DNA from: Pseudomonas sp. R76
Lineage (GTDB): Bacteria > Pseudomonadota > Gammaproteobacteria > Pseudomonadales > Pseudomonadaceae
Direction of reading: 5' to 3'
Length of the DNA: 64,000 nt
NCBI RefSeq assembly: GCF_009834565.1
Contig: NZ_CP019428.1
Span: 1,736,001 to 1,800,000 of the forward strand
Numbering within the stretch: position 1 is the stretch's first letter; each line of letters begins with the position of its first letter. A program made the translations under genes and the position numbers. Below, piece by piece: positions 1 to 64,000 of this stretch. The notes under the pieces are model-generated. The model was not told the origin of the DNA, searched no databases, and was given only the letters and a program-made list of their open reading frames with translations.

Positions 1-718
1 CCCAGGGAAAACGCTCGGTGGTAGGCGGCAACAAGGTATCGACCTGCAACGCTTTGGCCGTTTGCCCCTGCACATTGATCCCGCCGCCTTGTGGGACCAA
101 CACTTCCAACGCGTGAGCCTGATTACCCAGCGTCGCCGAAATCCCCCACACCATCAGTTCCGGGTGCCAGCGCCGCAAGCGCGCCAACGCCAGTTGCAAC
201 TGCACGCCACGCTTATTGCCGATCAGTTCGTGCCACTCATCCACGATCACCATGCGCACGTGCGCCAGGCTCGTCTCGCTGTCAGCCCGCGCCAGCATCA
301 ATGTCAGGCTTTCCGGCGTGGTGACCAGCGCGGTCGGCTGGCGGCGGCTCTGGCGCGCGCGTTCACTGCTGCTGGTGTCGCCGGTGCGCAGGCCGACGCT
401 CCAGGGAACCTGCAACGCCGCAAGCGGCGCTTCTAGGGCGCGCGCAGTGTCGGCCGCAAGTGCACGCATGGGCGTGATCCACAGCACTGTCAGCGGTTCA
501 GCAGGTGGCTTGCGTTTACCCGTGGCGGGCGGGCGAGTGATGGCGAAACGATTGAGGGCGGCAAACCACAGCGCATAGGTTTTACCCGCGCCCGTGCTGG
601 CATGCAGTAAGCCCGAGTGGCCTTGCTTGACCGCCGCCCACACCGCTTTCTGAAAGGCGAACGGCTTCCAGCCCTTGGCGGCAAACCAGTGTTTTGCGAA
701 ATCGTGGGGTTTTGCCAT
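1..718 (-). CDS. Ligase-associated Lhr-type DEXH-box helicase, N-terminal part (runs off the window)
   Basis: Only the first 239 residues are in the window; the gene continues past position 1. It is a superfamily 2 ATPase predicted to translocate along DNA in a repair cluster. Motif I (STGAGKT) is at residues 41-47, motif II is DEWH at 160-163, and motif III (SAT) is at 194-196. The W in the DEXH box fits the ligase-associated Lhr-Core family. The ATG at 718 opens the frame just before a glutamine-bearing Q-motif region (FAFQKAVW). Its usual partners, the ligase and exonuclease, lie at 5284-7919 on the same strand, but an amino-acid transporter operon sits between them. The family call is confident; what it does in the cell is inference from the family. 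Confidence 0.88.
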
Positions 719-775
719 ACGGCGGCTGACGCTCTGGAGGCTCTCTTTCAAAGACCCTCCAGGCGTCGCAAAGGT

Positions 776-1540
776 TTACTTCAAATTACCGCTCAGGAAC
801 TGCTGCAGGCGCTCGCTCTTCGGATTGCCCAGCACGTCCTCAGGCTTTCCTTGCTCTTCCACCAGGCCCTTGTGCAGGAACAGCACCTGGCTCGACACCT
901 TGCGCGCAAAGCTCATCTCGTGGGTGACCATGATCATGGTGCGGCCTTCCTCGGCCAGCCCCTGGATCACCTTCAACACTTCTCCGACCAGCTCCGGGTC
1001 GAGGGCCGAGGTTGGCTCGTCGAACAGCATTACCTCCGGCTCCATCGCCAGGGCTCGGGCGATGGCCACCCGTTGCTGCTGGCCGCCGGAGAGGAACGCC
1101 GGGTATTGATCGGCCACGCGCGCCGGCAAGCCCACCTTGTCCAGGTAGCGACGGGCGCGGTCTTCGGCGTCCTTCTTGCTGCAACCCAGCACCCGGCGCG
1201 GGGCCATGGTGATGTTTTCCAGCACGCTCATGTGGCTCCACAGGTTGAAGTGCTGAAACACCATCGCCAGCCGCGTGCGCAGGCGTTGCAGTTCGGCGTC
1301 GTCGGCCACGCGCATGCCGTGGCGGTCGCTGACCATGCGGATCGGCTGGCCGTCGAGGGTCATCGCGCCGTCGTTGGGGGTTTCCAGAAAGTTGATGCAG
1401 CGCAAAAAGGTACTTTTGCCGGAACCGCTGGCGCCGATCAGGCTGATCACGTCACCGGTCTTGGCCTTGAGCGAAACACCTTTGAGCACTTCATTGTCGC
1501 CATAGCTTTTATGCAGGCCTTCAACCGTCAATTTGTACAT
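776..1540 (-). CDS. aotP: Amino-acid ABC transporter ATP-binding protein (AotP/HisP-like)
   Basis: This is a 254-residue cytoplasmic ATPase that powers import of a basic amino acid through the AotQM-like permeases. It carries Walker A (GASGSGKST), the signature LSGGQQQR and Walker B ([12 protein letters not shown]), in HisP/GlnQ family order and length. I start it at the ATG at 1540 (MYKLTVEG) because family members begin there; an upstream in-frame ATG at 1603 would overlap the end of aotO. It is the last gene of a five-gene minus-strand operon. In P. aeruginosa, aotP is followed by argR; here the next gene is the Lhr helicase, 57 bp on. Confidence 0.92.
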
Positions 1541-1553
1541 GGGGCGTGCATCC

Positions 1554-2675
1554 TCAAGGCGAAAGTAGGTAGCCGCTGCGATAGGCCTCGGTGCCGGCGA
1601 CATGGCTGATCACCATCCCGGCAGTGGCCATGCGCCGCAGCGAACGGGCGTAAAGCAGGCCGGCCTTTTGGCAGTGCACAGGCGTTACGCGGTCAGTAAT
1701 GGGGTCGATGATTTCGGCGATCAGTTGCCCGGCTTCCAGGTATTCCCCCGGCAGCACGCTGAACACCAGCAGGCCGCCGACCGGCGTGGTCACCGGTTCC
1801 ACGCCCGCCAGCGGGGTGGCCGGGTAGGGCAGCTCGGGCAGTGGCGCCGCGTCGCCGGCAATCGCGCCGAAGTGTGTCAGGTAGTCGATGATCGCCTGGC
1901 AGTCGAGGCTAGCCAGGCCATGATTGACGTCGCCTTGGCCGCGCAACTCGACGGTCACCGAGAAGCTGCCCATGGGGATCGGGAAGCGCTCGCCGAAGCG
2001 TTGCTGCAACTGCCACCACACCAGCGTGAAGCACTCATCAAAGGATTGCCCACCCGAATCGGTGGCGAGCAGGTTGGCTTCCGAGCCGATATAGCGCGCC
2101 AACGGTTCCACCTGCGGCCAGGCCTCGGGCGTGGTGTACAGGTGCGCCACGGCTTCGAAGTCGCAATGCAGGTCGAGCACCATGTCGGCATCGCAGGCCA
2201 GGCGTTGCAATACCAGGCGCTGGGATTGCAGCTGGGTGTCGGCGGTTTGGGCGGCGAGGGCCAGACTCAAGGCGTCGCGAATCAGCTCGACGTTGTGCTT
2301 GGGGTCATCGCCCAAAAAGTCTTCAACCTGATTGCCGACGTCTTCGCTGAGGTCGACAAACAGGCGATTGAAGTTCTGCCCGCTTTCCAGCTCGTAGCGG
2401 CCCAGCGGAATGTCCATCAACACCTGTTCCAGGCCCACCGGGTTGGCGATCGGCACCAACACGATTTCGCTGCGCAGCCTGCCGGCAGCCGCCAGTTCAG
2501 CCAGGCGCACCTTGAGGTGCCAGGCCACCAGCATGCCCGGCAGTTCATCGGCATGCAGCGATGACTGGATGTAGATTTTGCCTTCGGCCTGTTCCGGGCC
2601 GAAGTGGAAACTGTGGATCTGCCGCGCCGTGCCTGGCACCGGCGCGATCAGATCATGTACCTGATGACGCATCAC
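1554..2675 (-). CDS. aotO: Succinylglutamate desuccinylase/aspartoacylase-family protein (AotO-like)
   Basis: This 373-residue protein belongs to the zinc-dependent AstE/aspartoacylase family, related to M14 carboxypeptidases. Metal-ligand-like segments are SSLHADELPG near residue 40 and LDLHCDFEAV near residue 170, and a biotinyl-like beta-rich C-terminal part follows. It is embedded between permease gene aotM (7 bp away) and the ATPase gene, exactly where aotO lies in the P. aeruginosa aot operon. Its role there is not established: it may act on acylated amino acids brought in by the transporter. The family call is strong, the substrate unknown. Confidence 0.85.
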   Translation of the reverse strand: MMRHQVHDLIAPVPGTARQIHSFHFGPEQAEGKIYIQSSLHADELPGMLVAWHLKVRLAELAAAGRLRSEIVLVPIANPVGLEQVLMDIPLGRYELESGQNFNRLFVDLSEDVGNQVEDFLGDDPKHNVELIRDALSLALAAQTADTQLQSQRLVLQRLACDADMVLDLHCDFEAVAHLYTTPEAWPQVEPLARYIGSEANLLATDSGGQSFDECFTLVWWQLQQRFGERFPIPMGSFSVTVELRGQGDVNHGLASLDCQAIIDYLTHFGAIAGDAAPLPELPYPATPLAGVEPVTTPVGGLLVFSVLPGEYLEAGQLIAEIIDPITDRVTPVHCQKAGLLYARSLRRMATAGMVISHVAGTEAYRSGYLLSP

Positions 2676-2681
2676 GACTCC

Positions 2682-3392
2682 TTAGTGACTCGGCCCGAGG
2701 AAGGCCAGCCAGCGACGCTCGGCCAACCGAAACAGACCGACCAGGGCAAAGGTTACGGTCAGGTAGATCAACGCGGCGATGCCGAAGGATTGAAAGGTCA
2801 TGTAGGTGGCCGAGTTGGCGTCCCGGGCGACCTTGAGAATATCCGGCACCGTCGCGGTAAAGGCTACCGTGGTCGAGTGCAGCATCAGGATCACTTCGTT
2901 GCTGTAGTACGGCAACGAGCGGCGCAGGGCGGACGGCATGATGACGTAGGCATAGAGCTTCCAGCCGCTTAAGCCGTAGGCCTTGGCCGCTTCGACTTCG
3001 CCATGGGCCATGCTGCGAATCGCCCCGGCGAAGATCTCGGTGGTGTAGGCGCAGGTGTTCAGGGCGAACGCGAGGATGGTGCAGTTCATCGCGTCACGAA
3101 AGAACGCATCCAGTACCGGCTGCGCCCGCACGGCCGCAATGCTGTAGATCCCGGTGTAGCAAATCAGCAACTGGATATACAGCGGCGTGCCACGAAACAG
3201 GTAGGTGTAGAACTGCACCGGCCAGCGAATGGAGCGCTTGCGCGAAACCCGGGCGATGGACAGCGGGATCGACACCACGAAGCCAATCACCAGCGCTGCG
3301 CTGAGCAGCCACATGGTCATCGCCAGCCCGGTGATGTGCTGGCCGTCGCTATAAAGGAAGGGCCGCCAGTATTGCTGCAGAAGTTCGATCAT
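2682..3392 (-). CDS. aotM: Amino-acid ABC transporter permease (AotM/HisM-like)
   Basis: This is a 236-residue inner-membrane permease of the His/Glu/Gln/Arg family, with several hydrophobic segments (for example around residues 20-45 and 190-220) and the EAA-type cytoplasmic loop (GEVEAAKAYGLSGWKLYAY) that docks on the ATPase. It pairs with AotQ to form the translocation pore. Its start overlaps the aotQ stop by four bases, so the two are translationally coupled. Confidence 0.92.
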   Translation of the reverse strand: MIELLQQYWRPFLYSDGQHITGLAMTMWLLSAALVIGFVVSIPLSIARVSRKRSIRWPVQFYTYLFRGTPLYIQLLICYTGIYSIAAVRAQPVLDAFFRDAMNCTILAFALNTCAYTTEIFAGAIRSMAHGEVEAAKAYGLSGWKLYAYVIMPSALRRSLPYYSNEVILMLHSTTVAFTATVPDILKVARDANSATYMTFQSFGIAALIYLTVTFALVGLFRLAERRWLAFLGPSH

Positions 3393-4117
3393 CGCACGGC
3401 CTCCCGGGACCCAGCGGAGTAGCGGCGCTCAAGCCAGCGCAGGACGAAGTTGGACGCGCTGGTGATCAGCAGGTAGATCAACGCGGCGATAACCAGGAAA
3501 TAAAACAGCTGGTAGGTGCTCTTGCCCGCGTCTTGAGCGGCCTTGACCAGGTCCGCCAGGCCGATGATCGACACCAGCGCCGTGGCCTTGAGCATCACCA
3601 TCCAGTTGTTGCCGATGCCTGGCAGGGCAAAGCGCATCATCTGCGGGAAGGTCACGAAGCGAAAGCGCTGCCCGCGCGTGAGCCCGTAGGCGGTCGCCGC
3701 TTCCAGCTGGCCGCGCGGCACCGCGAGGATCGCGCCACGAAAGGTTTCGGTGAAATAGGCACCGTAGATAAAGCCCAGGGTGATAACCCCGGCGCTGAAT
3801 GGGTCGATCTCGATGTAGTCCCATTCCATAAAGTCGGTAAAACCGGTCAGCCAGATTTGCAGGCTGTAGAAAATCAGCAACATCAGCACCAGGTCGGGCA
3901 CGCCGCGAATCAAGGTGGTGTAGAGCTGGGCGGGAATGCGGATCAGGCTGACGCTGGACAGTTTCGCGCTGGCGCCGAGCAGGCCCAGCAGGACGCTGAC
4001 GGCCAGGGAGGCGACCGACAGTTTCACGGTCATCCACGTACCTTGCAGCAACAGCGGGCCGAACCCCTTCAAACTGAAGGCACTCAGCCCCAGGGTTTGC
4101 AAAAGATCTTCAAACAT
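3389..4117 (-). CDS. aotQ: Amino-acid ABC transporter permease (AotQ/HisQ-like)
   Basis: This 242-residue integral-membrane permease of the polar amino-acid ABC family has an N-terminal hydrophobic region, the conserved loop GQLEAATAYGLTRGQRFRF for ATPase contact, and C-terminal membrane helices. It is the first gene after a perfect hairpin terminator that separates it from the binding-protein gene, so its expression likely depends on read-through from the aotJ promoter. Confidence 0.92.
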   Translation of the reverse strand: MFEDLLQTLGLSAFSLKGFGPLLLQGTWMTVKLSVASLAVSVLLGLLGASAKLSSVSLIRIPAQLYTTLIRGVPDLVLMLLIFYSLQIWLTGFTDFMEWDYIEIDPFSAGVITLGFIYGAYFTETFRGAILAVPRGQLEAATAYGLTRGQRFRFVTFPQMMRFALPGIGNNWMVMLKATALVSIIGLADLVKAAQDAGKSTYQLFYFLVIAALIYLLITSASNFVLRWLERRYSAGSREAVR

Positions 4118-4138
4118 GAATTCAGGACCTATGGCGAT

Positions 4139-4169
4139 AAAAAAGCGCCCACCTGAAACAGGTGGGCGC
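4139..4169 (-). terminator. Intrinsic terminator/attenuator between aotJ and aotQ
   Basis: Positions 4145-4155 and 4159-4169 form a perfect 11-bp GC-rich stem with a 3-base loop. On the minus strand it is followed at once by six T residues. It lies in the 59-bp gap after aotJ and before aotQ, so it should end most transcripts after the binding protein and let a fraction through to the membrane components. Confidence 0.85.
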
Positions 4170-4176
4170 CAGGGTG

Positions 4177-4956
4177 TTATTTACCGCTGTACAGGTTCAG
4201 ATCGCCGAAGTGTTTCTTCTGGATGGTGGCGTAGGTGCCATCATCGTGTAACGCTTTGATACCTTTATCGAGCAAGGCCTTGAGGTCTTTGTTACCTTTT
4301 TTGATACCGACCGCAGTTTTCGACGGCAGCAATGGGTCGTCGATAGCCTTGCTGACTTCGTAGTCAGCGCCTGCCGGCGACTTCAAAAAGCCCAGTTCGG
4401 CTTGCAGCATGTCCTGCACCGACGCGTCGAGACGGCCGGAAGTCAGGTCAGCGTACACCTGGTCCTGGTTGGCGTAAGCCTTGGTGGTCACACCGGCCTT
4501 GTCCAGCACGGCCTTGGCGTAGGCTTCCTGGATAGTGCCTTGCTCGTAGCCCACGCTCTTGCCCTTGAGGGACTCAGGCGTGGAGAAGTTCGCGCCTTTT
4601 TTGAACACCAGGGAGGTCGGGCCGGAGAACAGCTCGCTGGAGAAGTCGATCGCCTTTTCACGGGCTTCGGTCACGGTCATCGAGGAAATCACGCCGTCGA
4701 ACTTGTTGGCGTTGAGGCCTGGAATCATGCCGTCGAAGTCACTTTCGACCCACTTGCACTTGACCTTCAGCTCGGCGCAGATCGCATTGCCCAGGTCGAT
4801 ATCGAAGCCCACCAGGCTGCCATCGGCGGCCTTGGATTCGAACGGCGCGTAGGAAGGATCGACACCAAAACGCAATTCCTTGTATTCCTTGGCTGTAGCA
4901 ACACCAGCAGCCATGCACAGAGCCAGTGCAGAAAGGGTCAGCAATGCTTTTTTCAT
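4177..4956 (-). CDS. aotJ: Periplasmic basic amino-acid-binding protein (AotJ/HisJ-like)
   Basis: This 259-residue precursor has a Sec signal peptide (MKKALLTLSALALCMAAGVA then TA, cleaved near residue 22) and a mature SBP_bac_3 fold, including GVDPSYAPFESKA and GFDIDLGNAICAELK, the motifs of the lysine/arginine/ornithine/histidine-binding group. It captures the amino acid in the periplasm and delivers it to AotQM. The ATG at 4956 is chosen because it begins a classic signal peptide and has CAGGGA upstream; an in-frame GTG at 4977 would add a non-signal tail. Exact ligand (Arg, Orn, Lys or His) cannot be fixed from sequence. Confidence 0.92.
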   Translation of the reverse strand: MKKALLTLSALALCMAAGVATAKEYKELRFGVDPSYAPFESKAADGSLVGFDIDLGNAICAELKVKCKWVESDFDGMIPGLNANKFDGVISSMTVTEAREKAIDFSSELFSGPTSLVFKKGANFSTPESLKGKSVGYEQGTIQEAYAKAVLDKAGVTTKAYANQDQVYADLTSGRLDASVQDMLQAELGFLKSPAGADYEVSKAIDDPLLPSKTAVGIKKGNKDLKALLDKGIKALHDDGTYATIQKKHFGDLNLYSGK

Positions 4957-5036
4957 TATGTAATCCCTGGAAACCAAGATAAGCGCTTGTGGCGCGTTTA
5001 GGACTGTTACTGAACGGTGTCAGACGGATCACAAGT

Positions 5037-5052
5037 AGCAATTTCTGCACCA
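5037..5052 (-). promoter_or_regulatory. Candidate sigma54 promoter of the aot operon
   Basis: On the minus strand the sequence TGGTGCAGAAATTGCT has GG and GC twelve bases apart, as in the -24/-12 consensus TGGCAC-N5-TTGCW, with the -12 half intact and the -24 half matching 4 of 6. It lies about 80 bp upstream of aotJ, leaving a leader of about 70 bases. Confidence 0.4.
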
Positions 5053-5135
5053 TAGTTCCGAATGATTGTTTTAAAAGGTGGGACTAGGGAGATGTCAGTG
5101 TAGGAGATGCCCGAAAATGGGCATTGATTTTTCAG

Positions 5136-5150
5136 TGCACCATTTTGGGG
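5136..5150. promoter_or_regulatory. Candidate NtrC-type site upstream of aotJ
   Basis: TGCACCATTTTGGGG matches one full half (TGCACCA) of the NtrC consensus TGCACC-A-N3-T-GGTGCA and part of the other. It sits about 85-100 bp upstream of the candidate sigma54 promoter, a typical activator distance. Confidence 0.3.
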
Positions 5151-5167
5151 TTTAACCCGAATCAAAA

Positions 5168-5271
5168 TGTGGGAGCGGCGGTGCGACGATTCGACTTGCT
5201 CGCGAATACGGTGGGTCAGTCAACTCACCTGTCACTGACCCACCGCCTTCGCGAGCAAGCCCGCTCCCACA
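5168..5271. repeat. REPIN-like inverted repeat pair
   Basis: Two convergent palindromic modules (TGTGGGAGCGG ... and ... CCGCTCCCACA) flank an inner inverted repeat (CGGTGGGTCAGT against ACTGACCCACCG). The element ends 12 bp beyond the stop of the DNA ligase gene. Most of the 327-bp gap between aotJ and the ligase gene is this element plus the aot control region. Confidence 0.8.
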
Positions 5272-5283
5272 GGGGGATTTATG

Positions 5284-6918
5284 TCAGGTCAACAAGTCCT
5301 GCAAGGTCCCGAGGTTATCGGCTTCATCCACCGCCTTATCCTGCCGCCACCGCAGCATCCTGGGAAACCGCACCGCAATCCCGCTCTTATGCCGCTTCGA
5401 CAGGGCAATCCCCTCAAACCCCAACTCAAACACCATGCTCGGCGTAACACTGCTGACCGGCCCGAACTTCTCCACCGTGGTTTTGCGCACAATGGCGTCA
5501 ACCTTGCGCATCTCTTCGTCGGTCAGCCCCGAATAAGCCTTGGCAAACGGCACCAACGTGCGCTCAGTGCCGGGCGGGCCGTCCCACACCGCAAAGGTGT
5601 AGTCGCTATACAGGCTGGCGCGCCGGCCATGGCCACGTTGGGCGTAGATCAACACCGCATCGACACTGAACGGGTCGACTTTCCACTTCCACCACACGCC
5701 CATGTCCTTGGTGCGGCCCACGCCGTACAGGCCGTCCTTGGCCTTGAGCATCATGCCTTCCACGCCGAGGCGGCGAGAGTCTTCGCGTTGCTCGGCCAGG
5801 TCGGCCCAACTCGTGCCTGTAAGAAGGGGCGATGGCAACAGTACCGCCTGGTTGCACTGCGCAATAACCTGCTCAAGCTGGGCGCGGCGCTCAGCCTGGG
5901 TGTGGTTGCGCCAGTCGTCGCCCTGGTATTCCAGCAGGTCATAGGCGAGGACTGCGACCGGCGCGTCCTCGAGGACTTTTTTGCTCAGGGTCTTGCGGCC
6001 GATCCGCTGCTGCAACAGGGCGAAAGGTTGCACCGAGTCCTTCCACACCACGATTTCGCCGTCGATCACCGTGCCATCCGGTAAGCCGCTGACCAGGCGG
6101 TGCAGTTCAGGAAAACGGTCGGTCACCAGCTCTTCACCACGCGACCAGACCCACAGCCGGCCTTCACGCTTGACCAGTTGCGCGCGGATGCCGTCCCACT
6201 TCCATTCCACCTGCCAGTCGGCGAGCGAACCGAGCAGGGTGTCGAATTGCTCCACCGGTTGCGCCAACCCGTGGGCGAGAAAAAACGGATAAGGCTGCCC
6301 GCCGCGTTGCGCATGTTCGTCAGACGATTCGGCGGCGATCAGCTTGAGGTAGCCCTCAGCCGTAGGACGGTTCGACAAGTCGGTGTAACCCACCAAGCGC
6401 TGCGCCACGCGTTTGCTGTCCAGCTCAGCCATGGCGGCAAGGGCGCGGGTCACCAGTAATTTGGACACGCCCACGCGAAAGCTGCCGGTGATCAATTTGA
6501 TGCACACCATCAGGCTCGGCTGATCCAGTTGCGCCCATAACGCGGGCAGGCGTTCGGCCAGTTCCAGCGGCGGCAAACCGCGCAAGGGCAGGAGTTTGTC
6601 TTCCAGCCACACCGCCAAGCCGTCTTCTGAGGTGTAGGAAGATTCTGGCAACAGCAGGGAAATGGTTTCGGCCAGGTCACCCACCGACTGGTAACTCTCT
6701 TCGAACAACCAGGGTTCGATGCCCGACGCTTCGGTGGCCATGTCGCGCAGCAAACGCGTCGGCACCAGTTGCCGCGGCCGCCCACCGGAGAGGAAATACA
6801 CCGCCCATGCCGCATCTTCTGCTGGGGCCTGGCGAAAGTAGGCTTGCAGCGCGGCGAGCTTGGCGTTGCTGGAGGTGGTGGCGTCGAGGTTGGCGTACAG
6901 CTCGGCGAAGGCTTTCAT
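5284..6918 (-). CDS. ATP-dependent DNA ligase of the Lhr-associated repair cluster (Lhr-Lig type)
   Basis: This 544-residue ligase has an N-terminal DNA-binding domain (about 1-210), a nucleotidyltransferase domain with motif I KWDGIR (adenylated lysine K240), motif III near IDGEIVVW, motif IV LGVEGMMLKAK and motif V WWKWK, and a C-terminal OB domain. It seals nicks in DNA using ATP. The single-polypeptide, eukaryote-like layout fits the bacterial ligases clustered with Lhr helicases and MBL-fold exonucleases. Its ATG overlaps the stop of the exonuclease gene (ATGA), so the pair is co-translated. It is not the replicative NAD-dependent LigA. Confidence 0.92.
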   Translation of the reverse strand: MKAFAELYANLDATTSSNAKLAALQAYFRQAPAEDAAWAVYFLSGGRPRQLVPTRLLRDMATEASGIEPWLFEESYQSVGDLAETISLLLPESSYTSEDGLAVWLEDKLLPLRGLPPLELAERLPALWAQLDQPSLMVCIKLITGSFRVGVSKLLVTRALAAMAELDSKRVAQRLVGYTDLSNRPTAEGYLKLIAAESSDEHAQRGGQPYPFFLAHGLAQPVEQFDTLLGSLADWQVEWKWDGIRAQLVKREGRLWVWSRGEELVTDRFPELHRLVSGLPDGTVIDGEIVVWKDSVQPFALLQQRIGRKTLSKKVLEDAPVAVLAYDLLEYQGDDWRNHTQAERRAQLEQVIAQCNQAVLLPSPLLTGTSWADLAEQREDSRRLGVEGMMLKAKDGLYGVGRTKDMGVWWKWKVDPFSVDAVLIYAQRGHGRRASLYSDYTFAVWDGPPGTERTLVPFAKAYSGLTDEEMRKVDAIVRKTTVEKFGPVSSVTPSMVFELGFEGIALSKRHKSGIAVRFPRMLRWRQDKAVDEADNLGTLQDLLT

Positions 6919-7919
6919 GCCGTGGCCTCTTCTTCGTCGTCACCGTATTCGGTGGTGAATCCCTGGGCATCCAGGCCTTTTTCCCGCAGGTGACGCACCA
7001 GAACGCCGACAGAGCCGTGGGTGACCATCACCCGCTCGGCACCGGTTTGCTCGATGGCCCACAACAGCCCCGGCCAATCGGCGTGGTCCGAGAGCACAAA
7101 GCCTCGGTCCACACCACGCCGCCGCCGTGTGCCGCGCAGGCGCATCCAGCCGCTGGCAAAGGCGTCGCTGTACTCACCGAAGCGGCGTATCCAGGTGCTG
7201 CCACCGGCCGACGGTGGCGCGATGATCAAGGCTTGGCGCAGCAGCGGGTCGGTCTTTTTGAAGTCGCCGGCGTAGAGGGTTTCGGGGATGTAGACCCCGG
7301 CCTCGCGGTACACGCGGTTCAGCGGTTCGACGGCGCCGTGGCTGAGGATCGGGCCGATGCTGGCGTCAATGCCGTGCAGGATGCGTTGGGCCTTGCCGAA
7401 CGAATAACAGAACAACACGCTGGCCTTGCCGGCGGCGATATTGGCCTGCCACCAGTCATTGATGCCGGCGAAGATTTGCGCCTGGGGCTGCCAGCGGTAG
7501 ATCGGCAGGCCAAAGGTGGATTCGGTGATAAAGGTGTGGCAACGCACCGGTTCGAAGGGCGCGCAGGTGCCATCGGGCTCGACTTTGTAGTCGCCGGACG
7601 CGACCCAGACTTCGCCCTGGTATTCCAAACGCACCTGGGCTGAGCCCAGCACATGCCCGGCCGGGTGAAAACTCAGGGTCACGCCGTGGTGCACGAGTTG
7701 TTCGCCGTACGCCAGGGTTTGCAGGTTGATGTCCTGGCCCAGGCGCGAACGCAGAATGCCTTCGCCGGGGGCGGCGGCCAGGTAATGCTGGTTGCCGGTG
7801 CGGGCGTGGTCGCCGTGGGCGTGGGTGATGACCGAACGCTCTACCGGGCGCCACGGGTCGATATAGAAATCTCCGGCGGGGCAGTAGAGGCCTTCGGGCC
7901 GGGCGATGACAAGGTCCAT
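6915..7919 (-). CDS. Ligase-associated MBL-fold DNA exonuclease (Lhr-Exo type)
   Basis: This 334-residue metallo-beta-lactamase-fold protein carries the metal motif HAHGDHAR (H33, H35, D37, H38), further ligands in the [11 protein letters not shown] segment, and the C-terminal LSDHADW motif of the beta-CASP-like SNM1/Pso2 group. Members act as metal-dependent exonucleases in DNA repair. It is the first gene of the cluster and overlaps the ligase start by four bases. Function is inferred from family and neighbours. Confidence 0.88.
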
Positions 7920-7988
7920 GGGCGTGCCGGGGCAGTGGGCTTATCAGGTAGGAGGCGGCGGGAATAAAAGAAGTTCGATTGGATATGG

Positions 7989-8101
7989 GATCGTTCCCAC
8001 GCTCTGCGTGGGAACGCTGCCATGGACGCTCTGCGTCCGCGCTTGAAGGCGTGACGCGGAGCGTCACAGGATGCACTCCCACGCAGAGCGTGGGAACGAT
8101 C
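7989..8101. repeat. REPIN of the GATCGTTCCCACGC family, copy 1
   Basis: GATCGTTCCCACGC(TC)TGCGTGGGAA at the left end is mirrored at the right end (CCCACGCAGAGCGTGGGAACGATC), with an inner palindrome pair (GGACGCTCTGCGTCC, GTGACGCGGAGCGTCAC). It ends one base from the stop codon of the acylase gene at 8103. Related copies lie at 10616 and 63854. Confidence 0.85.
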
Positions 8102-8102
8102 A

Positions 8103-10544
8103 TTACTTGCCGGGCGTCAGGGTCAACCGCGTCTTCCCATATGCCTTGTCGAAGTTCTGCGGCTGCATCGGGAAGCTCAGGTATTGCGCCTTGAGCGACG
8201 GGTCGATGCCATTCGCATAGTTCGGGCTGGCCGGGTTGCCGGACTGGCCGATGCCGCCCTGGCCGGTCATCGGTTCCACTTGGCCGAAGTCGACGATCAT
8301 GCGCAACGCTGGCACCTGGGTGGTGTTGAAATCCTGGCCCCAGCTGTACGGCGCCGGGTTCAGGGTGTTGTGGTCGCCGCCACTGGCCAGCGGGCCGCGA
8401 ATCACTTGGCCGCTGGTGTTTTTCCAGGTGGTGCTGTGCAGTTTGCCCCACTGCCAGGCCTTGTGATCGCCGCCCAGTTGGCTGTCGCCAGCCGTGATCG
8501 CAGCGGCCAGGCTGCGGGCGAGGATTGCCGGTTTGTCTTCTTTCTGCGCGGTGCGCACGTCGTCCCAGAACGGGCTGTCTTCACGGCCCAGCAAGTGGTC
8601 GGCATTGGCGGAGTACGACAGGTTGGCGTTGCTGATAAAGGCTTTCCAGCTGGCGCTGGTTTCCGGGCCGAGTTCGTCGAGGAAGATCTGCTTGGTGCTT
8701 TCCTGCAGGAACAACTCGTAGATCGCCGCGTCGGCGGAGGTTGGCGCCAGGCGACCATCAAAGGCCATCAGGCGATTCAGCGCCTCGCGGGCCTTGGTCG
8801 CGTCAGCCGCGGGCAGTGCATCGATCGCCTGTTTCAGCGGCTGGGCCATGCCCGGCGCCTGGAACATGGTCTTGAGCTTGGCGGCGAAGGGGGTGGTCTG
8901 GTCGTATTGCATGGCGATCATGCTGCGGCTGTCATGCTTGCCGGCATTGGCCAGTTGCGCCAGGCGTTCGCTGCGCTCCGGCGCATCCCAGGAGTTGGAC
9001 AACTGCATGCCATAGCCGCGCGGCGCGGTGCGCTGGTTGGCGGTGCCGATCCAGCCTTGGGCCGGGTCTTGATCGTAGGGGTGCAGCATCGCGTCGGCGT
9101 AACCGTCCCAGTCAAACCGCGCGTCCCAGCCCGGCGAGGGCAGCAGGCCTTCGCCTTCGCGGCGGTTGGGGAAGCGGCCGGTGACTTGCCAGCCGATGTT
9201 GCTGGCGTCGGCGAAGATCATGTTCAGTGCAATGGCGCGGATTTCCCGGGTGGCGTCCGAGGCCTTGCCGGCGTTTTGCGCGCGGGACAGGTCGAAGAAC
9301 GCGTCCAGGCTCTTGTCGTCCTTGAAGTCGGCGGTTTGCAATGCCAGGCCGAATCCGGTGGTCAGCGCCTGGCTGCTGTTGAGCAGGGCGCCGTGGCGGG
9401 TTTCGTACACCACTTCGCGCAGCGGCCGCTGGCCTTTGGCGAAGAAGGTTTCGTTGCGCACAATGGCTGGCAGCCATTTGCCGTTGTTCTCGTAGTACAA
9501 GGCGTTGCCTTGGCGCTTGACCTTCTCCAGGAACAGGTCCTGGGTGTCGCCTTTGACGGCGCTCATGCTCCACGCCACTTTGCCGTTGAAACCGGACAGC
9601 AGCGTTGGCAGGCCAGCAATCGAGGCGCCGACCGCTTGATATTTCGGCGCACGAATCTGCACGTAATTCCACGGCGACGGCGCTTGTGGCTGCGCCGCCA
9701 GGTCGCTGGCCAGCAGGCTTTTGCCACTGCGGCTGCGCTGCGGGCCGATGGCCCAGTTGCTTGAGGTCGTCACCGCCAGTGCATTGAGGCTGTTGAGTTG
9801 CTGGCCGACGGCTTCCAGCCCGGCAAGGCCGGTGATCTGGCCGAGGTTCACGCCTTTGAGCTTGTCGGTTTCACCCTGCGGAATCGGCTCATCCGGCGCG
9901 CTTGGGGTAAGCCAGGCGAGTTTGTCGACGCCAACTTTCTGCGCCAGCACCAGCGACGAGAGTTCTTCCTGCAGGTTGCTCGACTCGCTGAAATTCAGCA
10001 GGCAGAACAACAGCGCCGAATCTTCCGGCTTCCAGTACTCGGGCTTGTAGCCGGTCTGGGCCAGGTCTGGTGGCAGCTTGTCGCGGTAGCGGAACAGGTA
10101 GGCGTTGACGCCACGGGCGTACACTTCAAAGAAGCGCTTGAGGCGCGGCGACGAAGCGTTATACAGCTCGCCGGCGCTTTTTTTCAGGTTGACGGCGCGC
10201 ATGAAACGGTCGACGTCGAGCACTTGCGGGCCGGACATTTCCGCCAGACGGCCTTGGGCCAACAGGCGCAAAGTGACCATCTGCGTGATGCGGTCGCTGG
10301 CGTGCACATAGCCGAGGCTGAACAGCGCGTCATGAAACGTATTGCTTTCGATCAGCGGCATGCCCTGGGCATTGCGGCGTACCGAAACATTCTGTGCCAG
10401 GCCTTTGAGCGGCTGCACGCCGGCAACGGGAGGCAAGGTGTCCTGGGTGCTCTGGAGCTGGCAACCGGCCAGGCTTAATGCACTGGCCACTGCCGCGGCA
10501 ACGCCGAACCGGGGAAGAAAATGTGAGAGGGCTGGCGAGGCCAT
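8103..10544 (-). CDS. quiP: Penicillin-acylase-family Ntn hydrolase, QuiP-like (possible acyl-homoserine-lactone acylase)
   Basis: This 813-residue precursor has an N-terminal hydrophobic stretch ending LSLAGCQ, a lipobox, so it is probably lipid-anchored or periplasmic. The alpha chain runs to about residue 260. The predicted autocleavage site precedes S261 in [10 protein letters not shown], which aligns with the SNxWxIG start of the penicillin G acylase beta chain. Length and layout fit QuiP, a Pseudomonas acylase that cleaves long-chain acyl-homoserine lactones, more than the shorter PvdQ. The family is secure, but the substrate could be another amide. It stands alone between two REPINs. 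Confidence 0.75.
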
Positions 10545-10615
10545 GGCAAAGCTCCTGCGGGGGTAGCGTCATTAAAGGCGCTACGTTAGTGAGCGCGGCG
10601 AAACGACGCAAGCAG

Positions 10616-10726
10616 GATCGTTCCCACGCGGAGCGTGGGAATGCATTTTGTGACGCTCTGCGTCACGCTTTGTGAGCGGACGCAGAGCGTCCAGGCGGCA
10701 TTCCCACGCGGAGCGTGGGAACGATC
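10616..10726. repeat. REPIN of the GATCGTTCCCACGC family, copy 2
   Basis: GATCGTTCCCACGCGGAGCGTGGGAA on the left faces TTCCCACGCGGAGCGTGGGAACGATC on the right, with inner palindromes TGTGACGCTCTGCGTCACG and GGACGCAGAGCGTCC. It fills the gap between the acylase start region and the stop of the glutathione transferase gene, ending 12 bp from that stop. Confidence 0.85.
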
Positions 10727-10738
10727 ATTGCCTGGGGC

Positions 10739-11383
10739 TCAGGCTTTGGGCGGATTCACTTTTTGCACCCATTCATACGCCCGAACCGTCGCCGGGCGTT
10801 CCTTTATGCTGTTGAACCAGCGCTGCACGTGGGGGAAATCCTCCAGGCGCTGGCTCTGCCACTTGTGGGAAACAATCCACGGGTAGATCGCCATGTCGGC
10901 AATGCTGTAGTCCTCGCCCGCCACGAATGCGCGGTCCGCCAGGCGTCGGTCCAGCACGCCATACAGGCGTGCGGTTTCATCCACGTAGCGTTTGATCGCG
11001 TAGGGGATTTTCTCCGGCGCGAACTGGCTGAAGTGATGATTTTGGCCCGCCATCGGCCCCAGTCCGCCCATTTGCCAGAACAGCCACTGCAGCGCTTCCT
11101 GGCGACCGCGCAGGTCTTTGGGAATGAACTGCCCGGTTTTTTCCGCGAGGTACAGCAGGATGGCGCCGGATTCAAACAGCGAAATCGGCGCACCACCGTC
11201 GGTCGGGTCGTGATCGACGATGGCCGGGATGCGGTTGTTGGGAGCGATCTTCAGGAAGTCCGGCTTGAACTGCTCACCCTGGCCGATATTGATTGGGTGC
11301 ACCTTATAGGGCAGACCGGCTTCTTCCAGGAACAGCGATACTTTGTGACCGTTGGGGGTAGTCCAGTAGTACAGGTCGATCAT
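10739..11383 (-). CDS. Glutathione S-transferase family protein (YfcG/YghU-like)
   Basis: This 214-residue cytoplasmic protein has an N-terminal thioredoxin-fold domain (MIDLYYWTTPNGHKVSLFLE) and an all-helical C-terminal domain. The TPNGHK motif is that of the nu-class YfcG/YghU enzymes, which have disulfide-bond reductase activity toward small disulfides with glutathione. The ATG at 11383 has GGAGAG seven bases upstream, which decides the start over an in-frame ATG four codons earlier. It is monocistronic, flanked by a REPIN and the siderophore operon. Confidence 0.85.
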   Translation of the reverse strand: MIDLYYWTTPNGHKVSLFLEEAGLPYKVHPINIGQGEQFKPDFLKIAPNNRIPAIVDHDPTDGGAPISLFESGAILLYLAEKTGQFIPKDLRGRQEALQWLFWQMGGLGPMAGQNHHFSQFAPEKIPYAIKRYVDETARLYGVLDRRLADRAFVAGEDYSIADMAIYPWIVSHKWQSQRLEDFPHVQRWFNSIKERPATVRAYEWVQKVNPPKA

Positions 11384-11476
11384 GAAGCTCTCCAAATGAG
11401 CGAATGCCTGTACCTATAGGTGATGATCGAAGGGCAATAATTCAATCAAACATTTACGTCTAACCTTAGACGCCTT

Positions 11477-12262
11477 TCACACTGCGCCATCCACCAACAC
11501 CTGCAGCGACTGCTGCGAGCACCGCTCAATGCGCACCTGCACGCCATACACCTGGGCAAACAACGCTGGGTCGAGCACCTCATCCGCCTTGCCACTGGCA
11601 TACAAACGGCCTTGGCGCAGCACGGCAATGTGGTCGGCAAAGCGCGCGGCGAGGTTGATGTCGTGCAGCACCACCACGGCGATCAGGTTGTGTTCGCGCA
11701 CCAGCCCGCGCACGCAGTCCATGACCTTCAACTGGTAATTGAGGTCGAGGGCGCTGGTGGGTTCGTCTAGCAACATCACCTGGGGGCGGCGGGCGATGAG
11801 TTGGGCGAGGCTGACCAATTGGCGTTGGCCGCCCGACAAGGTGCTCAACAGTTGATCGGCCAGGTGCGCGATACCGATGCGCTGCAACGCCTCAAAGGCT
11901 TCGCGCAGGCAGGCTTCGCCGGACAGCGCAATGCCTTCCACATGGCCCACGCGCAGCGCGGCGATCACGCTTTCCATCACGCTGAGGCTCAGGCCGGGCG
12001 GCAGGTTTTGCGGCATGTAAGTGACGCGGCGCGCACGCTCGGCCACGGACATGGCCGACAGGTCGAGGTCGCCCAGCCTTACAACGCCTTGCATCTTTTC
12101 CAACCCGGCCACAGCGCGCAACAAGGTGGATTTGCCCGCGCCATTCGGGCCGATCAGTGCCGTCAGGCTGCCGTGGGGCAGGGTGGGCAAACTCAGGTCA
12201 TGCACGATGTGCCGACGCCCGTAACTGACGTTGGCATTGTGTACCGATAAACCCGCACTCAT
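11477..12262 (-). CDS. Iron-siderophore ABC transporter ATP-binding protein (FecE/FepC-like)
   Basis: This 261-residue ATPase has Walker A GPNGAGKST, signature LSGGQRQ and Walker [13 protein letters not shown], typical of iron-chelate importers. It energises the FecCD-type permease encoded just upstream; their genes overlap by four bases (ATGA). The start at 12262 (MSAGLSVHN) follows from that overlap. It is the last gene of the receptor/binding protein/permease/ATPase operon. Confidence 0.92.
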   Translation of the reverse strand: MSAGLSVHNANVSYGRRHIVHDLSLPTLPHGSLTALIGPNGAGKSTLLRAVAGLEKMQGVVRLGDLDLSAMSVAERARRVTYMPQNLPPGLSLSVMESVIAALRVGHVEGIALSGEACLREAFEALQRIGIAHLADQLLSTLSGGQRQLVSLAQLIARRPQVMLLDEPTSALDLNYQLKVMDCVRGLVREHNLIAVVVLHDINLAARFADHIAVLRQGRLYASGKADEVLDPALFAQVYGVQVRIERCSQQSLQVLVDGAV

Positions 12263-13317
12263 AACTGTCTCCCGCGTTTGAACACCAGCACCACGAAAAT
12301 CGGCACGCCCACCAGCGCGGTGACGATGCCGACCGGCACGATCACGCCGGGCATGATCAGTTTGCTGGCGATCGAGGACAGCGCCAGCAACAAGGCGCCG
12401 GTCAAGGCGCTGGCGGGCAGCAGGAAGCGTTGGTCTTCGCCCACCAGAATCCGCGCGATATGCGGACCGACCAGGCCGATAAATCCGATGGTGCCTACAA
12501 ATGCGACGGCGGTGGCTGACAACAAACTGATGCGCAGCAGCGAAAAAAAGCGCAGACGCTTCACGTCCACGCCAAAACTTTGCGCGCGATCTTCGCCCAT
12601 GCGCAGCAAGGTCAGGCGCGGCGCGGCGGCGAAGGAAAACGGCAGGACCAGCGCGACCACCAGGGCGAGGATGCCGAGTTTGTCCCAGTTGGCCCGGGTC
12701 ACGCTGCCCAAGGTCCAGAACACCAGTTGTTGCAAAACGTCTTCGGTGGCGACCAGTTGCAGCAACGCCACCACCGCGTTGCAACTGAACACCAGCGCGA
12801 TGCCGAACAACACCAGGCTTTCCACCCCGGCGCCGCGCAGGCGCGACATCGCTTGCAGCAAAAATACCGACGCCGCTGCGAAGATAAATGCCGAGATCGA
12901 AATCGCAGTGTTGGCCGACACCCATAACGTGGTCACCGGAAATACGATCACCAGGGATGCCGCCAGTGCCGCCGCCGACGACACGCCGAGGGTGAACGGG
13001 CTGGCCAGCGGGTTATTCAAAATTGCCTGCATTTCGGCCCCCGCCAGCGACAGCGCACAGCCGACCAGCACCGCCATCAGTGCATACGGCAGGCGCACGT
13101 TCCAGATGATCACCTGGTCGGTGGCGCTCAGGTGCGACGGGTGCAGGATGCCGTCGAGCAATGCCAACAGGCCCATGCCCGACGGGCCGCTGGCCAGGTC
13201 CACCAGCATCGCGCAGACCAGCGCCGAGCCCAGCAGAGCCAGCACCCAGGCGCGGCGTGCCAGCAAACGGCGGTAGCCGTGGGTGGCGCTGGCGAGGTCG
13301 AGGGTTTGAGAGGTCAT
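12259..13317 (-). CDS. FecCD-family siderophore ABC transporter permease
   Basis: This 352-residue polytopic inner-membrane protein has about ten hydrophobic segments and the FecCD signatures GCALSLAGAEMQAILNNPLA and GLVGPHIAR. It probably homodimerises, as only one permease gene is present. I start at the ATG at 13317 (MTSQTLD); in-frame starts further upstream would read through the REPIN at 13353-13442 and lack any family support. Confidence 0.92.
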   Translation of the reverse strand: MTSQTLDLASATHGYRRLLARRAWVLALLGSALVCAMLVDLASGPSGMGLLALLDGILHPSHLSATDQVIIWNVRLPYALMAVLVGCALSLAGAEMQAILNNPLASPFTLGVSSAAALAASLVIVFPVTTLWVSANTAISISAFIFAAASVFLLQAMSRLRGAGVESLVLFGIALVFSCNAVVALLQLVATEDVLQQLVFWTLGSVTRANWDKLGILALVVALVLPFSFAAAPRLTLLRMGEDRAQSFGVDVKRLRFFSLLRISLLSATAVAFVGTIGFIGLVGPHIARILVGEDQRFLLPASALTGALLLALSSIASKLIMPGVIVPVGIVTALVGVPIFVVLVFKRGRQL

Positions 13318-13352
13318 GGCGCTCACATTCTTGAAAACACTGAAAATCCAAA

Positions 13353-13442
13353 TGTGGGAGCTGGCTTGCCTGCGATAGCGGTGTCTCAGTCGAACCATTC
13401 AGTGACTGACACTCTGCCATCGCAGGCAAGCCAGCTCCCACA
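13353..13442. repeat. REPIN of the TGTGGGAGCTGGCTTGCCTGCGAT family, inside the siderophore operon
   Basis: TGTGGGAGCTGGCTTGCCTG is mirrored by CAGGCAAGCCAGCTCCCACA, with an inner inverted repeat (GTGTCTCAGTC against GTGACTGACAC). It sits between the binding-protein stop (5 bp away) and the permease start, so the element is transcribed within the operon and may set relative transcript stability. Confidence 0.9.
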
Positions 13443-13447
13443 GTTTT

Positions 13448-14575
13448 TTACCGCGTTTCTACAGGGGCCTTGGCGTCAATCCAGTAAGCACCCTGCAACG
13501 GCATGCCCAGGAACTGCTGGTTGATCTGCGCCATGCTCGCCTGTGGATCGAGCTTGGCGAACAACGCCGGGTGCACCCACTTGGCCAGCGCTTCAATCGC
13601 CAGCAGGTTGTACGGCGAGTTGTAGAAGTCATGCCACAGCCCGTGGGAATTGCCTTCGCGGATTGCACGAAGATTGGCAAACTCGGGGCGTGCCAACACG
13701 CGATCAAACGCCTCACGCGCCTCGTCAGTGCTCACGCCAGCGCCCAGGATCAAGCCCGGCGTGTGGTTGCCGGTGGCCACGTACACATCCGGGTCGGCTT
13801 TCAACGCGTACTCGACGCTGATATCCCCCAGCGCACCCGGCACCACATCGGCGGCGATATTGCGCCCGCCGACCAGCTTGATCACTTCACCCATGCCGCT
13901 TTTACCGGTGGTGTGCCCCGGCGCTTGCCAGGCACCGGCCAGCAGTTCGAGGAACACGCTCGGGCGCGGGCCGGCAGGCAGGGTGGCGACGGCGTCGGTG
14001 ATGACCTTGATGTGCTGGTCATAGAAGTCCAGGAAGGCTTTAGCCTGGGCTTCACGCCCCAGCGCCTGGCCCAGCGCGTTCATGCTGGTGTGGGTGCCTT
14101 GCACCGGGTTGATACGGAAATCGACGAACAGCACCGGGATGCCGGCCTTGGCCAGCACATCAGCCACCGCGCTGTGTTCGGTTGGGCCGTGGCCGGAGAT
14201 GCTGAACACCGCCAGGTCGGGTTTGAGCGACAGAATTTCCTCGGCGCTGACGCTTTGCTCCGACGCCTGCCCGATCAGCGGGATGTCTTTTACCGTGGGA
14301 AATTTCGCCACGTAAGCGCTGTAGGTGTGCTGGTCCAGCAGCTTCAAATCGTTCTGCCAGCCGACGATGCGCTGGAACGGCGCGTCCTTGTCGAGCAGGG
14401 CAAACGCCGAAATCAATCGGCCTTCACCCAGCACTACGCGTTTGACGTCGTCCTTGATTTCGACCTTGCGGCCCAGCACGTCGGTGACTTCGTGGGCGGC
14501 GGCGGTTTCGGCGTGGCCGAAGGCGAGCGCGGCGAACAGCACGCCGAGCTTGAGCGCGTTGCGAGGTTTGAACAT
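13448..14575 (-). CDS. Iron-siderophore periplasmic binding protein (FecB/BtuF class)
   Basis: This 375-residue precursor has a signal peptide (MFKPRNALKLGVLFAALAFG, cleaved near residue 26 after AETAAA) and a type III binding-protein fold with motifs EVTDVLGRKVEI, LKPDLAVFS and WQAPGHTTGKSGMGEV. It shuttles a ferric chelate from the TonB receptor to the FecCD permease. The ATG at 14575 is preferred for its AGGAG site eight bases upstream and because it begins the signal peptide. It lies 25 bp after the receptor gene. Confidence 0.88.
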   Translation of the reverse strand: MFKPRNALKLGVLFAALAFGHAETAAAHEVTDVLGRKVEIKDDVKRVVLGEGRLISAFALLDKDAPFQRIVGWQNDLKLLDQHTYSAYVAKFPTVKDIPLIGQASEQSVSAEEILSLKPDLAVFSISGHGPTEHSAVADVLAKAGIPVLFVDFRINPVQGTHTSMNALGQALGREAQAKAFLDFYDQHIKVITDAVATLPAGPRPSVFLELLAGAWQAPGHTTGKSGMGEVIKLVGGRNIAADVVPGALGDISVEYALKADPDVYVATGNHTPGLILGAGVSTDEAREAFDRVLARPEFANLRAIREGNSHGLWHDFYNSPYNLLAIEALAKWVHPALFAKLDPQASMAQINQQFLGMPLQGAYWIDAKAPVETR

Positions 14576-14600
14576 GGGCAGGACTCCTGGTGAGGGAAAA

Positions 14601-16985
14601 TCAGAATTCATAATCGACACTGGCCGTCAACGTGCGCCCGGCGCCTGGGATGCCGTAGAGCTGGAAACCATCGAGGGACGCGCCGACCTGGCTGTAATAG
14701 AACGTGTTGAACACGTTGTTCAGGTTGAGGTTGACCGTGGTGTCCTTGTTGACCTTGTATTGCGCCGCCACGTTACGCAGCCAGTAACCGGGGGCTTTTT
14801 CGTGGTCACGCACGTAGATCGCGTTGACCCCGGACGGCCCGTTGGCGTAGCTGCTGTTGTTGTTCAAACCGCCGACGTATTTGTTGTCGCTGTAACGGCG
14901 TCGTCCCACGTATTGCTCGCCGTAGCTCAGGCTCAAGGCGTCGGTGACGGCGTAGGTGGTCCACAGGTTGGCGGTCAGGTCGGGAACGTTCTTGGCTTCC
15001 GCGCCTTTGTTGATGCCCTTGGTCTGCGTGCTTTTGAGCGCCGAGAAACCGCTGTAGGCAGTCCAGCGCGGGGTGATATTGCCTTGCAGGCCGAGTTCGA
15101 CGCCGTCCACGCGCTTGGCGGGCAGGGCGCGCACCGGCGCGGACTCGCCGTCCTGGTATTCCCAGGCGTTGTCCAGTTCGGTGCGGAAGATCGCCGCCGT
15201 GACATTCAGCATGTCGTGGGCAATGTCCCACTTGGTGCCCATCTCGTAGGTTTTCGATTTGGCCGGGCTGTAATTGCTGGTAGTGGCCGCGCCGTAGATC
15301 TGGTTGTTGGTGGACGCGCCCAGCGCCGACGGCTGCGCCGCTTCGCTGTAGGACAGGTAGATGCTGCCGTTCGGCAACGGCTTGTACACCGCGCCGACGC
15401 GACCGCTGACGGCGCCGTCGGTGCTGCTGATGCTCGTCTGGCCGCGCTGTGTGGTTTGCGCGCGCCAGTTGTCGTAGCGCAACGAGCCGAGCACTTGCCA
15501 CTGCTCGTTGAGGGTGACGGTGTCGCCTAAGTAGAGGCCGGCGTTGTCGATCACCGAACGCGGGTCGCCTTCGCCTTTGGTCACGTAAGTGCTGGCGAAG
15601 CTGTGGCTGGGGGCGTTCATGTTGAAGAACATGTCGCCGGCGGGTACTTCGGCGTTGCGTTTCAGGCCGCCGTAGGTCTCGTGATAAAACTCCAGGCCGC
15701 TGACCACCGCGTGTTGCAGGCTGCCGGTGTTGAACGTGAAGCTGAAGTCGGTCTGGTTATCGAGGATGGTGTAGCGCTTGGACAAGCCGAAATCACTGCC
15801 GCGCAGGATGCCGTAGCCGGTGTTGCTGTTGTTCACATAGTCGGTGTAGGCATTCACCGTGCTGCCGGGCACTTGGCTGATTGGTCCTACGCCGGTGTAG
15901 CCCAAGGTCGCACAGCGGGCGCCGCTGCAGGTTTTTTTACCGTTGGCGTCGGCGGCGAAGAAACGCGCCGGGGACAGTACGGCGAAGTTGTCGCTGCGTT
16001 CCCAGCGGGTCTGGTTGCGCAGGTTGGCGTCGTTCCAGTCGAAGTCATGTTCGAAGCGTGCGGTCAGCGAGGTGGTTTCGTTTTCCTGCGTATACAGGCT
16101 GGAATCGCCGTACCCGTTGGAGCGTTTCACACCCGGCATGCGGTGGCCGTCGGTGCCACGCTGGATCGGCACGCCGCCGTCCGGGGTGTTGGTGTCTTTC
16201 TGGTAGAAGGTGTCGACAAAGAACCGCGTGTCGGTGCCCAGGCCAAAGCCGAACGAGGTGGCGATGCCCCAGCGGTCGTAGTCCACGTCGTCGCGGTCGG
16301 CTACCTGGTTGTAGTGCTTCATCAGGTTGATGCGCACGGCGGTGGTGTCGGTCAGCTGTTTGTTGATGTCGGCGGTGAGGCGTCGGTAGCTGTCGGTGCC
16401 GATCCCGGCGGAGACTTTGTTGGCGTCGCCCAGGTGCGCTTCTTTACTGACCAGGTTGACGCTGCCGCCCATTGCCGAAACTCCGGATTCGATAGACCCG
16501 GTGCCCTTGAACACTTCAGCCTGTTGCAGGTTGAAGGTGTCGGTGCGCGTGGACATGCCGGCGTCGCGCACGCCGTCGACGGTCAGGCTTTGCTCGGAAG
16601 AAAACCCACGAATCGAAAACAGATCGCCCCAGCCCAGGTTGCCCTCGCCGGACATGAAGGTGATGCCCGGCACGTTGCGCAACACTTCCTGCAGGGTTTG
16701 CGCGTTCTGCTCCTTGAGCACCTGCTGCGGCACGATGGTCACGCTTTGCGGGGCGTCGAGCAGCGGCTGGCTGATTTTTGCCGAGGTTACCCGGTCGACC
16801 TTGAAGCTCGACGTGGCTTCTTCGCCGTCGACTTTGATTTGCGGCAGGCTCACCACCGAATCGTTGGCTGTGGCGGCGGGCGTATCGGCCCAGGCCGTCG
16901 GTGCAACGCTGCCGGCAGCAAGAAAACCGAACATCGGCGCCAGGGTTGAATGCAGCGTATGGCGGTGAGGTGTTGGCAATGACAT
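14601..16985 (-). CDS. TonB-dependent siderophore receptor (Fiu/FhuE-like)
   Basis: This 794-residue outer-membrane receptor has a signal peptide (cleavage after TAWA, about residue 34), a plug domain (about 70-185: SVTIVPQQVLKEQNAQTLQEV, FSIRGFSSEQSLTVDGVRD, GSIESGVSAMGGSVNLVSK), then a 22-strand barrel ending in the canonical terminal phenylalanine (VDYEF). There is no N-terminal signalling extension, so it is not an ECF-sigma transducer. The plug resembles catecholate-type receptors, but the ligand cannot be assigned. It heads the uptake operon and is preceded by a Fur-like box. Confidence 0.92.
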   Translation of the reverse strand: MSLPTPHRHTLHSTLAPMFGFLAAGSVAPTAWADTPAATANDSVVSLPQIKVDGEEATSSFKVDRVTSAKISQPLLDAPQSVTIVPQQVLKEQNAQTLQEVLRNVPGITFMSGEGNLGWGDLFSIRGFSSEQSLTVDGVRDAGMSTRTDTFNLQQAEVFKGTGSIESGVSAMGGSVNLVSKEAHLGDANKVSAGIGTDSYRRLTADINKQLTDTTAVRINLMKHYNQVADRDDVDYDRWGIATSFGFGLGTDTRFFVDTFYQKDTNTPDGGVPIQRGTDGHRMPGVKRSNGYGDSSLYTQENETTSLTARFEHDFDWNDANLRNQTRWERSDNFAVLSPARFFAADANGKKTCSGARCATLGYTGVGPISQVPGSTVNAYTDYVNNSNTGYGILRGSDFGLSKRYTILDNQTDFSFTFNTGSLQHAVVSGLEFYHETYGGLKRNAEVPAGDMFFNMNAPSHSFASTYVTKGEGDPRSVIDNAGLYLGDTVTLNEQWQVLGSLRYDNWRAQTTQRGQTSISSTDGAVSGRVGAVYKPLPNGSIYLSYSEAAQPSALGASTNNQIYGAATTSNYSPAKSKTYEMGTKWDIAHDMLNVTAAIFRTELDNAWEYQDGESAPVRALPAKRVDGVELGLQGNITPRWTAYSGFSALKSTQTKGINKGAEAKNVPDLTANLWTTYAVTDALSLSYGEQYVGRRRYSDNKYVGGLNNNSSYANGPSGVNAIYVRDHEKAPGYWLRNVAAQYKVNKDTTVNLNLNNVFNTFYYSQVGASLDGFQLYGIPGAGRTLTASVDYEF

Positions 16986-17001
16986 GGGTTACTTCCGAGT
17001 C

Positions 17002-17024
17002 TAAATTACAATTACTCTCATTTA
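17002..17024. promoter_or_regulatory. Candidate Fur box upstream of the siderophore receptor
   Basis: On the minus strand TAAATGAGAGTAATTGTAATTTA resembles Pseudomonas Fur boxes (AATGAGAATNATTCTCATT type) and is an imperfect palindrome. It lies 17 bp upstream of the receptor start, in the gap shared with the divergent response-regulator gene. Confidence 0.6.
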
Positions 17025-17175
17025 GGTTCGGTAGTCTAAAGAGCGATTCCGCCGGCCATGCCCCGGCTTTGTATCGCTGATGCGTGATTATGGTTTCCCA
17101 CAACATTCCATTACATTTGCGTACACCGCTGGATGAACTTTCGGCTATCTCCTGCGTTTTGAGTTTTCGGATCGA

Positions 17176-17892
17176 ATGCCCATGGCAAAGCTTGACCACC
17201 TGTTAATCGTCGATGACGACCCGCAAATTCGCCAACTGCTCTGTGACTACTTGAGTGACGCCGGTTTTCAGGTGTCCACCGCTGCCGACGGCAAGGAAAT
17301 GCGCCGCCGCCTGGCGCTGAATGTGATCGACCTGATCGTGCTCGACCTGATGCTGCCCGGCGAAGATGGCCTGAGCCTGTGCCGCGAACTGCGCGTCAGC
17401 TCCAACACGCCGGTGGTGATGCTCACGGCCAAGGGCTCGTTGATCGACCGTATTGTCGGCCTGGAAATCGGCGCCGATGACTACCTGCCCAAACCGTTCG
17501 ACCCACGTGAGTTGCTGGTGCGGATCAAAGTGGTGCTGCGCCGGGTGCAGAGCTTCCCCGACCGTGCGCGGCTGGACGAGGCGCCGAGCATTCGTTTTGC
17601 CGGCTGGCAACTCGACACACGGGCGCGGCAATTGCTCACGCCGGAGGGCGTGGTGGTCAGCCTGGGCAATTCGGATTACCGCGTGTTGCGCCTATTGTTG
17701 CAGCACCCGAACTGGCCTTTGAGTCGCGATTTTTTGCTCAACCATGTGTTCGACAAGGACAGCACGCCGTTCGACCGCTCCATCGACGTGTGCGTCAGCC
17801 GCTTGCGCTCGCAGCTGCCGGCCGGGCTGATCAAGACCGTGCGCAACGAGGGTTACATGCTCACCGCCGATGACGTAGTGCTGGAGTCGTGA
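17176..17892 (+). CDS. OmpR/PhoB-family response regulator
   Basis: This 238-residue regulator has a receiver domain (acidic pair DDD at 12-14, phospho-acceptor D57 in VLDLMLP, K-P switch in YLPKPFD) and a winged-helix DNA-binding domain from about 140 to the end (RSIDVCVSRLRSQLP, TVRNEGYML). Either ATG at 17176 or 17182 could start it. Its stop overlaps the GTG start of the sensor kinase. Divergence from the TonB receptor suggests, but does not prove, that it controls siderophore uptake, like PfeR in P. aeruginosa. Confidence 0.9.
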   Translation: MPMAKLDHLLIVDDDPQIRQLLCDYLSDAGFQVSTAADGKEMRRRLALNVIDLIVLDLMLPGEDGLSLCRELRVSSNTPVVMLTAKGSLIDRIVGLEIGADDYLPKPFDPRELLVRIKVVLRRVQSFPDRARLDEAPSIRFAGWQLDTRARQLLTPEGVVVSLGNSDYRVLRLLLQHPNWPLSRDFLLNHVFDKDSTPFDRSIDVCVSRLRSQLPAGLIKTVRNEGYMLTADDVVLES

Positions 17893-19310
17893 GACTGCTG
17901 CCGCGTTCGCTGTTTGGGCGGCTGGTGCTGATTCTGGTCAGCGGCATGCTCGCGGCGCAGGCGTTGACCAGCAGCATCTGGTACGACCGGCGCCATGGCC
18001 AGGTGCTGGAAATCCCCACGCGGTTGATCGCCACGCGCCTGGCGGACGTGGTGCGCCTGGTGCACAGCGACCCGCAGCAGGCCGACCAGTTGATCAAACT
18101 GCTCAACACGCCGGACTTTCAGTTGTCCTTGAGCGACCAGGCCAGCAGCACGCCCAGCAGCCTCACCGACAGCGACCGGCCCACCGAGCGCCTGATCAAG
18201 GAGGTGTTGTCGGAGAAAGCCGGCTACACGCAAACCCTGATTCTGCTGCGCCTGTCTTTGGTCGATGGCGAAGGGCAAACCGCCGGGCTCTCGACCTTGC
18301 TCAGCTCCAAACCGGTGGTGGGGCAATTTCTGATCAACCTGCGCCTGCCCGATGGGCGCTGGTTGTTGGTCGACGCCAGTGAAGAGCAGGGCTGGACCAG
18401 CACCTCGCCGCTGGATCTGTTGTTCGATTACGTGATGCGCATCTATTTGCTGCGGGTGTTGGTGCTGGTGCTGATCGCCCTGGTGGCGGTACGCCTGGCC
18501 ATCCGCCCGTTGAATGCCCTGGCCAAGGCCGCCGAAGCGCTGGGTCGGGATATCCAGCGCCCGCCGTTATCGGTGGACGGCCCCACCGAAGTGCGCCGCG
18601 CCGCCCAGGCGTTTAATGCGATGCAGCAGCGGCTGATCGCCAACATCGCCGAGCGCACGCGGTTTCTCGCAGCGATTTCCCACGACTTGCGCTCGCCGAT
18701 CACACGCTTGCGCCTGCGCACCGAGATGCTCGAAGACACGCGCACCAAGGAGCGCTTTCGCAGCGACCTGGAAGAAATGGAGCACATGGTGTCCAGCACC
18801 CTGGACTTTGTCAGCAGCGGCGAAATCAACGAGACGCGCCAGAACATCGACATCAATGCGTTGCTGCAAAGCCTGCAGGCAGACCTTGAGGACGTGGGCG
18901 AAAGCGTGACCATCGTGGGCCGCGCCCGCCAACCGTTGCCGGGGTACGCGCGCAGCCTCAAGCGCTGCGTGCAGAACCTGCTGGAAAATGCGGTGCGCTA
19001 TGGCAGCGAAGTGGTGGTGCGGGTCGAGGATCAGGCCGACAGCTTGAAAATCGTCATCAGCGACCGTGGCCCCGGGATTCCCCAGGCACAGCTGGAACAG
19101 GTGATGGAACCGTTTTACCGGGTTGAAGGCTCACGCAATGCCGAGACGGGCGGGTATGGGCTGGGGCTGAGCATTGCGCACACGATTGCACGGGCGCATG
19201 GGGGGCGGTTGAGTTTGAAGAATCGGGAAGGCGGGGGATTGGAGGTGGAGTTGCAGTTGTGGCGAGCGGGCTTGCCCCGCGTTGGGCTGCGGAGCAGCCC
19301 CAAAACCTGA
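17889..19310 (+). CDS. Sensor histidine kinase, C-terminus supplied by a REP element
   Basis: This 473-residue inner-membrane kinase has TM1 (about 10-30), a periplasmic sensor region (31-180), TM2 (182-205), HAMP, a HisKA domain with ISHDLRSP (H265), and HATPase_c with the N box (QNLLENAVRYG) and SDRGPGIP. The start is GTG at 17889, overlapping the regulator stop (GTGA). The ATPase domain ends near LEVELQL. The last 16 residues (WRAGLPRVGLRSSPKT) are read entirely from the left half of the REPIN that starts at 19258, so the native stop has been lost or replaced. Confidence 0.9.
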   Translation: MRLLPRSLFGRLVLILVSGMLAAQALTSSIWYDRRHGQVLEIPTRLIATRLADVVRLVHSDPQQADQLIKLLNTPDFQLSLSDQASSTPSSLTDSDRPTERLIKEVLSEKAGYTQTLILLRLSLVDGEGQTAGLSTLLSSKPVVGQFLINLRLPDGRWLLVDASEEQGWTSTSPLDLLFDYVMRIYLLRVLVLVLIALVAVRLAIRPLNALAKAAEALGRDIQRPPLSVDGPTEVRRAAQAFNAMQQRLIANIAERTRFLAAISHDLRSPITRLRLRTEMLEDTRTKERFRSDLEEMEHMVSSTLDFVSSGEINETRQNIDINALLQSLQADLEDVGESVTIVGRARQPLPGYARSLKRCVQNLLENAVRYGSEVVVRVEDQADSLKIVISDRGPGIPQAQLEQVMEPFYRVEGSRNAETGGYGLGLSIAHTIARAHGGRLSLKNREGGGLEVELQLWRAGLPRVGLRSSPKT

Positions 19311-19408
19311 CATTGCGTTCTGTCTGAAGAAACGTGTTGATCTTATTGGGGCTGCTGCGCAGCCCAACGCGGGGCAAGCCCGCTCGCCACAGCAAGCCAG
19401 CTCCCACA
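19258..19408. repeat. REPIN of the TGTGGCGAGCGGGCTTGC family, with a half REP of a second family at its right edge
   Basis: TGTGGCGAGCGGGCTTGCCC at 19258 is mirrored by GGGCAAGCCCGCTCGCCACA ending 19391, with inner arms GTTGGGCTGCGGAGCAGCCCC and GGGGCTGCTGCGCAGCCCAAC. A further half element (AGCAAGCCAGCTCCCACA) abuts it. It overlaps the end of the kinase gene. Confidence 0.85.
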
Positions 19409-19425
19409 CTGACTGCATCAGGGCA

Positions 19426-19635
19426 TCAGGCCCCGTGGCACTTCTTGAATTTCTTCTCGCTGCCGCATGGGCAAGGATCGTTGCGGCCAACGTCCTTCAG
19501 GGCGTTGCGCACCGGCTCCTGGTGAGCGTGGCCGCAGTTCGGGCCGTGGACATGACCGTGGTCGTGATCGTGATGATCATGGTGATCGTGATCGTGGTTG
19601 CAGTCAGGACCATGGACATGGGGTTGCTGAGTCAT
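19426..19635 (-). CDS. Small His-rich SEC-C motif protein
   Basis: This 69-residue protein has two parts. Residues 1-41 are packed with His, Asp and two Cys ([20 protein letters not shown], then [11 protein letters not shown]), like the metal-binding tails of SlyD and HypB. Residues 50-67 are a SEC-C zinc motif ([19 protein letters not shown]). It probably binds zinc or nickel; the role is unknown. Its ATG overlaps the stop of the upstream LEA-type lipoprotein gene by four bases. Confidence 0.8.
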
Positions 19636-20114
19636 CGATGTCGCTCCGGAATAAAATTGCCGGGCATTATCTCGCCATTGTGGGCCACCTGCACGTCATT
19701 ACCGATGAATAATCCGGTTTTCAGCTCGCCCTCCAGGCGATAGGGCACGGGTTTGCTCGGGTTTTTCAGCATCTGCACCACATCGCGAATCTGCGGCCAC
19801 AGGTTGGTGCGCACCGTCACCTTGAAAAACCCATGGCTGCGCGGCGGTATGGTCAGCCACTCGTTGGACTCGCCTTCGGTCAGCACAAAATTGTCGAGGG
19901 TGACCTTGTAGATCAGGCCGCGCACGGTCAGGTCGGCGTCGTCGCGGTTGTCCACGCGAAAGAACAGTTTGAATTTCTGCTCCAGCAACTTGGCGCGCAC
20001 CACTTCGACTTTTACCAGGGAGACGTGGGGCGGGGGCGCATCGTCCTCGAACCATGAGGCGCAGCCGGTCAGGCCAAGGGTCAACGCCAGCATCAAGCTG
20101 CAAATCCGGAGCAT
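19632..20114 (-). CDS. LEA type 2 family lipoprotein
   Basis: This 160-residue protein has a lipoprotein signal ([18 protein letters not shown], acylated cysteine 18) and a beta-sandwich domain of the water-stress/LEA-2 type ([24 protein letters not shown] segment, then [14 protein letters not shown]). Such proteins sit on the periplasmic side of an envelope membrane; the function is not known. The start at 20114 begins the lipoprotein signal and has AGGACT upstream. It is third in a four-gene minus-strand run between YchJ and the small SEC-C protein. Confidence 0.8.
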
Positions 20115-20133
20115 GGCGTGAGTCCTGTGGTGA

Positions 20134-20604
20134 TTAGAGGTAGCTGGAACAGCACTTCTTGAATTTTTGCTCGCTGCCGCACAAACATACATCATTGCGT
20201 CCGACCTTCACCTCTACCGTCGGGTCGATGAAGTACCAGCGCCCCTCGTTCTGTACGAAAGACGACTGCTCGCGGTGGCTGTGTTCGCCGGTGCTGTCGT
20301 GCCAGCGCGCAGTAAAGGTCACGAACGCATGCTCCGGCTGGCCGCCGAACACTTCGGAGCTTTCCACCTCAAGGCCGAGCCAGGTGCTTTGGGCGCTCCA
20401 GGCAGCGATGGCGGCGCGGTCCAGGCCCGCCTGTTGCGCGGGCAGCGTGGTGGCGACCAGGTAGTCGACCAGGCCCAGCACATAGGCGCTGTAGCGCGAG
20501 CGCATCAACGCGGTGGCGCAGGGCGCCGGGTGGCCGGCGTGATAATGGCCGCAGCAGGCATCCAGCAGGTTGCCACTGCCGCAGGGGCAAATGGATGTAC
20601 TCAT
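20134..20604 (-). CDS. ychJ: YchJ family protein with two SEC-C motifs
   Basis: This 156-residue protein has an N-terminal SEC-C motif ([19 protein letters not shown]), a central NTF2-like fold ([19 protein letters not shown]), and a C-terminal SEC-C motif ([19 protein letters not shown]), the UPF0225/YchJ architecture. SEC-C motifs bind zinc and, in SecA, contact SecB and ribosomes; the role of YchJ itself is unestablished. The ATG at 20604 lies two bases after the stop of the DUF6231 gene, which fixes the start. Confidence 0.88.
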
Positions 20605-20606
20605 GG

Positions 20607-21104
20607 TTACCACCAATACTTTCCGAAGTTTTCCGGGTTGGCCCAGAAGCGGGCGTTGAGCCAGTCCGGCACCTGTTTATAGTCAAGCAGATCATAGGTA
20701 AACAGCGTCAGAACCTGCTCATCACGCTGGAAACGCTCGCCGGCCTGCAGGGCCAGGGAGAAAAAGTCAGTGTCCTTCCAGCCGCAGGCATTCAGGTCTG
20801 CCAGCACCGCAATGCGGCTGGCATTGAGGTTGCGGATGCCGCCGAGCAAGGTCAGGCCTTGCGGTTTTGACAGGTGCTCCAGGCAGTCGACCACCAGCGC
20901 CAGGTCAAAACGCTGCGCCGCCAGCTCTGCGGGCAACGGCCCAGGCGCCGCGATGGCGACCACGGTGTCCGGGTGCTCGGCTTGAAAGGCCTCCAGCGCC
21001 GGAAACTGGCTGGCACCCAACAGCAACAGGCGTTTGGGCTGGTGCAGAGCGAGCAAAGCAGCCAGTGCTTGCTGGGGCGTACGGGAAGAAATACCAGCGG
21101 TCAT
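20607..21104 (-). CDS. DUF6231-like protein with a methyltransferase-type Rossmann fold
   Basis: This 165-residue protein shows the alternating hydrophobic strands of a class I Rossmann fold ([34 protein letters not shown]) but lacks an obvious glycine-rich SAM loop. I know it as a conserved Pseudomonas family (DUF6231) found beside ychJ. The activity is unknown and it may not be catalytic. It heads the four-gene minus-strand run ending in the small SEC-C protein. Confidence 0.65.
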
Positions 21105-21294
21105 CAGAGATCCTCACATCAGGACCGTAGAGACTAGCGCGGCTGAGCGTGCGGGCCTAGAGCGGGCGGCGGCGAAAAGTCCTGCATGTGCGGCCAACCT
21201 CAACAAATACGGGGGTGCGGCCCAGTGGCGCAGATGAAAAGAGCCGTCTTTACTCCACCTGTCGGCCCCCGCCGATCCCCTCAGGAGAAATCAG

Positions 21295-21990
21295 ATGAGC
21301 ATCATGCGGACAGCTCTACCCTTGGTTCTGCTAACCGGAGTATTGACAGGTTGCGCAGGTTTGCAAAAAACCGATTGGCCCACCTGCGCAGCCGTCGGTG
21401 GTGTAACGGGCGCTGCGATTGGCGCCACTCAAAGTTCGGCGTACGCAGGTTATGGCGCGCTGTTGGTCGGCGGCATGGCCGGCGCCTATTGCTGGGTGCA
21501 CGGCGATGGCGATGAAGACGGCGATGGCGTGCCGGACAGCCGCGACAAGTGCCCAGGCACGCCTAAAGGCGTGCAGGTGGATGCCAACGGTTGCCCACCG
21601 GTGCCGGTCGCGGCCGTGGTTGAGGAAGTTGTGGTCGTCAAGGAAGAAACCATCGTGATCCGCGATGTGCACTTCCAGTTCGACTCGGCCAAGCTGACGG
21701 CAGCGGACAAAACCAAACTCGACATCATCGTCACGCGCTTGAAAAAAGAAGCCCCTGGCGCGCAATTGCGGGTCAGCGGGCATACCGACAGCGTCGGCAA
21801 AGACGCCTACAACCAGAAACTGTCGGAACGCCGCGCGCACTCGGTGACCGATTACCTGGTAAGTGCGGGCGTGCCGCGCAGTAACTTTGTGTCGGTGGTC
21901 GGCGCGGGCGAAAGCCAGCCGGTGGCCGATAACAAAACTGCTGACGGCCGCGCCTTGAACCGCCGCGTGGAAATCAAAATCAACCGCTGA
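21295..21990 (+). CDS. OmpA-family lipoprotein with a thrombospondin-3-like calcium loop
   Basis: This 231-residue protein has a lipobox (LLTGVLTGC, Cys 20), a glycine-rich membrane-like segment (GGVTGAAIGATQSSA), an acidic DxDxDGDGVPD loop like a thrombospondin type 3 repeat (about 71-100), and a C-terminal OmpA domain (about 120-231) with the peptidoglycan-binding signature SGHTDSVG and NRRVEI. It likely anchors the outer membrane to peptidoglycan. A clear AGGAGA site precedes the ATG. Confidence 0.9.
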   Translation: MSIMRTALPLVLLTGVLTGCAGLQKTDWPTCAAVGGVTGAAIGATQSSAYAGYGALLVGGMAGAYCWVHGDGDEDGDGVPDSRDKCPGTPKGVQVDANGCPPVPVAAVVEEVVVVKEETIVIRDVHFQFDSAKLTAADKTKLDIIVTRLKKEAPGAQLRVSGHTDSVGKDAYNQKLSERRAHSVTDYLVSAGVPRSNFVSVVGAGESQPVADNKTADGRALNRRVEIKINR

Positions 21991-21998
21991 CAGCCCTT

Positions 21999-22021
21999 GC
22001 CCCTGTGGGAGCCACAGGGGC
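21999..22021 (+). terminator. Strong hairpin after the OmpA-family gene, terminator-like but without a T tract
   Basis: GCCCCTGTGG (21999-22008) pairs perfectly with CCACAGGGGC (22012-22021) around a GAG loop, 8 bp after the stop. No T run follows, so it may stabilise the 3' end rather than terminate. Confidence 0.4.
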
Positions 22022-22150
22022 ATTGCTGACGATCCTCGCCGAAACCGCCGACAAAACGCCCCTTTATCAAGTTTTTTCATCCTTCACTGGCAAATCGCCT
22101 GTAGAAGTCGTTACTGTGCGCCCAAAGAATAATAGGCAGGGGCATGCAGG

Positions 22151-22444
22151 ATGAAGGTGTTTTGGGGGCTGGGTAAGTTTCTGACGTTGCTGTTTTGGGT
22201 TGTGGTGGTGGTCAATCTGTTCCGACCGCTGGCCAATCCGTTCCACCTGTTGGTCAGCCTGGCCGGCAGTCTGTTGTTTCTCACCCATCTGTTGGAGTTG
22301 CTGTTGTTCAACAGCAGCTTGAAATACCGTGCCCACCCCTGGCGTGACCGCTTGCAGATTCTGCTGGTGGGCATGTTCCATGTGCGGGGCCTGTCGGCGC
22401 CTGCTGCTATTGATGAAGTAAACAAGGAGGCCAATCATGCGTAA
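22151..22444 (+). CDS. DUF1145 family small membrane protein
   Basis: This 97-residue inner-membrane protein has two hydrophobic segments (about 8-28 and 30-52) and the short conserved pattern NPFHLLVSLAGSLLFLTHLLE of DUF1145. The function is unknown. The last eight bases overlap the start of the collagen-like gene, so the two are translationally coupled. Confidence 0.8.
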   Translation: MKVFWGLGKFLTLLFWVVVVVNLFRPLANPFHLLVSLAGSLLFLTHLLELLLFNSSLKYRAHPWRDRLQILLVGMFHVRGLSAPAAIDEVNKEANHA

Positions 22445-23195
22445 GGTTTTTCTGTTGGCCCTGTTGGTCAGCCCCATTGCCCTGGCTCAGACCGTCAGTG
22501 TTGAAACCAACTCGCTGATGCGCCTGCCCAGCAGTACCAGCGTGTTGCAGCTGGAGCGCCTGGATGTGGCGGACTACGGCACGTTGTTGGTGCCGGCGAC
22601 GATCAGCCAAGTCACGGTGGACGAATTGCACTTGGGGCGTGAGGCGCGCATCGCTATCGCCCCCGGCAATACTGCGCTGCAATTGCAGGTGCGCAACGCG
22701 CAGCTGGAACATGGCAGCCAGATCACCTCGCGCGGTGCCCCCGGCACCCACGAAAGGCCGGCCAAAGCCGGGCGTGACCTGGTGCTGCGCATCAACGCGC
22801 TGACTGCCGACGAACTGTCGGTGGACGCGCGTGGCGGCGCCGGTGCCCAAGGCTATGCCGGGCTGGATGGCGCCAACGGCGTTGACCCAGGCTGCACCTG
22901 GGGTTCGGCCGGGCGTGGCGCGAATGGCGATAACGGCGGTGATGGCCTGCCAGGCGCAGCGGGCGCGACCGTGCGGGTCGAGCTGCCGCAGAGCTTCCCG
23001 GCTGAGCAGATCAAGGTCTGGGTGGACGGCGGGGCGGGCGGTTTGGCCGGCACGGCCGGTAAGCCGGGTAAAGGCGGGCAGTCCAAGGGCTGTGTGGTGT
23101 ATCGCGCCGATGGCGGCGAGAAGGGCCGCCCAGGGCTGGAAGGGCAGCCGGGGCCGGCTGGGCCTGCGGGGGCTGTGACTATTCAAAGGCTTTGA
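22437..23195 (+). CDS. Exported collagen-like glycine-rich protein
   Basis: This 252-residue protein has a signal peptide (MRKVFLLALLVSPIALA, cleaved near AQ), a beta-rich N-terminal half of unknown type, and a C-terminal region (about 125-250) rich in Gly-X-Y-like triplets (GAQGYAGLDGANG, GRPGLEGQPGPAGPAGA). It has only two cysteines beyond the signal (GCTWGSAG and KGC). It is likely periplasmic or surface exposed; its role is unknown. It has a strong AAGGAGG ribosome site. Confidence 0.75.
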   Translation: MRKVFLLALLVSPIALAQTVSVETNSLMRLPSSTSVLQLERLDVADYGTLLVPATISQVTVDELHLGREARIAIAPGNTALQLQVRNAQLEHGSQITSRGAPGTHERPAKAGRDLVLRINALTADELSVDARGGAGAQGYAGLDGANGVDPGCTWGSAGRGANGDNGGDGLPGAAGATVRVELPQSFPAEQIKVWVDGGAGGLAGTAGKPGKGGQSKGCVVYRADGGEKGRPGLEGQPGPAGPAGAVTIQRL

Positions 23196-23210
23196 GTCGA
23201 CGGGTCTGAC

Positions 23211-23283
23211 GCCATCGCGGGCAAGCCCGGCTCCCACATTTGGAATGCATTTGAATGTGGGAGCCGGGCTTGCCCGCGATGGC
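23211..23283. repeat. REP pair (GCCATCGCGGGCAAGCCCGGCTCCCACA family)
   Basis: GCCATCGCGGGCAAGCCCGG CTCCCACA faces TGTGGGAGCCGGGCTTGCCCGCGATGGC with a short 17-base spacer. It begins 15 bp after the collagen-like gene and lies between it and the convergent copD-like gene. Confidence 0.85.
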
Positions 23284-23298
23284 GGACTAAAGGTCGCC

Positions 23299-23763
23299 TC
23301 AGAACATCGGCCGAGCCGAAGCGATCGCCACCACCACCAACCCCACAATCAAATTAATCCCCACCAGTTTGCGGATCTGCCCCAGCGCAGCCGCACCCGC
23401 CGGCCAATCTTCGGCCGCCACCGCCGCACGCAATTGCGGGAACTTCAACGCCTGGATACGGATAAACAGCGCCGTCATCACCAGATACAAGCCCATCATC
23501 ACCTGCACATAACGCGGCGCGGTTTCAAAACCGCTGAAGCGCAATTGCAGCAGGCCGATGCCGCTGATCGGCAAAACCGCCACGGCGACCCAGACCCACA
23601 CGAAAAAACGTTGAAACACATTCGCCCACAGCTTGAGCCGGGCAGGGCCCTCAAGTGCCGCCATGGCGGCGGGGCGCAGGATCATCCAGGCGAAAAACAT
23701 ACCGCCGACCCAAACCAGGGCGGCCAATACATGCAGGGTGTAAGCGAGGCTAAACGCGGTCAT
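23299..23763 (-). CDS. CopD-family inner-membrane protein
   Basis: This 154-residue protein has four predicted membrane helices, beginning LHVLAALVWVGGMFFAWM, the conserved CopD start with a histidine and WVGG. Members are linked to copper handling or electron transfer, but here no other copper gene adjoins it. It is divergent from dinG with about 100 bp between. Confidence 0.8.
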   Translation of the reverse strand: MTAFSLAYTLHVLAALVWVGGMFFAWMILRPAAMAALEGPARLKLWANVFQRFFVWVWVAVAVLPISGIGLLQLRFSGFETAPRYVQVMMGLYLVMTALFIRIQALKFPQLRAAVAAEDWPAGAAALGQIRKLVGINLIVGLVVVAIASARPMF

Positions 23764-23824
23764 TGTGGTACTCCGTTCTGCGCGGGATTAATTAGCGGGG
23801 TATGATAGCGGCCGATCCGAACCA

Positions 23825-23840
23825 CTGAAAATTTATCCAG
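23825..23840. promoter_or_regulatory. Candidate LexA (SOS) box upstream of dinG
   Basis: CTGAAAATTTATCCAG has the CTG-N10-CAG frame with an AT-rich centre and agrees with CTGTATATATATACAG at 12 of 16 bases. It ends 22 bp before the dinG ATG. Confidence 0.55.
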
Positions 23841-23862
23841 CGTTTTTTGCGCCCGACTATCC

Positions 23863-26007
23863 ATGATCAGCACTGAACTCAAAACCACGATCCAGGGCGC
23901 CTATTCGCGTTTTCTCGAAGCCAAGAGCTTGAAACCGCGCTACGGCCAACGCCTGATGATCGCCGAAGTGGCCAAAGTCCTCGGCGATATCGACACCGAC
24001 GACGAAGGTCGGCGCAGTGGCGACCCGGCGGTCGTGGCCGTCGAGGCCGGCACCGGCACCGGCAAGACCGTGGCCTACAGCCTGGCCGCGATCCCGACCG
24101 CCAAGGCTGCCGGCAAGCGCCTGGTGATCGCCACCGCCACCGTCGCCCTGCAAGAGCAGATTGTCTACAAAGACCTGCCCGACCTGATGCGCAACAGCGG
24201 CCTGAACTTTACTTTCGCCCTGGCCAAGGGCCGTGGCCGCTACATGTGCCTGTCCAAGCTCGACGTGCTGTTGCAGGAAGGCCATGCGCAAACCGCTACC
24301 GCTTCGCTGTTCGAAGAAGAAGGCTTCAAGATCGAAGTCGATGAAGTCAGCCAAAAGCTATTTACCAGCATGATCGAGAAGCTCGCCGGCAATAAATGGG
24401 ACGGCGACCGCGACAGCTGGCCTACCGCGCTGGAAGATTCCGATTGGGCGCGCCTGACCACCGACCACAGCCAGTGCACCAACCGCCATTGCCCCAACTT
24501 CGGCCAGTGCGCTTTTTACAAAGCCCGCGAAGGCATGGGCAAGGTCGACGTGATCGTCACCAACCACGACATGGTCCTGGCCGACCTGGCCCTGGGCGGC
24601 GGCGCCGTGTTGCCGGACCCGCGCGACACGCTTTACGTGTTCGACGAAGGCCACCACTTGCCGGACAAGGCCATCGGCCATTTCGCCCACTACACGCGCC
24701 TGCGCTCCACCGCCGACTGGCTGGAAACCACCGCCAAGAACCTCACCAAATTGCTGGCCCAGCACCCACTGCCCGGCGATCTGGGCAAGCTGATCGAACA
24801 GGTGCCGGAGCTGGCGCGTGAGATCAAGACCCAGCAGCAGTTCATGTTCAGCGCCTGCGAACAGGTCGCCGACTTCAAGCCCGGCGAAGACGTGGAAGGC
24901 CGTGAGCGGCCGCGTCACCGCTTTGTCGGCGGGCTGATTCCCGAGCACATGCGTGAAATGGGCATTGAACTGAAGAAAGGCTTTTCACGCCTGACCGACC
25001 TGTTCACCCGCCTCACCGACCTGCTCAAGGAAGGCATGGACGGTGAGGTCAATATCGGCATCGCCAGCAATCAGGCCGAGGAATGGTATCCGCTGTTCGG
25101 CAGCCTGTTGTCGCGCTCCCAGGGTAACTGGGAGCTGTGGACGGCCTTCACCGTCGAAGACCCGGAAGACAACCCGCCGATGGCGCGTTGGTTGACCCTG
25201 TCGGAAAGCGGTGCGCTGTTTGATATCGAGGTCAACGCCAGCCCGATCCTCGCCGCCGAAATGCTGCGCCGCAACCTGTGGAACGTGGCCTACGGCTGCC
25301 TGGTGACCTCGGCGACGCTGACGGCCCTGGGCACTTTCGACCGCTTCCGCATGCGTGCCGGCTTGCCGAAAAAAGCCGTTACGGCGGTGGTGCCGAGCCC
25401 GTTCCATCACGCCGACGCCGGCGTATTGCGCGTGCCGGACCTCAAGGCCGACCCGCGCGACGCAGCGGCGCACACCGCAGCGATCATCCGCGACCTGCCG
25501 GAGCTGGTCGAAGGCTCGCGCGGAACCCTGGTGTTGTTCTCCTCGCGCAAACAGATGCAGGACGTGTTCGACGGCCTCGACCGCGACTGGCGCAAGCAGG
25601 TGTTTATCCAGGGCAACCTGTCCAAGCAGGAAACCCTCAACAAGCACAAGGCGCGCGTCGATGGCGGCGATTCCAGCGTGTTGTTCGGCCTGGCAAGTTT
25701 TGCCGAAGGCGTGGACTTGCCGGGTGCCTACTGCGAACACGTGGTGATCGCCAAGATCCCCTTCTCGGTGCCGGATGATCCGGTCGAGGCGGCTTTGGCC
25801 GAGTGGATCGAAGCCCGTGGCGGTAACCCGTTCATGGAAATCTCGGTGCCGGATGCTTCCTTGAAGCTGGTCCAGGCCTGCGGTCGCTTGCTGCGCACCG
25901 AAGAAGACCGGGGCACCATCACCTTGCTCGACCGCCGTTTGGTCACGCAGCGCTATGGCAAAGCTATCCTGAATGCTTTGCCGCCTTTCAGGCGCGAAAT
26001 TTCTTAA
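23863..26007 (+). CDS. dinG: ATP-dependent DNA helicase DinG
   Basis: This 714-residue XPD/Rad3-like 5'-3' helicase has Walker A EAGTGTGKT (61-69), four cysteines that fit the iron-sulfur cluster (C129, C205, C210, C216), Walker B VFDEGHHL, and the C-terminal helicase motifs FASFAEGVDLPG and QACGRLLRTEEDRG. It unwinds R-loops, D-loops and forks in repair. The upstream LexA-like box suggests SOS induction as in E. coli. Confidence 0.95.
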   Translation: MISTELKTTIQGAYSRFLEAKSLKPRYGQRLMIAEVAKVLGDIDTDDEGRRSGDPAVVAVEAGTGTGKTVAYSLAAIPTAKAAGKRLVIATATVALQEQIVYKDLPDLMRNSGLNFTFALAKGRGRYMCLSKLDVLLQEGHAQTATASLFEEEGFKIEVDEVSQKLFTSMIEKLAGNKWDGDRDSWPTALEDSDWARLTTDHSQCTNRHCPNFGQCAFYKAREGMGKVDVIVTNHDMVLADLALGGGAVLPDPRDTLYVFDEGHHLPDKAIGHFAHYTRLRSTADWLETTAKNLTKLLAQHPLPGDLGKLIEQVPELAREIKTQQQFMFSACEQVADFKPGEDVEGRERPRHRFVGGLIPEHMREMGIELKKGFSRLTDLFTRLTDLLKEGMDGEVNIGIASNQAEEWYPLFGSLLSRSQGNWELWTAFTVEDPEDNPPMARWLTLSESGALFDIEVNASPILAAEMLRRNLWNVAYGCLVTSATLTALGTFDRFRMRAGLPKKAVTAVVPSPFHHADAGVLRVPDLKADPRDAAAHTAAIIRDLPELVEGSRGTLVLFSSRKQMQDVFDGLDRDWRKQVFIQGNLSKQETLNKHKARVDGGDSSVLFGLASFAEGVDLPGAYCEHVVIAKIPFSVPDDPVEAALAEWIEARGGNPFMEISVPDASLKLVQACGRLLRTEEDRGTITLLDRRLVTQRYGKAILNALPPFRREIS

Positions 26008-26105
26008 GCCACCGTGGGCGAATTCGCCCACTTCGTGGTCTATCTCACTGCCAACGCTTTACGTCATCAGGCCAGTCACCGGCCGTTTGGGAGAACCTTG
26101 TTCGT

Positions 26106-28403
26106 ATGATTCGCACGCTGCCCGCTCTTTTTGCTCTGCTGTTCGCCGCACCCTTGATGGCCGCGCCTGCCGGGCAACAAACGCTGTTCAACTTCGTCCG
26201 GCCTGCCGATGTGGTCAAGGTGGCGACCCAGGACGCCAGCCTGCCGCAATACAACGCCGAACAAACCCCTGAAGGTGAGGTGCTGCGCCGCATCACGTTC
26301 AACCCGGCAGCCGAACCGAGCCTGGTGCTCAGCCCGCAGACCGGCGTGTGGGACTGGTCGCAGTCCGGCGCCATAAGCCTGCGTATCCAGAGCGCCATGG
26401 ACTGGGCGTTGACCCTCTACGTCAAGGTGCAGAGCACCGACGGCAAAACCCTGGTCAGCCGCATCGACCTGCCGGCCGGCCCGGCCCAGACCCTGGTGAT
26501 TCCGTTGCAAGCCAACTCGCCGCTGAGCCAGGGCATGAAGGCTGGCCCGCCGATGCCGATCACCGTGGATGGCCAGCGCGTATTGCTGGCCGGCAGCGCC
26601 GGGGAAATCGACCGCAGCCAGGTGGCGTCTGTGACGCTGTCGATGCTCAAGCCGAATGCCGCCCAAAGCATCCTGCTGGAGCGTTTTGGCGTGCAGGACA
26701 GCGAGCCGGTGCTGAAAGCGGCCTACAGCGAACTGGTGGATGCCTATGGCCAGTCCACCCGCGCGCGCTGGCCGGAAAAAGTCAGCAGCGACGACCAGCT
26801 CAAAGCCGCCGCCGCCAAGGAGCAACAGCAGCTCAAAGGCTGGTTGGCTGAGCGCAACAAATCTTCCCTGGACCAATATGGCGGCTGGAACAAAGGCCCG
26901 GCGTTCGAAGCCAGCGGCTTTTTCCGTACCGAGAAGCGCGACGGCCGCTGGTACTTGGTGACGCCGGAAGGCCATCCGTTCTATTCCTTGGGGGTTAACA
27001 CGGTTGCGCCGGATAACAACCAGACCTATGTGGCCGGCCGCGAGTGGATGTTCGCCGCGTTGCCCAAAGCGGGTGAGCCGTTCGACAAGTATTACGGCAG
27101 CAGCGACAACCGAGGCGGCAACGGCGCGGATCAGGGCCGGGGCTTCAATGTGGGGCGTTGGTACGACTTCTATGGCGCCAACCTGCAGCGCACCTATGGC
27201 ACCGAAGGTTTCGACCAGAAACGCTGGGTCAGACACACCCTCGACCGGCTCCAGGCCTGGGGTTTCAACACCGTGGGCAACTGGAGCGACGAGAGCCTCG
27301 CCAGCGCCGACCGCGTGCCGTACACCTTGCCGCTGTCGATTGTCGGCGACTACGCCAGCATCAGCACCGGCACCGACTGGTGGGGCGGCATGCCTGACCC
27401 GTTCGACCCGCGTTTTGCCATGGCCACCGAGCGTGCCGTAGCGATTGCTGCCCGCGATCACCGCGATGACCCGTGGCTGATCGGCTTCTTTGCCGACAAC
27501 GAGCTGGCCTGGGCCGGCCCGGGTGACGATGCAAAATCCCGTTACGCCTTGGCCTACGGCACGCTGCGCATGACCACCGACGTACCGGCCAAGCGCGCGT
27601 TTCTCAAGCAACTGCGCGACAAGTACCGCAACGAAGAAGGCCTGTCGAAGGCCTGGGGCATTCACTTGGCGGGCTGGGAGCTGATGGAAGACCCAGGCTT
27701 CGAGCCGCCGATGCCAAGCCCCGAGCACCCGGAAATCGAAGCTGACTTTAAATATTTCCAGAAGACCTTCGCCGATGCCTATTTCAAGACCATTTCCGAC
27801 TCCTTGAAGTGGCACGCGCCCAACCAGCTGTTGCTGGGCGGTCGTTATGCCGTAAGTACCCCGGAAGCCGTGGCCTCCTGCGCGCAGTATTGCGATGTGC
27901 TGAGCTTCAACATGTACACCCTCAAGCCCCAGGACGGTTATGACTTCGCCGCCCTGCGCGCGCTGGATAAACCGGTGCTGATCACCGAGTTCAATTTCGG
28001 CTCCGCCGACCGTGGCCCGTTCTGGGGCGGCGTGACCCAGTTGGCCAAGGAAGAAGACCGTGGCGTGGCCTACGGCAACTTCCTCAAGCAGGCCATGGCC
28101 GAGCCGTCGATTGTCGGCGTGCACTGGTTCCAGTACCTGGACCAGCCGGTGACCGGCCGTTTGCTGGACGGTGAGAACGGTCACTTCGGCCTTGTCGGCA
28201 TTACCGATGTACCGTTCCAGGGCTTTGTCGACAGCGTGCGTAAAAGCAACCTGGCGACAGTCGACCAGTTGGGTAAAGAGGCGGAAAAGGCCAAGGCCGC
28301 CGGCGTGGTTCGCGAGAACGAAGCCGGCAAGGGCGGGCATGAAGGCAAAGGCGCAGGCCAGGGCGCCGGACACGCCGGTGGGCACTCTGGAAATGGCCAT
28401 TGA
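26106..28403 (+). CDS. Exported glycoside-hydrolase-like protein (clan GH-A TIM barrel, beta-agarase/galactosidase-like)
   Basis: This 765-residue protein has a signal peptide (cleaved near residue 20 after LMAA), an N-terminal beta-sandwich (about 25-200) and a TIM-barrel domain. The pattern FFADNELAW gives a likely acid/base E466, and VLITEFNFG gives a likely nucleophile E628, with clan-A spacing. The closest family I can suggest is GH42/GH50-like. The tail (about 735-765) is Gly/His/Lys-rich (GKGGHEGKGAGQGAGHAGG). The substrate is unknown, probably a periplasmic polysaccharide. No other sugar genes adjoin it. Confidence 0.65.
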   Translation: MIRTLPALFALLFAAPLMAAPAGQQTLFNFVRPADVVKVATQDASLPQYNAEQTPEGEVLRRITFNPAAEPSLVLSPQTGVWDWSQSGAISLRIQSAMDWALTLYVKVQSTDGKTLVSRIDLPAGPAQTLVIPLQANSPLSQGMKAGPPMPITVDGQRVLLAGSAGEIDRSQVASVTLSMLKPNAAQSILLERFGVQDSEPVLKAAYSELVDAYGQSTRARWPEKVSSDDQLKAAAAKEQQQLKGWLAERNKSSLDQYGGWNKGPAFEASGFFRTEKRDGRWYLVTPEGHPFYSLGVNTVAPDNNQTYVAGREWMFAALPKAGEPFDKYYGSSDNRGGNGADQGRGFNVGRWYDFYGANLQRTYGTEGFDQKRWVRHTLDRLQAWGFNTVGNWSDESLASADRVPYTLPLSIVGDYASISTGTDWWGGMPDPFDPRFAMATERAVAIAARDHRDDPWLIGFFADNELAWAGPGDDAKSRYALAYGTLRMTTDVPAKRAFLKQLRDKYRNEEGLSKAWGIHLAGWELMEDPGFEPPMPSPEHPEIEADFKYFQKTFADAYFKTISDSLKWHAPNQLLLGGRYAVSTPEAVASCAQYCDVLSFNMYTLKPQDGYDFAALRALDKPVLITEFNFGSADRGPFWGGVTQLAKEEDRGVAYGNFLKQAMAEPSIVGVHWFQYLDQPVTGRLLDGENGHFGLVGITDVPFQGFVDSVRKSNLATVDQLGKEAEKAKAAGVVRENEAGKGGHEGKGAGQGAGHAGGHSGNGH

Positions 28404-28485
28404 TTCATCGTTGACGGGTTCACAAAACCCCTAATGACTGGAACAATGTCGGCCACTTCCTACAGTGTTGTTCAAGGCGGATCAG

Positions 28486-29631
28486 GTGCAGATTCAGGGT
28501 CATTACGAGCTTCAGTTCGAAGCGGTACGCGAAGCGTTTGCCGCGCTGTTCGATGACCCGCAAGAGCGTGGTGCCGGGCTGTGTATCCAGATCGGCGGCG
28601 AAACCGTCGTCGACCTGTGGGCCGGCACTGCGGACAAGGACGGCGCCGAGGCCTGGCACAGCGACACCATCGTCAACCTGTTCTCCTGCACCAAGACCTT
28701 CACCGCCGTCACGGCCCTGCAATTGGTGGCCGAGGGCAAGCTGAAACTCGATGCGCCCGTGGCTGACTACTGGCCTGAGTTCGCGGCAGCCGGTAAAGAA
28801 GCCATCACCCTGCGCCAACTGCTCTGCCACCAGGCCGGGCTGCCGGCAATCCGCGAGATGCTGCCGACTGAAGCCCTGTACGACTGGCAATTGATGGTCG
28901 ACACCCTGGCAGCCGAGGCACCGTGGTGGACGCCGGGCCAAGGGCATGGCTACGAGGCCATCACTTACGGCTGGCTGGTCGGTGAATTGCTGCGCCGCGC
29001 CGATGGGCGCGGGCCGGGTGAGTCGATCGTCGCACGGGTTGCGCGGCCGTTGGGCCTGGACTTTCACGTGGGGCTGGCAGATGAAGAGTTTTATCGTGTT
29101 GCACATATAGCGCGCAGCAAAGGCAATATGGGCGACGAAGCCGCTCAACGCTTATTGCAAGTAATGATGCGTGAACCTGCCGCTATGACTACACGGGCAT
29201 TTGCCAACCCACCGTCTATTCTGACCAGCACTAATAAGCCCGAATGGCGGCGCATGCAGCAGCCGGCGGCAAATGGTCACGGTAATGCGCGCAGCCTGGC
29301 GGGTTTTTATAGCGGATTGTTGGACGGTAGTTTGCTGGAAAGCGACATGCTGGAACAATTGACCCGCGAACACAGTATCGGGCCGGATAAAACCTTATTG
29401 ACCCAAACCCGCTTCGGCTTGGGCTGCATGTTGGATCAACCGCAATTGCCCAATGCCACGTTCGGCCTTGGCCCACGTGCGTTTGGTCACCCTGGCGCTG
29501 GTGGTTCGGTGGGGTTTGCCGACCCTGAACATGATGTAGCATTCGGTTTCGTGACTAATACACTGGGGCCTTACGTACTTATGGACCCGCGTGCACAGAA
29601 GTTGGTCGGAATATTGGCCGGTTGTCTGTAA
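28486..29631 (+). CDS. Serine hydrolase, beta-lactamase/EstB family
   Basis: This 381-residue class C beta-lactamase-fold enzyme has the SxxK motif SCTK (S67, K70), a YxN-like motif near YGWLVGELL, and a late HPGAGGSVGFAD segment in place of KTG. Such proteins usually act as esterases. There is no signal peptide, so it is cytoplasmic. I prefer the GTG at 28486, with AAGG eight bases upstream, over an upstream GTG at 28465 that lacks a ribosome site. Base composition falls slightly after about 29090, with codon use less GC-biased than in its first half. Confidence 0.82.
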   Translation: MQIQGHYELQFEAVREAFAALFDDPQERGAGLCIQIGGETVVDLWAGTADKDGAEAWHSDTIVNLFSCTKTFTAVTALQLVAEGKLKLDAPVADYWPEFAAAGKEAITLRQLLCHQAGLPAIREMLPTEALYDWQLMVDTLAAEAPWWTPGQGHGYEAITYGWLVGELLRRADGRGPGESIVARVARPLGLDFHVGLADEEFYRVAHIARSKGNMGDEAAQRLLQVMMREPAAMTTRAFANPPSILTSTNKPEWRRMQQPAANGHGNARSLAGFYSGLLDGSLLESDMLEQLTREHSIGPDKTLLTQTRFGLGCMLDQPQLPNATFGLGPRAFGHPGAGGSVGFADPEHDVAFGFVTNTLGPYVLMDPRAQKLVGILAGCL

Positions 29632-29774
29632 AGAGCTTGCTGTTTCACGTTTTTTTGTTACAAAGGCAACTATAAGAAGGCGCTGAACGAAATTTTGTAA
29701 CTTTAATGTTCTGTAAGCGTCTGTTTAACGGGTCAACCAGGCCCTCCGGTTTTTTCTCATTTTGTGGATATCTC

Positions 29775-30947
29775 ATGTTATCGAACAAGTCCTTGGCACT
29801 GGCGCTGTGCCTCACTATTACTGGCTGCGCACAAACTCCACAAAATGATGCTGAGGGTGGGCATTGGTGGCAATTTGGGTCTGATAAGGCTGCTACCAAG
29901 GACGCAGTGACTCAAACCGACGCCAAGCCAGATGCAAAACCTGCCGCTGGCGCCAAGCCCGCCGCGCCGGTAACTGCTGCTGCGCCTGCCCCCGCTGCCG
30001 CTGCCGCACCGGCCCCGGTCGCCAAGGCTGACACCGGCTTCAACTGGTGGCCGTTCTCCTCCAAGACCGCCGACGAAAAGGCGGCGGATGCCAAGGCTGA
30101 CCTGAAAGCCGACCTCAAGGCGGCAACCCCTGCTTTCACGCCTGACGCTGCGCCTGCTGTGGCCAAGACCGACACCGAGAGCAAATGGTGGTGGCCGTTC
30201 GAAAGCAAGCCAAAGCCATTGGCAAAGGTCGACGTGACCAACGTGCCGATGCCCGACCCGAAAGTCACCCAAGCCTGGCTGGATGACTATGAGCCGCGCC
30301 TGCGCGCCGCCATCAAGGACAGCAACCTGCAACTGGAGCGTCGCGAGAACGTACTGGTTGTGATCGCACCGGTTGATGGCTCCTACAACCCAAAACGTCC
30401 AGGGATGCTGCTGCCAGTGACCCTGGGCCCGTTCACCCGCGTTGCCAAGGCGGTTGAAGGCGATCCGAAAACTGCCGTGCTGGTACTCGGCCACGTCGAC
30501 ACCAATGGTGCCGAACCTGCGAGCCAGGCGTTGACGCGTGAGCGCGCGCAATCCATCGCGTCGATTTTCAGCCTCAGTGGCTTGAAGCAGGATCGCCTGA
30601 TGATGCGTGGCATGGGCGACCTTATGCCGCGTGCCGCCAACGACAGCAATCAGGGGCGTGCGCTGAACCGTCGCATGGAAATCATGTTCACTCAGCGTAC
30701 AACGATGTTGGCCCTGCTGAGCAAGTACAACTCGGGCAAGCCACCGGTTGCTGATATGGTCGCCGTGCAAACAGCACCAGCCCCCGTGCCTGCTCCGGCT
30801 GCGAAAAAGGCAGTACCTGCGAAAAAGGCCCCGGCCAAGAAGGCCGCTGCCAAGCCTGTTGCGAAAAAAGCCGCCGCCAAACCGGCCGCGAAAAAAGCCG
30901 CACCTAAGGCTGACGCAGCCGCTGCAAACGACCAGGCGAAAAACTGA
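29775..30947 (+). CDS. OmpA-domain lipoprotein with a histone-H1-like basic tail
   Basis: This 390-residue protein has a lipobox (LTITGC, Cys 18), a low-complexity Ala/Pro/Lys linker carrying three copies of a WWxF motif (HWWQFGS, NWWPFSS, WWWPFES), an OmpA domain (about 190-315; LGHVDTNG, NRRMEIMF), and a tail of about 50 residues built of KKA/AKP/PAKK repeats. The start at 29775 gives a lipoprotein signal; an upstream in-frame ATG at 29706 would bury it. It may bind peptidoglycan; the role of the basic tail is unknown. Confidence 0.82.
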   Translation: MLSNKSLALALCLTITGCAQTPQNDAEGGHWWQFGSDKAATKDAVTQTDAKPDAKPAAGAKPAAPVTAAAPAPAAAAAPAPVAKADTGFNWWPFSSKTADEKAADAKADLKADLKAATPAFTPDAAPAVAKTDTESKWWWPFESKPKPLAKVDVTNVPMPDPKVTQAWLDDYEPRLRAAIKDSNLQLERRENVLVVIAPVDGSYNPKRPGMLLPVTLGPFTRVAKAVEGDPKTAVLVLGHVDTNGAEPASQALTRERAQSIASIFSLSGLKQDRLMMRGMGDLMPRAANDSNQGRALNRRMEIMFTQRTTMLALLSKYNSGKPPVADMVAVQTAPAPVPAPAAKKAVPAKKAPAKKAAAKPVAKKAAAKPAAKKAAPKADAAAANDQAKN

Positions 30948-30974
30948 TCTGCTGAACCAGAAGGATAAAGCCGC

Positions 30975-31622
30975 ATGACCCAGGCACTGGCCGATATGCG
31001 CCGTGACTACACACGGGACGGTTTGAGCGAGGCCCAGGCCCCGGGCGAGCCGTTTGCGTTGTTCCACCAGTGGTTTGCCGACGCGGTGAAGACCGAGCAG
31101 CCCCCGGTGGAGGCCAATGCCATGACCTTGGCCACGGTCGACCACGACGGTCGTCCGCACTGTCGCATCCTGCTGCTCAAAGGCTTGGATACACAGGGCT
31201 TTACCTTCTTCACCAATTATCAGAGTGCCAAGGGCGAACAGCTCGCGGCACAGCCCTTTGCAGCCATGACCTTCTTCTGGCCGACCCTGGAGCGCCAGGT
31301 GCGCATCGAGGGGCGGGTGGTCAAGGTCACGCCGGAGGAGTCGGACGCTTATTATCAGGTCCGTCCTTTGGGCAGCCGCCTTGGGGCTTGGGCATCACCG
31401 CAGAGCCAGGTCATTCGTGACCGCGAAGAGCTGCAGGACTTGCTCAAGGCCACTGAGCAGCGTTTCAGCGATACCCAACCCGACTGCCCTGAGCATTGGG
31501 GCGGTTATCGCCTGCTGCCTGAGCGCATGGAGTTCTGGCAAGGCCGCGCCAGCCGCCTGCATGACCGGCTGAACTATCGCCTGCAAAACGGCGAGTGGAC
31601 CCGCGAGCGCCTGGCGCCCTGA
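30975..31622 (+). CDS. pdxH: Pyridoxamine 5'-phosphate oxidase
   Basis: This 215-residue FMN enzyme converts pyridoxine or pyridoxamine phosphate to pyridoxal phosphate, the last step of vitamin B6 supply. Diagnostic segments are [33 protein letters not shown] and the C-terminal [11 protein letters not shown]. Family length is normal. AAGGA precedes the ATG. Confidence 0.95.
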
Positions 31623-31883
31623 GTCTCACCTTTCGTCACTTCTCCTGAATATTGCCAGTCACACTGAAGTCTCTACCCAAGAGGCTTCGGCGTGTGCTGC
31701 TGGACGACTACAATCAACGGGTCCGTGACATTCTTTGGAACAAGAATCCAGCTACCGTTCGTCGAGTTTTCTGGTGCTGGTAGTCTGTACTAAGGCTGAA
31801 TGAAAGGAATTTTCTGACGTGCTTGCCGTGACAGGCGCCAAGCTGCGGCGTCTAATGAACACCTGTCCTTTGGAGTTGATGCT

Positions 31884-32348
31884 ATGCGTAAGTCCGTTTT
31901 ACTAGTTGCCTGCTTTACCACCCTGTCGTTGCTGTTGGGTGGCTGCGCCTCGAGTCTGACCGGCGACTCGTACTCCCGTGACGAGGCGCGCCGTGTACAG
32001 ACCGTGCGCATGGGCACCATTGAATCCCTGCGTCCGGTGAAAATCGAAGGCACCAAGACCCCAATCGGCGGCGCTGCCGGCGCAGTTATCGGCGGTGTTG
32101 GCGGCAGCGCCATCGGCGGCGGCCGTGGCAGTATCGTCACCGCTGTGATCGGCGCCGTAGCCGGCGGCCTGCTGGGTTCGGCCACCGAAGAAGGCCTGAC
32201 CCGTACCCAAGGCGTGGAAATCACCGTTCGCGAAGACGACGGCAGCATGCGCGCCTACGTCCAGGCGGTTGAAGAGAACGAAATCTTCCGCATCGGCGAC
32301 CGCGTCCGCATCATGACCGTTAACGGCACCAGCCGCGTTACGCGTTAA
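31884..32348 (+). CDS. SlyB/PcpL-like lipoprotein with a glycine-zipper segment
   Basis: This 154-residue protein has a lipobox (LLLGGCAS, Cys 21), a glycine-zipper 2TM segment (about 55-100, GGAAGAVIGGVGGSAIGGG) and a small beta-rich C-terminus (VEITVREDDGSMRAYVQ). It belongs to the SlyB/17 kDa antigen family of outer-membrane lipoproteins. A strong terminator follows 22 bp after the stop. The 261 bp upstream hold no gene I can support. Confidence 0.88.
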   Translation: MRKSVLLVACFTTLSLLLGGCASSLTGDSYSRDEARRVQTVRMGTIESLRPVKIEGTKTPIGGAAGAVIGGVGGSAIGGGRGSIVTAVIGAVAGGLLGSATEEGLTRTQGVEITVREDDGSMRAYVQAVEENEIFRIGDRVRIMTVNGTSRVTR

Positions 32349-32370
32349 GCAACGGTCGTAGAAACACAAA

Positions 32371-32404
32371 ACCCCAACCGGGTGACCGGTTGGGGTTTTT
32401 TTGA
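32371..32404 (+). terminator. Intrinsic terminator after the SlyB-like gene
   Basis: ACCCCAACCGG (32371-32381) pairs with CCGGTTGGGGT (32386-32396) around a GTGA loop, followed by a run of T. Confidence 0.92.
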
Positions 32405-32503
32405 GGTTTTTTTCCAAAACTGCAGGCGATAAAAACCGCCTTAGTAAGGCGTAGGCTGGAGGTAAGGCCCAACTCATGGGGGCTGAGTATGTTGAAGTTT
32501 GCC

Positions 32504-32634
32504 TGTGGCGAGGGAGCTTGCTCCCGTTGGGCTGCGCAGCAGCCCTGAAGAGTTCATCACGCGCCACTGGCAAACCAATGCCATCCAGAGCGGGCTGCTT
32601 CGCAGCCCAACGGGGGGCAAGCCCCCTCGCCACA
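32504..32634. repeat. REPIN of the TGTGGCGAGGGAGCTTGCTCCC family
   Basis: TGTGGCGAGGGAGCTTGC... GTTGGGCTGCGCAGCAGCCC is mirrored by GGGCTGCTTCGCAGCCCAAC...CCCTCGCCACA. It lies between the SlyB-like terminator and the 3' end of the chemoreceptor gene. Confidence 0.85.
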
Positions 32635-32678
32635 GTGAGTTCGCTCAGTCCGGCGTTGTGAAGTTTTAAAGCCTCACC

Positions 32679-34301
32679 TCAAACCTGAAAGTGCTTCACC
32701 ATCGTGTTCAACTCATGCGCCAGGCTGGCCAGCGATTGCGAGGCCGCAGTCGTCTGGGTCGAGCCTTCCGCCGACTGAATCGACAACTGCTGGATGTTCA
32801 GCAAGTTCCGATCAACCGCCCGGGCAACGTCGGCTTGTTCAGCTGCCGCCGTGGTAATCACCAGGTTGCGGCCGTTGATCTCATCGTTGGCCGCCAGGAT
32901 GTCCGCCAGTGCCTGTTGCGCCAGCTCGGCCAGGCCAAGGGTTTGCTGGGTCATGGAACTGCTGTCGAGCATGGTGTTGACGGTGCTGGCGGTGTTGGTC
33001 TGGATGCTGCCGATCATCTGCTCGATTTCTTGCGTTGATTGGGCAGTGCGATGGGCCAGTGCACGCACCTCGTCAGCGACCACCGCAAAACCTCGCCCGG
33101 CTTCACCGGCGCGTGCAGCTTCGATGGCGGCGTTCAGTGCCAACAGGTTGGTTTGCTCGGCAATGGTACGGATCACATCGAGTACTTTGCCGATCCCTTT
33201 GGCCTGCTCGGCAAGGCCGCCGACTTGACCCGAGCTGACTTCAACCCCACGGGTCAGCGCCTGGATCGAATTCAACGCCTCGACCATGCGCTGCTGGCCT
33301 TTCAAGGCGATGCTGCGCGACTCTTGGGAAAGGTCGGAGGTTGATGCCGCGTTCCGTGCGACCTCTTCAATTGCGGTGGTCATTTCAGTGACGGCGGTGG
33401 CGGCTTGTTCAATCTCGGCGTGCTGCTGTTGCAAGTCCCGGCTACCCTCGGCGGTTACCGCATTCAGTTGTTCTGCCGCCGCGGCCAATTGGCTGGATGA
33501 ACCGGTAATTTGCCGCAGGGTCTGCACCAGGTTGTTACGCATGGTTTCTTGCGCCCGCAGCAGGCGCGTGGCTTCGTCGTTGCCCGTCGGGTTGATGGGC
33601 TGAGTGAGGTCGCCCCGGGCAATGGTTTCGGCCACCTGCACCGCTTCAATGATGGGAACGGTAATGCTGCGGGTCAGCAGCCAGGCCACCAGCACCGTGC
33701 CACCGCTCACCAGCAGAATAACGAGGGTGATACCGCCCACGGCATGTTGGTAAGCGGCGTCGGAGGTCTGGCCGGCTTGCTCGGCGCCTTTGTTGGCCAG
33801 ATCTATCAGCTGATCGAAGTTCTTGGTCATCTGCTCATAGCTTTCTCGAATACTGTTGAGAAAGTCGCGGGCGCCGGCTTTGTCGCCTGAGCGTGAGCGT
33901 TTGAGCATTTCGGTGTGGTTCTTCGCGTACCCCTCGAGGCTCAGGTTGAACACATCGAGACGCGATTTTTCCTCTGGCGTGCGCAGCAGCGCAGCATATT
34001 GAGCCAGCTGTTCCTTGACACTTTTCAGGCGGCCTGCGGATTTGTCTTCGTAGGTCTGCATGTCGGCATCGCTGGACGACAGGATGTGCGCCATCTCGCC
34101 CAGGCGAAAACGGTCCAGCGAAGCATTGGCCAGGGCCAGGATCCTGACGCGCTGCATCCAGTTATTCTGAATGTCGGCCGCCTGGGACTGGACTTCACCG
34201 ATCTGCTTCAGGGCGAACAGCCCGAGAAACACACTCAGCGACGCAATAGCGGCGAAGCCGATGAAGGCTCTGGCTGCGATTCTTATATTTCTCAGGAACA
34301 T
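32679..34301 (-). CDS. Methyl-accepting chemotaxis protein with a four-helix-bundle sensor
   Basis: This 540-residue transducer has TM1 (about 10-32), a periplasmic helical 4HB_MCP-type domain (33-185), TM2 (about 190-212), HAMP (to 265) and a cytoplasmic signalling domain with the hairpin tip motif [20 protein letters not shown]. It signals to CheA/CheW. It lacks the C-terminal NWETF pentapeptide. The start at 34301 (MFLRNIRI) gives TM1 directly; in-frame starts upstream add an implausible tail. The ligand is unknown. Confidence 0.92.
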
Positions 34302-34448
34302 GGGATTTTCGCTCGGGCTGGAAACGCGTTGGGGAGCAGTGTCGGGCGGGTGTTCCTGGCGGGAACAGATGGCTCGCCACACTCACTAGTCGGCGGCGGG
34401 CAGAAAGTCTTTAGGCAATTGCGGTAAGTGTCATCTTCAGCAAAAGAA

Positions 34449-34483
34449 AACCCCCAACCAGGCGACCCGTTGGGGGTTTTTGT
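34449..34483. terminator. Bidirectional intrinsic terminator after nhaA
   Basis: CCCCCAAC (34451-34458) pairs with GTTGGGGG (34469-34476). T runs follow on the plus strand, and AAAA on the left gives TTTT for the minus strand. It ends the nhaA transcript 17 bp beyond its stop. Confidence 0.8.
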
Positions 34484-34499
34484 GGGGCTTTCAGCGCGT

Positions 34500-35675
34500 T
34501 CAGGCTTTCTTGCGACTGGCCATCGCCGTCACCGCATAACCAATACACGCCGCCAGGATCGACCCGGTGAGGATCCCCATTCGATCCTCGCCGGCGAACT
34601 CACTGGCACCCGGCACAAACGCCAGCGAGCCGACAAACAGGCTCATGGTGAAGCCGATGCCGCACAGGATCGCCACACCAAACACCTGGCCCCAGTTCGC
34701 GCCGCCGGGCAGCGCGGCAAGGCCGGTCTTGATCGCAAGCCAGGTGAAGCCGAACACGCCGACGGTCTTGCCGATCAGCAGGCCGGCGGCGATGCCCATG
34801 GGCACATGGTGGGTGAAGCTTTCCAGGCTCACGCCGGTCAGGGACACGCCCGCATTGGCAAACGCGAACAGCGGCAGGATGGCGTACGCCACCCACGGGT
34901 GCAGAGCGTGTTCCAGCGTCATCAGCGGCGAAGGCTCGGCATTCTTGGTGCGCATCGGGATGCAGAAGGCCAGTGTCACGCCGGCCAGCGTGGCGTGCAC
35001 GCCACTCTTGAGCACACATACCCACAGAATCAGGCCGATGATCAAATACGGCCCCAGCTTGATCACGCCCAGGCGGTTCATCGCGATCAAGGCAACCAAA
35101 CAGGCGCCTGCACCCGCGAGTGCGGCACCCGACAAGTCGGCTGAATAGAACACGGCGATGACGATGATCGCACCAAGGTCATCGATGATGGCCAAGGTCA
35201 TCAGGAACAGTTTCAGCGACACCGGCACGCGCTTGCCCAGCAGGGCCAGAACGCCGAGCGCAAAGGCAATATCGGTGGCCATGGGGATCGCCCAGCCGGA
35301 AAGCGCGGCAGGGTAGTCCTTGTTGATCGCCCAGTAGATCAGCGCCGGCACCACCATGCCGCCAATTGCTGCGGCGCCCGGTAACACCACTTGCGAGGGC
35401 TTGGACAGGTGGCCATCGAGCAGCTCGCGTTTCACCTCCAGGCCAATCAACAGGAAGAACAGGGCCATCAGGCCGTCGTTGATCCACAGCAGGGCGGGCT
35501 TGGCGATTTTCAGCGCGCCGATTTGTGCCACCACCGGTACGTCGAGAAATGCGTTGTACAGGTGCGACAACGGTGAGTTGTTGATGATCAGCGCCAAGGC
35601 GGCAGCGGCGATCAACAACAGACCGCTGGCGGCTTCCAGCTGGAAGAAACGGGTGAAAGTGCTACGCAGAGGCAA
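34500..35675 (-). CDS. nhaA: Na+/H+ antiporter NhaA
   Basis: This 391-residue inner-membrane antiporter has about 12 membrane helices, the NhaA start [19 protein letters not shown], the conserved [18 protein letters not shown] segment with the ion-binding aspartate region and [13 protein letters not shown] AIIDDLGAI. It expels sodium in exchange for protons at alkaline pH. The start is TTG at 35675: GGAGAG lies seven bases upstream, and no ATG fits. Confidence 0.93.
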
Positions 35676-35891
35676 GGGATGCTCTCCAATCAAGGTTCAA
35701 TAGGTGGCTACCCTAACCCGTACCGTTAGTTGTTAAAACAAAAGTTATATTCTTATTTGTTATAAGCAGCTGGCAGAGTTGGCGTCGCGCTTGAGCCTAG
35801 CAATTGTGTGTCTAATTGAGACGTCACTGTATCTGTGTGCAGTGTAGGAAACCCCCTAAAATCGGGGCTGAAATCTTCAGAGACGCACCTC

Positions 35892-36986
35892 ATGAGCGAC
35901 CACCGTACCTGGGCCCGCGAAGCCATTCGTATCATTGAAGCGGACTTTCAGCGCAGCGCCGACACGCACCTTATCCCTTTGGCATTGCCGGGGCTGCCGG
36001 GTATCGAGTTGTACTTCAAGGATGAGTCCAGCCACCCGACAGGCAGCCTCAAGCATCGCCTTGCCCGTTCACTGTTCCTGTATGCCTTGTGTAACGGCTG
36101 GCTCAAACCGGGCGCCCCGGTGATTGAGGCGTCCAGCGGTTCCACAGCGGTTTCGGAGGCGTACTTTGCGCGTTTGCTCGGTCTGCCGTTTATTGCGGTG
36201 ATGCCGGCCACGACGTCCCAGGCGAAGATCGACCAGATCGCTTTCTACGGCGGCAAGAGCCATCTGGTGAAGGATCCGACGCAGATCTACACCGAATCCG
36301 AACGGCTGGCGAAGGAAAGTGGCGGTCACTTCATGGATCAATTCACCTACGCCGAGCGTGCGACGGACTGGCGGGCGAACAACAACATTGCCGAGTCGAT
36401 CTTCCAGCAAATGCGTTTTGAGCATTACCCCGAGCCGAGCTGGCTGATTTCCAGCCCCGGCACTGGCGGCACCACGGCAACCTTGGGCCGCTATGTGCGT
36501 TATCGCCAGCATTGCACCCGCGTGTTGTGTGCCGACGCCGAGCGTTCGGTGTTCTTCGATTACTACCAGACCGGCGACGCCAGCCTGCGTCTGGATTGCG
36601 GCTCGCGGATCGAAGGAATCGGCCGGCCTCGGGTTGAGGCGTCGTTTTTGCCCAAGGTGATCGATGCGATGGTCAAGGTGCCGGACGCGCTGTCACTGGC
36701 GGCCATGCATTACCTGGCCGAACGGCTGGGGCGGCGGGTTGGCGGGTCCAGCGGGACCAACCTGATTGGCGCTTTGGTGGCCGCGCAGCAGATGAAAGCG
36801 GCCGGAGAGTCGGGGTCGATCGTTGCGATTTTGTGTGATGGGGGCGAGCGGTATGCCAGCACTTATTACGATCAGGCGTGGTTAGCGGGGCAGGGCTATC
36901 AGTTGGACGGGTTGATTGCCGCGGTTGCGGCCAGTGTGGAGCGGGGCGAGCCACTACCGGAAACGGTCTTGCGCGCCAACATCTGA
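35892..36986 (+). CDS. PLP-dependent cysteine synthase/desulfhydrase-family enzyme
   Basis: This 364-residue fold-type II PLP enzyme has the PLP lysine K54 in PTGSLKHRLA, the substrate loop EASSGSTAVSEAYFA, the phosphate loop PGTGGTTATLG and a C-terminal GGSSGTN. It differs from CysK/CysM in the SSGST loop and the longer C-terminus, so it may be a cysteine desulfhydrase or act on a related amino acid. The ATG at 35892 is preferred over one 19 codons upstream that extends into non-homologous sequence. It is divergent from nhaA. Confidence 0.8.
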   Translation: MSDHRTWAREAIRIIEADFQRSADTHLIPLALPGLPGIELYFKDESSHPTGSLKHRLARSLFLYALCNGWLKPGAPVIEASSGSTAVSEAYFARLLGLPFIAVMPATTSQAKIDQIAFYGGKSHLVKDPTQIYTESERLAKESGGHFMDQFTYAERATDWRANNNIAESIFQQMRFEHYPEPSWLISSPGTGGTTATLGRYVRYRQHCTRVLCADAERSVFFDYYQTGDASLRLDCGSRIEGIGRPRVEASFLPKVIDAMVKVPDALSLAAMHYLAERLGRRVGGSSGTNLIGALVAAQQMKAAGESGSIVAILCDGGERYASTYYDQAWLAGQGYQLDGLIAAVAASVERGEPLPETVLRANI

Positions 36987-37003
36987 CACAACCCAAAAAC
37001 CAA

Positions 37004-37093
37004 TGTGGGAGCTGGCTTGCCAGCGATAGCGCAGTGTCAGTCGCCGAACTTATCGACTGAATCACCGCAATCGCAGGCAAGCCAGCTCCCACA
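37004..37093. repeat. REPIN of the TGTGGGAGCTGGCTTGCC family
   Basis: TGTGGGAGCTGGCTTGCCAGCGAT is mirrored by ATCGCAGGCAAGCCAGCTCCCACA (with one A/C swap near the centre). It lies 17 bp after the cysteine-synthase-like gene and before the convergent FAD protein gene. Confidence 0.9.
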
Positions 37094-37121
37094 TTTGATT
37101 GGGTCGGCTGTAATAGCGTGA

Positions 37122-38735
37122 TTACGCCTCAATGCCCAACATATCCCGCGCCAACGCCTCGGCAATCCGAATCCCGTCCACACCCGCCGACAGAATCCCA
37201 CCGGCATAACCGGCGCCTTCGCCGGCCGGGAACAGGCCTTTCACGTTCAAGCTCTGCATCGACTCGTTGCGGGTAATCCGCAGCGGCGACGAGGTGCGCG
37301 TCTCGATACCGGTGAGCACCGCATCGTGCAGCGAGTAGCCCTTGATCTGCTTCTCGAACGCCGGCAGCGCTTCACGAATCGCTTCGATGGCGAAGTCCGG
37401 CAATGCCAAGGCCAGGTCACCCAGCGACACGCCTGGTTTGTAGGACGGTTCCACACTGCCGATGGCCGTGGACGGCTTGCCGGCGATGAAATCACCCACC
37501 AGTTGGGCCGGCGCCTCGTAGTTGCTGCCGCCGAGGATGTAGGCGTGGGACTCCAGGCGTTCCTGCAACTCGATACCCGCCAGCGGGCCGCCTGGGTAAT
37601 CCACTTCAGGCGTGATGCCGACCACGATGCCGGAGTTGGCATTGCGTTCGTTACGCGAGTATTGGCTCATGCCGTTGGTCACCACGCGGTTTGGCTCGGA
37701 AGTCGCCGCTACCACCGTGCCGCCTGGGCACATGCAGAAGCTGTAGACCGAGCGGCCGTTCTTGGCGTGGTGCACCAGTTTGTAGTCGGCCGCGCCGAGT
37801 TTCGGGTGCCCGGCGTATTTGCCCAGGCGCGCGGCGTCGATCAGCGACTGCGGGTGTTCGATACGGAAACCCACCGAGAACGGCTTGGCCTCCATGTACA
37901 CGCCACGCCCGTGCAGCATGCGGAACGTGTCGCGGGCGCTGTGGCCCAGGGCCAGGATCACGTGCTTGGAGAGGATCTGCTCGCCGCCGTCGATGACCAC
38001 GCCGTTCAGTTGCCCGTCTTCGATCAGCACATCGGTGACGCGCTGTTCGAAACGCACTTCACCGCCCAGGGCGATGATTTGCTGGCGCATGTTTTCCACC
38101 ACGCCGGTCAAGCGGAAGGTACCGATGTGCGGCTTGCTGACGTAGAGGATTTCTTCCGGCGCACCGGCCTTGACGAACTCGTGCAGCACTTTGCGACCGT
38201 GGAATTTCGGGTCCTTGATCTGGCTGTACAGCTTGCCGTCGGAGAAGGTCCCGGCGCCGCCTTCGCCGAACTGCACGTTGGACTCGGGGTTGAGTACGTT
38301 TTTGCGCCACAGGCCCCACGTGTCTTTGGTGCGCTGGCGCACTTCCTTGCCACGTTCGAGGATGATCGGCTTGAAGCCCATCTGCGCGAGCAACAGCCCG
38401 GCGAAAATCCCGCAGGGGCCGAAACCCACCACGATCGGGCGCTCGACCAGGCCTTGCGGCGCCTGGCCCACTACCTTGTAGCTGACGTCCGGCGCCGGGT
38501 TGATGTTGCGATCATCGGCGAACTTGAGCAGCAGGGCGGCTTCGCCCTTCACGTTCAGGTCGATGGTGTAGATGAAGCACAGCTCCGACGATTTTTTGCG
38601 GGCGTCGTAGCTGCGCTTGAACAGGGTGAAATCGAGCAGGTCATCACTGGCGATGCCCAGGCGCTGCACGATGGCAGGGCGCAGGTCTTCTTCGGGATGG
38701 TCGATGGGCAGCTTGAGTTCGGTGATTCGTAACAT
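37122..38735 (-). CDS. FAD-dependent dehydrogenase-like protein (COG2509 type)
   Basis: This 537-residue protein has an N-terminal alpha/beta cap (about 1-90), a dinucleotide-binding motif GFGPCGIFAGLLLAQMG (about 105-121), the ERG motif after it (ILERGKEVRQRTKDTWG), and the conserved VAATSEPNRVVTNGMS and FPAGEGAGYAGGILSAGVDG segments. This matches uncharacterised FAD-dependent oxidoreductases of the COG2509 group. The substrate is unknown. Confidence 0.88.
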   Translation of the reverse strand: MLRITELKLPIDHPEEDLRPAIVQRLGIASDDLLDFTLFKRSYDARKKSSELCFIYTIDLNVKGEAALLLKFADDRNINPAPDVSYKVVGQAPQGLVERPIVVGFGPCGIFAGLLLAQMGFKPIILERGKEVRQRTKDTWGLWRKNVLNPESNVQFGEGGAGTFSDGKLYSQIKDPKFHGRKVLHEFVKAGAPEEILYVSKPHIGTFRLTGVVENMRQQIIALGGEVRFEQRVTDVLIEDGQLNGVVIDGGEQILSKHVILALGHSARDTFRMLHGRGVYMEAKPFSVGFRIEHPQSLIDAARLGKYAGHPKLGAADYKLVHHAKNGRSVYSFCMCPGGTVVAATSEPNRVVTNGMSQYSRNERNANSGIVVGITPEVDYPGGPLAGIELQERLESHAYILGGSNYEAPAQLVGDFIAGKPSTAIGSVEPSYKPGVSLGDLALALPDFAIEAIREALPAFEKQIKGYSLHDAVLTGIETRTSSPLRITRNESMQSLNVKGLFPAGEGAGYAGGILSAGVDGIRIAEALARDMLGIEA

Positions 38736-38841
38736 GACGGGATCCGGTAGGCGGCGGACAAAAAGGCCGGCTGTTTTGCAAACCGGCGATTATAAGCCCC
38801 AATGGCGGTTTTCCGTCAGGTTAAAACAGCGCAGGGCTGAA

Positions 38842-39513
38842 TCAGTCGTCGCGTGAGCCGCCAAATGCCGCGCAACCACGCTGTACCTGGCCGTTGACGC
38901 GCAACTCGGCGGTCATGTGCTGAAGGCTGCCGCTGACCGAGTCGATGCAGCGCTGCGGGGCTACCCACAGTTCGATGTGCTGGTTATTGGCTTCGGTCAT
39001 CAGGTTGAAACGCCCGTCACCCAGTTGCTCTTCCACAAACGGCACGGCAAGTGGCGGCTGGCCTTCGCGCTCCAGCACCATGCCCTTGGCGGTGACGTTC
39101 ATTGCCCAGGCGGGTTTATGCCCGTTGGCCCGCAGGACCATGCGCTTGAAGTCCGGGTCGTTGCAGGTTGAGGTCGAACGCTCCATGCGATAGAGCTGTT
39201 GCAGGTCCACCGAACCCTGGGTGCCGCTGGCGACCCCGGAGAACTTGCCGCGCAGGTCGGCGAACAGCGCGCCTTGCTGGCCAGCCAGGGAGGCGGCTTC
39301 CTGCAGTACGCTGGTGCCACCGGCGTCGTTGACCACGTAGTTGCGTTTGTCGCCGCAAGGCTGGAACAGCAGCTTGCCGCCGACGGCGGTCAACTCACCC
39401 TGCATCCGGGTCAAACCTGCGGTAGAGGGTTTGGCCGGCTCGCTTTCAAACATCTGACAAGCGGTGAACAGGGGCAACAGGGCAAACAGAGCAAGGGTAC
39501 GGGCGGCGCGCAT
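38842..39513 (-). CDS. COG3650-like lipoprotein
   Basis: This 223-residue protein has a lipobox (LLPLFTAC, Cys 19). The mature part has a repeated pattern of a short beta-rich domain (LLFQPCGDKRNYVV, then YRMERSTSTCNDPDFKRM and AELRVNGQVQRGC). Conserved cysteines (about 53, 117, 189 and 214) may form disulfides. It resembles conserved pseudomonad lipoproteins of the COG3650 type. The function is unknown. Envelope location is inferred. Confidence 0.7.
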   Translation of the reverse strand: MRAARTLALFALLPLFTACQMFESEPAKPSTAGLTRMQGELTAVGGKLLFQPCGDKRNYVVNDAGGTSVLQEAASLAGQQGALFADLRGKFSGVASGTQGSVDLQQLYRMERSTSTCNDPDFKRMVLRANGHKPAWAMNVTAKGMVLEREGQPPLAVPFVEEQLGDGRFNLMTEANNQHIELWVAPQRCIDSVSGSLQHMTAELRVNGQVQRGCAAFGGSRDD

Positions 39514-39697
39514 TTATCGGGTCTCCAAACAAGTGCCGCCACGTTACGCAGGCTGACGCTGCATCACAAGTGCAGGACCCGGTTTGAACGATGTGTTCGG
39601 AACACGCTGGGAAATGACGCGTTGCTAATTGAGATATTTCCTACAGTTAGTGTTGGGGAATCGTAAGAGTGTCGACGTTTTTGGAGGGGGGATTTCA

Positions 39698-40078
39698 ATG
39701 AATATCAAATGGAGCCTGTGCGCTGTTCTGCTCTGGGCAAGTGCGGCCTGTTCGGACGAGCCTGCCCGGCTCGTCTTTTCGTCAGTTACAGACTTCACAG
39801 ACATCTCGGTGTCGTTGAAACGGGCCGAGAACCCTGATCCGGCCTACGTTGAGGTAAACGTCACGTTGAGTCCTGAAGCCAGGGCAAGGACAAAATCCAT
39901 CACGCTGCTTACCATCAACAAATACCTGACACTCTACGTAGACGGTTATCAGCTAAGTACTTCAATGGTTCACAGCGAGCTGGGCGGGGAGTTCAGGTTT
40001 TTGGCCCCCCGCGCCCTGGTGATTGAATGGATGTCTCAGTTTTCGCGTGAGGCAATTGCCTCTCACCCCACGATGTAG
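39698..40078 (+). CDS. Small lipoprotein resembling a lone SecD P1 head domain
   Basis: This 126-residue protein has a signal with a cysteine at about 18 (LLWASAAC). The mature part (VEVNVTLSPEARARTKSI, then NKYLTLYVDGYQLSTSMVHS and GGEFRF) follows the pattern of the SecD/SecF P1 head (LxLxxEGxxKFxxxTxxNxGKxLAIVxDGxVxSAPxI). This is a pattern match by eye, not a search result. The start is fixed by GGAGGGG upstream of the ATG at 39698. Its end overlaps the convergent SDR gene by 16 bp. Confidence 0.55.
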   Translation: MNIKWSLCAVLLWASAACSDEPARLVFSSVTDFTDISVSLKRAENPDPAYVEVNVTLSPEARARTKSITLLTINKYLTLYVDGYQLSTSMVHSELGGEFRFLAPRALVIEWMSQFSREAIASHPTM

Positions 40079-40662
40079 GTTTGACCGGTCTGCAAGCCCT
40101 CGACGCTTTTCGCGTAGGCCAATGCCACATCGGCGCCCGCAGCCGGTTTGAAACCACGGAAGTACGGGGCGTAGCTGCCCATGGCTTCCAGCAGCACGGT
40201 CGGGCTTACGGAGTTGACGCGCAAGCCGCGTGGCAATTCGATAGCCGCGGCTTTGACAAAGGCGTCAAGCGCGCCATTAACCAGTGCCGCCGAGGCGCCG
40301 GTGCGGATCGGGTCACGGTTGAGGATGCCGCTGGTGAAGGTGAACGAGGCGCCGTCGTTGGCGTACTCACGGCCGATCAGCAGCAGGTTGACCTGGCCCA
40401 TCAACTTGTCGCGCAGGCCCAGTTCAAAATCGCTTTCGCTCATGTCGCCCAACGCCACGAAATTCACGCTGCCCGCTGCGCAGACCAGGGCGTCGAATTT
40501 ACCGGTCTGTTCGAACAGCTTGCGGATCGAGGCGCTGTCGCTGATATCCACCTGGAAGTCGCCGCTGGTGCGGCCGATGCTGATCACCTCGTGACGTTGG
40601 GCGAGTTCTGCCTTGACTGCCGAGCCGACCGTGCCGCTGGCACCAATCAATAGGATTTTCAT
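40063..40662 (-). CDS. Short-chain dehydrogenase/reductase
   Basis: This 199-residue Rossmann enzyme begins MKILLIGASGTVGSAVKAE (cofactor loop GASGTVG), with CAAGSVNF as the NAG-like motif and a shortened active-site region in which the usual YxxxK is not visible (TSGILNRDP and NGALDAFVKAA). It is divergent from a LysR-type gene, 103 bp apart, which may regulate it. Confidence 0.82.
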   Translation of the reverse strand: MKILLIGASGTVGSAVKAELAQRHEVISIGRTSGDFQVDISDSASIRKLFEQTGKFDALVCAAGSVNFVALGDMSESDFELGLRDKLMGQVNLLLIGREYANDGASFTFTSGILNRDPIRTGASAALVNGALDAFVKAAAIELPRGLRVNSVSPTVLLEAMGSYAPYFRGFKPAAGADVALAYAKSVEGLQTGQTYIVG

Positions 40663-40765
40663 CGTGCTGTTCCTCCAGGGGTAAGTGAAGGTTCAGTCTA
40701 GTGTGGCTTTTCAGGTGGATAAACGCGCTAATAGGCAACCTTTGGTTTTCAAATGGAAACAGTCC

Positions 40766-41680
40766 ATGAGCGAGATGGATGACTTGGCGGCGTTTGCCGT
40801 ACTGATCGAAGCCGGCAGTTTCACCGTAGCCGCCGAACAACTGGGGTGCAGCAAAGGCCAGCTGTCCAAGCGCATCAGCCAATTGGAAGCGCAGTTTTCC
40901 GTGGTGTTGCTGCATCGCACCACCCGCAAGCTTAGCCTGACCGCAGCCGGTGCGGCGTTGTTGCCCCAGGCTCAAGCACTGGTGGTACAGGTGGAGCGCG
41001 CCCGTCAGGCATTGGCGCGACTCAAGGACGATTTGGCCGGGCCGGTGCGTATGACGGTTCCGGTGTCGCTGGGGGAAACCTTCTTCGACGGCTTGCTGCT
41101 GGAGTTTTCCAAGCAGTATCCGCAGGTGCAGATCGAGCTGGAATTGAATAACAGCTACCGAGACCTGGCGCGCGATGGTTTTGATTTGGGCGTGCGCTTG
41201 GGGGCTATCGAAAATGAGCGCCTGGTGGCCAAGCCACTGCTGGCCTGGCACGAGATGACCTGCGCCAGCCCCGCTTACCTGGAACAGCACGGTGAACCGC
41301 TGACCCCGGCGGATTTGGCCACGCATACCTGCTTGCTCAACAGCCACTACAGCGGCCGTGAAGAATGGCTGTATCACCAGCAGCATGAACTGCTGCGTGT
41401 GCGGGTCAGCGGCACGTTTGCGTCCAACCACTACAACCTGTTGAAAAAAGCCGCGCTGGTGGGCGCCGGCATCGCCCGCCTGCCGTCCTACGTTTTACCT
41501 GCGGAATTGGCGGATGGCCGATTGCGCTGGCTCCTGCGTGATTATCAGACGCGAAGCATGCCGATGTACTTGGTTCACCCTTACCAGGGCGGCTTGCCGC
41601 GCCGTACTCAGGTGTTGGCCGATTACCTGGTGGACTGGTTCAAGCGCAGCGGCGAAGCCCTGGACCGTCTTCAGCGATAA
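40766..41680 (+). CDS. LysR-type transcriptional regulator
   Basis: This 304-residue regulator has an N-terminal helix-turn-helix (about 1-60: DLAAFAVLIEAGSFTVAAEQLGC, KGQLSKRISQLEAQF) and a periplasmic-binding-protein-like effector domain. It falls near the CrgA/YafC subgroup by the TVPVSLGETF motif. The start at 40766 fits the family, with an in-frame upstream ATG rejected. Its divergence from the SDR suggests that gene is its target. Confidence 0.88.
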   Translation: MSEMDDLAAFAVLIEAGSFTVAAEQLGCSKGQLSKRISQLEAQFSVVLLHRTTRKLSLTAAGAALLPQAQALVVQVERARQALARLKDDLAGPVRMTVPVSLGETFFDGLLLEFSKQYPQVQIELELNNSYRDLARDGFDLGVRLGAIENERLVAKPLLAWHEMTCASPAYLEQHGEPLTPADLATHTCLLNSHYSGREEWLYHQQHELLRVRVSGTFASNHYNLLKKAALVGAGIARLPSYVLPAELADGRLRWLLRDYQTRSMPMYLVHPYQGGLPRRTQVLADYLVDWFKRSGEALDRLQR

Positions 41681-42156
41681 CGCCGCGCGATCAGATGGTC
41701 GATGGACAGGCAGCCCGGGCCTTTGGCGACCAACAGCAGCAACAAGGCGATCCAGGTGCCGTGGGTCGGGTAGGCTTCCGGGTAGACGAACAATTGAATG
41801 GTCAGGGTCATGCCGATCAGGGCCAGGGCCGAGAACCGCGTGGCAAAACCCACCAGGATCAGCACCGGGAAAAAGTGCTCGGCAAATGCCGCCATGTGCG
41901 CGGCCACTTCCGGTGACAGCAAGGGCACGTGGTATTCACTGCGAAACAACGGCAGCGTCGAGGCGGCAAGTTTGGGTTCGCCGAGTTGGAATGTGCCGTT
42001 GATGATATCGATGGCAAAGCCTTCAACTTTGGTTTGCCCGGACTTCCAGAACACCGCCGCGATGGAAAACCGCGCGAGAAAGGCGATCAGGCTGTAGGGG
42101 ATTTTCTCGAACAATGCGATGGCCCGTTTAACCAGGCATGAAGGGGATGCGTTCAT
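41671..42156 (-). CDS. DoxX-family membrane protein of the bufferin-type cluster (HvfD/BufD position)
   Basis: This 161-residue protein has four predicted membrane helices and the DoxX pattern (FLARFSIAAVFWKSGQTKVEGF, HFFPVLILVGFATRFSALALIGMT). In related clusters a DoxX protein is the last partner of the RiPP maturases, with a role suggested in redox or export. The ATG at 42156 overlaps the stop of the DUF2063 gene (ATGA), so all four genes are coupled. Its 3' end overlaps the LysR gene on the other strand by 10 bp. Confidence 0.82.
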   Translation of the reverse strand: MNASPSCLVKRAIALFEKIPYSLIAFLARFSIAAVFWKSGQTKVEGFAIDIINGTFQLGEPKLAASTLPLFRSEYHVPLLSPEVAAHMAAFAEHFFPVLILVGFATRFSALALIGMTLTIQLFVYPEAYPTHGTWIALLLLLVAKGPGCLSIDHLIARRYR

Positions 42157-42929
42157 GGCGATACCTTTTGTTCTGGATGCAAATGAGTGATGGCGTCGTG
42201 GCTGATCAGCAGGGTTAGGCATTGGTTCAGGTCGAATTCGGCGGACGCTTCGAGGGCGTGCTGCACCGCGGTTTCCAACGCTGTGCCGTGGTTCAGGCTG
42301 TGGATGAACGCGGCCGAACCACTGTCGATGGCGAACACCTTCACTGCCAGGCCTTGGCGCAACACCAGCGCGCTTTGGGCGTGCCAGGGATTCAAGGTGG
42401 CCACGCCGCCGTCGGTCTGGTGCGCAGCCCAAACGGCCACGACCGCGTAGGTGGAGTTCAATATGGCTACGGACGGATGCAGTTGCAGGCGCAGTTTTCC
42501 AAGGTCGGTCTGGCCTTGCAGCGCTTGAAGAATGCTGTGCTGCTCCAGCGGTTGTGTATCTGCCGCGTGATAGGCGCGCACCCGCAGGCGCTCGAGCCTG
42601 GCGACATCGGCCAGGTAAGGCACGCTGGCGGCGGGTTCGAAGTCCTGGATGAACGCTGAGAATGCGCTGCCGTACTCGCTGATCAGCGGGCTGGTGGGCG
42701 GGCACGCCTGAATAAACAGGCCAGCCATGGCACGAAAGAACTCATCGCCGACTAACTGCAGCGTCACTGGGTAAGCCGTCGCCAGTGCGTTAACCAATGA
42801 GCTGTGGACGTTGTTGCGGTACACCGCAAAGCGGCTGGCCGGGTCGGCGCCGTTGCTGCTGAAAAGGCCTTCGGGGCACGCCTGGCCGGGGTCGACCAAG
42901 GCATTGGCAAACGCGGTGTGATGGCTCAT
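42153..42929 (-). CDS. bufC: DUF2063 partner protein (BufC/HvfC-like)
   Basis: This 258-residue protein begins with the DUF2063 helical domain ([37 protein letters not shown]), which is known to serve as a precursor-recognition partner for DUF692 enzymes, followed by a second domain (about 100-258). It probably forms a heterodimer with the DUF692 enzyme encoded immediately upstream (four-base overlap of stop and start). Confidence 0.85.
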
Positions 42930-43804
42930 ACGTTCACCTGCGACAGGTGCCAGTCGGCGTGTTGGGCTTCGGCTTGCAATACATTGAAGGCCGGCACCTG
43001 GTTATCGCGCTCGATCAGCGTAGCCACCGGGCCGGTGCGCGTGAGGACCCGTTCGTACAACTGCCACACGGCGTTATCGATGGGAGCGCCGTGGTCATCA
43101 ATCAACAGGCGGTCACCCAGGTTGTCGGTGTCTTCGGCAAAACCGGCCAGATGAATCTCACCGACTGCGCGCAAAGGCAGTGCGTCGATGTAGGAAAGTG
43201 GGTCGCGTTGGTGGTTGATGCACGATACGTAGACGTTGTTGACGTCCAGCAGCAGGCCACAACCGGTACGGCGGATGATCTCGCTGATGAAGTCCGTCTC
43301 GTCCAGGGTGGAGCGTTGGAACTGCAGATACGTCGAAGGGTTCTCCAGCAGCATCGGCCGCTTGAGAGTGCTTTGGACCTGATCGATGTGTTCGCACACC
43401 CGGTTGAGGGTGGCGGCATCGTAGGCCAGGGGCAGCAAGTCATTGAGAAACACCGGGCCGTGGCTGGACCAGGCCAGGTGTTCGGAAAAAGAGTGGGGTT
43501 GATAGCGGTCGATCAGCGTGGCCAACCGTGGCAGGTGCTCACGGTTCAACGGGCCTTCGCCGCCGATGGACAGGCCCACGCCGTGCAGCGACAGCGGGTA
43601 CTGCTCGCGGATCAAACCCAGGTAGTGATGAAACGGGCCGCCGGCCACCATGTAGTTTTCGGCGTGCACTTCAAAAAAACCGATGTCGGGCGAGGTCTCG
43701 AGCACTTCGATGAAGTGCTCGTTCTTCAGCCCCAGCCCGGCCCTGTAGGGGAGGCCGGGCACCTGAGCCGGTGAGACCGTGTGTTGAGGTAAAAGCGTCA
43801 TCAT
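42926..43804 (-). CDS. bufB: DUF692 multinuclear iron enzyme, precursor-peptide maturase (BufB/HvfB/MbnB-like)
   Basis: This 292-residue TIM-barrel protein of the DUF692/MbnB family shows the metal-ligand segments [51 protein letters not shown] and EIHLAGF. Family members use a di- or tri-iron centre and O2 to convert cysteines into oxazolone/thioamide or thiooxazole groups. Its position right after a four-cysteine precursor and before a DUF2063 gene places it in the bufferin/oxazolin group. The protein may begin at either of two adjacent ATGs (43804, 43801). Confidence 0.88.
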
Positions 43805-43826
43805 CAGTACTCAGGCGGCGCAGGGA

Positions 43827-44126
43827 TCAGGACTTGGCGGTGAAGGCAGCTTCCTGGCCGAAACCGGTCGGCGAGGTGGCGCTTGGGGTTTTGCCGCAGG
43901 TGCCGGCTGGGACCAGTTTCCAGGCATTGGCCTGGTCTTTGACTTTCGAGGTGCCGGCGCAGGTAGTGCCGGCGCCTGCGGCGCAATCGTTCTTGCCGGC
44001 TTCAGCGACGCCGAAGCATTTGTCCATTTTGGCGTCGTCGGCGTGGGCCATGTTGGACATTGCGGACAGGCTCAGAGCAGAACCGAGGGCCAGGATCAGG
44101 GTAGCGGCGGACAGTTTAGTGGTCAT
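43827..44126 (-). CDS. bufA1: DUF2282 (BufA1-like) four-cysteine RiPP precursor
   Basis: This 99-residue precursor has a Sec signal (cleaved after AHA, about residue 29) and cysteines at 37, 48, 56 and 77 in [24 protein letters not shown] and GTCGK. The KNDCAA and TCAGTS motifs are those of BufA1-type bufferins, in which the inner cysteines are modified and the peptide is exported to bind copper. The unusual features are a Sec-type signal on a RiPP and a long C-terminal tail (about 78-99). ATG 44126 has GGAGA seven bases upstream. Confidence 0.85.
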
Positions 44127-44180
44127 GGTGTATCTCCAGCAGTGGGTTGAGGTAGCGAGCTTGATTGCCTGCTTACTCCA

Positions 44181-44210
44181 CTAGAGGCAGCAGGGTGAAT
44201 TTCGTTACAA
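44181..44210 (-). promoter_or_regulatory. Candidate ECF-type promoter of the bufA operon
   Basis: The minus strand carries TTGTAACGAA, like the TGTAAC -35 element of several ECF sigma factors that control DUF2282/DUF692 operons in other bacteria, with CTCTAG about 14 bases after it. No sigma gene adjoins the cluster, so this is weak. Confidence 0.25.
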
Positions 44211-44264
44211 GCGCGACGAAAATAATTTCAACAAATGCAAAATTTAAGGACGCCACAAAGCAAA

Positions 44265-44384
44265 TGTGGGAGCTGGCATGTGTGGGAGCCGGGCTTGCCC
44301 GCGATGCAGTCACCGCTGTGTGTCAGACACACCGCAGTGATGCAATCGCAGGCAAGCCAGCTCCCACACATGCCAGCTCCCACA
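44265..44384. repeat. Nested REPIN with flanking 16-bp inverted repeats
   Basis: The outer arms TGTGGGAGCTGGCATG and CATGCCAGCTCCCACA are perfect inverted repeats. Inside them lies a second REP pair (TGTGGGAGCCGGGCTTGCCCGCGAT against ATCGCAGGCAAGCCAGCTCCCACA). It lies in the gap between bufA and livF and accounts for most of the 291 bp there. Confidence 0.85.
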
Positions 44385-44417
44385 TTTTTTAGATCAAGTT
44401 CCTACAGCAACCGGGTA

Positions 44418-45119
44418 TTAGCCCCCGAGGTACGCCTCCCGTACCTTCGGATCCGTCAGCAACTGCTCGCCCGTGCCCTGCATCACTACCCGGCCGTTTT
44501 CCAGCACGTACGCGCGGTCAGCAATCTTCAAGGCCTGGTTGGCGTTCTGCTCCACCAGGAACACCGTCACACCGTCCTTGCGCAGCTGTTCGATGATGTC
44601 GAAGATCTGCTGGATGATGATCGGTGCCAGGCCCAGGGACGGTTCATCCAGGAGCAGCAGCTTGGGTTTGCTCATCAGCGCGCGGCCGATGGCGAGCATT
44701 TGCTGTTCGCCGCCGGACATGGTGCCGCCACGTTGGCTGAAGCGCTCCTTGAGCCGTGGGAACAGGTGCAACACCTTGTCCATCTGCTCCTGGTAGTCGC
44801 CCTTGTCGGTGAAGAACCCGCCCATGGCCAGGTTTTCCTCGACGGTCAGGCGCGAGAACACGCGACGGCCTTCCGGCACCACCGCAATGCTCTTGCGCAT
44901 GATGTGCGAGGACTGCTGGCCCACCAGCTCTTCACCCATGTAGCGGATGCTGCCGCTGTGGGCCTGAGGCGAACCGCACAGGGTCATCAGCAAGGTCGAT
45001 TTACCGGCACCGTTGGCGCCGATCAGCGTGACGATTTCACCTTGGCGCACTTCCACGTTGACGCTGTGCAGGGCCTGGATCTTGCCGTAGAAAGTGGAAA
45101 CGTTTTCGAATTGCAGCAT
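44418..45119 (-). CDS. livF: Branched-chain amino-acid ABC transporter ATPase LivF
   Basis: This 233-residue ATPase has Walker A GANGAGKST, signature MSGGEQQML and Walker B LLLLDEPSLGL, diagnostic of LivF/BraG. With LivG it drives uptake of leucine, isoleucine and valine. It starts one base after the livG stop region and ends the five-gene transporter operon. Confidence 0.95.
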   Translation of the reverse strand: MLQFENVSTFYGKIQALHSVNVEVRQGEIVTLIGANGAGKSTLLMTLCGSPQAHSGSIRYMGEELVGQQSSHIMRKSIAVVPEGRRVFSRLTVEENLAMGGFFTDKGDYQEQMDKVLHLFPRLKERFSQRGGTMSGGEQQMLAIGRALMSKPKLLLLDEPSLGLAPIIIQQIFDIIEQLRKDGVTVFLVEQNANQALKIADRAYVLENGRVVMQGTGEQLLTDPKVREAYLGG

Positions 45120-45120
45120 T

Positions 45121-45888
45121 TTACGCTTCCCCCAAATAGGCTTTGATCACTTCAGGATTGTCGCGGATCTGCTCCGGCGTCCCGTTGGCCAGCGGCGTGC
45201 CCTGGTTGATCACCACGATGTGGTCGGAAATGCTCATGACCAGTTTCATGTCGTGTTCGATCAACAGCACCGTGGCATTGTTTTCCTCACGCAACACGCT
45301 GATCAGCGCCTTGAGGTCTTCGGTTTCCTTGGGGTTCAGGCCGGCCGCCGGTTCGTCGAGCATGAGGATCCGCGGGCGGGTCATCATGCAACGGGCGATT
45401 TCCAGGCGACGTTGCTGCCCGTAGGCCAGGGTGCCGGCAGGGCGGTTGGCAAACTCGGTGAGGTTGACCTTGTCCAGCCAGTACGCCGCGTATTCCATGG
45501 CCTCGCGTTCGCTCTTGCGGAACGACGGAGTCTTGAACAAGCCCGCAAAGAAGTTGGTGTTCAGGTGACGGTGCTGGGCGATCAGCAGGTTCTCGACCGC
45601 CGTCATGTCCTTGAACAGCCGCACGTTCTGGAAGGTGCGTACCACACCCTTGCGGGCGATTTCGTGGCCGGCCAGGCCCTGGATCGGCTGGCCGTCCAGC
45701 AGGATGCTGCCACCGCTCGGCTTGTAGAAACCGGTGAGGCAGTTGAACACCGTGGTCTTGCCGGCGCCGTTCGGGCCGATCAGCGCCACGACCTGTTTCT
45801 CTTTCACGGTCAGGCCCACGCCGTTGACCGCCAGCAAGCCGCCGAAGCGCATGCTCAAATTTTCGACTTTCAGGATCTCGCGGCTCAT
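45121..45888 (-). CDS. livG: Branched-chain amino-acid ABC transporter ATPase LivG
   Basis: This 255-residue ATPase has Walker [10 protein letters not shown], the LivG-specific [20 protein letters not shown], and Walker [16 protein letters not shown]. It starts at ATG 45888, overlapping the livM stop by four bases. Confidence 0.95.
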
Positions 45889-47138
45889 TTGCGCAGCTCC
45901 ATGTGTGGGCGTTGCATCGGCAGCAGACCTTGAGGACGCCAAATCATCATCAGCACCATCATGGCGCCGAACATCAACATGCGGTATTCGCTGAACTCAC
46001 GCATCATTTCCGGCAGCAGGATCATCACGATCGCGGCGAGGATCACCCCCAGTTGCGAGCCCATGCCACCCAATACCACGATGGCGAGGATGATCGCCGA
46101 CTCGATAAAGGTGAACGACTCCGGGGTCACCAGGCCTTGGCGCGCGGCGAAGAAGCTGCCAGCGAAACCGGCGAAGGTTGCCCCGAGGGTGAAGGCCGAA
46201 AGTTTGATGACTGTCGGGTTCATGCCCAGTGCACGGCAGGCGATCTCATCTTCGCGCAATGCTTCCCACGCACGGCCGATCGGCATGCGCAGCAGGCGGT
46301 TGATCACGAACAGCGCGGCCAGTGCCAGCAACAGCGCCACCAGGTACAGGAACACCACTTTGCTCACTGGGTTGTAGTCGATCCCGAAGTACTCGTGGAA
46401 GGTCTGCATGCCTTCGGCGGCGGTGCGGTCGAACGACAGCCCGAAGAACGTCGGCTTGGGGATGCTGCTGATGCCGTTGGGCCCGCCGGTGATATCGGTG
46501 AGGTTACGCAGGAACAGTCGGATGATTTCACCGAAGCCCAGGGTCACGATCGCCAAATAGTCACCGCGCAGGCGCAGCACCGGGAAGCCCAGCAGGAAGC
46601 CGAACGTGGCCGCCATCAAGCCGGCCAGCGGCAGGCAAACCCAGAAACTCCAGCCCAGGTAGTGCGAGAGCAGTGCGTAGGTGTAGGCACCCACGGCATA
46701 GAAGCCCACATAACCCAGGTCGAGCAGCCCGGCCAGGCCCACCACGATGTTCAGGCCCAGGCCCAGCAACACGTAGATGAGGATCAGGGTGGCGATGTCG
46801 ACCGCGCCGCGCGAGCCGAAGAACGGCCAGATCAACGCGGCCACGATCAGGCCGATGATGATGTAGCGCTGGGTACGCGGCAGGGTCAGGAATTGGCTGA
46901 CCTTGGGCGAAACCAGCGGGCCACGGTTACCCTTCAGCAGGGCGCCGACTTGCTGGCTGAACAACACGCGCAGGAACATCAGCACCGAGCACAAGGCGAT
47001 GATGGTCAGGGTCACGGGACCGGTGCCATGTACTTCCAGGTTGATGCCGACAATGCTCAGCTTGAGGCCGAGTACCGGAAAGGCCACGGCCCATACCAGC
47101 AAAGCGCTGAAAAACGCTGATTTAAGATATCTGCTCAT
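45885..47138 (-). CDS. livM: Branched-chain amino-acid ABC transporter permease LivM
   Basis: This 417-residue inner-membrane permease has around 10 hydrophobic segments and the LivM motif [23 protein letters not shown], plus the ATPase-contact loop [21 protein letters not shown]. The start overlaps the livH stop by four bases. Confidence 0.95.
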
Positions 47139-48058
47139 ACTTTCTCAACCTCCGGACGGCCCAGAATGCCGGTCGGACGGAACAACAGCACCAGAACCAA
47201 CAGGCCGAACGCCACCACATCCTTGTATTGGTCACCGAACACGTCGGCGCCGAAGGCTTCGGCCACACCCAGTACCAGCCCGCCGAGCATGGCGCCCGGA
47301 ATACTGCCGATACCGCCCAATACCGCTGCGGTGAAGGCCTTGAGGCCCACCAGGAAACCGGCGTTGGGGTTGATCACGCCGTACTGCATGCTCAGCAGCA
47401 CCGCCGCAACGGCCGCCAGCGCAGCACCGATGACGAAGGTCAGGGCGATGATGTTGTTGGTGTTGATGCCCAGCAGGTTGGCCATCTTGATGTCTTCGGC
47501 GCAGGCCCGGCAGGCGCGCCCCAGACGGGAGCGGGAGATGAACAGGGTCAGGCCCAGCATGGCCACCAGCGTGACCACGAAGACCAGGATCTGCATGTAC
47601 GAAATCAGCACTTCTTGTGCGCCACCTGGGCCGAAGGAGAAGCTCCCCGGGATCAGGTTGGGAATGGACTTATCCTTGGAGTCCTGGGACAGCAGTACGG
47701 TGTTCTGCAGGAAAATCGACATGCCGATGGCGGAAATCAGCGGGATCAAACGGTTGCTGCCACGCAAGGGACGGTAGGCAACCCGCTCGATACTGTAGCC
47801 ATACGCACTGGTCACGACGATCGATGCAAGGAACGCAGCGGTCATCAACAGCGGCAGGGAATGGATACCCAGCATGGCCAGCCCGGCAAGGGCGATGAAG
47901 GCCACGTAGGAACCAATCATGTACACCTCGCCATGGGCGAAGTTAATCATTCCAATGATGCCGTAAACCATTGTGTAGCCAATGGCTATCAAGGCATAGG
48001 TGCTGCCAACGGTCATGCCGTTAACCAGCGTTTGGAAAAAATGATAGATCTCAGGCAT
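47135..48058 (-). CDS. livH: Branched-chain amino-acid ABC transporter permease LivH
   Basis: This 307-residue permease contains the LivH opening ([22 protein letters not shown]) and the coupling loop [23 protein letters not shown]. It is separated from livK by 229 bp that carry a terminator-like hairpin, so permease levels probably stay below those of the binding protein. Confidence 0.95.
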
Positions 48059-48235
48059 TACAGCGCTCCTAAAAACCCGATACGCATTTCACTGGTGGAG
48101 TCATGTTCCGGCCCTGCGCTGTGTTCTATGAGCACATTTGCGCAAAGCGTTTGCCAGCGAACCGCTGGTGACGGTTTTAAGATTTTCAGGTGAGCCAGCC
48201 CCCGGATCGCGGGTGTCAGGCCCATAAACCTCCTA

Positions 48236-48266
48236 AAACAAAGCCCACTGCTTTCACAGTGGGCTT
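48236..48266 (-). terminator. Intrinsic terminator/attenuator between livK and livH
   Basis: AAGCCCACTG (48241-48250) pairs perfectly with CAGTGGGCTT (48257-48266). On the minus strand it is followed by TGTTTTA. It is 21 bp after the livK stop, the same layout as in the aot operon. Confidence 0.7.
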
Positions 48267-48287
48267 GTTGGACCAGTAACGCCTGGC

Positions 48288-49415
48288 TTACTGAGGGGAA
48301 ACTTCGGTTTTTGGTTTACCGAAGTGCCATTCGTAGACCACGAACTTGAAGTCCTTCAGGTCGCCCTTGGCGTCAAAGCTCAGGTCGCCGGTAGGGGTCT
48401 TGAAGGTGCCAGCGTGGATGGCAGCCGCCACTTTGGCGGTGTCTTCAGACTTCGCCGCAGCGATACCGCCGGCGATGACTTCAACTGCCGAGTAGGCCGG
48501 GAACACGAACGGACCGGTTGGGTCCTGCTTGTTCTTGGTGAACTCTTCAACGATTGCCTTGTTGGCAGGGTCGGTGTCGAACGACTTCGGCAGGGTAACC
48601 AGCAGGCCTTCGGAAGCGCCCTGGGCGATTTGCGAGATGGAGTCGTTACCGACGCCCTCTGGGCCCATGAACTTGGCGTTCACGCCTTTTTCCTTGGCTT
48701 GGCGCAGGATCAGGCCCAGCTCAGGGTGGTAGCCGCCGTAGTAAACGAAGTCGACGTTGGCTTGCTTGAGCTTCTGGATCAGCGAGCCGAAGTCTTTGTC
48801 GCCAGCGTTGATGCCTTCGAAGAGGGCGACTTTCACGCCTTTCTTCTCGAGGGTCTGTTTAACGGCAGTGGCGATGCCTTCACCGTATTGCTGTTTGTCG
48901 TGAATAACGGCAACAACTTTTGGCTTCACGTGGTCGGCGATGTAGTTGCCGGCCGCTGGGCCTTGAGCGCTGTCCAGGCCGATGGTACGGAACACCAGTT
49001 TGTAACCACGGGAAGTGATTTCCGGGCTGGTGGCCGCAGGGGTAATCATGATCACGCCTTCGTCTTCATAGATGTCGGACGCTGGCTGAGTGGAGCTGGA
49101 GCAGAGGTGACCGACCACGAACTTGACGCCGTCGTTGACCACTTTGTTCGCTACGGCAACGGCTTGTTTAGGATCGCAAGCGTCGTCGTATTCTTTCGCT
49201 TCAAGCATTTTACCGTCGACGCCGCCCTTGGCGTTGATGTCGGCGATTGCCTGCTTGGCACCCATGAATTGCATGTCGCCGTATTGCGTCACAGGACCTG
49301 TCTTAGGCCCGGCGATACCGATCTTGATGGTGTCGGCTGCGAACGTATGGCCGGCAACCCCAGCCAGGACCATAGCGGCAAACAGTTTGGAAATCTGCTT
49401 AGTAGCCTTATTCAT
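48288..49415 (-). CDS. livK: Branched-chain amino-acid-binding protein LivK/BraC
   Basis: This 375-residue periplasmic type I binding protein has a signal peptide (cleaved after HTFA, about residue 26) and the family opening ADTIKIGIAGPKTGPVTQYGDMQFMGAK. It has two cysteines (in DDACDPKQ and HLCSSS) expected to form a disulfide. It captures Leu, Ile and Val and passes them to LivHM. GGAGC precedes the ATG. Confidence 0.95.
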   Translation of the reverse strand: MNKATKQISKLFAAMVLAGVAGHTFAADTIKIGIAGPKTGPVTQYGDMQFMGAKQAIADINAKGGVDGKMLEAKEYDDACDPKQAVAVANKVVNDGVKFVVGHLCSSSTQPASDIYEDEGVIMITPAATSPEITSRGYKLVFRTIGLDSAQGPAAGNYIADHVKPKVVAVIHDKQQYGEGIATAVKQTLEKKGVKVALFEGINAGDKDFGSLIQKLKQANVDFVYYGGYHPELGLILRQAKEKGVNAKFMGPEGVGNDSISQIAQGASEGLLVTLPKSFDTDPANKAIVEEFTKNKQDPTGPFVFPAYSAVEVIAGGIAAAKSEDTAKVAAAIHAGTFKTPTGDLSFDAKGDLKDFKFVVYEWHFGKPKTEVSPQ

Positions 49416-49516
49416 AGTGCTCCACTCTTACTGTTGTATTTTTTATAGTTCTAGCGGCCTTGTGAGCTGCAGAACCGGATCAGATATCTCGGATATCCCC
49501 CCGGCATGCCCTGGCA

Positions 49517-49532
49517 ACTGTACCGGTACAGT
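49517..49532. promoter_or_regulatory. Perfect 16-bp palindrome in the livK upstream region
   Basis: ACTGTACCGGTACAGT is exactly self-complementary, and lies 101 bp upstream of livK. A second symmetric element, GATATC-TCG-GATATC, lies at 49483-49496. Both look like regulator sites; the regulator is not identifiable. The rest of the 340-bp gap up to 49755 holds nothing else I can support. Confidence 0.45.
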
Positions 49533-49755
49533 GTAGAGCGCCGGTTGATCGCTTGAAAAGCTGGCTGCTGGGGGCAAAACCCGGGGGTGTCGCTTAAATG
49601 AAAGAAAAAGACAGAATTGCGGCGGGGTGATGCCAGAGTTTCGGGCAATCCTTGGCTTTCCTGACACTTTCGATCGTTGACTCATTTGCAACTGGGTTTT
49701 TCTGCCTGGCTCACGACGTTATGATTGCGCCGATTTTTTCTTCAGGTGAATTCCC

Positions 49756-50058
49756 ATGACGCAAGAACCTAGCACCCTCTATGCCAAGCTGCTCGGTGAA
49801 ACCGCCGAAATATCCTGGAAGGAGCTTGAGCCGTTCTTCGCCAAGGGTGCCCTATTGTGGGTCGACGCCGGCCTGGATTTGATCGAAGCGGCCGAGGGAA
49901 TGGCCGAGGATAACCGCGACAAAGTCGCTGCATGGCTGGCTGCGGGGAGCCTTGGCGAGGTGTCTGCAACGCGGGCATTGGACTTGGTTGAGCGTGATCC
50001 GAGCTTGTGGGCAGTGGTGGTTTCACCGTGGATCCTGATCCAGGAAAGGGCAGCGTAA
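49756..50058 (+). CDS. DUF2288 family protein
   Basis: This 100-residue soluble protein carries the DUF2288 pattern (ISWKELEPFFAKGALLWVDAGLDLIEAA, then ERDPSLWAVVVSPWILIQE). It contains no signal or membrane segment. The function is unknown. The family is mostly in gamma-proteobacteria. The following 298 bp up to the tubulin-like gene hold only a REP pair. Confidence 0.85.
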   Translation: MTQEPSTLYAKLLGETAEISWKELEPFFAKGALLWVDAGLDLIEAAEGMAEDNRDKVAAWLAAGSLGEVSATRALDLVERDPSLWAVVVSPWILIQERAA

Positions 50059-50265
50059 GAAGCGCATGCACGAAACTGGTGCGTGATTTTAGTCGGCGCA
50101 AGTGTGTAGCGGAGTAACCGCTGGCGCCGTGATGGCACCTTGCCGTAGAGAAAGGTCACAGGTGAGGGTGACGTGCGCGTCACGGGAACAGTTTGGCGCG
50201 GGGCTGAAGGCTCGGGGAATTGTTTCTGGGTGTGGCAAAGATGCAGGTATGCAGTGGCTGACAGG

Positions 50266-50346
50266 CCGCTATCGCAGGCAAGCCAGCTCCCACATTTGAT
50301 CGGGGTCCACCGTTCGAATGTGGGAGCTGGCTTGCCTGCGATGGCC
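50266..50346. repeat. REP pair of the TGTGGGAGCTGGCTTGCC family
   Basis: CCGCTATCGCAGGCAAGCCAGCTCCCACA faces TGTGGGAGCTGGCTTGCCTGCGATGGCCGCG. It ends 10 bp from the stop of the tubulin-like gene. Confidence 0.85.
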
Positions 50347-50356
50347 GCGACGCGGT

Positions 50357-52534
50357 TTAAGCCGTCTTGCCGGTATGGTTATTCAACGAAATCACCTTGG
50401 TCTTGCCAATCCGATGACGATAAATCTCTCGCAGATACTTGATCGCTTTCTTCACACAATCCCGTGACAGGCGAATATCGTTAATCGACACAAACTTCTC
50501 CTTGTCGTTGATCAGCTCGCGATACTTCTTCTCGTACATCGGCTTGATCGCATACCAGTTGGTATCCAGGATCTTCGCCGGGTTCTCGAACTCATTGAGC
50601 AGCTCATCAATCCGGCCTTCGTCAAAATCCTCATGGATGATGAAATCCAGAATCGAATTATCCAGCGTGTCATCAAACCGGTACGGGTTGCGCGCAAAGC
50701 AGCGTTTGATAAACGCCACGATCAACGTGAGGAAATCATCCGACAAGCACGGGCTCTTGGCGATCAAGGTGGTCAGCGACAAGTTGGCCGACGCGCCGAT
50801 CACCAACGCATAGCGCTTGAGCGTCGTGTTGGGAAACAGGCTGTTAAGGTGGGTCTTGAGTCGGTTCAAGTCCATGTACGACAGCTTGTAATCCTTGGGC
50901 AAGGACACAATCGACACCACCGACGAGCAGTTCTTGAAGAAGTGCAGGTCATGCAGCGCCGCCGCGTCATACCCGGAATTCTTGTACTGCTCCAAAGACG
51001 CCTTGTAGCGCTTGGACTCAATCGGCAACAAGCTGATGCCCTCGATGGCCTGGGTCACCTTGTTGAAGTGCGGCAGATCGATCGAGCGGAAAAACAGGTC
51101 ATCGATATTCAGCCGCTGTGGCTCTTTATCAAACACCTTGAACTTGTCGTTGGACGGCGCCGGCGTTTCCGGCACCACGGACTCGGCATAAGCAATCGCC
51201 ACCGGCCCGGCCAGGCTCATGAACAGGTCGTTGGCATCCAGGCGGATGGTTTCGCCGATGTCGATGCCCGCGCGACGGAAGTAGTTCTGGTCGTAGTCCG
51301 TGGTCACCGCCTGGGCGGTGAGGATGTTGAAGATCTGCTGCGAGATGTACTGGTTCGCGTGTTTTTCCATGGCATTGACGTCAATGTTCTGGATATTGCC
51401 GTCATCGCTCTCTTCGGCGTAACGCATGATGTCGTTGGAAATCAGCATCATCGCGTTCCACGGGCGAATGCGGCCTTTCACGCTGGCCTCGCTGCTGTCT
51501 TCGTTGTCGAAGTTGTATGAGAAATCCCATTCTTCCGACAGGTATTTGCACAACAGCCGCCCGGCGTTGATGTGCAACGCCTCGGACATTTCGCTGCGGT
51601 GGTCGGAAATATTCGGCAGCACGCAGATGCCGCTGGTGAAGATCGGCTCGAACACAAAGGCATGGCCGCTCTTGCTGTCGTGCTCGTCGGCCGGTTTGGT
51701 GTCGAACGTCTTGTTCATGTACGAGTGTTGCTGGGCCAGGCCGAATTCCGAGGCCATGCCCGAACCCGTGCCGCCGCCGGCGCTGAAGATCGAAAAGTAC
51801 AGGCGCGACTGGTTGGCCTTGATGCCACAGGAGTCGATCAGGTACGAGTGGATCATCTTCCAGTCAGGGCTGGAAAAACGCTGGGTGTCTTTGTTGAGGA
51901 TGATCTTGGCCAGGTACTGGCCGAGGATCGGCGCGTTACCGGCGCCACCGGCATGCACCTCCGACAGGTCCATGATCTTCATTTTGCTGTAGTCGCGCAG
52001 GAACCCGCTTTTTTCGCCCTTGCGCGAGAAGCGGATGCGCCCGGCGATGTCCTTGTCCAAATCGCCCAGCATCACCAATGGCTCCACCAGGAACACCGGC
52101 TTGGTGGCCTTGCCGCCGCCCAGGCGCAGGTTGTTGCGAATCCATTGGGCCGGGCTGTAGCCCTTGTCTGTCGACTTGTCTTCAGTGCTGAACTCGTTCA
52201 AGTAAAACTTGCGCGCGTTGTACACCAGCTCCGCCACGTCCAAGGCAATGTTGGAACCGCAGCGGCCCAGGCCGATCAGGCACACCGACGGAAACTCTTG
52301 CTCACTGCGCGCATCACCGTCGCCTTCCTGCTGGGGCAGGCAGGGGAACACCATGTCGCGCAGGCCGTCGAGGTTGTCGAGGATGCGGTCGGTGTTGGTT
52401 TCGGTGAAGTACAGGTACTGCTGGGTGGCCAGCGGGCGGGCGTTGCTCAATGACTTGGAGCCTGAGGGTTTTTCCGCAGGAACGGTGGGCAACACGTCGG
52501 ATACCACGGTGGCAGAGTTATTTTTGGAAGTCAT
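50357..52534 (-). CDS. Tubulin/FtsZ-superfamily GTPase-like protein, unknown function
   Basis: This 725-residue protein has an N-terminal 80-residue disordered lead, then VCLIGLGRCGSNIALD (about 85-100), which matches the first glycine loop of tubulin-like GTPases, and SAGGGTGSGMASEFG (251-265), the tubulin/FtsZ signature GGGTGSG. Between them is GGAGNAPILGQYL, a second glycine-rich turn. The C-terminal third is helical and charged with no match I recognise. It is likely a Tubulin-like (FtsZl-type) family member and not cell-division FtsZ, which is half as long. No partner gene adjoins it. The start at 52534 is chosen because no other start has a ribosome site. The T7 aspartate loop could not be assigned, so polymer formation is a guess. 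Confidence 0.8.
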   Translation of the reverse strand: MTSKNNSATVVSDVLPTVPAEKPSGSKSLSNARPLATQQYLYFTETNTDRILDNLDGLRDMVFPCLPQQEGDGDARSEQEFPSVCLIGLGRCGSNIALDVAELVYNARKFYLNEFSTEDKSTDKGYSPAQWIRNNLRLGGGKATKPVFLVEPLVMLGDLDKDIAGRIRFSRKGEKSGFLRDYSKMKIMDLSEVHAGGAGNAPILGQYLAKIILNKDTQRFSSPDWKMIHSYLIDSCGIKANQSRLYFSIFSAGGGTGSGMASEFGLAQQHSYMNKTFDTKPADEHDSKSGHAFVFEPIFTSGICVLPNISDHRSEMSEALHINAGRLLCKYLSEEWDFSYNFDNEDSSEASVKGRIRPWNAMMLISNDIMRYAEESDDGNIQNIDVNAMEKHANQYISQQIFNILTAQAVTTDYDQNYFRRAGIDIGETIRLDANDLFMSLAGPVAIAYAESVVPETPAPSNDKFKVFDKEPQRLNIDDLFFRSIDLPHFNKVTQAIEGISLLPIESKRYKASLEQYKNSGYDAAALHDLHFFKNCSSVVSIVSLPKDYKLSYMDLNRLKTHLNSLFPNTTLKRYALVIGASANLSLTTLIAKSPCLSDDFLTLIVAFIKRCFARNPYRFDDTLDNSILDFIIHEDFDEGRIDELLNEFENPAKILDTNWYAIKPMYEKKYRELINDKEKFVSINDIRLSRDCVKKAIKYLREIYRHRIGKTKVISLNNHTGKTA

Positions 52535-52736
52535 TGGGCGCCATGTACCTGGACGGATGGCCAAAAAATCAGGGAGCCATCACTGAATGAGAGTTCGCGA
52601 CTTTACAGTGCGTCTGAGTCCGGGCCGGTCGGGTTTAACCCCAGTTGCGCTAGGGGAATACTGGCCGGACTCTGATGAATCGGCCGTTCGTCGGCGTTCT
52701 TTAGGCAAATGATGGCTAAATGCCAAATATTCGGCG

Positions 52737-55016
52737 TCAGCGAATTGGCCTGACGGTAGAAGGGGGACCGATACGGCCTGGGTTGGCCTCTTTCGACGCA
52801 GACGTGTCCTTGGTGCCTTCCACGCTGAAGGGATAGAGCGGGTTGCGCATCTGAATGCCCTGCATCACGCCAACGATGTCACTGAAGGGCACCGCCGGGC
52901 TCAACAAATAGCCCTGAATGAAATCGCAGTCGTGCTTAAGCAGCAGCTCAAATTGCGCTTGGGTTTCCACGCCCTCGGTCACAACCTGCAGATGCAGGGT
53001 GTGAGCCATGCCAATAATCGCCTGGACGATCTCGATATCGGCGGTGGACTTGGGAATGTCCTGGATAAATGAACGGTCGATCTTCAAGGTATTGAGCGGC
53101 AGGCGCTTGAGGTAAGCCAACGATGAGTAACCGGTGCCGAAATCATCAATGGCCAGCGATACGCCCAGGGCGCGGATTTGCCGCAACAGCGCCAGCGTAC
53201 TGCTGATATTGCCCATCAGTGCGTTTTCGGTCACCTCCAGCTCAAGGCGGTTGGCGGCAATCCCGGCGAAGCGCAGGGCGGCTTCGATTTCATCCGCCAA
53301 CTCGTCACGGGCCAGGTTCAGCGCCGAGCAGTTCACGGCCATGGTCAACTCGGTGTAGCCGCGGTCGGACAACAGGCTCAAATCGTGGCAAGCCTGGCGC
53401 AACACCCAGTGGTCCAGGTCGGCAATCAACCCGTTGTTTTCGGCAATCCCGATAAACCGGTCCGGGGCCAGCAGCCCGTGTTGCGGGTGCTGCCAGCGTA
53501 CCAGGGCTTCCAGCCGAGTGACCTTGCCGAGCTTCATGTCGAAGATCGGCTGGTAAAACAGCACCAACTGATTGCGGCCACGCAGGGCTGCGCGCAATTC
53601 CTCTTCCAGTTGCAGTTCGAGGAACGCACGGGTTTTCAGGTTGGAGCTGAAAAAGTTGAGGCTGTTGCGCCCGGTGTCCTTGGACTGGTAAAGCGCCAGG
53701 TCGGCCGTTTTCAGCAGTTCTTCGCAACTCAAGCCGTCCTCGGGAAACAGGCTGATGCCGATGCTGGTGGTCATCACCATGCGCCGGCCGGCCAGTTCGA
53801 TCGGTTCTTTCATCTTCTGCATGATGCGCTGCGCCAAGTGCCGCGCTTCGTCGCGATGGTGAATGCTGATCAGGATGCAGAACTCATCGCCGCCAAACCG
53901 CGCGACCACATCCTCGTGGCTGCGTACCGAGCCTTTGATATGCCCGGCAAGTACCGTGAGCAACTGGTCGCCGGCGTCATGCCCCAGGCTGTCGTTGATG
54001 CGCTTGAAATGGTCGATATCGAGGAAGATCACCGCCATCATGCCGCGACTGGCGGTTTTTTCTGCGACTTTCTCTGCAAAGATCTGGTTGAAGCCGCGAC
54101 GGTTGAGCAGGCTGGTCAGCGCGTCAAAGTGCGCCACCTGTTGCAGCGAGGCGCGGGCTTGGTCGAGTTCGCTGAGCAGGGCGTTGACCCGGCGCAGGTC
54201 GCGTTCCTTGTGCTGCAGCTTTTTGTCCGCCAGGGCCGCGCTGACGCTGCTGCCGATTACCAGCAAGGTAATCACGGCGACTGACAGGCCGAGTTGAATC
54301 GGGTTGTTGTCCAGTGGCAACGACAGGTCAGCTTCGGTCGGCACCAGCATTTGCATGGCGGCCATGCCGGTGAAGTGCATGCTCAAGATCCCGGCGCCCA
54401 GCACCAGGCTGGCGGCGTATTTAAGCAGTTGATGGAACACGCCCGTACCGTTGCGCAGGTAGCACGACAGCAACAGCGCGGCCAGGCTGGCGCCAATCGC
54501 GATGCCGACCGACGCCATGAACAGCCTCGAGTCGAAGTACACCTGCGCCTGGGAGTGCATGGCCGACATGCCGACGTAGTGCATCAACGCAATGCCCAGG
54601 CCCATCCAGATAGAGGCCAGCAGGTACTGATGAAAGCGCAGTTGGGCATGACTGAGGGTTTGCATGGCAAACAGCGAGGCAATCAATGCGATCACCAGCG
54701 AGGCGAACGTCATGAGCAATTCGTAATGAATGGCGATAGGCGCCTGGAACGCCAGCATGCTGATGAAGTGGGTCGACCAGATGCCGCCTGCCAGGCAACC
54801 GGCGCCGAGCCAGCGCCAATGGCGACGGGCGGTGGGGTCTTCGACATGCCCGACGCGTTCAGCCATGTCCAACGTGCCAAACCCGGCCGCGCAAGCGACC
54901 AGGTAAGCCAACAACACCAGAAAGGGGTTATGACTGCAATTGAGTAATAATTGCCCGCTGTCCGGAAGGTCGGTAAAAAAATGCATACCTAGCCATTCCA
55001 TAGCATGTCCCGTCAA
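52737..55016 (-). CDS. MHYT-GGDEF-EAL cyclic-di-GMP signalling protein
   Basis: This 759-residue inner-membrane protein has three MHYT sensor units (HFISMLAF, ALMHYVGMSAM, ILSMHFTGMAAM in about residues 1-240), implicated in binding copper and sensing gases. A GGDEF domain with an intact RFGGDEF motif (about 370) and an EAL domain with EALVRW, DDFGTGYSS and VTEGVET follow. Both catalytic domains keep key residues, so it could make and break c-di-GMP. Several in-frame ATGs lie between 54986 and 55016. Confidence 0.92.
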   Translation of the reverse strand: MTGHAMEWLGMHFFTDLPDSGQLLLNCSHNPFLVLLAYLVACAAGFGTLDMAERVGHVEDPTARRHWRWLGAGCLAGGIWSTHFISMLAFQAPIAIHYELLMTFASLVIALIASLFAMQTLSHAQLRFHQYLLASIWMGLGIALMHYVGMSAMHSQAQVYFDSRLFMASVGIAIGASLAALLLSCYLRNGTGVFHQLLKYAASLVLGAGILSMHFTGMAAMQMLVPTEADLSLPLDNNPIQLGLSVAVITLLVIGSSVSAALADKKLQHKERDLRRVNALLSELDQARASLQQVAHFDALTSLLNRRGFNQIFAEKVAEKTASRGMMAVIFLDIDHFKRINDSLGHDAGDQLLTVLAGHIKGSVRSHEDVVARFGGDEFCILISIHHRDEARHLAQRIMQKMKEPIELAGRRMVMTTSIGISLFPEDGLSCEELLKTADLALYQSKDTGRNSLNFFSSNLKTRAFLELQLEEELRAALRGRNQLVLFYQPIFDMKLGKVTRLEALVRWQHPQHGLLAPDRFIGIAENNGLIADLDHWVLRQACHDLSLLSDRGYTELTMAVNCSALNLARDELADEIEAALRFAGIAANRLELEVTENALMGNISSTLALLRQIRALGVSLAIDDFGTGYSSLAYLKRLPLNTLKIDRSFIQDIPKSTADIEIVQAIIGMAHTLHLQVVTEGVETQAQFELLLKHDCDFIQGYLLSPAVPFSDIVGVMQGIQMRNPLYPFSVEGTKDTSASKEANPGRIGPPSTVRPIR

Positions 55017-55140
55017 AGTCAGTACGTCATTGCCTTCAGCAATGGCCTATGACCTCGAGTATAGAAGCCTCGCGGGATTTGCCAGGAATAATGGCACTTT
55101 GCTCTCAATGATTTTGGCATGCCTGCCATAGCGTTTGATG

Positions 55141-55506
55141 CTAAGCGCTGATCGGCAACTCCAACTCAAAAGGCGCTTGCAGTGGCGGCAGGCCAAAGGC
55201 CGCACGTGCCGTATCGCAGTCGACGTTCTGTTCGCCCTGGCTCCAGGACGCGTCGAACTCGCGGCACGGGCTCGACCGTTGTTCATAAATGGTGCAACGG
55301 GTGCCCTTGCCGACTTCACCCTCAAGGCTGCAGCAGCGTGCAGGTTTCTGGTCGGTGCCGATCATCGCCACGCGCGTGGGGTTGATCTGCACCACCAGAT
55401 CATCGGGCACCGTGCCCCCCGATGAGGCGCACTCACCCCAGAAGAAAGACACACGAAAGTGTGAACAGCAGGCACCGCAACTCAGACACGGACTGGCTTC
55501 GGACAT
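55141..55506 (-). CDS. YkgJ-family cysteine cluster protein
   Basis: This 121-residue protein has the YkgJ/UPF0153 cluster: CLSCGACC (7-14), CCSLEGEVGKGTRCTIY and CREFD, conserved cysteines likely binding an iron-sulfur cluster or zinc. The function is unknown. It could start at ATG 55515 or 55506; neither has a good ribosome site. The next 250 bp up to the MFS gene contain only control sequence. Confidence 0.85.
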   Translation of the reverse strand: MSEASPCLSCGACCSHFRVSFFWGECASSGGTVPDDLVVQINPTRVAMIGTDQKPARCCSLEGEVGKGTRCTIYEQRSSPCREFDASWSQGEQNVDCDTARAAFGLPPLQAPFELELPISA

Positions 55507-55757
55507 GGGCGTCATCGATAAGAAAAGTAGGATTGGGTATTACAGGAAGGCTCGCCATTCTATCCGTGGCGTTGCCGTTGGGAAGGGGGGCGTGAACTTA
55601 TATTTTCGTAGGTAAAGTCCCGTGAAGCCGGGTGAAATCATGCCCTATCAGCTTTACGAATCATTACAGACAACCGGCCGCTGCCTGACTATGTTGCAGA
55701 CACCGGGCAGGATGCATCGGGCATCGCAGCTCTCATAACAATAAAAGAGACGGACCC

Positions 55758-57104
55758 ATGCAGAACTCGACCCAAGCGGCGAATGCCTGGCGCATTCTGT
55801 TCCTGCTGTTCCTCGCCAACCTGTTCAATTTCTTCGACCGCACCATCCCCGCGATCATCATCGAGCCAATCCGCATGGAATGGCACCTGAGCGACTTCCA
55901 GCTCGGCATCATCGGCACCGCCTTCACCATTGTCTACGCCATCGCCGGCCTGCCGCTCGGGCGCCTGGCCGACACCGGTTCGCGCAGCAAACTGATGGGC
56001 TGGGGCTTGTTTGCCTGGAGCGGGCTGACGGCGATCAACGGCATGGTCGGCAGCTTCTGGACCTTTTTGCTGGTGCGCATGGGCATTGGCATTGGCGAAG
56101 CCAGCTATGCGCCGGCGGCCAACTCGCTGATTGGCGACCTGTTTCCGGCGCACCGCCGCGCCCGCGCCATGGGCATTTTCATGCTCGGTTTGCCATTGGG
56201 TCTGCTGCTGGCGTTCTTCACCATCGGCGCGATGGTCAAGGCGTTCGACAGCTGGCGCGCGCCGTTCTTTATTGCCGCCGTGCCGGGGATGATCCTCGCG
56301 GTGTTCATGTTCTATATCAAGGAACCCAAGCGCGGCGCGGCCGAAACCGTGCAGGTGTCCCAGGAGCGCGTCGACCGCCCGATTCGCCGCGTGCTGGCGG
56401 TGCCGACCTTTCTGTGGCTGGTGCTGGCCGGGCTGTGCTTCAACTTCGCCACCTACGCGTGTAACTCGTTCCTGGTGCCGATGCTGCAGCGCTACTTCCT
56501 CATGCCATTGCAGGAAGCGGCCGTTGCCACCGGCGTGATCGTGGGTATTACCGGGCTTGTCGGGCTGACCTTGGGCGGCTGGATTGCCGACAAGATCCAT
56601 CAGCGTGTCGCCAATGGCCGGCTGCTGTTTGCGGCGTGCAGCTTGATCATCTCCACTGTCACCACCGCCTGGGCATTGCACGCCGGGCGCATCGAGATTG
56701 GCGTGTTTGTGGCGCTGTTCAGTGTGGGCTGGCTGTTTGCCTATAACTTCTACACCTGCGTGTACACGGCGATTCAAGACGTGGTTGAGCCACGCTTGCG
56801 GGCCACGGCGATGGCACTGTTCTTTGCCGGGTTGTATTTGCTCGGTGGTGGCATGGGGCCAATTGTCGTGGGCGGGCTGTCGGATCACTTTGCCCATTCG
56901 GCGATGTACGCCGATGGCGCGGCGCAGATGACTGAAGCGTACAAGGCGGTCGGGTTGCATGACGCCATGTACCTGATCCCGGTGGCGCTGTTCTTGACCA
57001 TGCTGTTTCTGTTCCAGGCCTCGCGCAGCTTTGTGCGTGATGCCAAGCGGATGAAGGATGGGTTGGGGGCGGTGGAGGTGCCGGCTGCGGCGGCTGTAGC
57101 TTGA
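55758..57104 (+). CDS. MFS transporter, spinster-like
   Basis: This 448-residue protein has 12 predicted helices and the MFS motifs GRLADTGSRSKLMG (between TM2 and TM3) and RMGIGIGEASYAPAANS (TM4). The TM1 pattern NLFNFFDRTIPAIIIEPIR suits the Spinster/anion-transporter-like group. The substrate is unknown. A bidirectional terminator follows. Confidence 0.88.
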   Translation: MQNSTQAANAWRILFLLFLANLFNFFDRTIPAIIIEPIRMEWHLSDFQLGIIGTAFTIVYAIAGLPLGRLADTGSRSKLMGWGLFAWSGLTAINGMVGSFWTFLLVRMGIGIGEASYAPAANSLIGDLFPAHRRARAMGIFMLGLPLGLLLAFFTIGAMVKAFDSWRAPFFIAAVPGMILAVFMFYIKEPKRGAAETVQVSQERVDRPIRRVLAVPTFLWLVLAGLCFNFATYACNSFLVPMLQRYFLMPLQEAAVATGVIVGITGLVGLTLGGWIADKIHQRVANGRLLFAACSLIISTVTTAWALHAGRIEIGVFVALFSVGWLFAYNFYTCVYTAIQDVVEPRLRATAMALFFAGLYLLGGGMGPIVVGGLSDHFAHSAMYADGAAQMTEAYKAVGLHDAMYLIPVALFLTMLFLFQASRSFVRDAKRMKDGLGAVEVPAAAAVA

Positions 57105-57107
57105 TCA

Positions 57108-57143
57108 ACAAAAAAGGCCCGCATTGTGCGGGCCTTCTTCTTA
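57108..57143. terminator. Bidirectional terminator between the MFS gene and rapA
   Basis: AAGGCCCGCA (57114-57123) pairs with TGCGGGCCTT (57127-57136) around TTG. On the minus strand a T run follows the stem, and CTTCTT follows on the plus strand. Confidence 0.88.
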
Positions 57144-57160
57144 ACAGGGCAGGGCGGTTA

Positions 57161-60007
57161 TCAACCCGCCACCAACACCCGAATCGCTTCCAGTCGCAGC
57201 GCCGCCTTGTCGAGCATGGCCAGGCCTTGCTCGCGTTGCTGACGCAGGGCCACCAGCTCGCTGTCGCGCACGGTCGGGTTGACCGCTTGCAACGCGGTCA
57301 GGCGCGCCAGCTCTTCGTCGGTGTCCGCCGCCAGACGGCGCTTGGCCTCGGCCACACGCTCGGCGTGGCGCGGGGTGATCTTCTCTTCGCCGGCATTGAT
57401 GCGCGGCGTAAGTTGGTCGCGCTGGGCCTGCACGAACTTGTTGGCGCTGGCGCGTGGCACGCTTTCCAGCTGGTCGTTCAGGGTTTCAAACGACACACGG
57501 CCGGACAGGTCATTGCAATTCGCATCCAGCAGGCAGCGCAAAGCGGCCGGTGGCAAGTAACGGCCCAGTTGCAAGGAGCGCGGCGCAACCACTTCACTCA
57601 CGTAGAGCAATTCCAGCAACACGGTGCCCGGCTTGAGCGCCTTGTTCTTGATCAGCGCCACGGCGGTGTTGCCCATCGAGCCGGACAGCACCAGGTCCAT
57701 GCCGCCCTGCACCATCGGGTGTTCCCAGGTGATGAACTGCATGTCTTCGCGCGACAGCGCCTGGTTGCGGTCGTAGGTGATGGTCACACCTTCGTCGTCG
57801 CCCAGCGGGAAGCTGGCGTCGAGCATTTTTTCGCTGGGCTTGAGGATCAGCGCATTTTCCGAATGGTCTTCGCTGTCGATGCCGAAGGCGTCGAACAGGG
57901 TTTCCATGTAGATCGGCAGGGCAAACTGGTCGTCTTGCTCAAGAATGTCTTCCACCAGTGCATCGCCTTCACCCGCGCCGCCGGAGTTGAGTTCCAGCAG
58001 GCGGTCACGACCGGTGTGCAGCTCCTGTTCCAGACGCTCGCGCTCGGCACGGGCTTCGTCGATCAGGGCTTGCCACTCGCCATCGTCGGCGTTTTCCAGC
58101 AACGGCAGCAGGCGTGGGCCGAACTGATGCTGCAAGGCGTTGCCGGTCGGGCAGGTGTTGAGGAATGCGTTCAGCGCTTCGTGATACCACTGGAACAGGC
58201 GCTCTTGCGGGCTGGTTTCCAGGTAGGGCACGTGCAACTCGATCACATGTTTCTGGCCGATCCGGTCCAGACGCCCGATCCGCTGTTCCAGCAAGTCTGG
58301 GTGGGACGGCAGGTCGAACAGCACCAAGTGGTGAGAAAACTGGAAGTTGCGACCTTCACTGCCGATTTCCGAGCAGATCAACACCTGGGCGCCAAACTCT
58401 TCATCGGCGAAGTAGGCGGCGGCGCGGTCACGCTCGAGGATGTTCATGCCCTCGTGGAACACCGTGGCCGGGATGCCGGAACGCACGCGCAGGGCGTCTT
58501 CCAGGTCCATGGCGGTTTCGGCGTGGGCGCAGATCACCAGCACTTTGGTGCGCTTGAGCATCTTCAACTGGTCGATCAGCCATTCGACGCGCGGGTCGAA
58601 GCGCCACCAGCGGTTCTCTTCCTCGACATCCGGCTGCGACTGGAAGCTGACTTCCGGGTACAGCTCGGCGTGTTCGCCCAGCGGCAACTCGAGGTATTCG
58701 TCCGGGTTCGGCAGCGGGTAGGCGTGCAGCTTGCGCTCCGGGAAACCCTGCACGGCAGCGCGGGTGTTGCGGAACAGCACGCGGCCGGTGCCGTGGCGGT
58801 CGAGCAGCTCACGCACCAGGCGCGCGCTGGCTTCGGTGTCGCCATCGTTGACCGCGGTGAGCAGCGCTTCACCTTCGTCGCCGAGGAAACCCTGAATGGT
58901 CTTGTGCGCGGTTGGCGACAGGCGGCCTTTATCCAGCAGCTCCTGCACGGCTTCGGCCACCGGGCGATAGTTCTCGCTCTCGGCGCGGAAGGCGTGCAGG
59001 TCGTGGAAACGGTTCGGGTCCAGCAGGCGCAGGCGTGCGAAGTGGCTGTCCTGGCCCAGTTGTTCCGGGGTGGCGGTGAGCAGCAGCACGCCGGGAATCA
59101 CCTCGGCAAGCTGTTCGACCAGCGAATACTCCGGGCTGGCTTTGTCTTCATGCCAGACCAGGTGGTGGGCTTCGTCGACCACAAGCAAGTCCCAGCCGGC
59201 GGCGAACAGCGCGTCCTGGGCTTTCTCGTCGTCCACCAGCCACTCCAGGGCCACCAGCGCAAGCTGGGTGTCTTCGAACGGGTTGGTGGCATCGCTTTCG
59301 ATAAAACGTTCTTCGTCGAACAGCGCGACTTGCAGGTTGAAGCGGCGGCGCATTTCCACCAGCCACTGGTGCTGCAGGTTTTCCGGCACCAGGATCAGCA
59401 CGCGGCTGGCGCGGCCCGACAGCAGTTGGCGATGGATCACCAGGCCGGCTTCGATGGTCTTGCCCAGGCCCACTTCGTCCGCCAGCAAAACCCGTGGCGC
59501 AATACGGTCGGCGACTTCACGGGCGATGTGCAGTTGGTGAGCAATAGGTTGCGCACGCACGCCACCCAGGCCCCACAGCGAAGACTGCAATTGGCGGCTG
59601 GTGTGTTCCAGCGTGTGATAGCGCAGCGAGAACCAGGCCAGCGGGTCGATCTGCCCGGCGAACAGGCGGTCGCTGGCCAGGCGGAACTGGATGAAGTTGG
59701 ACAGTTGGGTTTCCGGCAGGGTGACCTGCTCGTTCTGCCCATTGAGGCCGTGGTAGACCAGCAGACCGTCGACGTCGTCGACTTCCTGTACGGTCATTTT
59801 CCAGCCTTCGAAATGGGTGATGCTGTCACCCGGCGAAAACCTCACGCGAGTGAGGGGCGCATTCCGTAGCGCATACTGACGAGTGTCGCCAGTGGCCGGA
59901 TAGAGCACGGTCAACAAGCGCCCGTCCTGTGCCAGAACGGTGCCTAACCCCAGCTCTGCTTCGCTGTCACTAATCCAGCGTTGCCCCGGTTGATACTGCT
60001 GCGCCAT
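57161..60007 (-). CDS. rapA: RNA polymerase-associated ATPase RapA
   Basis: This 948-residue Swi2/Snf2-family ATPase begins with an RNA-polymerase-binding N-terminal domain (about 1-110), then the helicase core with Walker [15 protein letters not shown] (near residue 175), [10 protein letters not shown] and the conserved [23 protein letters not shown] and [13 protein letters not shown] segments. It recycles RNA polymerase during transcription. Length matches the family. Confidence 0.96.
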
Positions 60008-60063
60008 GCTGCCTGACTCCCGCCGTGAAAAAGCCGACTATCTTAACGGAACAAGCGTCTGAG

Positions 60064-60140
60064 CCAAAGGACTCTGATAAAAGGGGCTCTGATAAAAAAG
60101 CGCTCTGATAAAAAGGACTCTGACAAAAGCTACTCTGTTA
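60064..60140. repeat. Five-copy 15-bp tandem repeat upstream of rapA
   Basis: Imperfect copies of AAAGGACTCTGATAA follow each other with CTCTG cores at 60072, 60087, 60103, 60118 and 60133, so the period is 15-16 bp. It lies 57 bp upstream of rapA and 132 bp before the next plus-strand gene, making up much of the 264-bp gap. Confidence 0.7.
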
Positions 60141-60271
60141 GCAGCAGGCTTCGGAAGCTGGATCGACGGGTGGCAGGCACTTGCGAGTGTCGACTGGGTC
60201 ACAGCTTGGCGTGCTTGCGCTCAAGTCGCCCTGCCACCCGCCGACAGCCTGTTGATCAGGAGAATAAAATT

Positions 60272-60613
60272 ATGCTGCCACCCATGCTGCCCGTCAGCGT
60301 TGTGCCGGTCACGTCACAACTTGACCCGGTGCGCCAGAAGCCGGATATCCCGCCCGTGGTGCCAGTCCAGGCGGGCTCCAGCGAAAGCACCATCGACCTG
60401 AAAAAGGGCGATGCCGAGCAGTCGACCTTGCTGCTGCGTGAAGAACAGCGCCGCCAGCAGGAGCAGCAGAAACGTCGCCGCGAAGCCGACGAAGACCCCG
60501 ACGCACATTTGGCGATCCCCGGCGATGTGCTCAATGCCGACAACACCGTGCCGGTGGTGCCGTTGATCGAAGATGCGCCGCGCCAGGGCCTGTGGGTGGA
60601 CGTCGAGGTTTAG
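60272..60613 (+). CDS. Conserved pseudomonad hypothetical protein
   Basis: This 113-residue protein is Pro-rich at the start (MLPPMLPVSVVPV), has a basic Q/R/E coiled segment (about 50-73: LLLREEQRRQQEQQKRR) and an acidic end. No signal peptide or known domain is visible. AGGAGAATAA precedes the ATG at 60272, which fixes the start. Similar pseudomonad proteins carry an aspartate-semialdehyde dehydrogenase label in some genomes, which nothing in this sequence supports. Confidence 0.7.
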   Translation: MLPPMLPVSVVPVTSQLDPVRQKPDIPPVVPVQAGSSESTIDLKKGDAEQSTLLLREEQRRQQEQQKRRREADEDPDAHLAIPGDVLNADNTVPVVPLIEDAPRQGLWVDVEV

Positions 60614-61791
60614 TCGCGCAATTCGCGCAGCGCGGCGATCAGCTGTTCGATGTCGTCTTCGGTGTTGAGCGGGCTGACGGAAATGCGCGCAATGCTCGTA
60701 AGATCCCGCGCCTGCATATCCAACGGGGTGTAGGCCACGCCATTGGCGCCGATGTTGATGCGTTTCAACCCCAGGCGCCGTTTGAGTTCGAACGCATCCC
60801 AGCCGGCGAGGTTGAAGGCGATCAAGCCTGAGTGGCTCGCGCCCAGGTCGTGCAAGGAAACGCCCGGAATCTGACGCAATGCTTCACGGATTCGCCCGCT
60901 GAGCTGCACAACCCTTTCCCACGTCTGTTCCACGCCCAGTCGATTGACCTCCTGCAACGCATTGCCCAAGCCGACGAGCAAGGCGTAGGACGCTTCGCTA
61001 GTCTCAAAGCGCCGGGCGTCATCGCGCAGGTCGTACCCGTCGGCGGTCCAGGGCGCCGAGAACACATCGCGCTGAGCGGGGTTGAGCTGCTGGAGAAAAT
61101 CCGGCCGCACATACAGCAACGCCGTGCCGCGTGGCCCGCGCAAGTGTTTGCGCCCGGCCGACTTGAGCACATCGCAGTGCAGCGCCTGCACGTCCACCGG
61201 CAACTGGCCGACGGCCTGGCCAGCGTCGATGAAGTAGGCGATGTTGTGCCGCCTGGCCACTTCGCCGATTGCCTGGGCCGGGTTGATCAGGCCGCCGTTG
61301 GCCGGCAGCCAGGTCAGGTCGATCAACTTGACGTGGGCATCGATCATCGACTCCAGCGCCTTCGGGCAGACCGCGCCGGTTGCATCGCACGGGATCACTT
61401 CAATTCGAGCACCGGCCTGCACCGCCAGTTGCATGCTCGCCAGGTTTCCACCCCATTCATGGCGGCCGACCAGAATACGCTCGCCCGGCTGCCACGGGCC
61501 CAGCGCCTGAAACGCCATGCTCCAGGCGGTGGAGCCGCTGCTGGCAAAGGCGATCGAAGCGGTCGGCGCATTCAGCAATTGCGCGGCTGCGCGCCGGGCT
61601 TTTTCCACCAGGATGGCCCCATGTTCACCGGCTTCCATCGGGCCGTCGCGGGCTTCGCGTTGCAGCTGGTCGATGATCGCGTCGAGGGTGGCCTGGCTGG
61701 GCAGCGAGGCACCGGCGTGGTTGAAGTGCACGATGCCCGACTGACAGCCGGGCGTGCCATCGCGCAGGTGCTGGACGTCGAGCGGGCTCAC
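60610..61791 (-). CDS. Class-V aminotransferase-fold PLP enzyme
   Basis: This 393-residue PLP enzyme has the cofactor aspartate D189 (YFIDAGQAVG) and the Schiff-base lysine K215 in SAGRKHLRGPRG. It groups with isopenicillin-N-epimerase/desulfurase-like proteins; the reaction is unknown. It is coupled by a four-base overlap with a RidA gene, so a reactive enamine or imine may be the intermediate. It ends against the convergent hypothetical gene at 60613. Confidence 0.85.
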   Translation of the reverse strand: MSPLDVQHLRDGTPGCQSGIVHFNHAGASLPSQATLDAIIDQLQREARDGPMEAGEHGAILVEKARRAAAQLLNAPTASIAFASSGSTAWSMAFQALGPWQPGERILVGRHEWGGNLASMQLAVQAGARIEVIPCDATGAVCPKALESMIDAHVKLIDLTWLPANGGLINPAQAIGEVARRHNIAYFIDAGQAVGQLPVDVQALHCDVLKSAGRKHLRGPRGTALLYVRPDFLQQLNPAQRDVFSAPWTADGYDLRDDARRFETSEASYALLVGLGNALQEVNRLGVEQTWERVVQLSGRIREALRQIPGVSLHDLGASHSGLIAFNLAGWDAFELKRRLGLKRINIGANGVAYTPLDMQARDLTSIARISVSPLNTEDDIEQLIAALRELRD

Positions 61792-62258
61792 GGCTGCAGC
61801 TCGAAAATCGCGTCTACCTCCACGGCCACGCCGGCTGGCAGGCTGGATACACCGACGGCGGTGCGTACATGCCGGCCCTTGTCGCCCAGGGCGTTCACCA
61901 CCAGGTTTGACGCGCCGTTGGCGACCACGCTCTGGCGCTGGAAGTCGCCGCTGCTGGCAATGAACACGCCCAGGCGCAGAATGCGCACCACGCGCGACAG
62001 GTCATCACCGACCGCATCGCTCAGTTGCCCCAACAGGCCCAGCGCCGCCAGCTCTGCCGCCTGGGCACCTTCTGCATCGCTGAGGGACTCGCCCAACCGG
62101 CCGATGTAGGCAGGCTTGCCGTCGACCATGGGAATTTGCCCGGAGATAAACAACTGGCTCTTGCTGATCACATGATTGATGTAATTGGCCGCCGGCTGGC
62201 TGGGCGTTGGCAGTGTCAGGCCAAGGGCGTGTACGCGTTGGCGGATAGAGTCGCTCAT
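61788..62258 (-). CDS. RidA-family enamine/imine deaminase
   Basis: This 156-residue RidA-like protein carries the strand pattern LFISGQIPMVDGKPAYIGRLG and the late VRTAVGVSSLPAGVAVEVDAIFEL with the conserved arginine (R132 in HVRTAVG). Members hydrolyse reactive enamines left by PLP enzymes. The downstream PLP enzyme gene is its probable source of substrate. Confidence 0.9.
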   Translation of the reverse strand: MSDSIRQRVHALGLTLPTPSQPAANYINHVISKSQLFISGQIPMVDGKPAYIGRLGESLSDAEGAQAAELAALGLLGQLSDAVGDDLSRVVRILRLGVFIASSGDFQRQSVVANGASNLVVNALGDKGRHVRTAVGVSSLPAGVAVEVDAIFELQP

Positions 62259-62349
62259 GGTGAAACCTCTTGAGTGAAGAAGGTTTCAGCATGTTGGCTG
62301 CGACAATGGGCGACAAACGGATAGAACTTACTCGACGTATCGAAATAAC

Positions 62350-63222
62350 TCACGCGTCGTTGCAGGTTTCCTTCAACCACTGGCTGAAGCATTCGGCCGC
62401 CTCACTGGCGGGGCCTTGGGGCGCGATCAGCCAGTAGCCGATTTCGCTGTGATAGGGCGGCCAGTCAAAGGCTTGCACCAGGCTGCCATCCTGCAACTTG
62501 CGCTCAATCAAACGGTGCCGGCCCATGGCGATGCCCTGGCCGGCCACGGCGGCTTCGACCACGATGTTGTAGTCGTGCAACATCACGCGGGGGTGGCGCT
62601 CGAGGTCGACTTGATAATGCGCGGACCAATCGGTCCACTCAAAAGGCCGGTGCGAGGTGGCCATCAACAGCGCGCCATTGTGCACGTGGCTGGCCTTGAA
62701 GGCCGGGCTGCACACCGGTGAGATCACTTCAGGCATCAGCCGTGTGGCGTCTACATCGGGCCAGTCGCCCTTGCCATAACGGATAGCCAGGTCGACCTCG
62801 GCGGCGGCGACGTTGGCCAATTGAATCGACGGCAGCAACTCCACCTGGATATGCGGGTAACGGTTAAGAAACCCCGCCAGGCGCGGAGCCAGCCACAGGG
62901 TGGCGAAGGAGGCGAGCAGGCCTACGCGCAGCACGGTGGAACTGGGCGCGGTCTTTTGCGCGCGGGTAGCGGCGGCGATGGCGTCGAGGGCGGGGCGGAT
63001 TTCGTCGTAGTAACGCTGGCCGTCGGCAGTCAGATCGATCGCACGGGTGCGTCGGATAAACAGCGATTTACCCAAATGCAGTTCGAGCTTCTGCACCTGG
63101 TGGCTCAGGGCACTTTGCGTCACCGATAACTCGTTCGCCGCCTTGATAAAACTCAAATGCCGCGCAACGGCCTCGAAGGCGCGCAGGGCCAGCAGCGGCG
63201 GAAGGTCCTTGTGCAATGCCAC
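62350..63222 (-). CDS. LysR-type regulator, GcvA-like
   Basis: This 290-residue regulator has a GcvA-type N-terminal HTH (PLLALRAFEAVARHLSFIKAANELSVTQSALSHQV) and a substrate-binding effector domain. It lies 91 bp upstream of the RidA gene on the same strand, so it may be co-transcribed with, and control, the RidA/PLP enzyme pair. Confidence 0.9.
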   Translation of the reverse strand: MALHKDLPPLLALRAFEAVARHLSFIKAANELSVTQSALSHQVQKLELHLGKSLFIRRTRAIDLTADGQRYYDEIRPALDAIAAATRAQKTAPSSTVLRVGLLASFATLWLAPRLAGFLNRYPHIQVELLPSIQLANVAAAEVDLAIRYGKGDWPDVDATRLMPEVISPVCSPAFKASHVHNGALLMATSHRPFEWTDWSAHYQVDLERHPRVMLHDYNIVVEAAVAGQGIAMGRHRLIERKLQDGSLVQAFDWPPYHSEIGYWLIAPQGPASEAAECFSQWLKETCNDA

Positions 63223-63355
63223 CTGAAGGCTCCTGCTGGGTAGGGTGGAAAGTGCCGATTTTGGGCGATGACCTGCATTTTGTCGCCCGCTGATTTGCCG
63301 TCGGGCGGACGAGGCCGCATTATTGAGCTATTCCCGCCACGACGTAAGCCAAGCC

Positions 63356-63517
63356 ATGAGTGATGACGACAAGCTGATCGACCTGAATGCCGAACGTGCC
63401 AAGCGTGTGCATGACTTGAATGACAAACGCCTGAATGAAGTTCGTCAGGCGTTTGAACAAGCGATGCCACTGGGTAACGTTAAGAAAAAGCCAAAGAAAA
63501 AGCCGAAAAAGCGTTAA
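63356..63517 (+). CDS. Small Lys-tailed protein
   Basis: This 53-residue protein has a helical charged body (DDDKLIDLNAERAKRVHDL) and a lysine-rich tail (KKKPKKKPKKR) that could bind nucleic acid. I do not recognise a named family. The ATG at 63356 is preferred to a TTG 11 codons upstream. A hairpin follows immediately. Confidence 0.6.
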   Translation: MSDDDKLIDLNAERAKRVHDLNDKRLNEVRQAFEQAMPLGNVKKKPKKKPKKR

Positions 63518-63521
63518 AACA

Positions 63522-63543
63522 ACCTGCATCTGTTGATGCAGGT
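63522..63543 (+). terminator. Hairpin after the Lys-tailed gene
   Basis: ACCTGCATC pairs with GATGCAGGT around TGTT, 5 bp after the stop. The T tract is poor, so termination is uncertain. Confidence 0.4.
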
Positions 63544-63581
63544 CAGTTATTGCCCTTCTTTACGCCCCGTTGCGGGCGACA

Positions 63582-63595
63582 TTGATCCCCGTCAA
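63582..63595. promoter_or_regulatory. ANR box upstream of ccoM
   Basis: TTGATCCCCGTCAA agrees with the ANR/FNR consensus TTGAT-N4-ATCAA at nine of ten fixed positions, 65 bp before the ccoM start. Confidence 0.75.
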
Positions 63596-63660
63596 TTTTC
63601 CAATCCGCCTTCTCCATTAACTTAGCCCTATCGCAACAGGGCACGAGCAGGAGGCCGGTC

Positions 63661-63777
63661 ATGTTTTTCGATAATGTGGTGTTTGCCGGGGTGCTGACTG
63701 TCAGCCTCATGGTGCTGTTTTTTGTAGGATTCGGGATTTTTATCTGGAAGGACGCTAATAAGCGTAAAGAACCGTAA
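63661..63777 (+). CDS. ccoM: cbb3-type cytochrome c oxidase small subunit CcoM
   Basis: This 38-residue single-helix membrane protein (MFFDNVVFAGVLTVSLMVLF, then FVGFGIFIWKDANKRKEP) matches the CcoM subunit seen in the P. stutzeri cbb3 oxidase: FDNVV start, one transmembrane helix and a FxIWKD exit. It stabilises the oxidase. AGGAGG lies upstream, and the ANR box at 63582 fits oxygen-limited control. A terminator follows. Confidence 0.82.
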   Translation: MFFDNVVFAGVLTVSLMVLFFVGFGIFIWKDANKRKEP

Positions 63778-63812
63778 GTTCTTCCGGGTTACATGAGCAC
63801 GCAAGGCATTTT

Positions 63813-63837
63813 GGGCGACTTCGGTCGCCCTTTTTTT
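63813..63837 (+). terminator. Intrinsic terminator after ccoM
   Basis: GGGCGAC (63813-63819) pairs with GTCGCCC (63824-63830) around a TTCG loop, followed by seven T. Confidence 0.92.
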
Positions 63838-63853
63838 GTCTGCTATTTAATGT

Positions 63854-63968
63854 GATCGTTCCGACGCTCCGCGTGGGGAATGCCGCCGAGGACGCTCTGC
63901 GTCCCGCACCTGTAGTTGTGACGCTGAGCTTCACTCGATGCATTCCCACGCAGAGCGTGGGAACGATC
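63854..63968. repeat. REPIN of the GATCGTTCCCACGC family, copy 3
   Basis: GATCGTTCCGACGCTCCGCGTGGGGAATG on the left faces CATTCCCACGCAGAGCGTGGGAACGATC on the right. The inner arms include GGACGCTCTGCGTCC. The left arm carries a few substitutions relative to copies 1 and 2. Confidence 0.85.
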
Positions 63969-64000
63969 AGTGGGGATAAAAAAAGGCGTGATCCTTATCG

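Follow-up and report, generated by a model that had tools for sequence, protein, structure and literature searches.

The locus at positions 50357 to 52534 of the Pseudomonas sp. R76 DNA analysed here (a stretch of 64,000 nucleotides, referred to as the window) raises the question of what kind of protein it encodes and what this protein could do in the cell. The frame spanning these positions counts 725 codons and lies on the minus strand, with the ATG at 52534 and a stop ending at 50357. The coordinates and the length of 725 residues given in the preliminary description thus hold; the strand is minus, and stops interrupt the plus-strand reading. The start at 52534 is supported by P0002, a protein recovered in the homologue search that is 97% identical to the window protein (P0001) and annotated with an identical length. 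The dN/dS ratio ranged from 0.037 to 0.218 in the seven of ten comparisons with unsaturated dS, the three others being left out for saturation. The ORF is real and under strong purifying selection. Its first 80 residues had been taken for an unstructured lead, a description that needs correction: the variable lead covers only about 40 residues and is followed by a conserved segment, YLYFTETNTDRILDNLDGLRDMVFP (residues 40-64; 52343..52417, minus strand), in which none of the 79 aligned family members deviates at eight positions between 44 and 64 (T44, E45, I51, L52, N54, D56, R59 and P64).

We searched about 5.8 billion proteins for homologues, scored 7,995 candidates and obtained 662 homologues of P0001 at E<=0.001; those with a name among the matches listed, the best 120 of these 662, come from Pseudomonas, Ectopseudomonas, Rheinheimera, Arsukibacterium and the like. 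Further marine Gammaproteobacteria were recovered with a Marinomonas member as the query. Among 227 proteins from both searches, the lowest pairwise identity was 63.6%, counting pairs whose alignment exceeded 500 residues; judged by these identities, the FtsZl2-type proteins found here are a tight family. The FtsZ-like 2 (FtsZl2) family was named by Makarova and Koonin in 2010, with PFL_1302 of P. fluorescens Pf-5 as its type (PMC2875224). The part of their article that deals with FtsZl2 describes a proteobacterial family with inserts between T1 and T4 and a mixed alpha/beta C-terminal region of ~300 residues without relatives and no coiled-coil domain; it reports T6, H7 and T7 in these proteins and expects them to form filaments, and it ties the family to no other genes, the authors adding that no functional clue could be obtained (PMC2875224). 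Pseudomonas fluorescens and Marinomonas are both named in the legend of its Figure 1, which covers all families together. By these described features and taxa, P0001 is very probably an FtsZl2 member and not a new kind of protein. The term orphan is therefore no longer tenable, considering the 662 homologues and the fit to FtsZl2 as published (PMC2875224). The GGGTG(S/T)G feature of FtsZl2 was present in 79 of 79 aligned members.

Other resources added little. Pfam and NCBIfam scans gave no relatives of the C-terminal region of P0001 and no PDB sequence matched it below E 0.1, while no family of PADLOC or PHROGs matched P0001. DUF6562 also matched 9 of the 20 members scanned, with a best E of 0.00076; these matches were presumed to be due to chance. 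In the open-licence literature we found no functional study of FtsZl2 after 2010: PMC7327170 proved to be a false match concerning FtsZ L272E, and PMC9871819, in its available part, treats Tubulin_2-type FtsZ-like proteins. Within the tubulin superfamily, FtsZl2 has thus received little study since its description in 2010.

Of the 99 Pseudomonas genomes sampled, 68 carry the gene and 31 lack it; among the 95 genomes of good quality the figures are 68 and 27. There is a single match per matching genome except in G076, where two pieces were found. At the site expected for the whole gene, between livK and EAL, genome G068 (L166, C18:344500-350000) contains a remnant of which residues 382-725 alone align, so that the T1/T3/T4 part is missing and the C-terminal part kept. 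Among eight other Pseudomonas regions compared, three genomes (G038, G057 and G094) carry EAL and livK with no FtsZl2 between them. FtsZl2 is accessory in Pseudomonas, as indicated by the 31 genomes without the gene, the gene-free sites and the G068 remnant. In whole-genome searches, which covered the window's own phylum, 9 of 398 genomes and 3 of 212 genera matched, one of these nine (G481) only in fragments interrupted by stops and changes of frame; a profile search of the class matched 2 of 369 genomes, one of them being the P0001 genome itself (G000). The 80 named loci, the top 80 among 553 confirmed relatives, come from many genera, all Pseudomonadota. Horizontal transfer is suggested by a quick tree in which Paraglaciecola occupies two well supported places, one of them among Marinomonas.

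Three glycine-rich loops on the minus strand carry the assignment of P0001 to a superfamily. A T1-like loop, GLGRCGSN, covers residues 88-95 (52250..52273), the motif having been reported correctly but at 89-96; a T3-like loop, GAGNAPILG, covers residues 197-205 (51920..51946); and the T4 signature GGGTGSG lies at residues 253-259 (51758..51778), exactly where it had been placed before, within the stretch 247-263 matched by Pfam PF00091. Using the strict patterns G[ILVMA]G..G.N, GAG..P..G and GGGTG[ST]G, we found T1, T3 and T4 in 79, 72 and 79 of the 79 aligned members, respectively, and in the seven members outside the strict T3 pattern GSG replaces GAG (Ser for Ala). The background consisted of 905 further ORFs, at least 250 aa long and called mechanically from the surroundings of the family loci, not all of them genes; in these 401,474 residues T1 and T3 each matched once and T4 never. 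In a joint MAFFT alignment of 40 of the 79 family rows with 30 FtsZ sequences, the columns of the three loops coincided with T1, T3 and T4 of FtsZ in three modes. The FtsZ order of the loops, their near-absence from the background and the matching columns make kinship with FtsZ likely, so that P0001 likely belongs to the tubulin/FtsZ superfamily as far as its sequence can tell. For P0001, Pfam gave weak similarities to Tubulin_2 (PF13809; residues 234-380, E 0.0011, 18.8 bits, below the 27-bit cut-off) and to Tubulin (PF00091; E 0.0024, 18.6 bits, below the 33-bit cut-off), and both families were matched in 20 of 20 members scanned, although weakly and with E up to 1 allowed. The NCBIfam scan of P0001 returned no family at E<=1, hence no TIGR00065 match. 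Thus, the earlier claim of tubulin-superfamily membership gains from the ordered T1-T3-T4 loops and the weak Pfam matches, but the Pfam scores of P0001 are sub-threshold and the structural models were too poor to show a tubulin fold.

Downstream of T4, a possible T6, ISND (residues 365-368; 51431..51442, minus strand), was picked by eye from the alignment, I365 and D368 being present in 79 of 79 members. A candidate T7 loop, RLDANDL (residues 431-437; 51224..51244, minus strand), contains an Asp pair, of which D433 is found in 79 of 79 rows and D436 in 78, the remaining row having a gap there; both are invariant in a 57-row alignment. D433/D436 is a candidate only, since MAFFT places the FtsZ T7 elsewhere, at 383-388 with L-INS-i and at 550-555 with the other two modes. 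On a slight balance of probability, we regard P0001 as a large GTP-binding protein of the FtsZl2 family that forms its own filaments and has an accessory role, outside both cell division and DNA segregation. GTP would be bound through T1, T3 and T4, and monomers would stack head to tail, D433/D436 completing the GTP pocket of the next subunit, so that catalysis would proceed through T7 as in FtsZ. The filament would be decorated by the inserts specific to the family and by the C-terminal region, and a basic amphipathic helix near the C-terminus would attach it to the membrane or to a partner whose gene lies elsewhere. Cell division is already served by a separate ftsZ, the one TIGR00065 match of this genome (C1:1251660). 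The filament system without a described role that had been suggested beforehand remains plausible.

The strongest competitor is a GTP switch or sensor of the tubulin superfamily that does not polymerise, with the inserts and the C-terminal region acting as an effector or binding platform. Such a protein fits the insecure location of T7 in the MAFFT alignments, the distance of 165 residues between T1 and T4 compared with ~85 in the FtsZ whose residues were numbered for comparison, the C-terminal half without known relatives and the residue-level conservation along the chain. However, the conserved Asp pair downstream of T4 has the DxxD spacing of the FtsZ T7, and the published account, in its part on FtsZl2, has T6, H7 and T7 in place and expects filaments (PMC2875224). 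A non-polymerising switch is thus possible, though rather unlikely.

The C-terminal half (residues 423-725; 50360..51268, minus strand) was modelled with AlphaFold2 on 57 rows, giving a weak model with helices and strands (mean pLDDT 58.2, pTM 0.56), while the full-length model reached a pLDDT of 42.9. Both models are poor, and neither gave a significant structural match; Foldseek found none at E<=0.001 for the model of 423-725. These two low-confidence models gave no usable answer, and the preliminary description of the C-terminal half as one of unknown fold stands. Near the C-terminus, residues 687-711 (50402..50476, minus strand) are predicted to form a basic amphipathic helix: the window starting at 687 (687-708) has the highest hydrophobic moment of P0001, and the weak model places a helix at 691-711. 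This helix is the top amphipathic window in 47 of 79 members, with a median charge of +5, and may dock to a membrane or a partner. Its residues are conserved position by position in the alignment, as would be expected of a fixed contact more than of a generic helix in a membrane.

We then looked for partners around the gene. Along the window, livK is followed by DUF2288, FtsZl2, MHYT-GGDEF-EAL, MFS and RapA. Neighbours were surveyed at 81 loci under 21 genus labels by single-linkage clustering of ORFs, excluding the gene and the ORFs overlapping it. No widely shared neighbour was found at these 81 loci, no cluster occurring under more than 7 of the 21 labels. The single 7-label cluster (~260 aa) lies at scattered distances from FtsZl2, and most clusters with 3 to 5 labels reflect blocks that Rheinheimera, Alkalimonas and Arsukibacterium have in common, a few generic ones occurring singly in distant genera. 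Gene strips, drawn for 76 of the 81 loci (five were lost in ORF picking), revealed no common gene order, and in a Pfam scan of 107 of the 118 ORFs that were listed as neighbours at 31 loci, the top families occurred five times each (25 of 132 families shown). The survey and the eight Pseudomonas regions indicate that there is no operon partner and that gene-free sites exist, so that the absence of an adjacent partner, asserted beforehand from the window, is borne out by the survey, the strips, the Pfam scan and the regions compared. The MHYT-GGDEF-EAL gene was rejected as a partner: G038, G057 and G094 have it by livK without FtsZl2, and G014 has FtsZl2 with EAL absent from the stretch read.

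The surroundings also gave some side observations. The MHYT-GGDEF-EAL gene, upstream of FtsZl2 (window 52737-55016, minus strand), encodes a cyclic-di-GMP protein. The DUF2288 gene (49756-50058, plus strand) lies between livK and FtsZl2, and a 134-aa ORF antisense to it aligns in several relatives. A minus-strand ORF of 423 aa without family (55689-57104) is antisense to the MFS transporter gene (55758-57104, plus strand) and aligns in the same relatives as this gene with a lower identity; it is probably a shadow ORF. Directly downstream of FtsZl2, at 50265-50348, lies an inverted repeat with 39-nt arms that are 90% complementary and a 6-nt loop, near-perfect and of the kind known as REP elements in Pseudomonas.

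The neighbourhood bears on a membrane-remodelling filament of the kind proposed for FtsZl1. The basic amphipathic helix and the analogy with FtsZl1 (PMC2875224) speak for it. However, no vWA, kinase or OmpA was seen among the window genes scanned, from the liv operon to rapA, nor in the part of the neighbour survey that was shown (25 of 132 families); membrane remodelling was argued for FtsZl1 from FtsZl1 operons, and the 2010 authors, where they discuss FtsZl2, offer no functional clue for it (PMC2875224). The idea that comparable families remodel membranes, put forward in the preliminary description, is thus indeed published, but for FtsZl1 (PMC2875224). PF13809 was found at E<=0.001 in 0 of 150 genomes of the phylum. 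We consider such a role for P0001 unlikely.

Upstream of the gene, an element resembling a FliA (sigma-28) promoter, TAAAGAACGCCGACGAACGGCCGATTC (52677..52703, minus strand), is conserved in close relatives. In the window it reads TAAAG-N14-GNCGATTC and lies ~145-170 bp before the ATG. Close relatives were defined as Pseudomonas genomes with a protein at least 86% identical, called fluorescens/putida-type from the named homologue matches; 21 of their 22 upstreams contain TAAA-N15-G[ACG]CGAT, in the form TAAAG-N14-GNCGATTC, where TTC is replaced twice by TGC and once by TCC. The same pattern was found in 0 of 4 other Pseudomonas upstreams and 0 of 80 named loci (the L097 upstream held 77 bases). 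A FliA consensus used for P. fluorescens is TAAAGTTT-N11-GCCGATAA, in the part of PMC7286023 that gives it, and the last two bases of the upstream element do not fit GCCGATAA. The element was noticed after the fact, and its FliA score of 10 alone proves nothing, since ~6% of shuffles and ~7% of controls reach this value. A best 12-position score of at least 9 was obtained for 38 of 81 loci (47%), whereas shuffled sequences reached it in 43% and the 777 control upstreams in 34% of cases; with scores this near the shuffles and the element in none of the 80 named loci, a FliA promoter was rejected as a family-wide feature.

Within the P0001 genome, TAAAG-N14-GCCGAT occurs 11 times versus 2 for the reversed control. 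A related pattern has seven other sites with loci: two lie before chemoreceptor-type genes, one at a TPP-enzyme ORF, two before small family-less ORFs, and two have no nearby ORF of 70 aa. All 24 FtsZl2-bearing genomes tested have FliA, which says little as only bearers were included. It is quite doubtful that FtsZl2 is a tubulin-like filament linked to motility or chemotaxis which, in close relatives, would be a late flagellar gene expressed from a FliA-type promoter, with the C-terminal helix on a partner encoded elsewhere. If true, this reading would offer the first functional handle on FtsZl2 and would place a tubulin-type cytoskeleton in the flagellar programme. Two further features of the upstream regions were observed. 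Between the FliA-like element and the ATG, 52535-52740 contains more conserved blocks (such as CCCCTATCGC, GCGCACTG and GTGATGGC) common to close relatives, and six loci of other Pseudomonas lineages (L042, L049, L054, L063, L079 and L093) have a different block in common, TGTATATA, so that the FtsZl2 promoter may have changed between lineages.

The loops could also belong to a nucleotide-binding protein of another fold, convergent in its glycine-rich loops. This would agree with fold tests that all failed or were indecisive, namely the poor models, hhalign and the segment HMMs. In an hhalign comparison with a profile of 30 FtsZ sequences, only GGGTGSGMA aligned (probability 4.7%; E 0.0085, calculated for one target). 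When seven FtsZ segment HMMs were run on the family, T4 alone scored above shuffles, reversed sequences scoring equally there; both methods were thus set aside as support for the superfamily, nothing being gained beyond T4. However, three FtsZ-type loops stand in order and are nearly absent from the background. Besides, of 26 GGGTGx DNA-pattern matches in the P0001 genome, four read GGGTG[ST]G, and these are FtsZ, FtsZl2 and two others in ORFs without T1 or T3. Convergence is therefore very unlikely. Elsewhere in this genome, outside the window (G000:C1:818402-818601), we noticed a dense run of GGxGGxGGxACxGG units, which may encode a Gly/Thr-rich repeat.

It is hardly credible that the chromosome has captured a TubZ-like system for DNA segregation: TubZ is indeed a divergent bacterial tubulin-superfamily partition protein of plasmids and phages, but no FtsZl2 match was obtained, at an E limit of 1e-5, in 72,556 plasmid records or 50,697 phage records, nor in a pattern-based scan of viral contigs, no repeat array was found beside the gene, and no DNA-binding family is among the nearest scanned window neighbours.

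We thus return to an accessory GTP-binding filament as the preferred reading. The presence of FtsZl2 in 68 of 99 Pseudomonas genomes means that genetics could show whether a second tubulin-type filament exists that serves neither division nor segregation.

Compared with known systems, P0001 differs from TubZ in that FtsZl2 is chromosomal, lacks an adjacent partner or repeat array and is absent from the mobile-element collections searched. It shares with FtsZ (TIGR00065) the T1, T3 and T4 loop patterns in the FtsZ order, but has 725 aa and inserts whereas the 30 FtsZ proteins extracted have 385-589 aa. Its likeness to FtsZl1/Tubulin_2 (PF13809) is the weak sub-threshold Pfam similarity over residues 234-380, while it differs by reaching only 18.8 of 27 bits and by having no vWA/kinase/GTPase/OmpA operon in the window. 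Against the published part on FtsZl2 we found no difference, the comparison being one of features and taxa from which we infer orthology to PFL_1302 (PMC2875224). Like FtsZl2 as described there, P0001 comes from a P. fluorescens-type source, carries GGGTG(S/T)G, has inserts separating T1 from T4 and a C-terminal region without relatives that is ~300 residues long, and is encoded by a gene linked to no others (PMC2875224).
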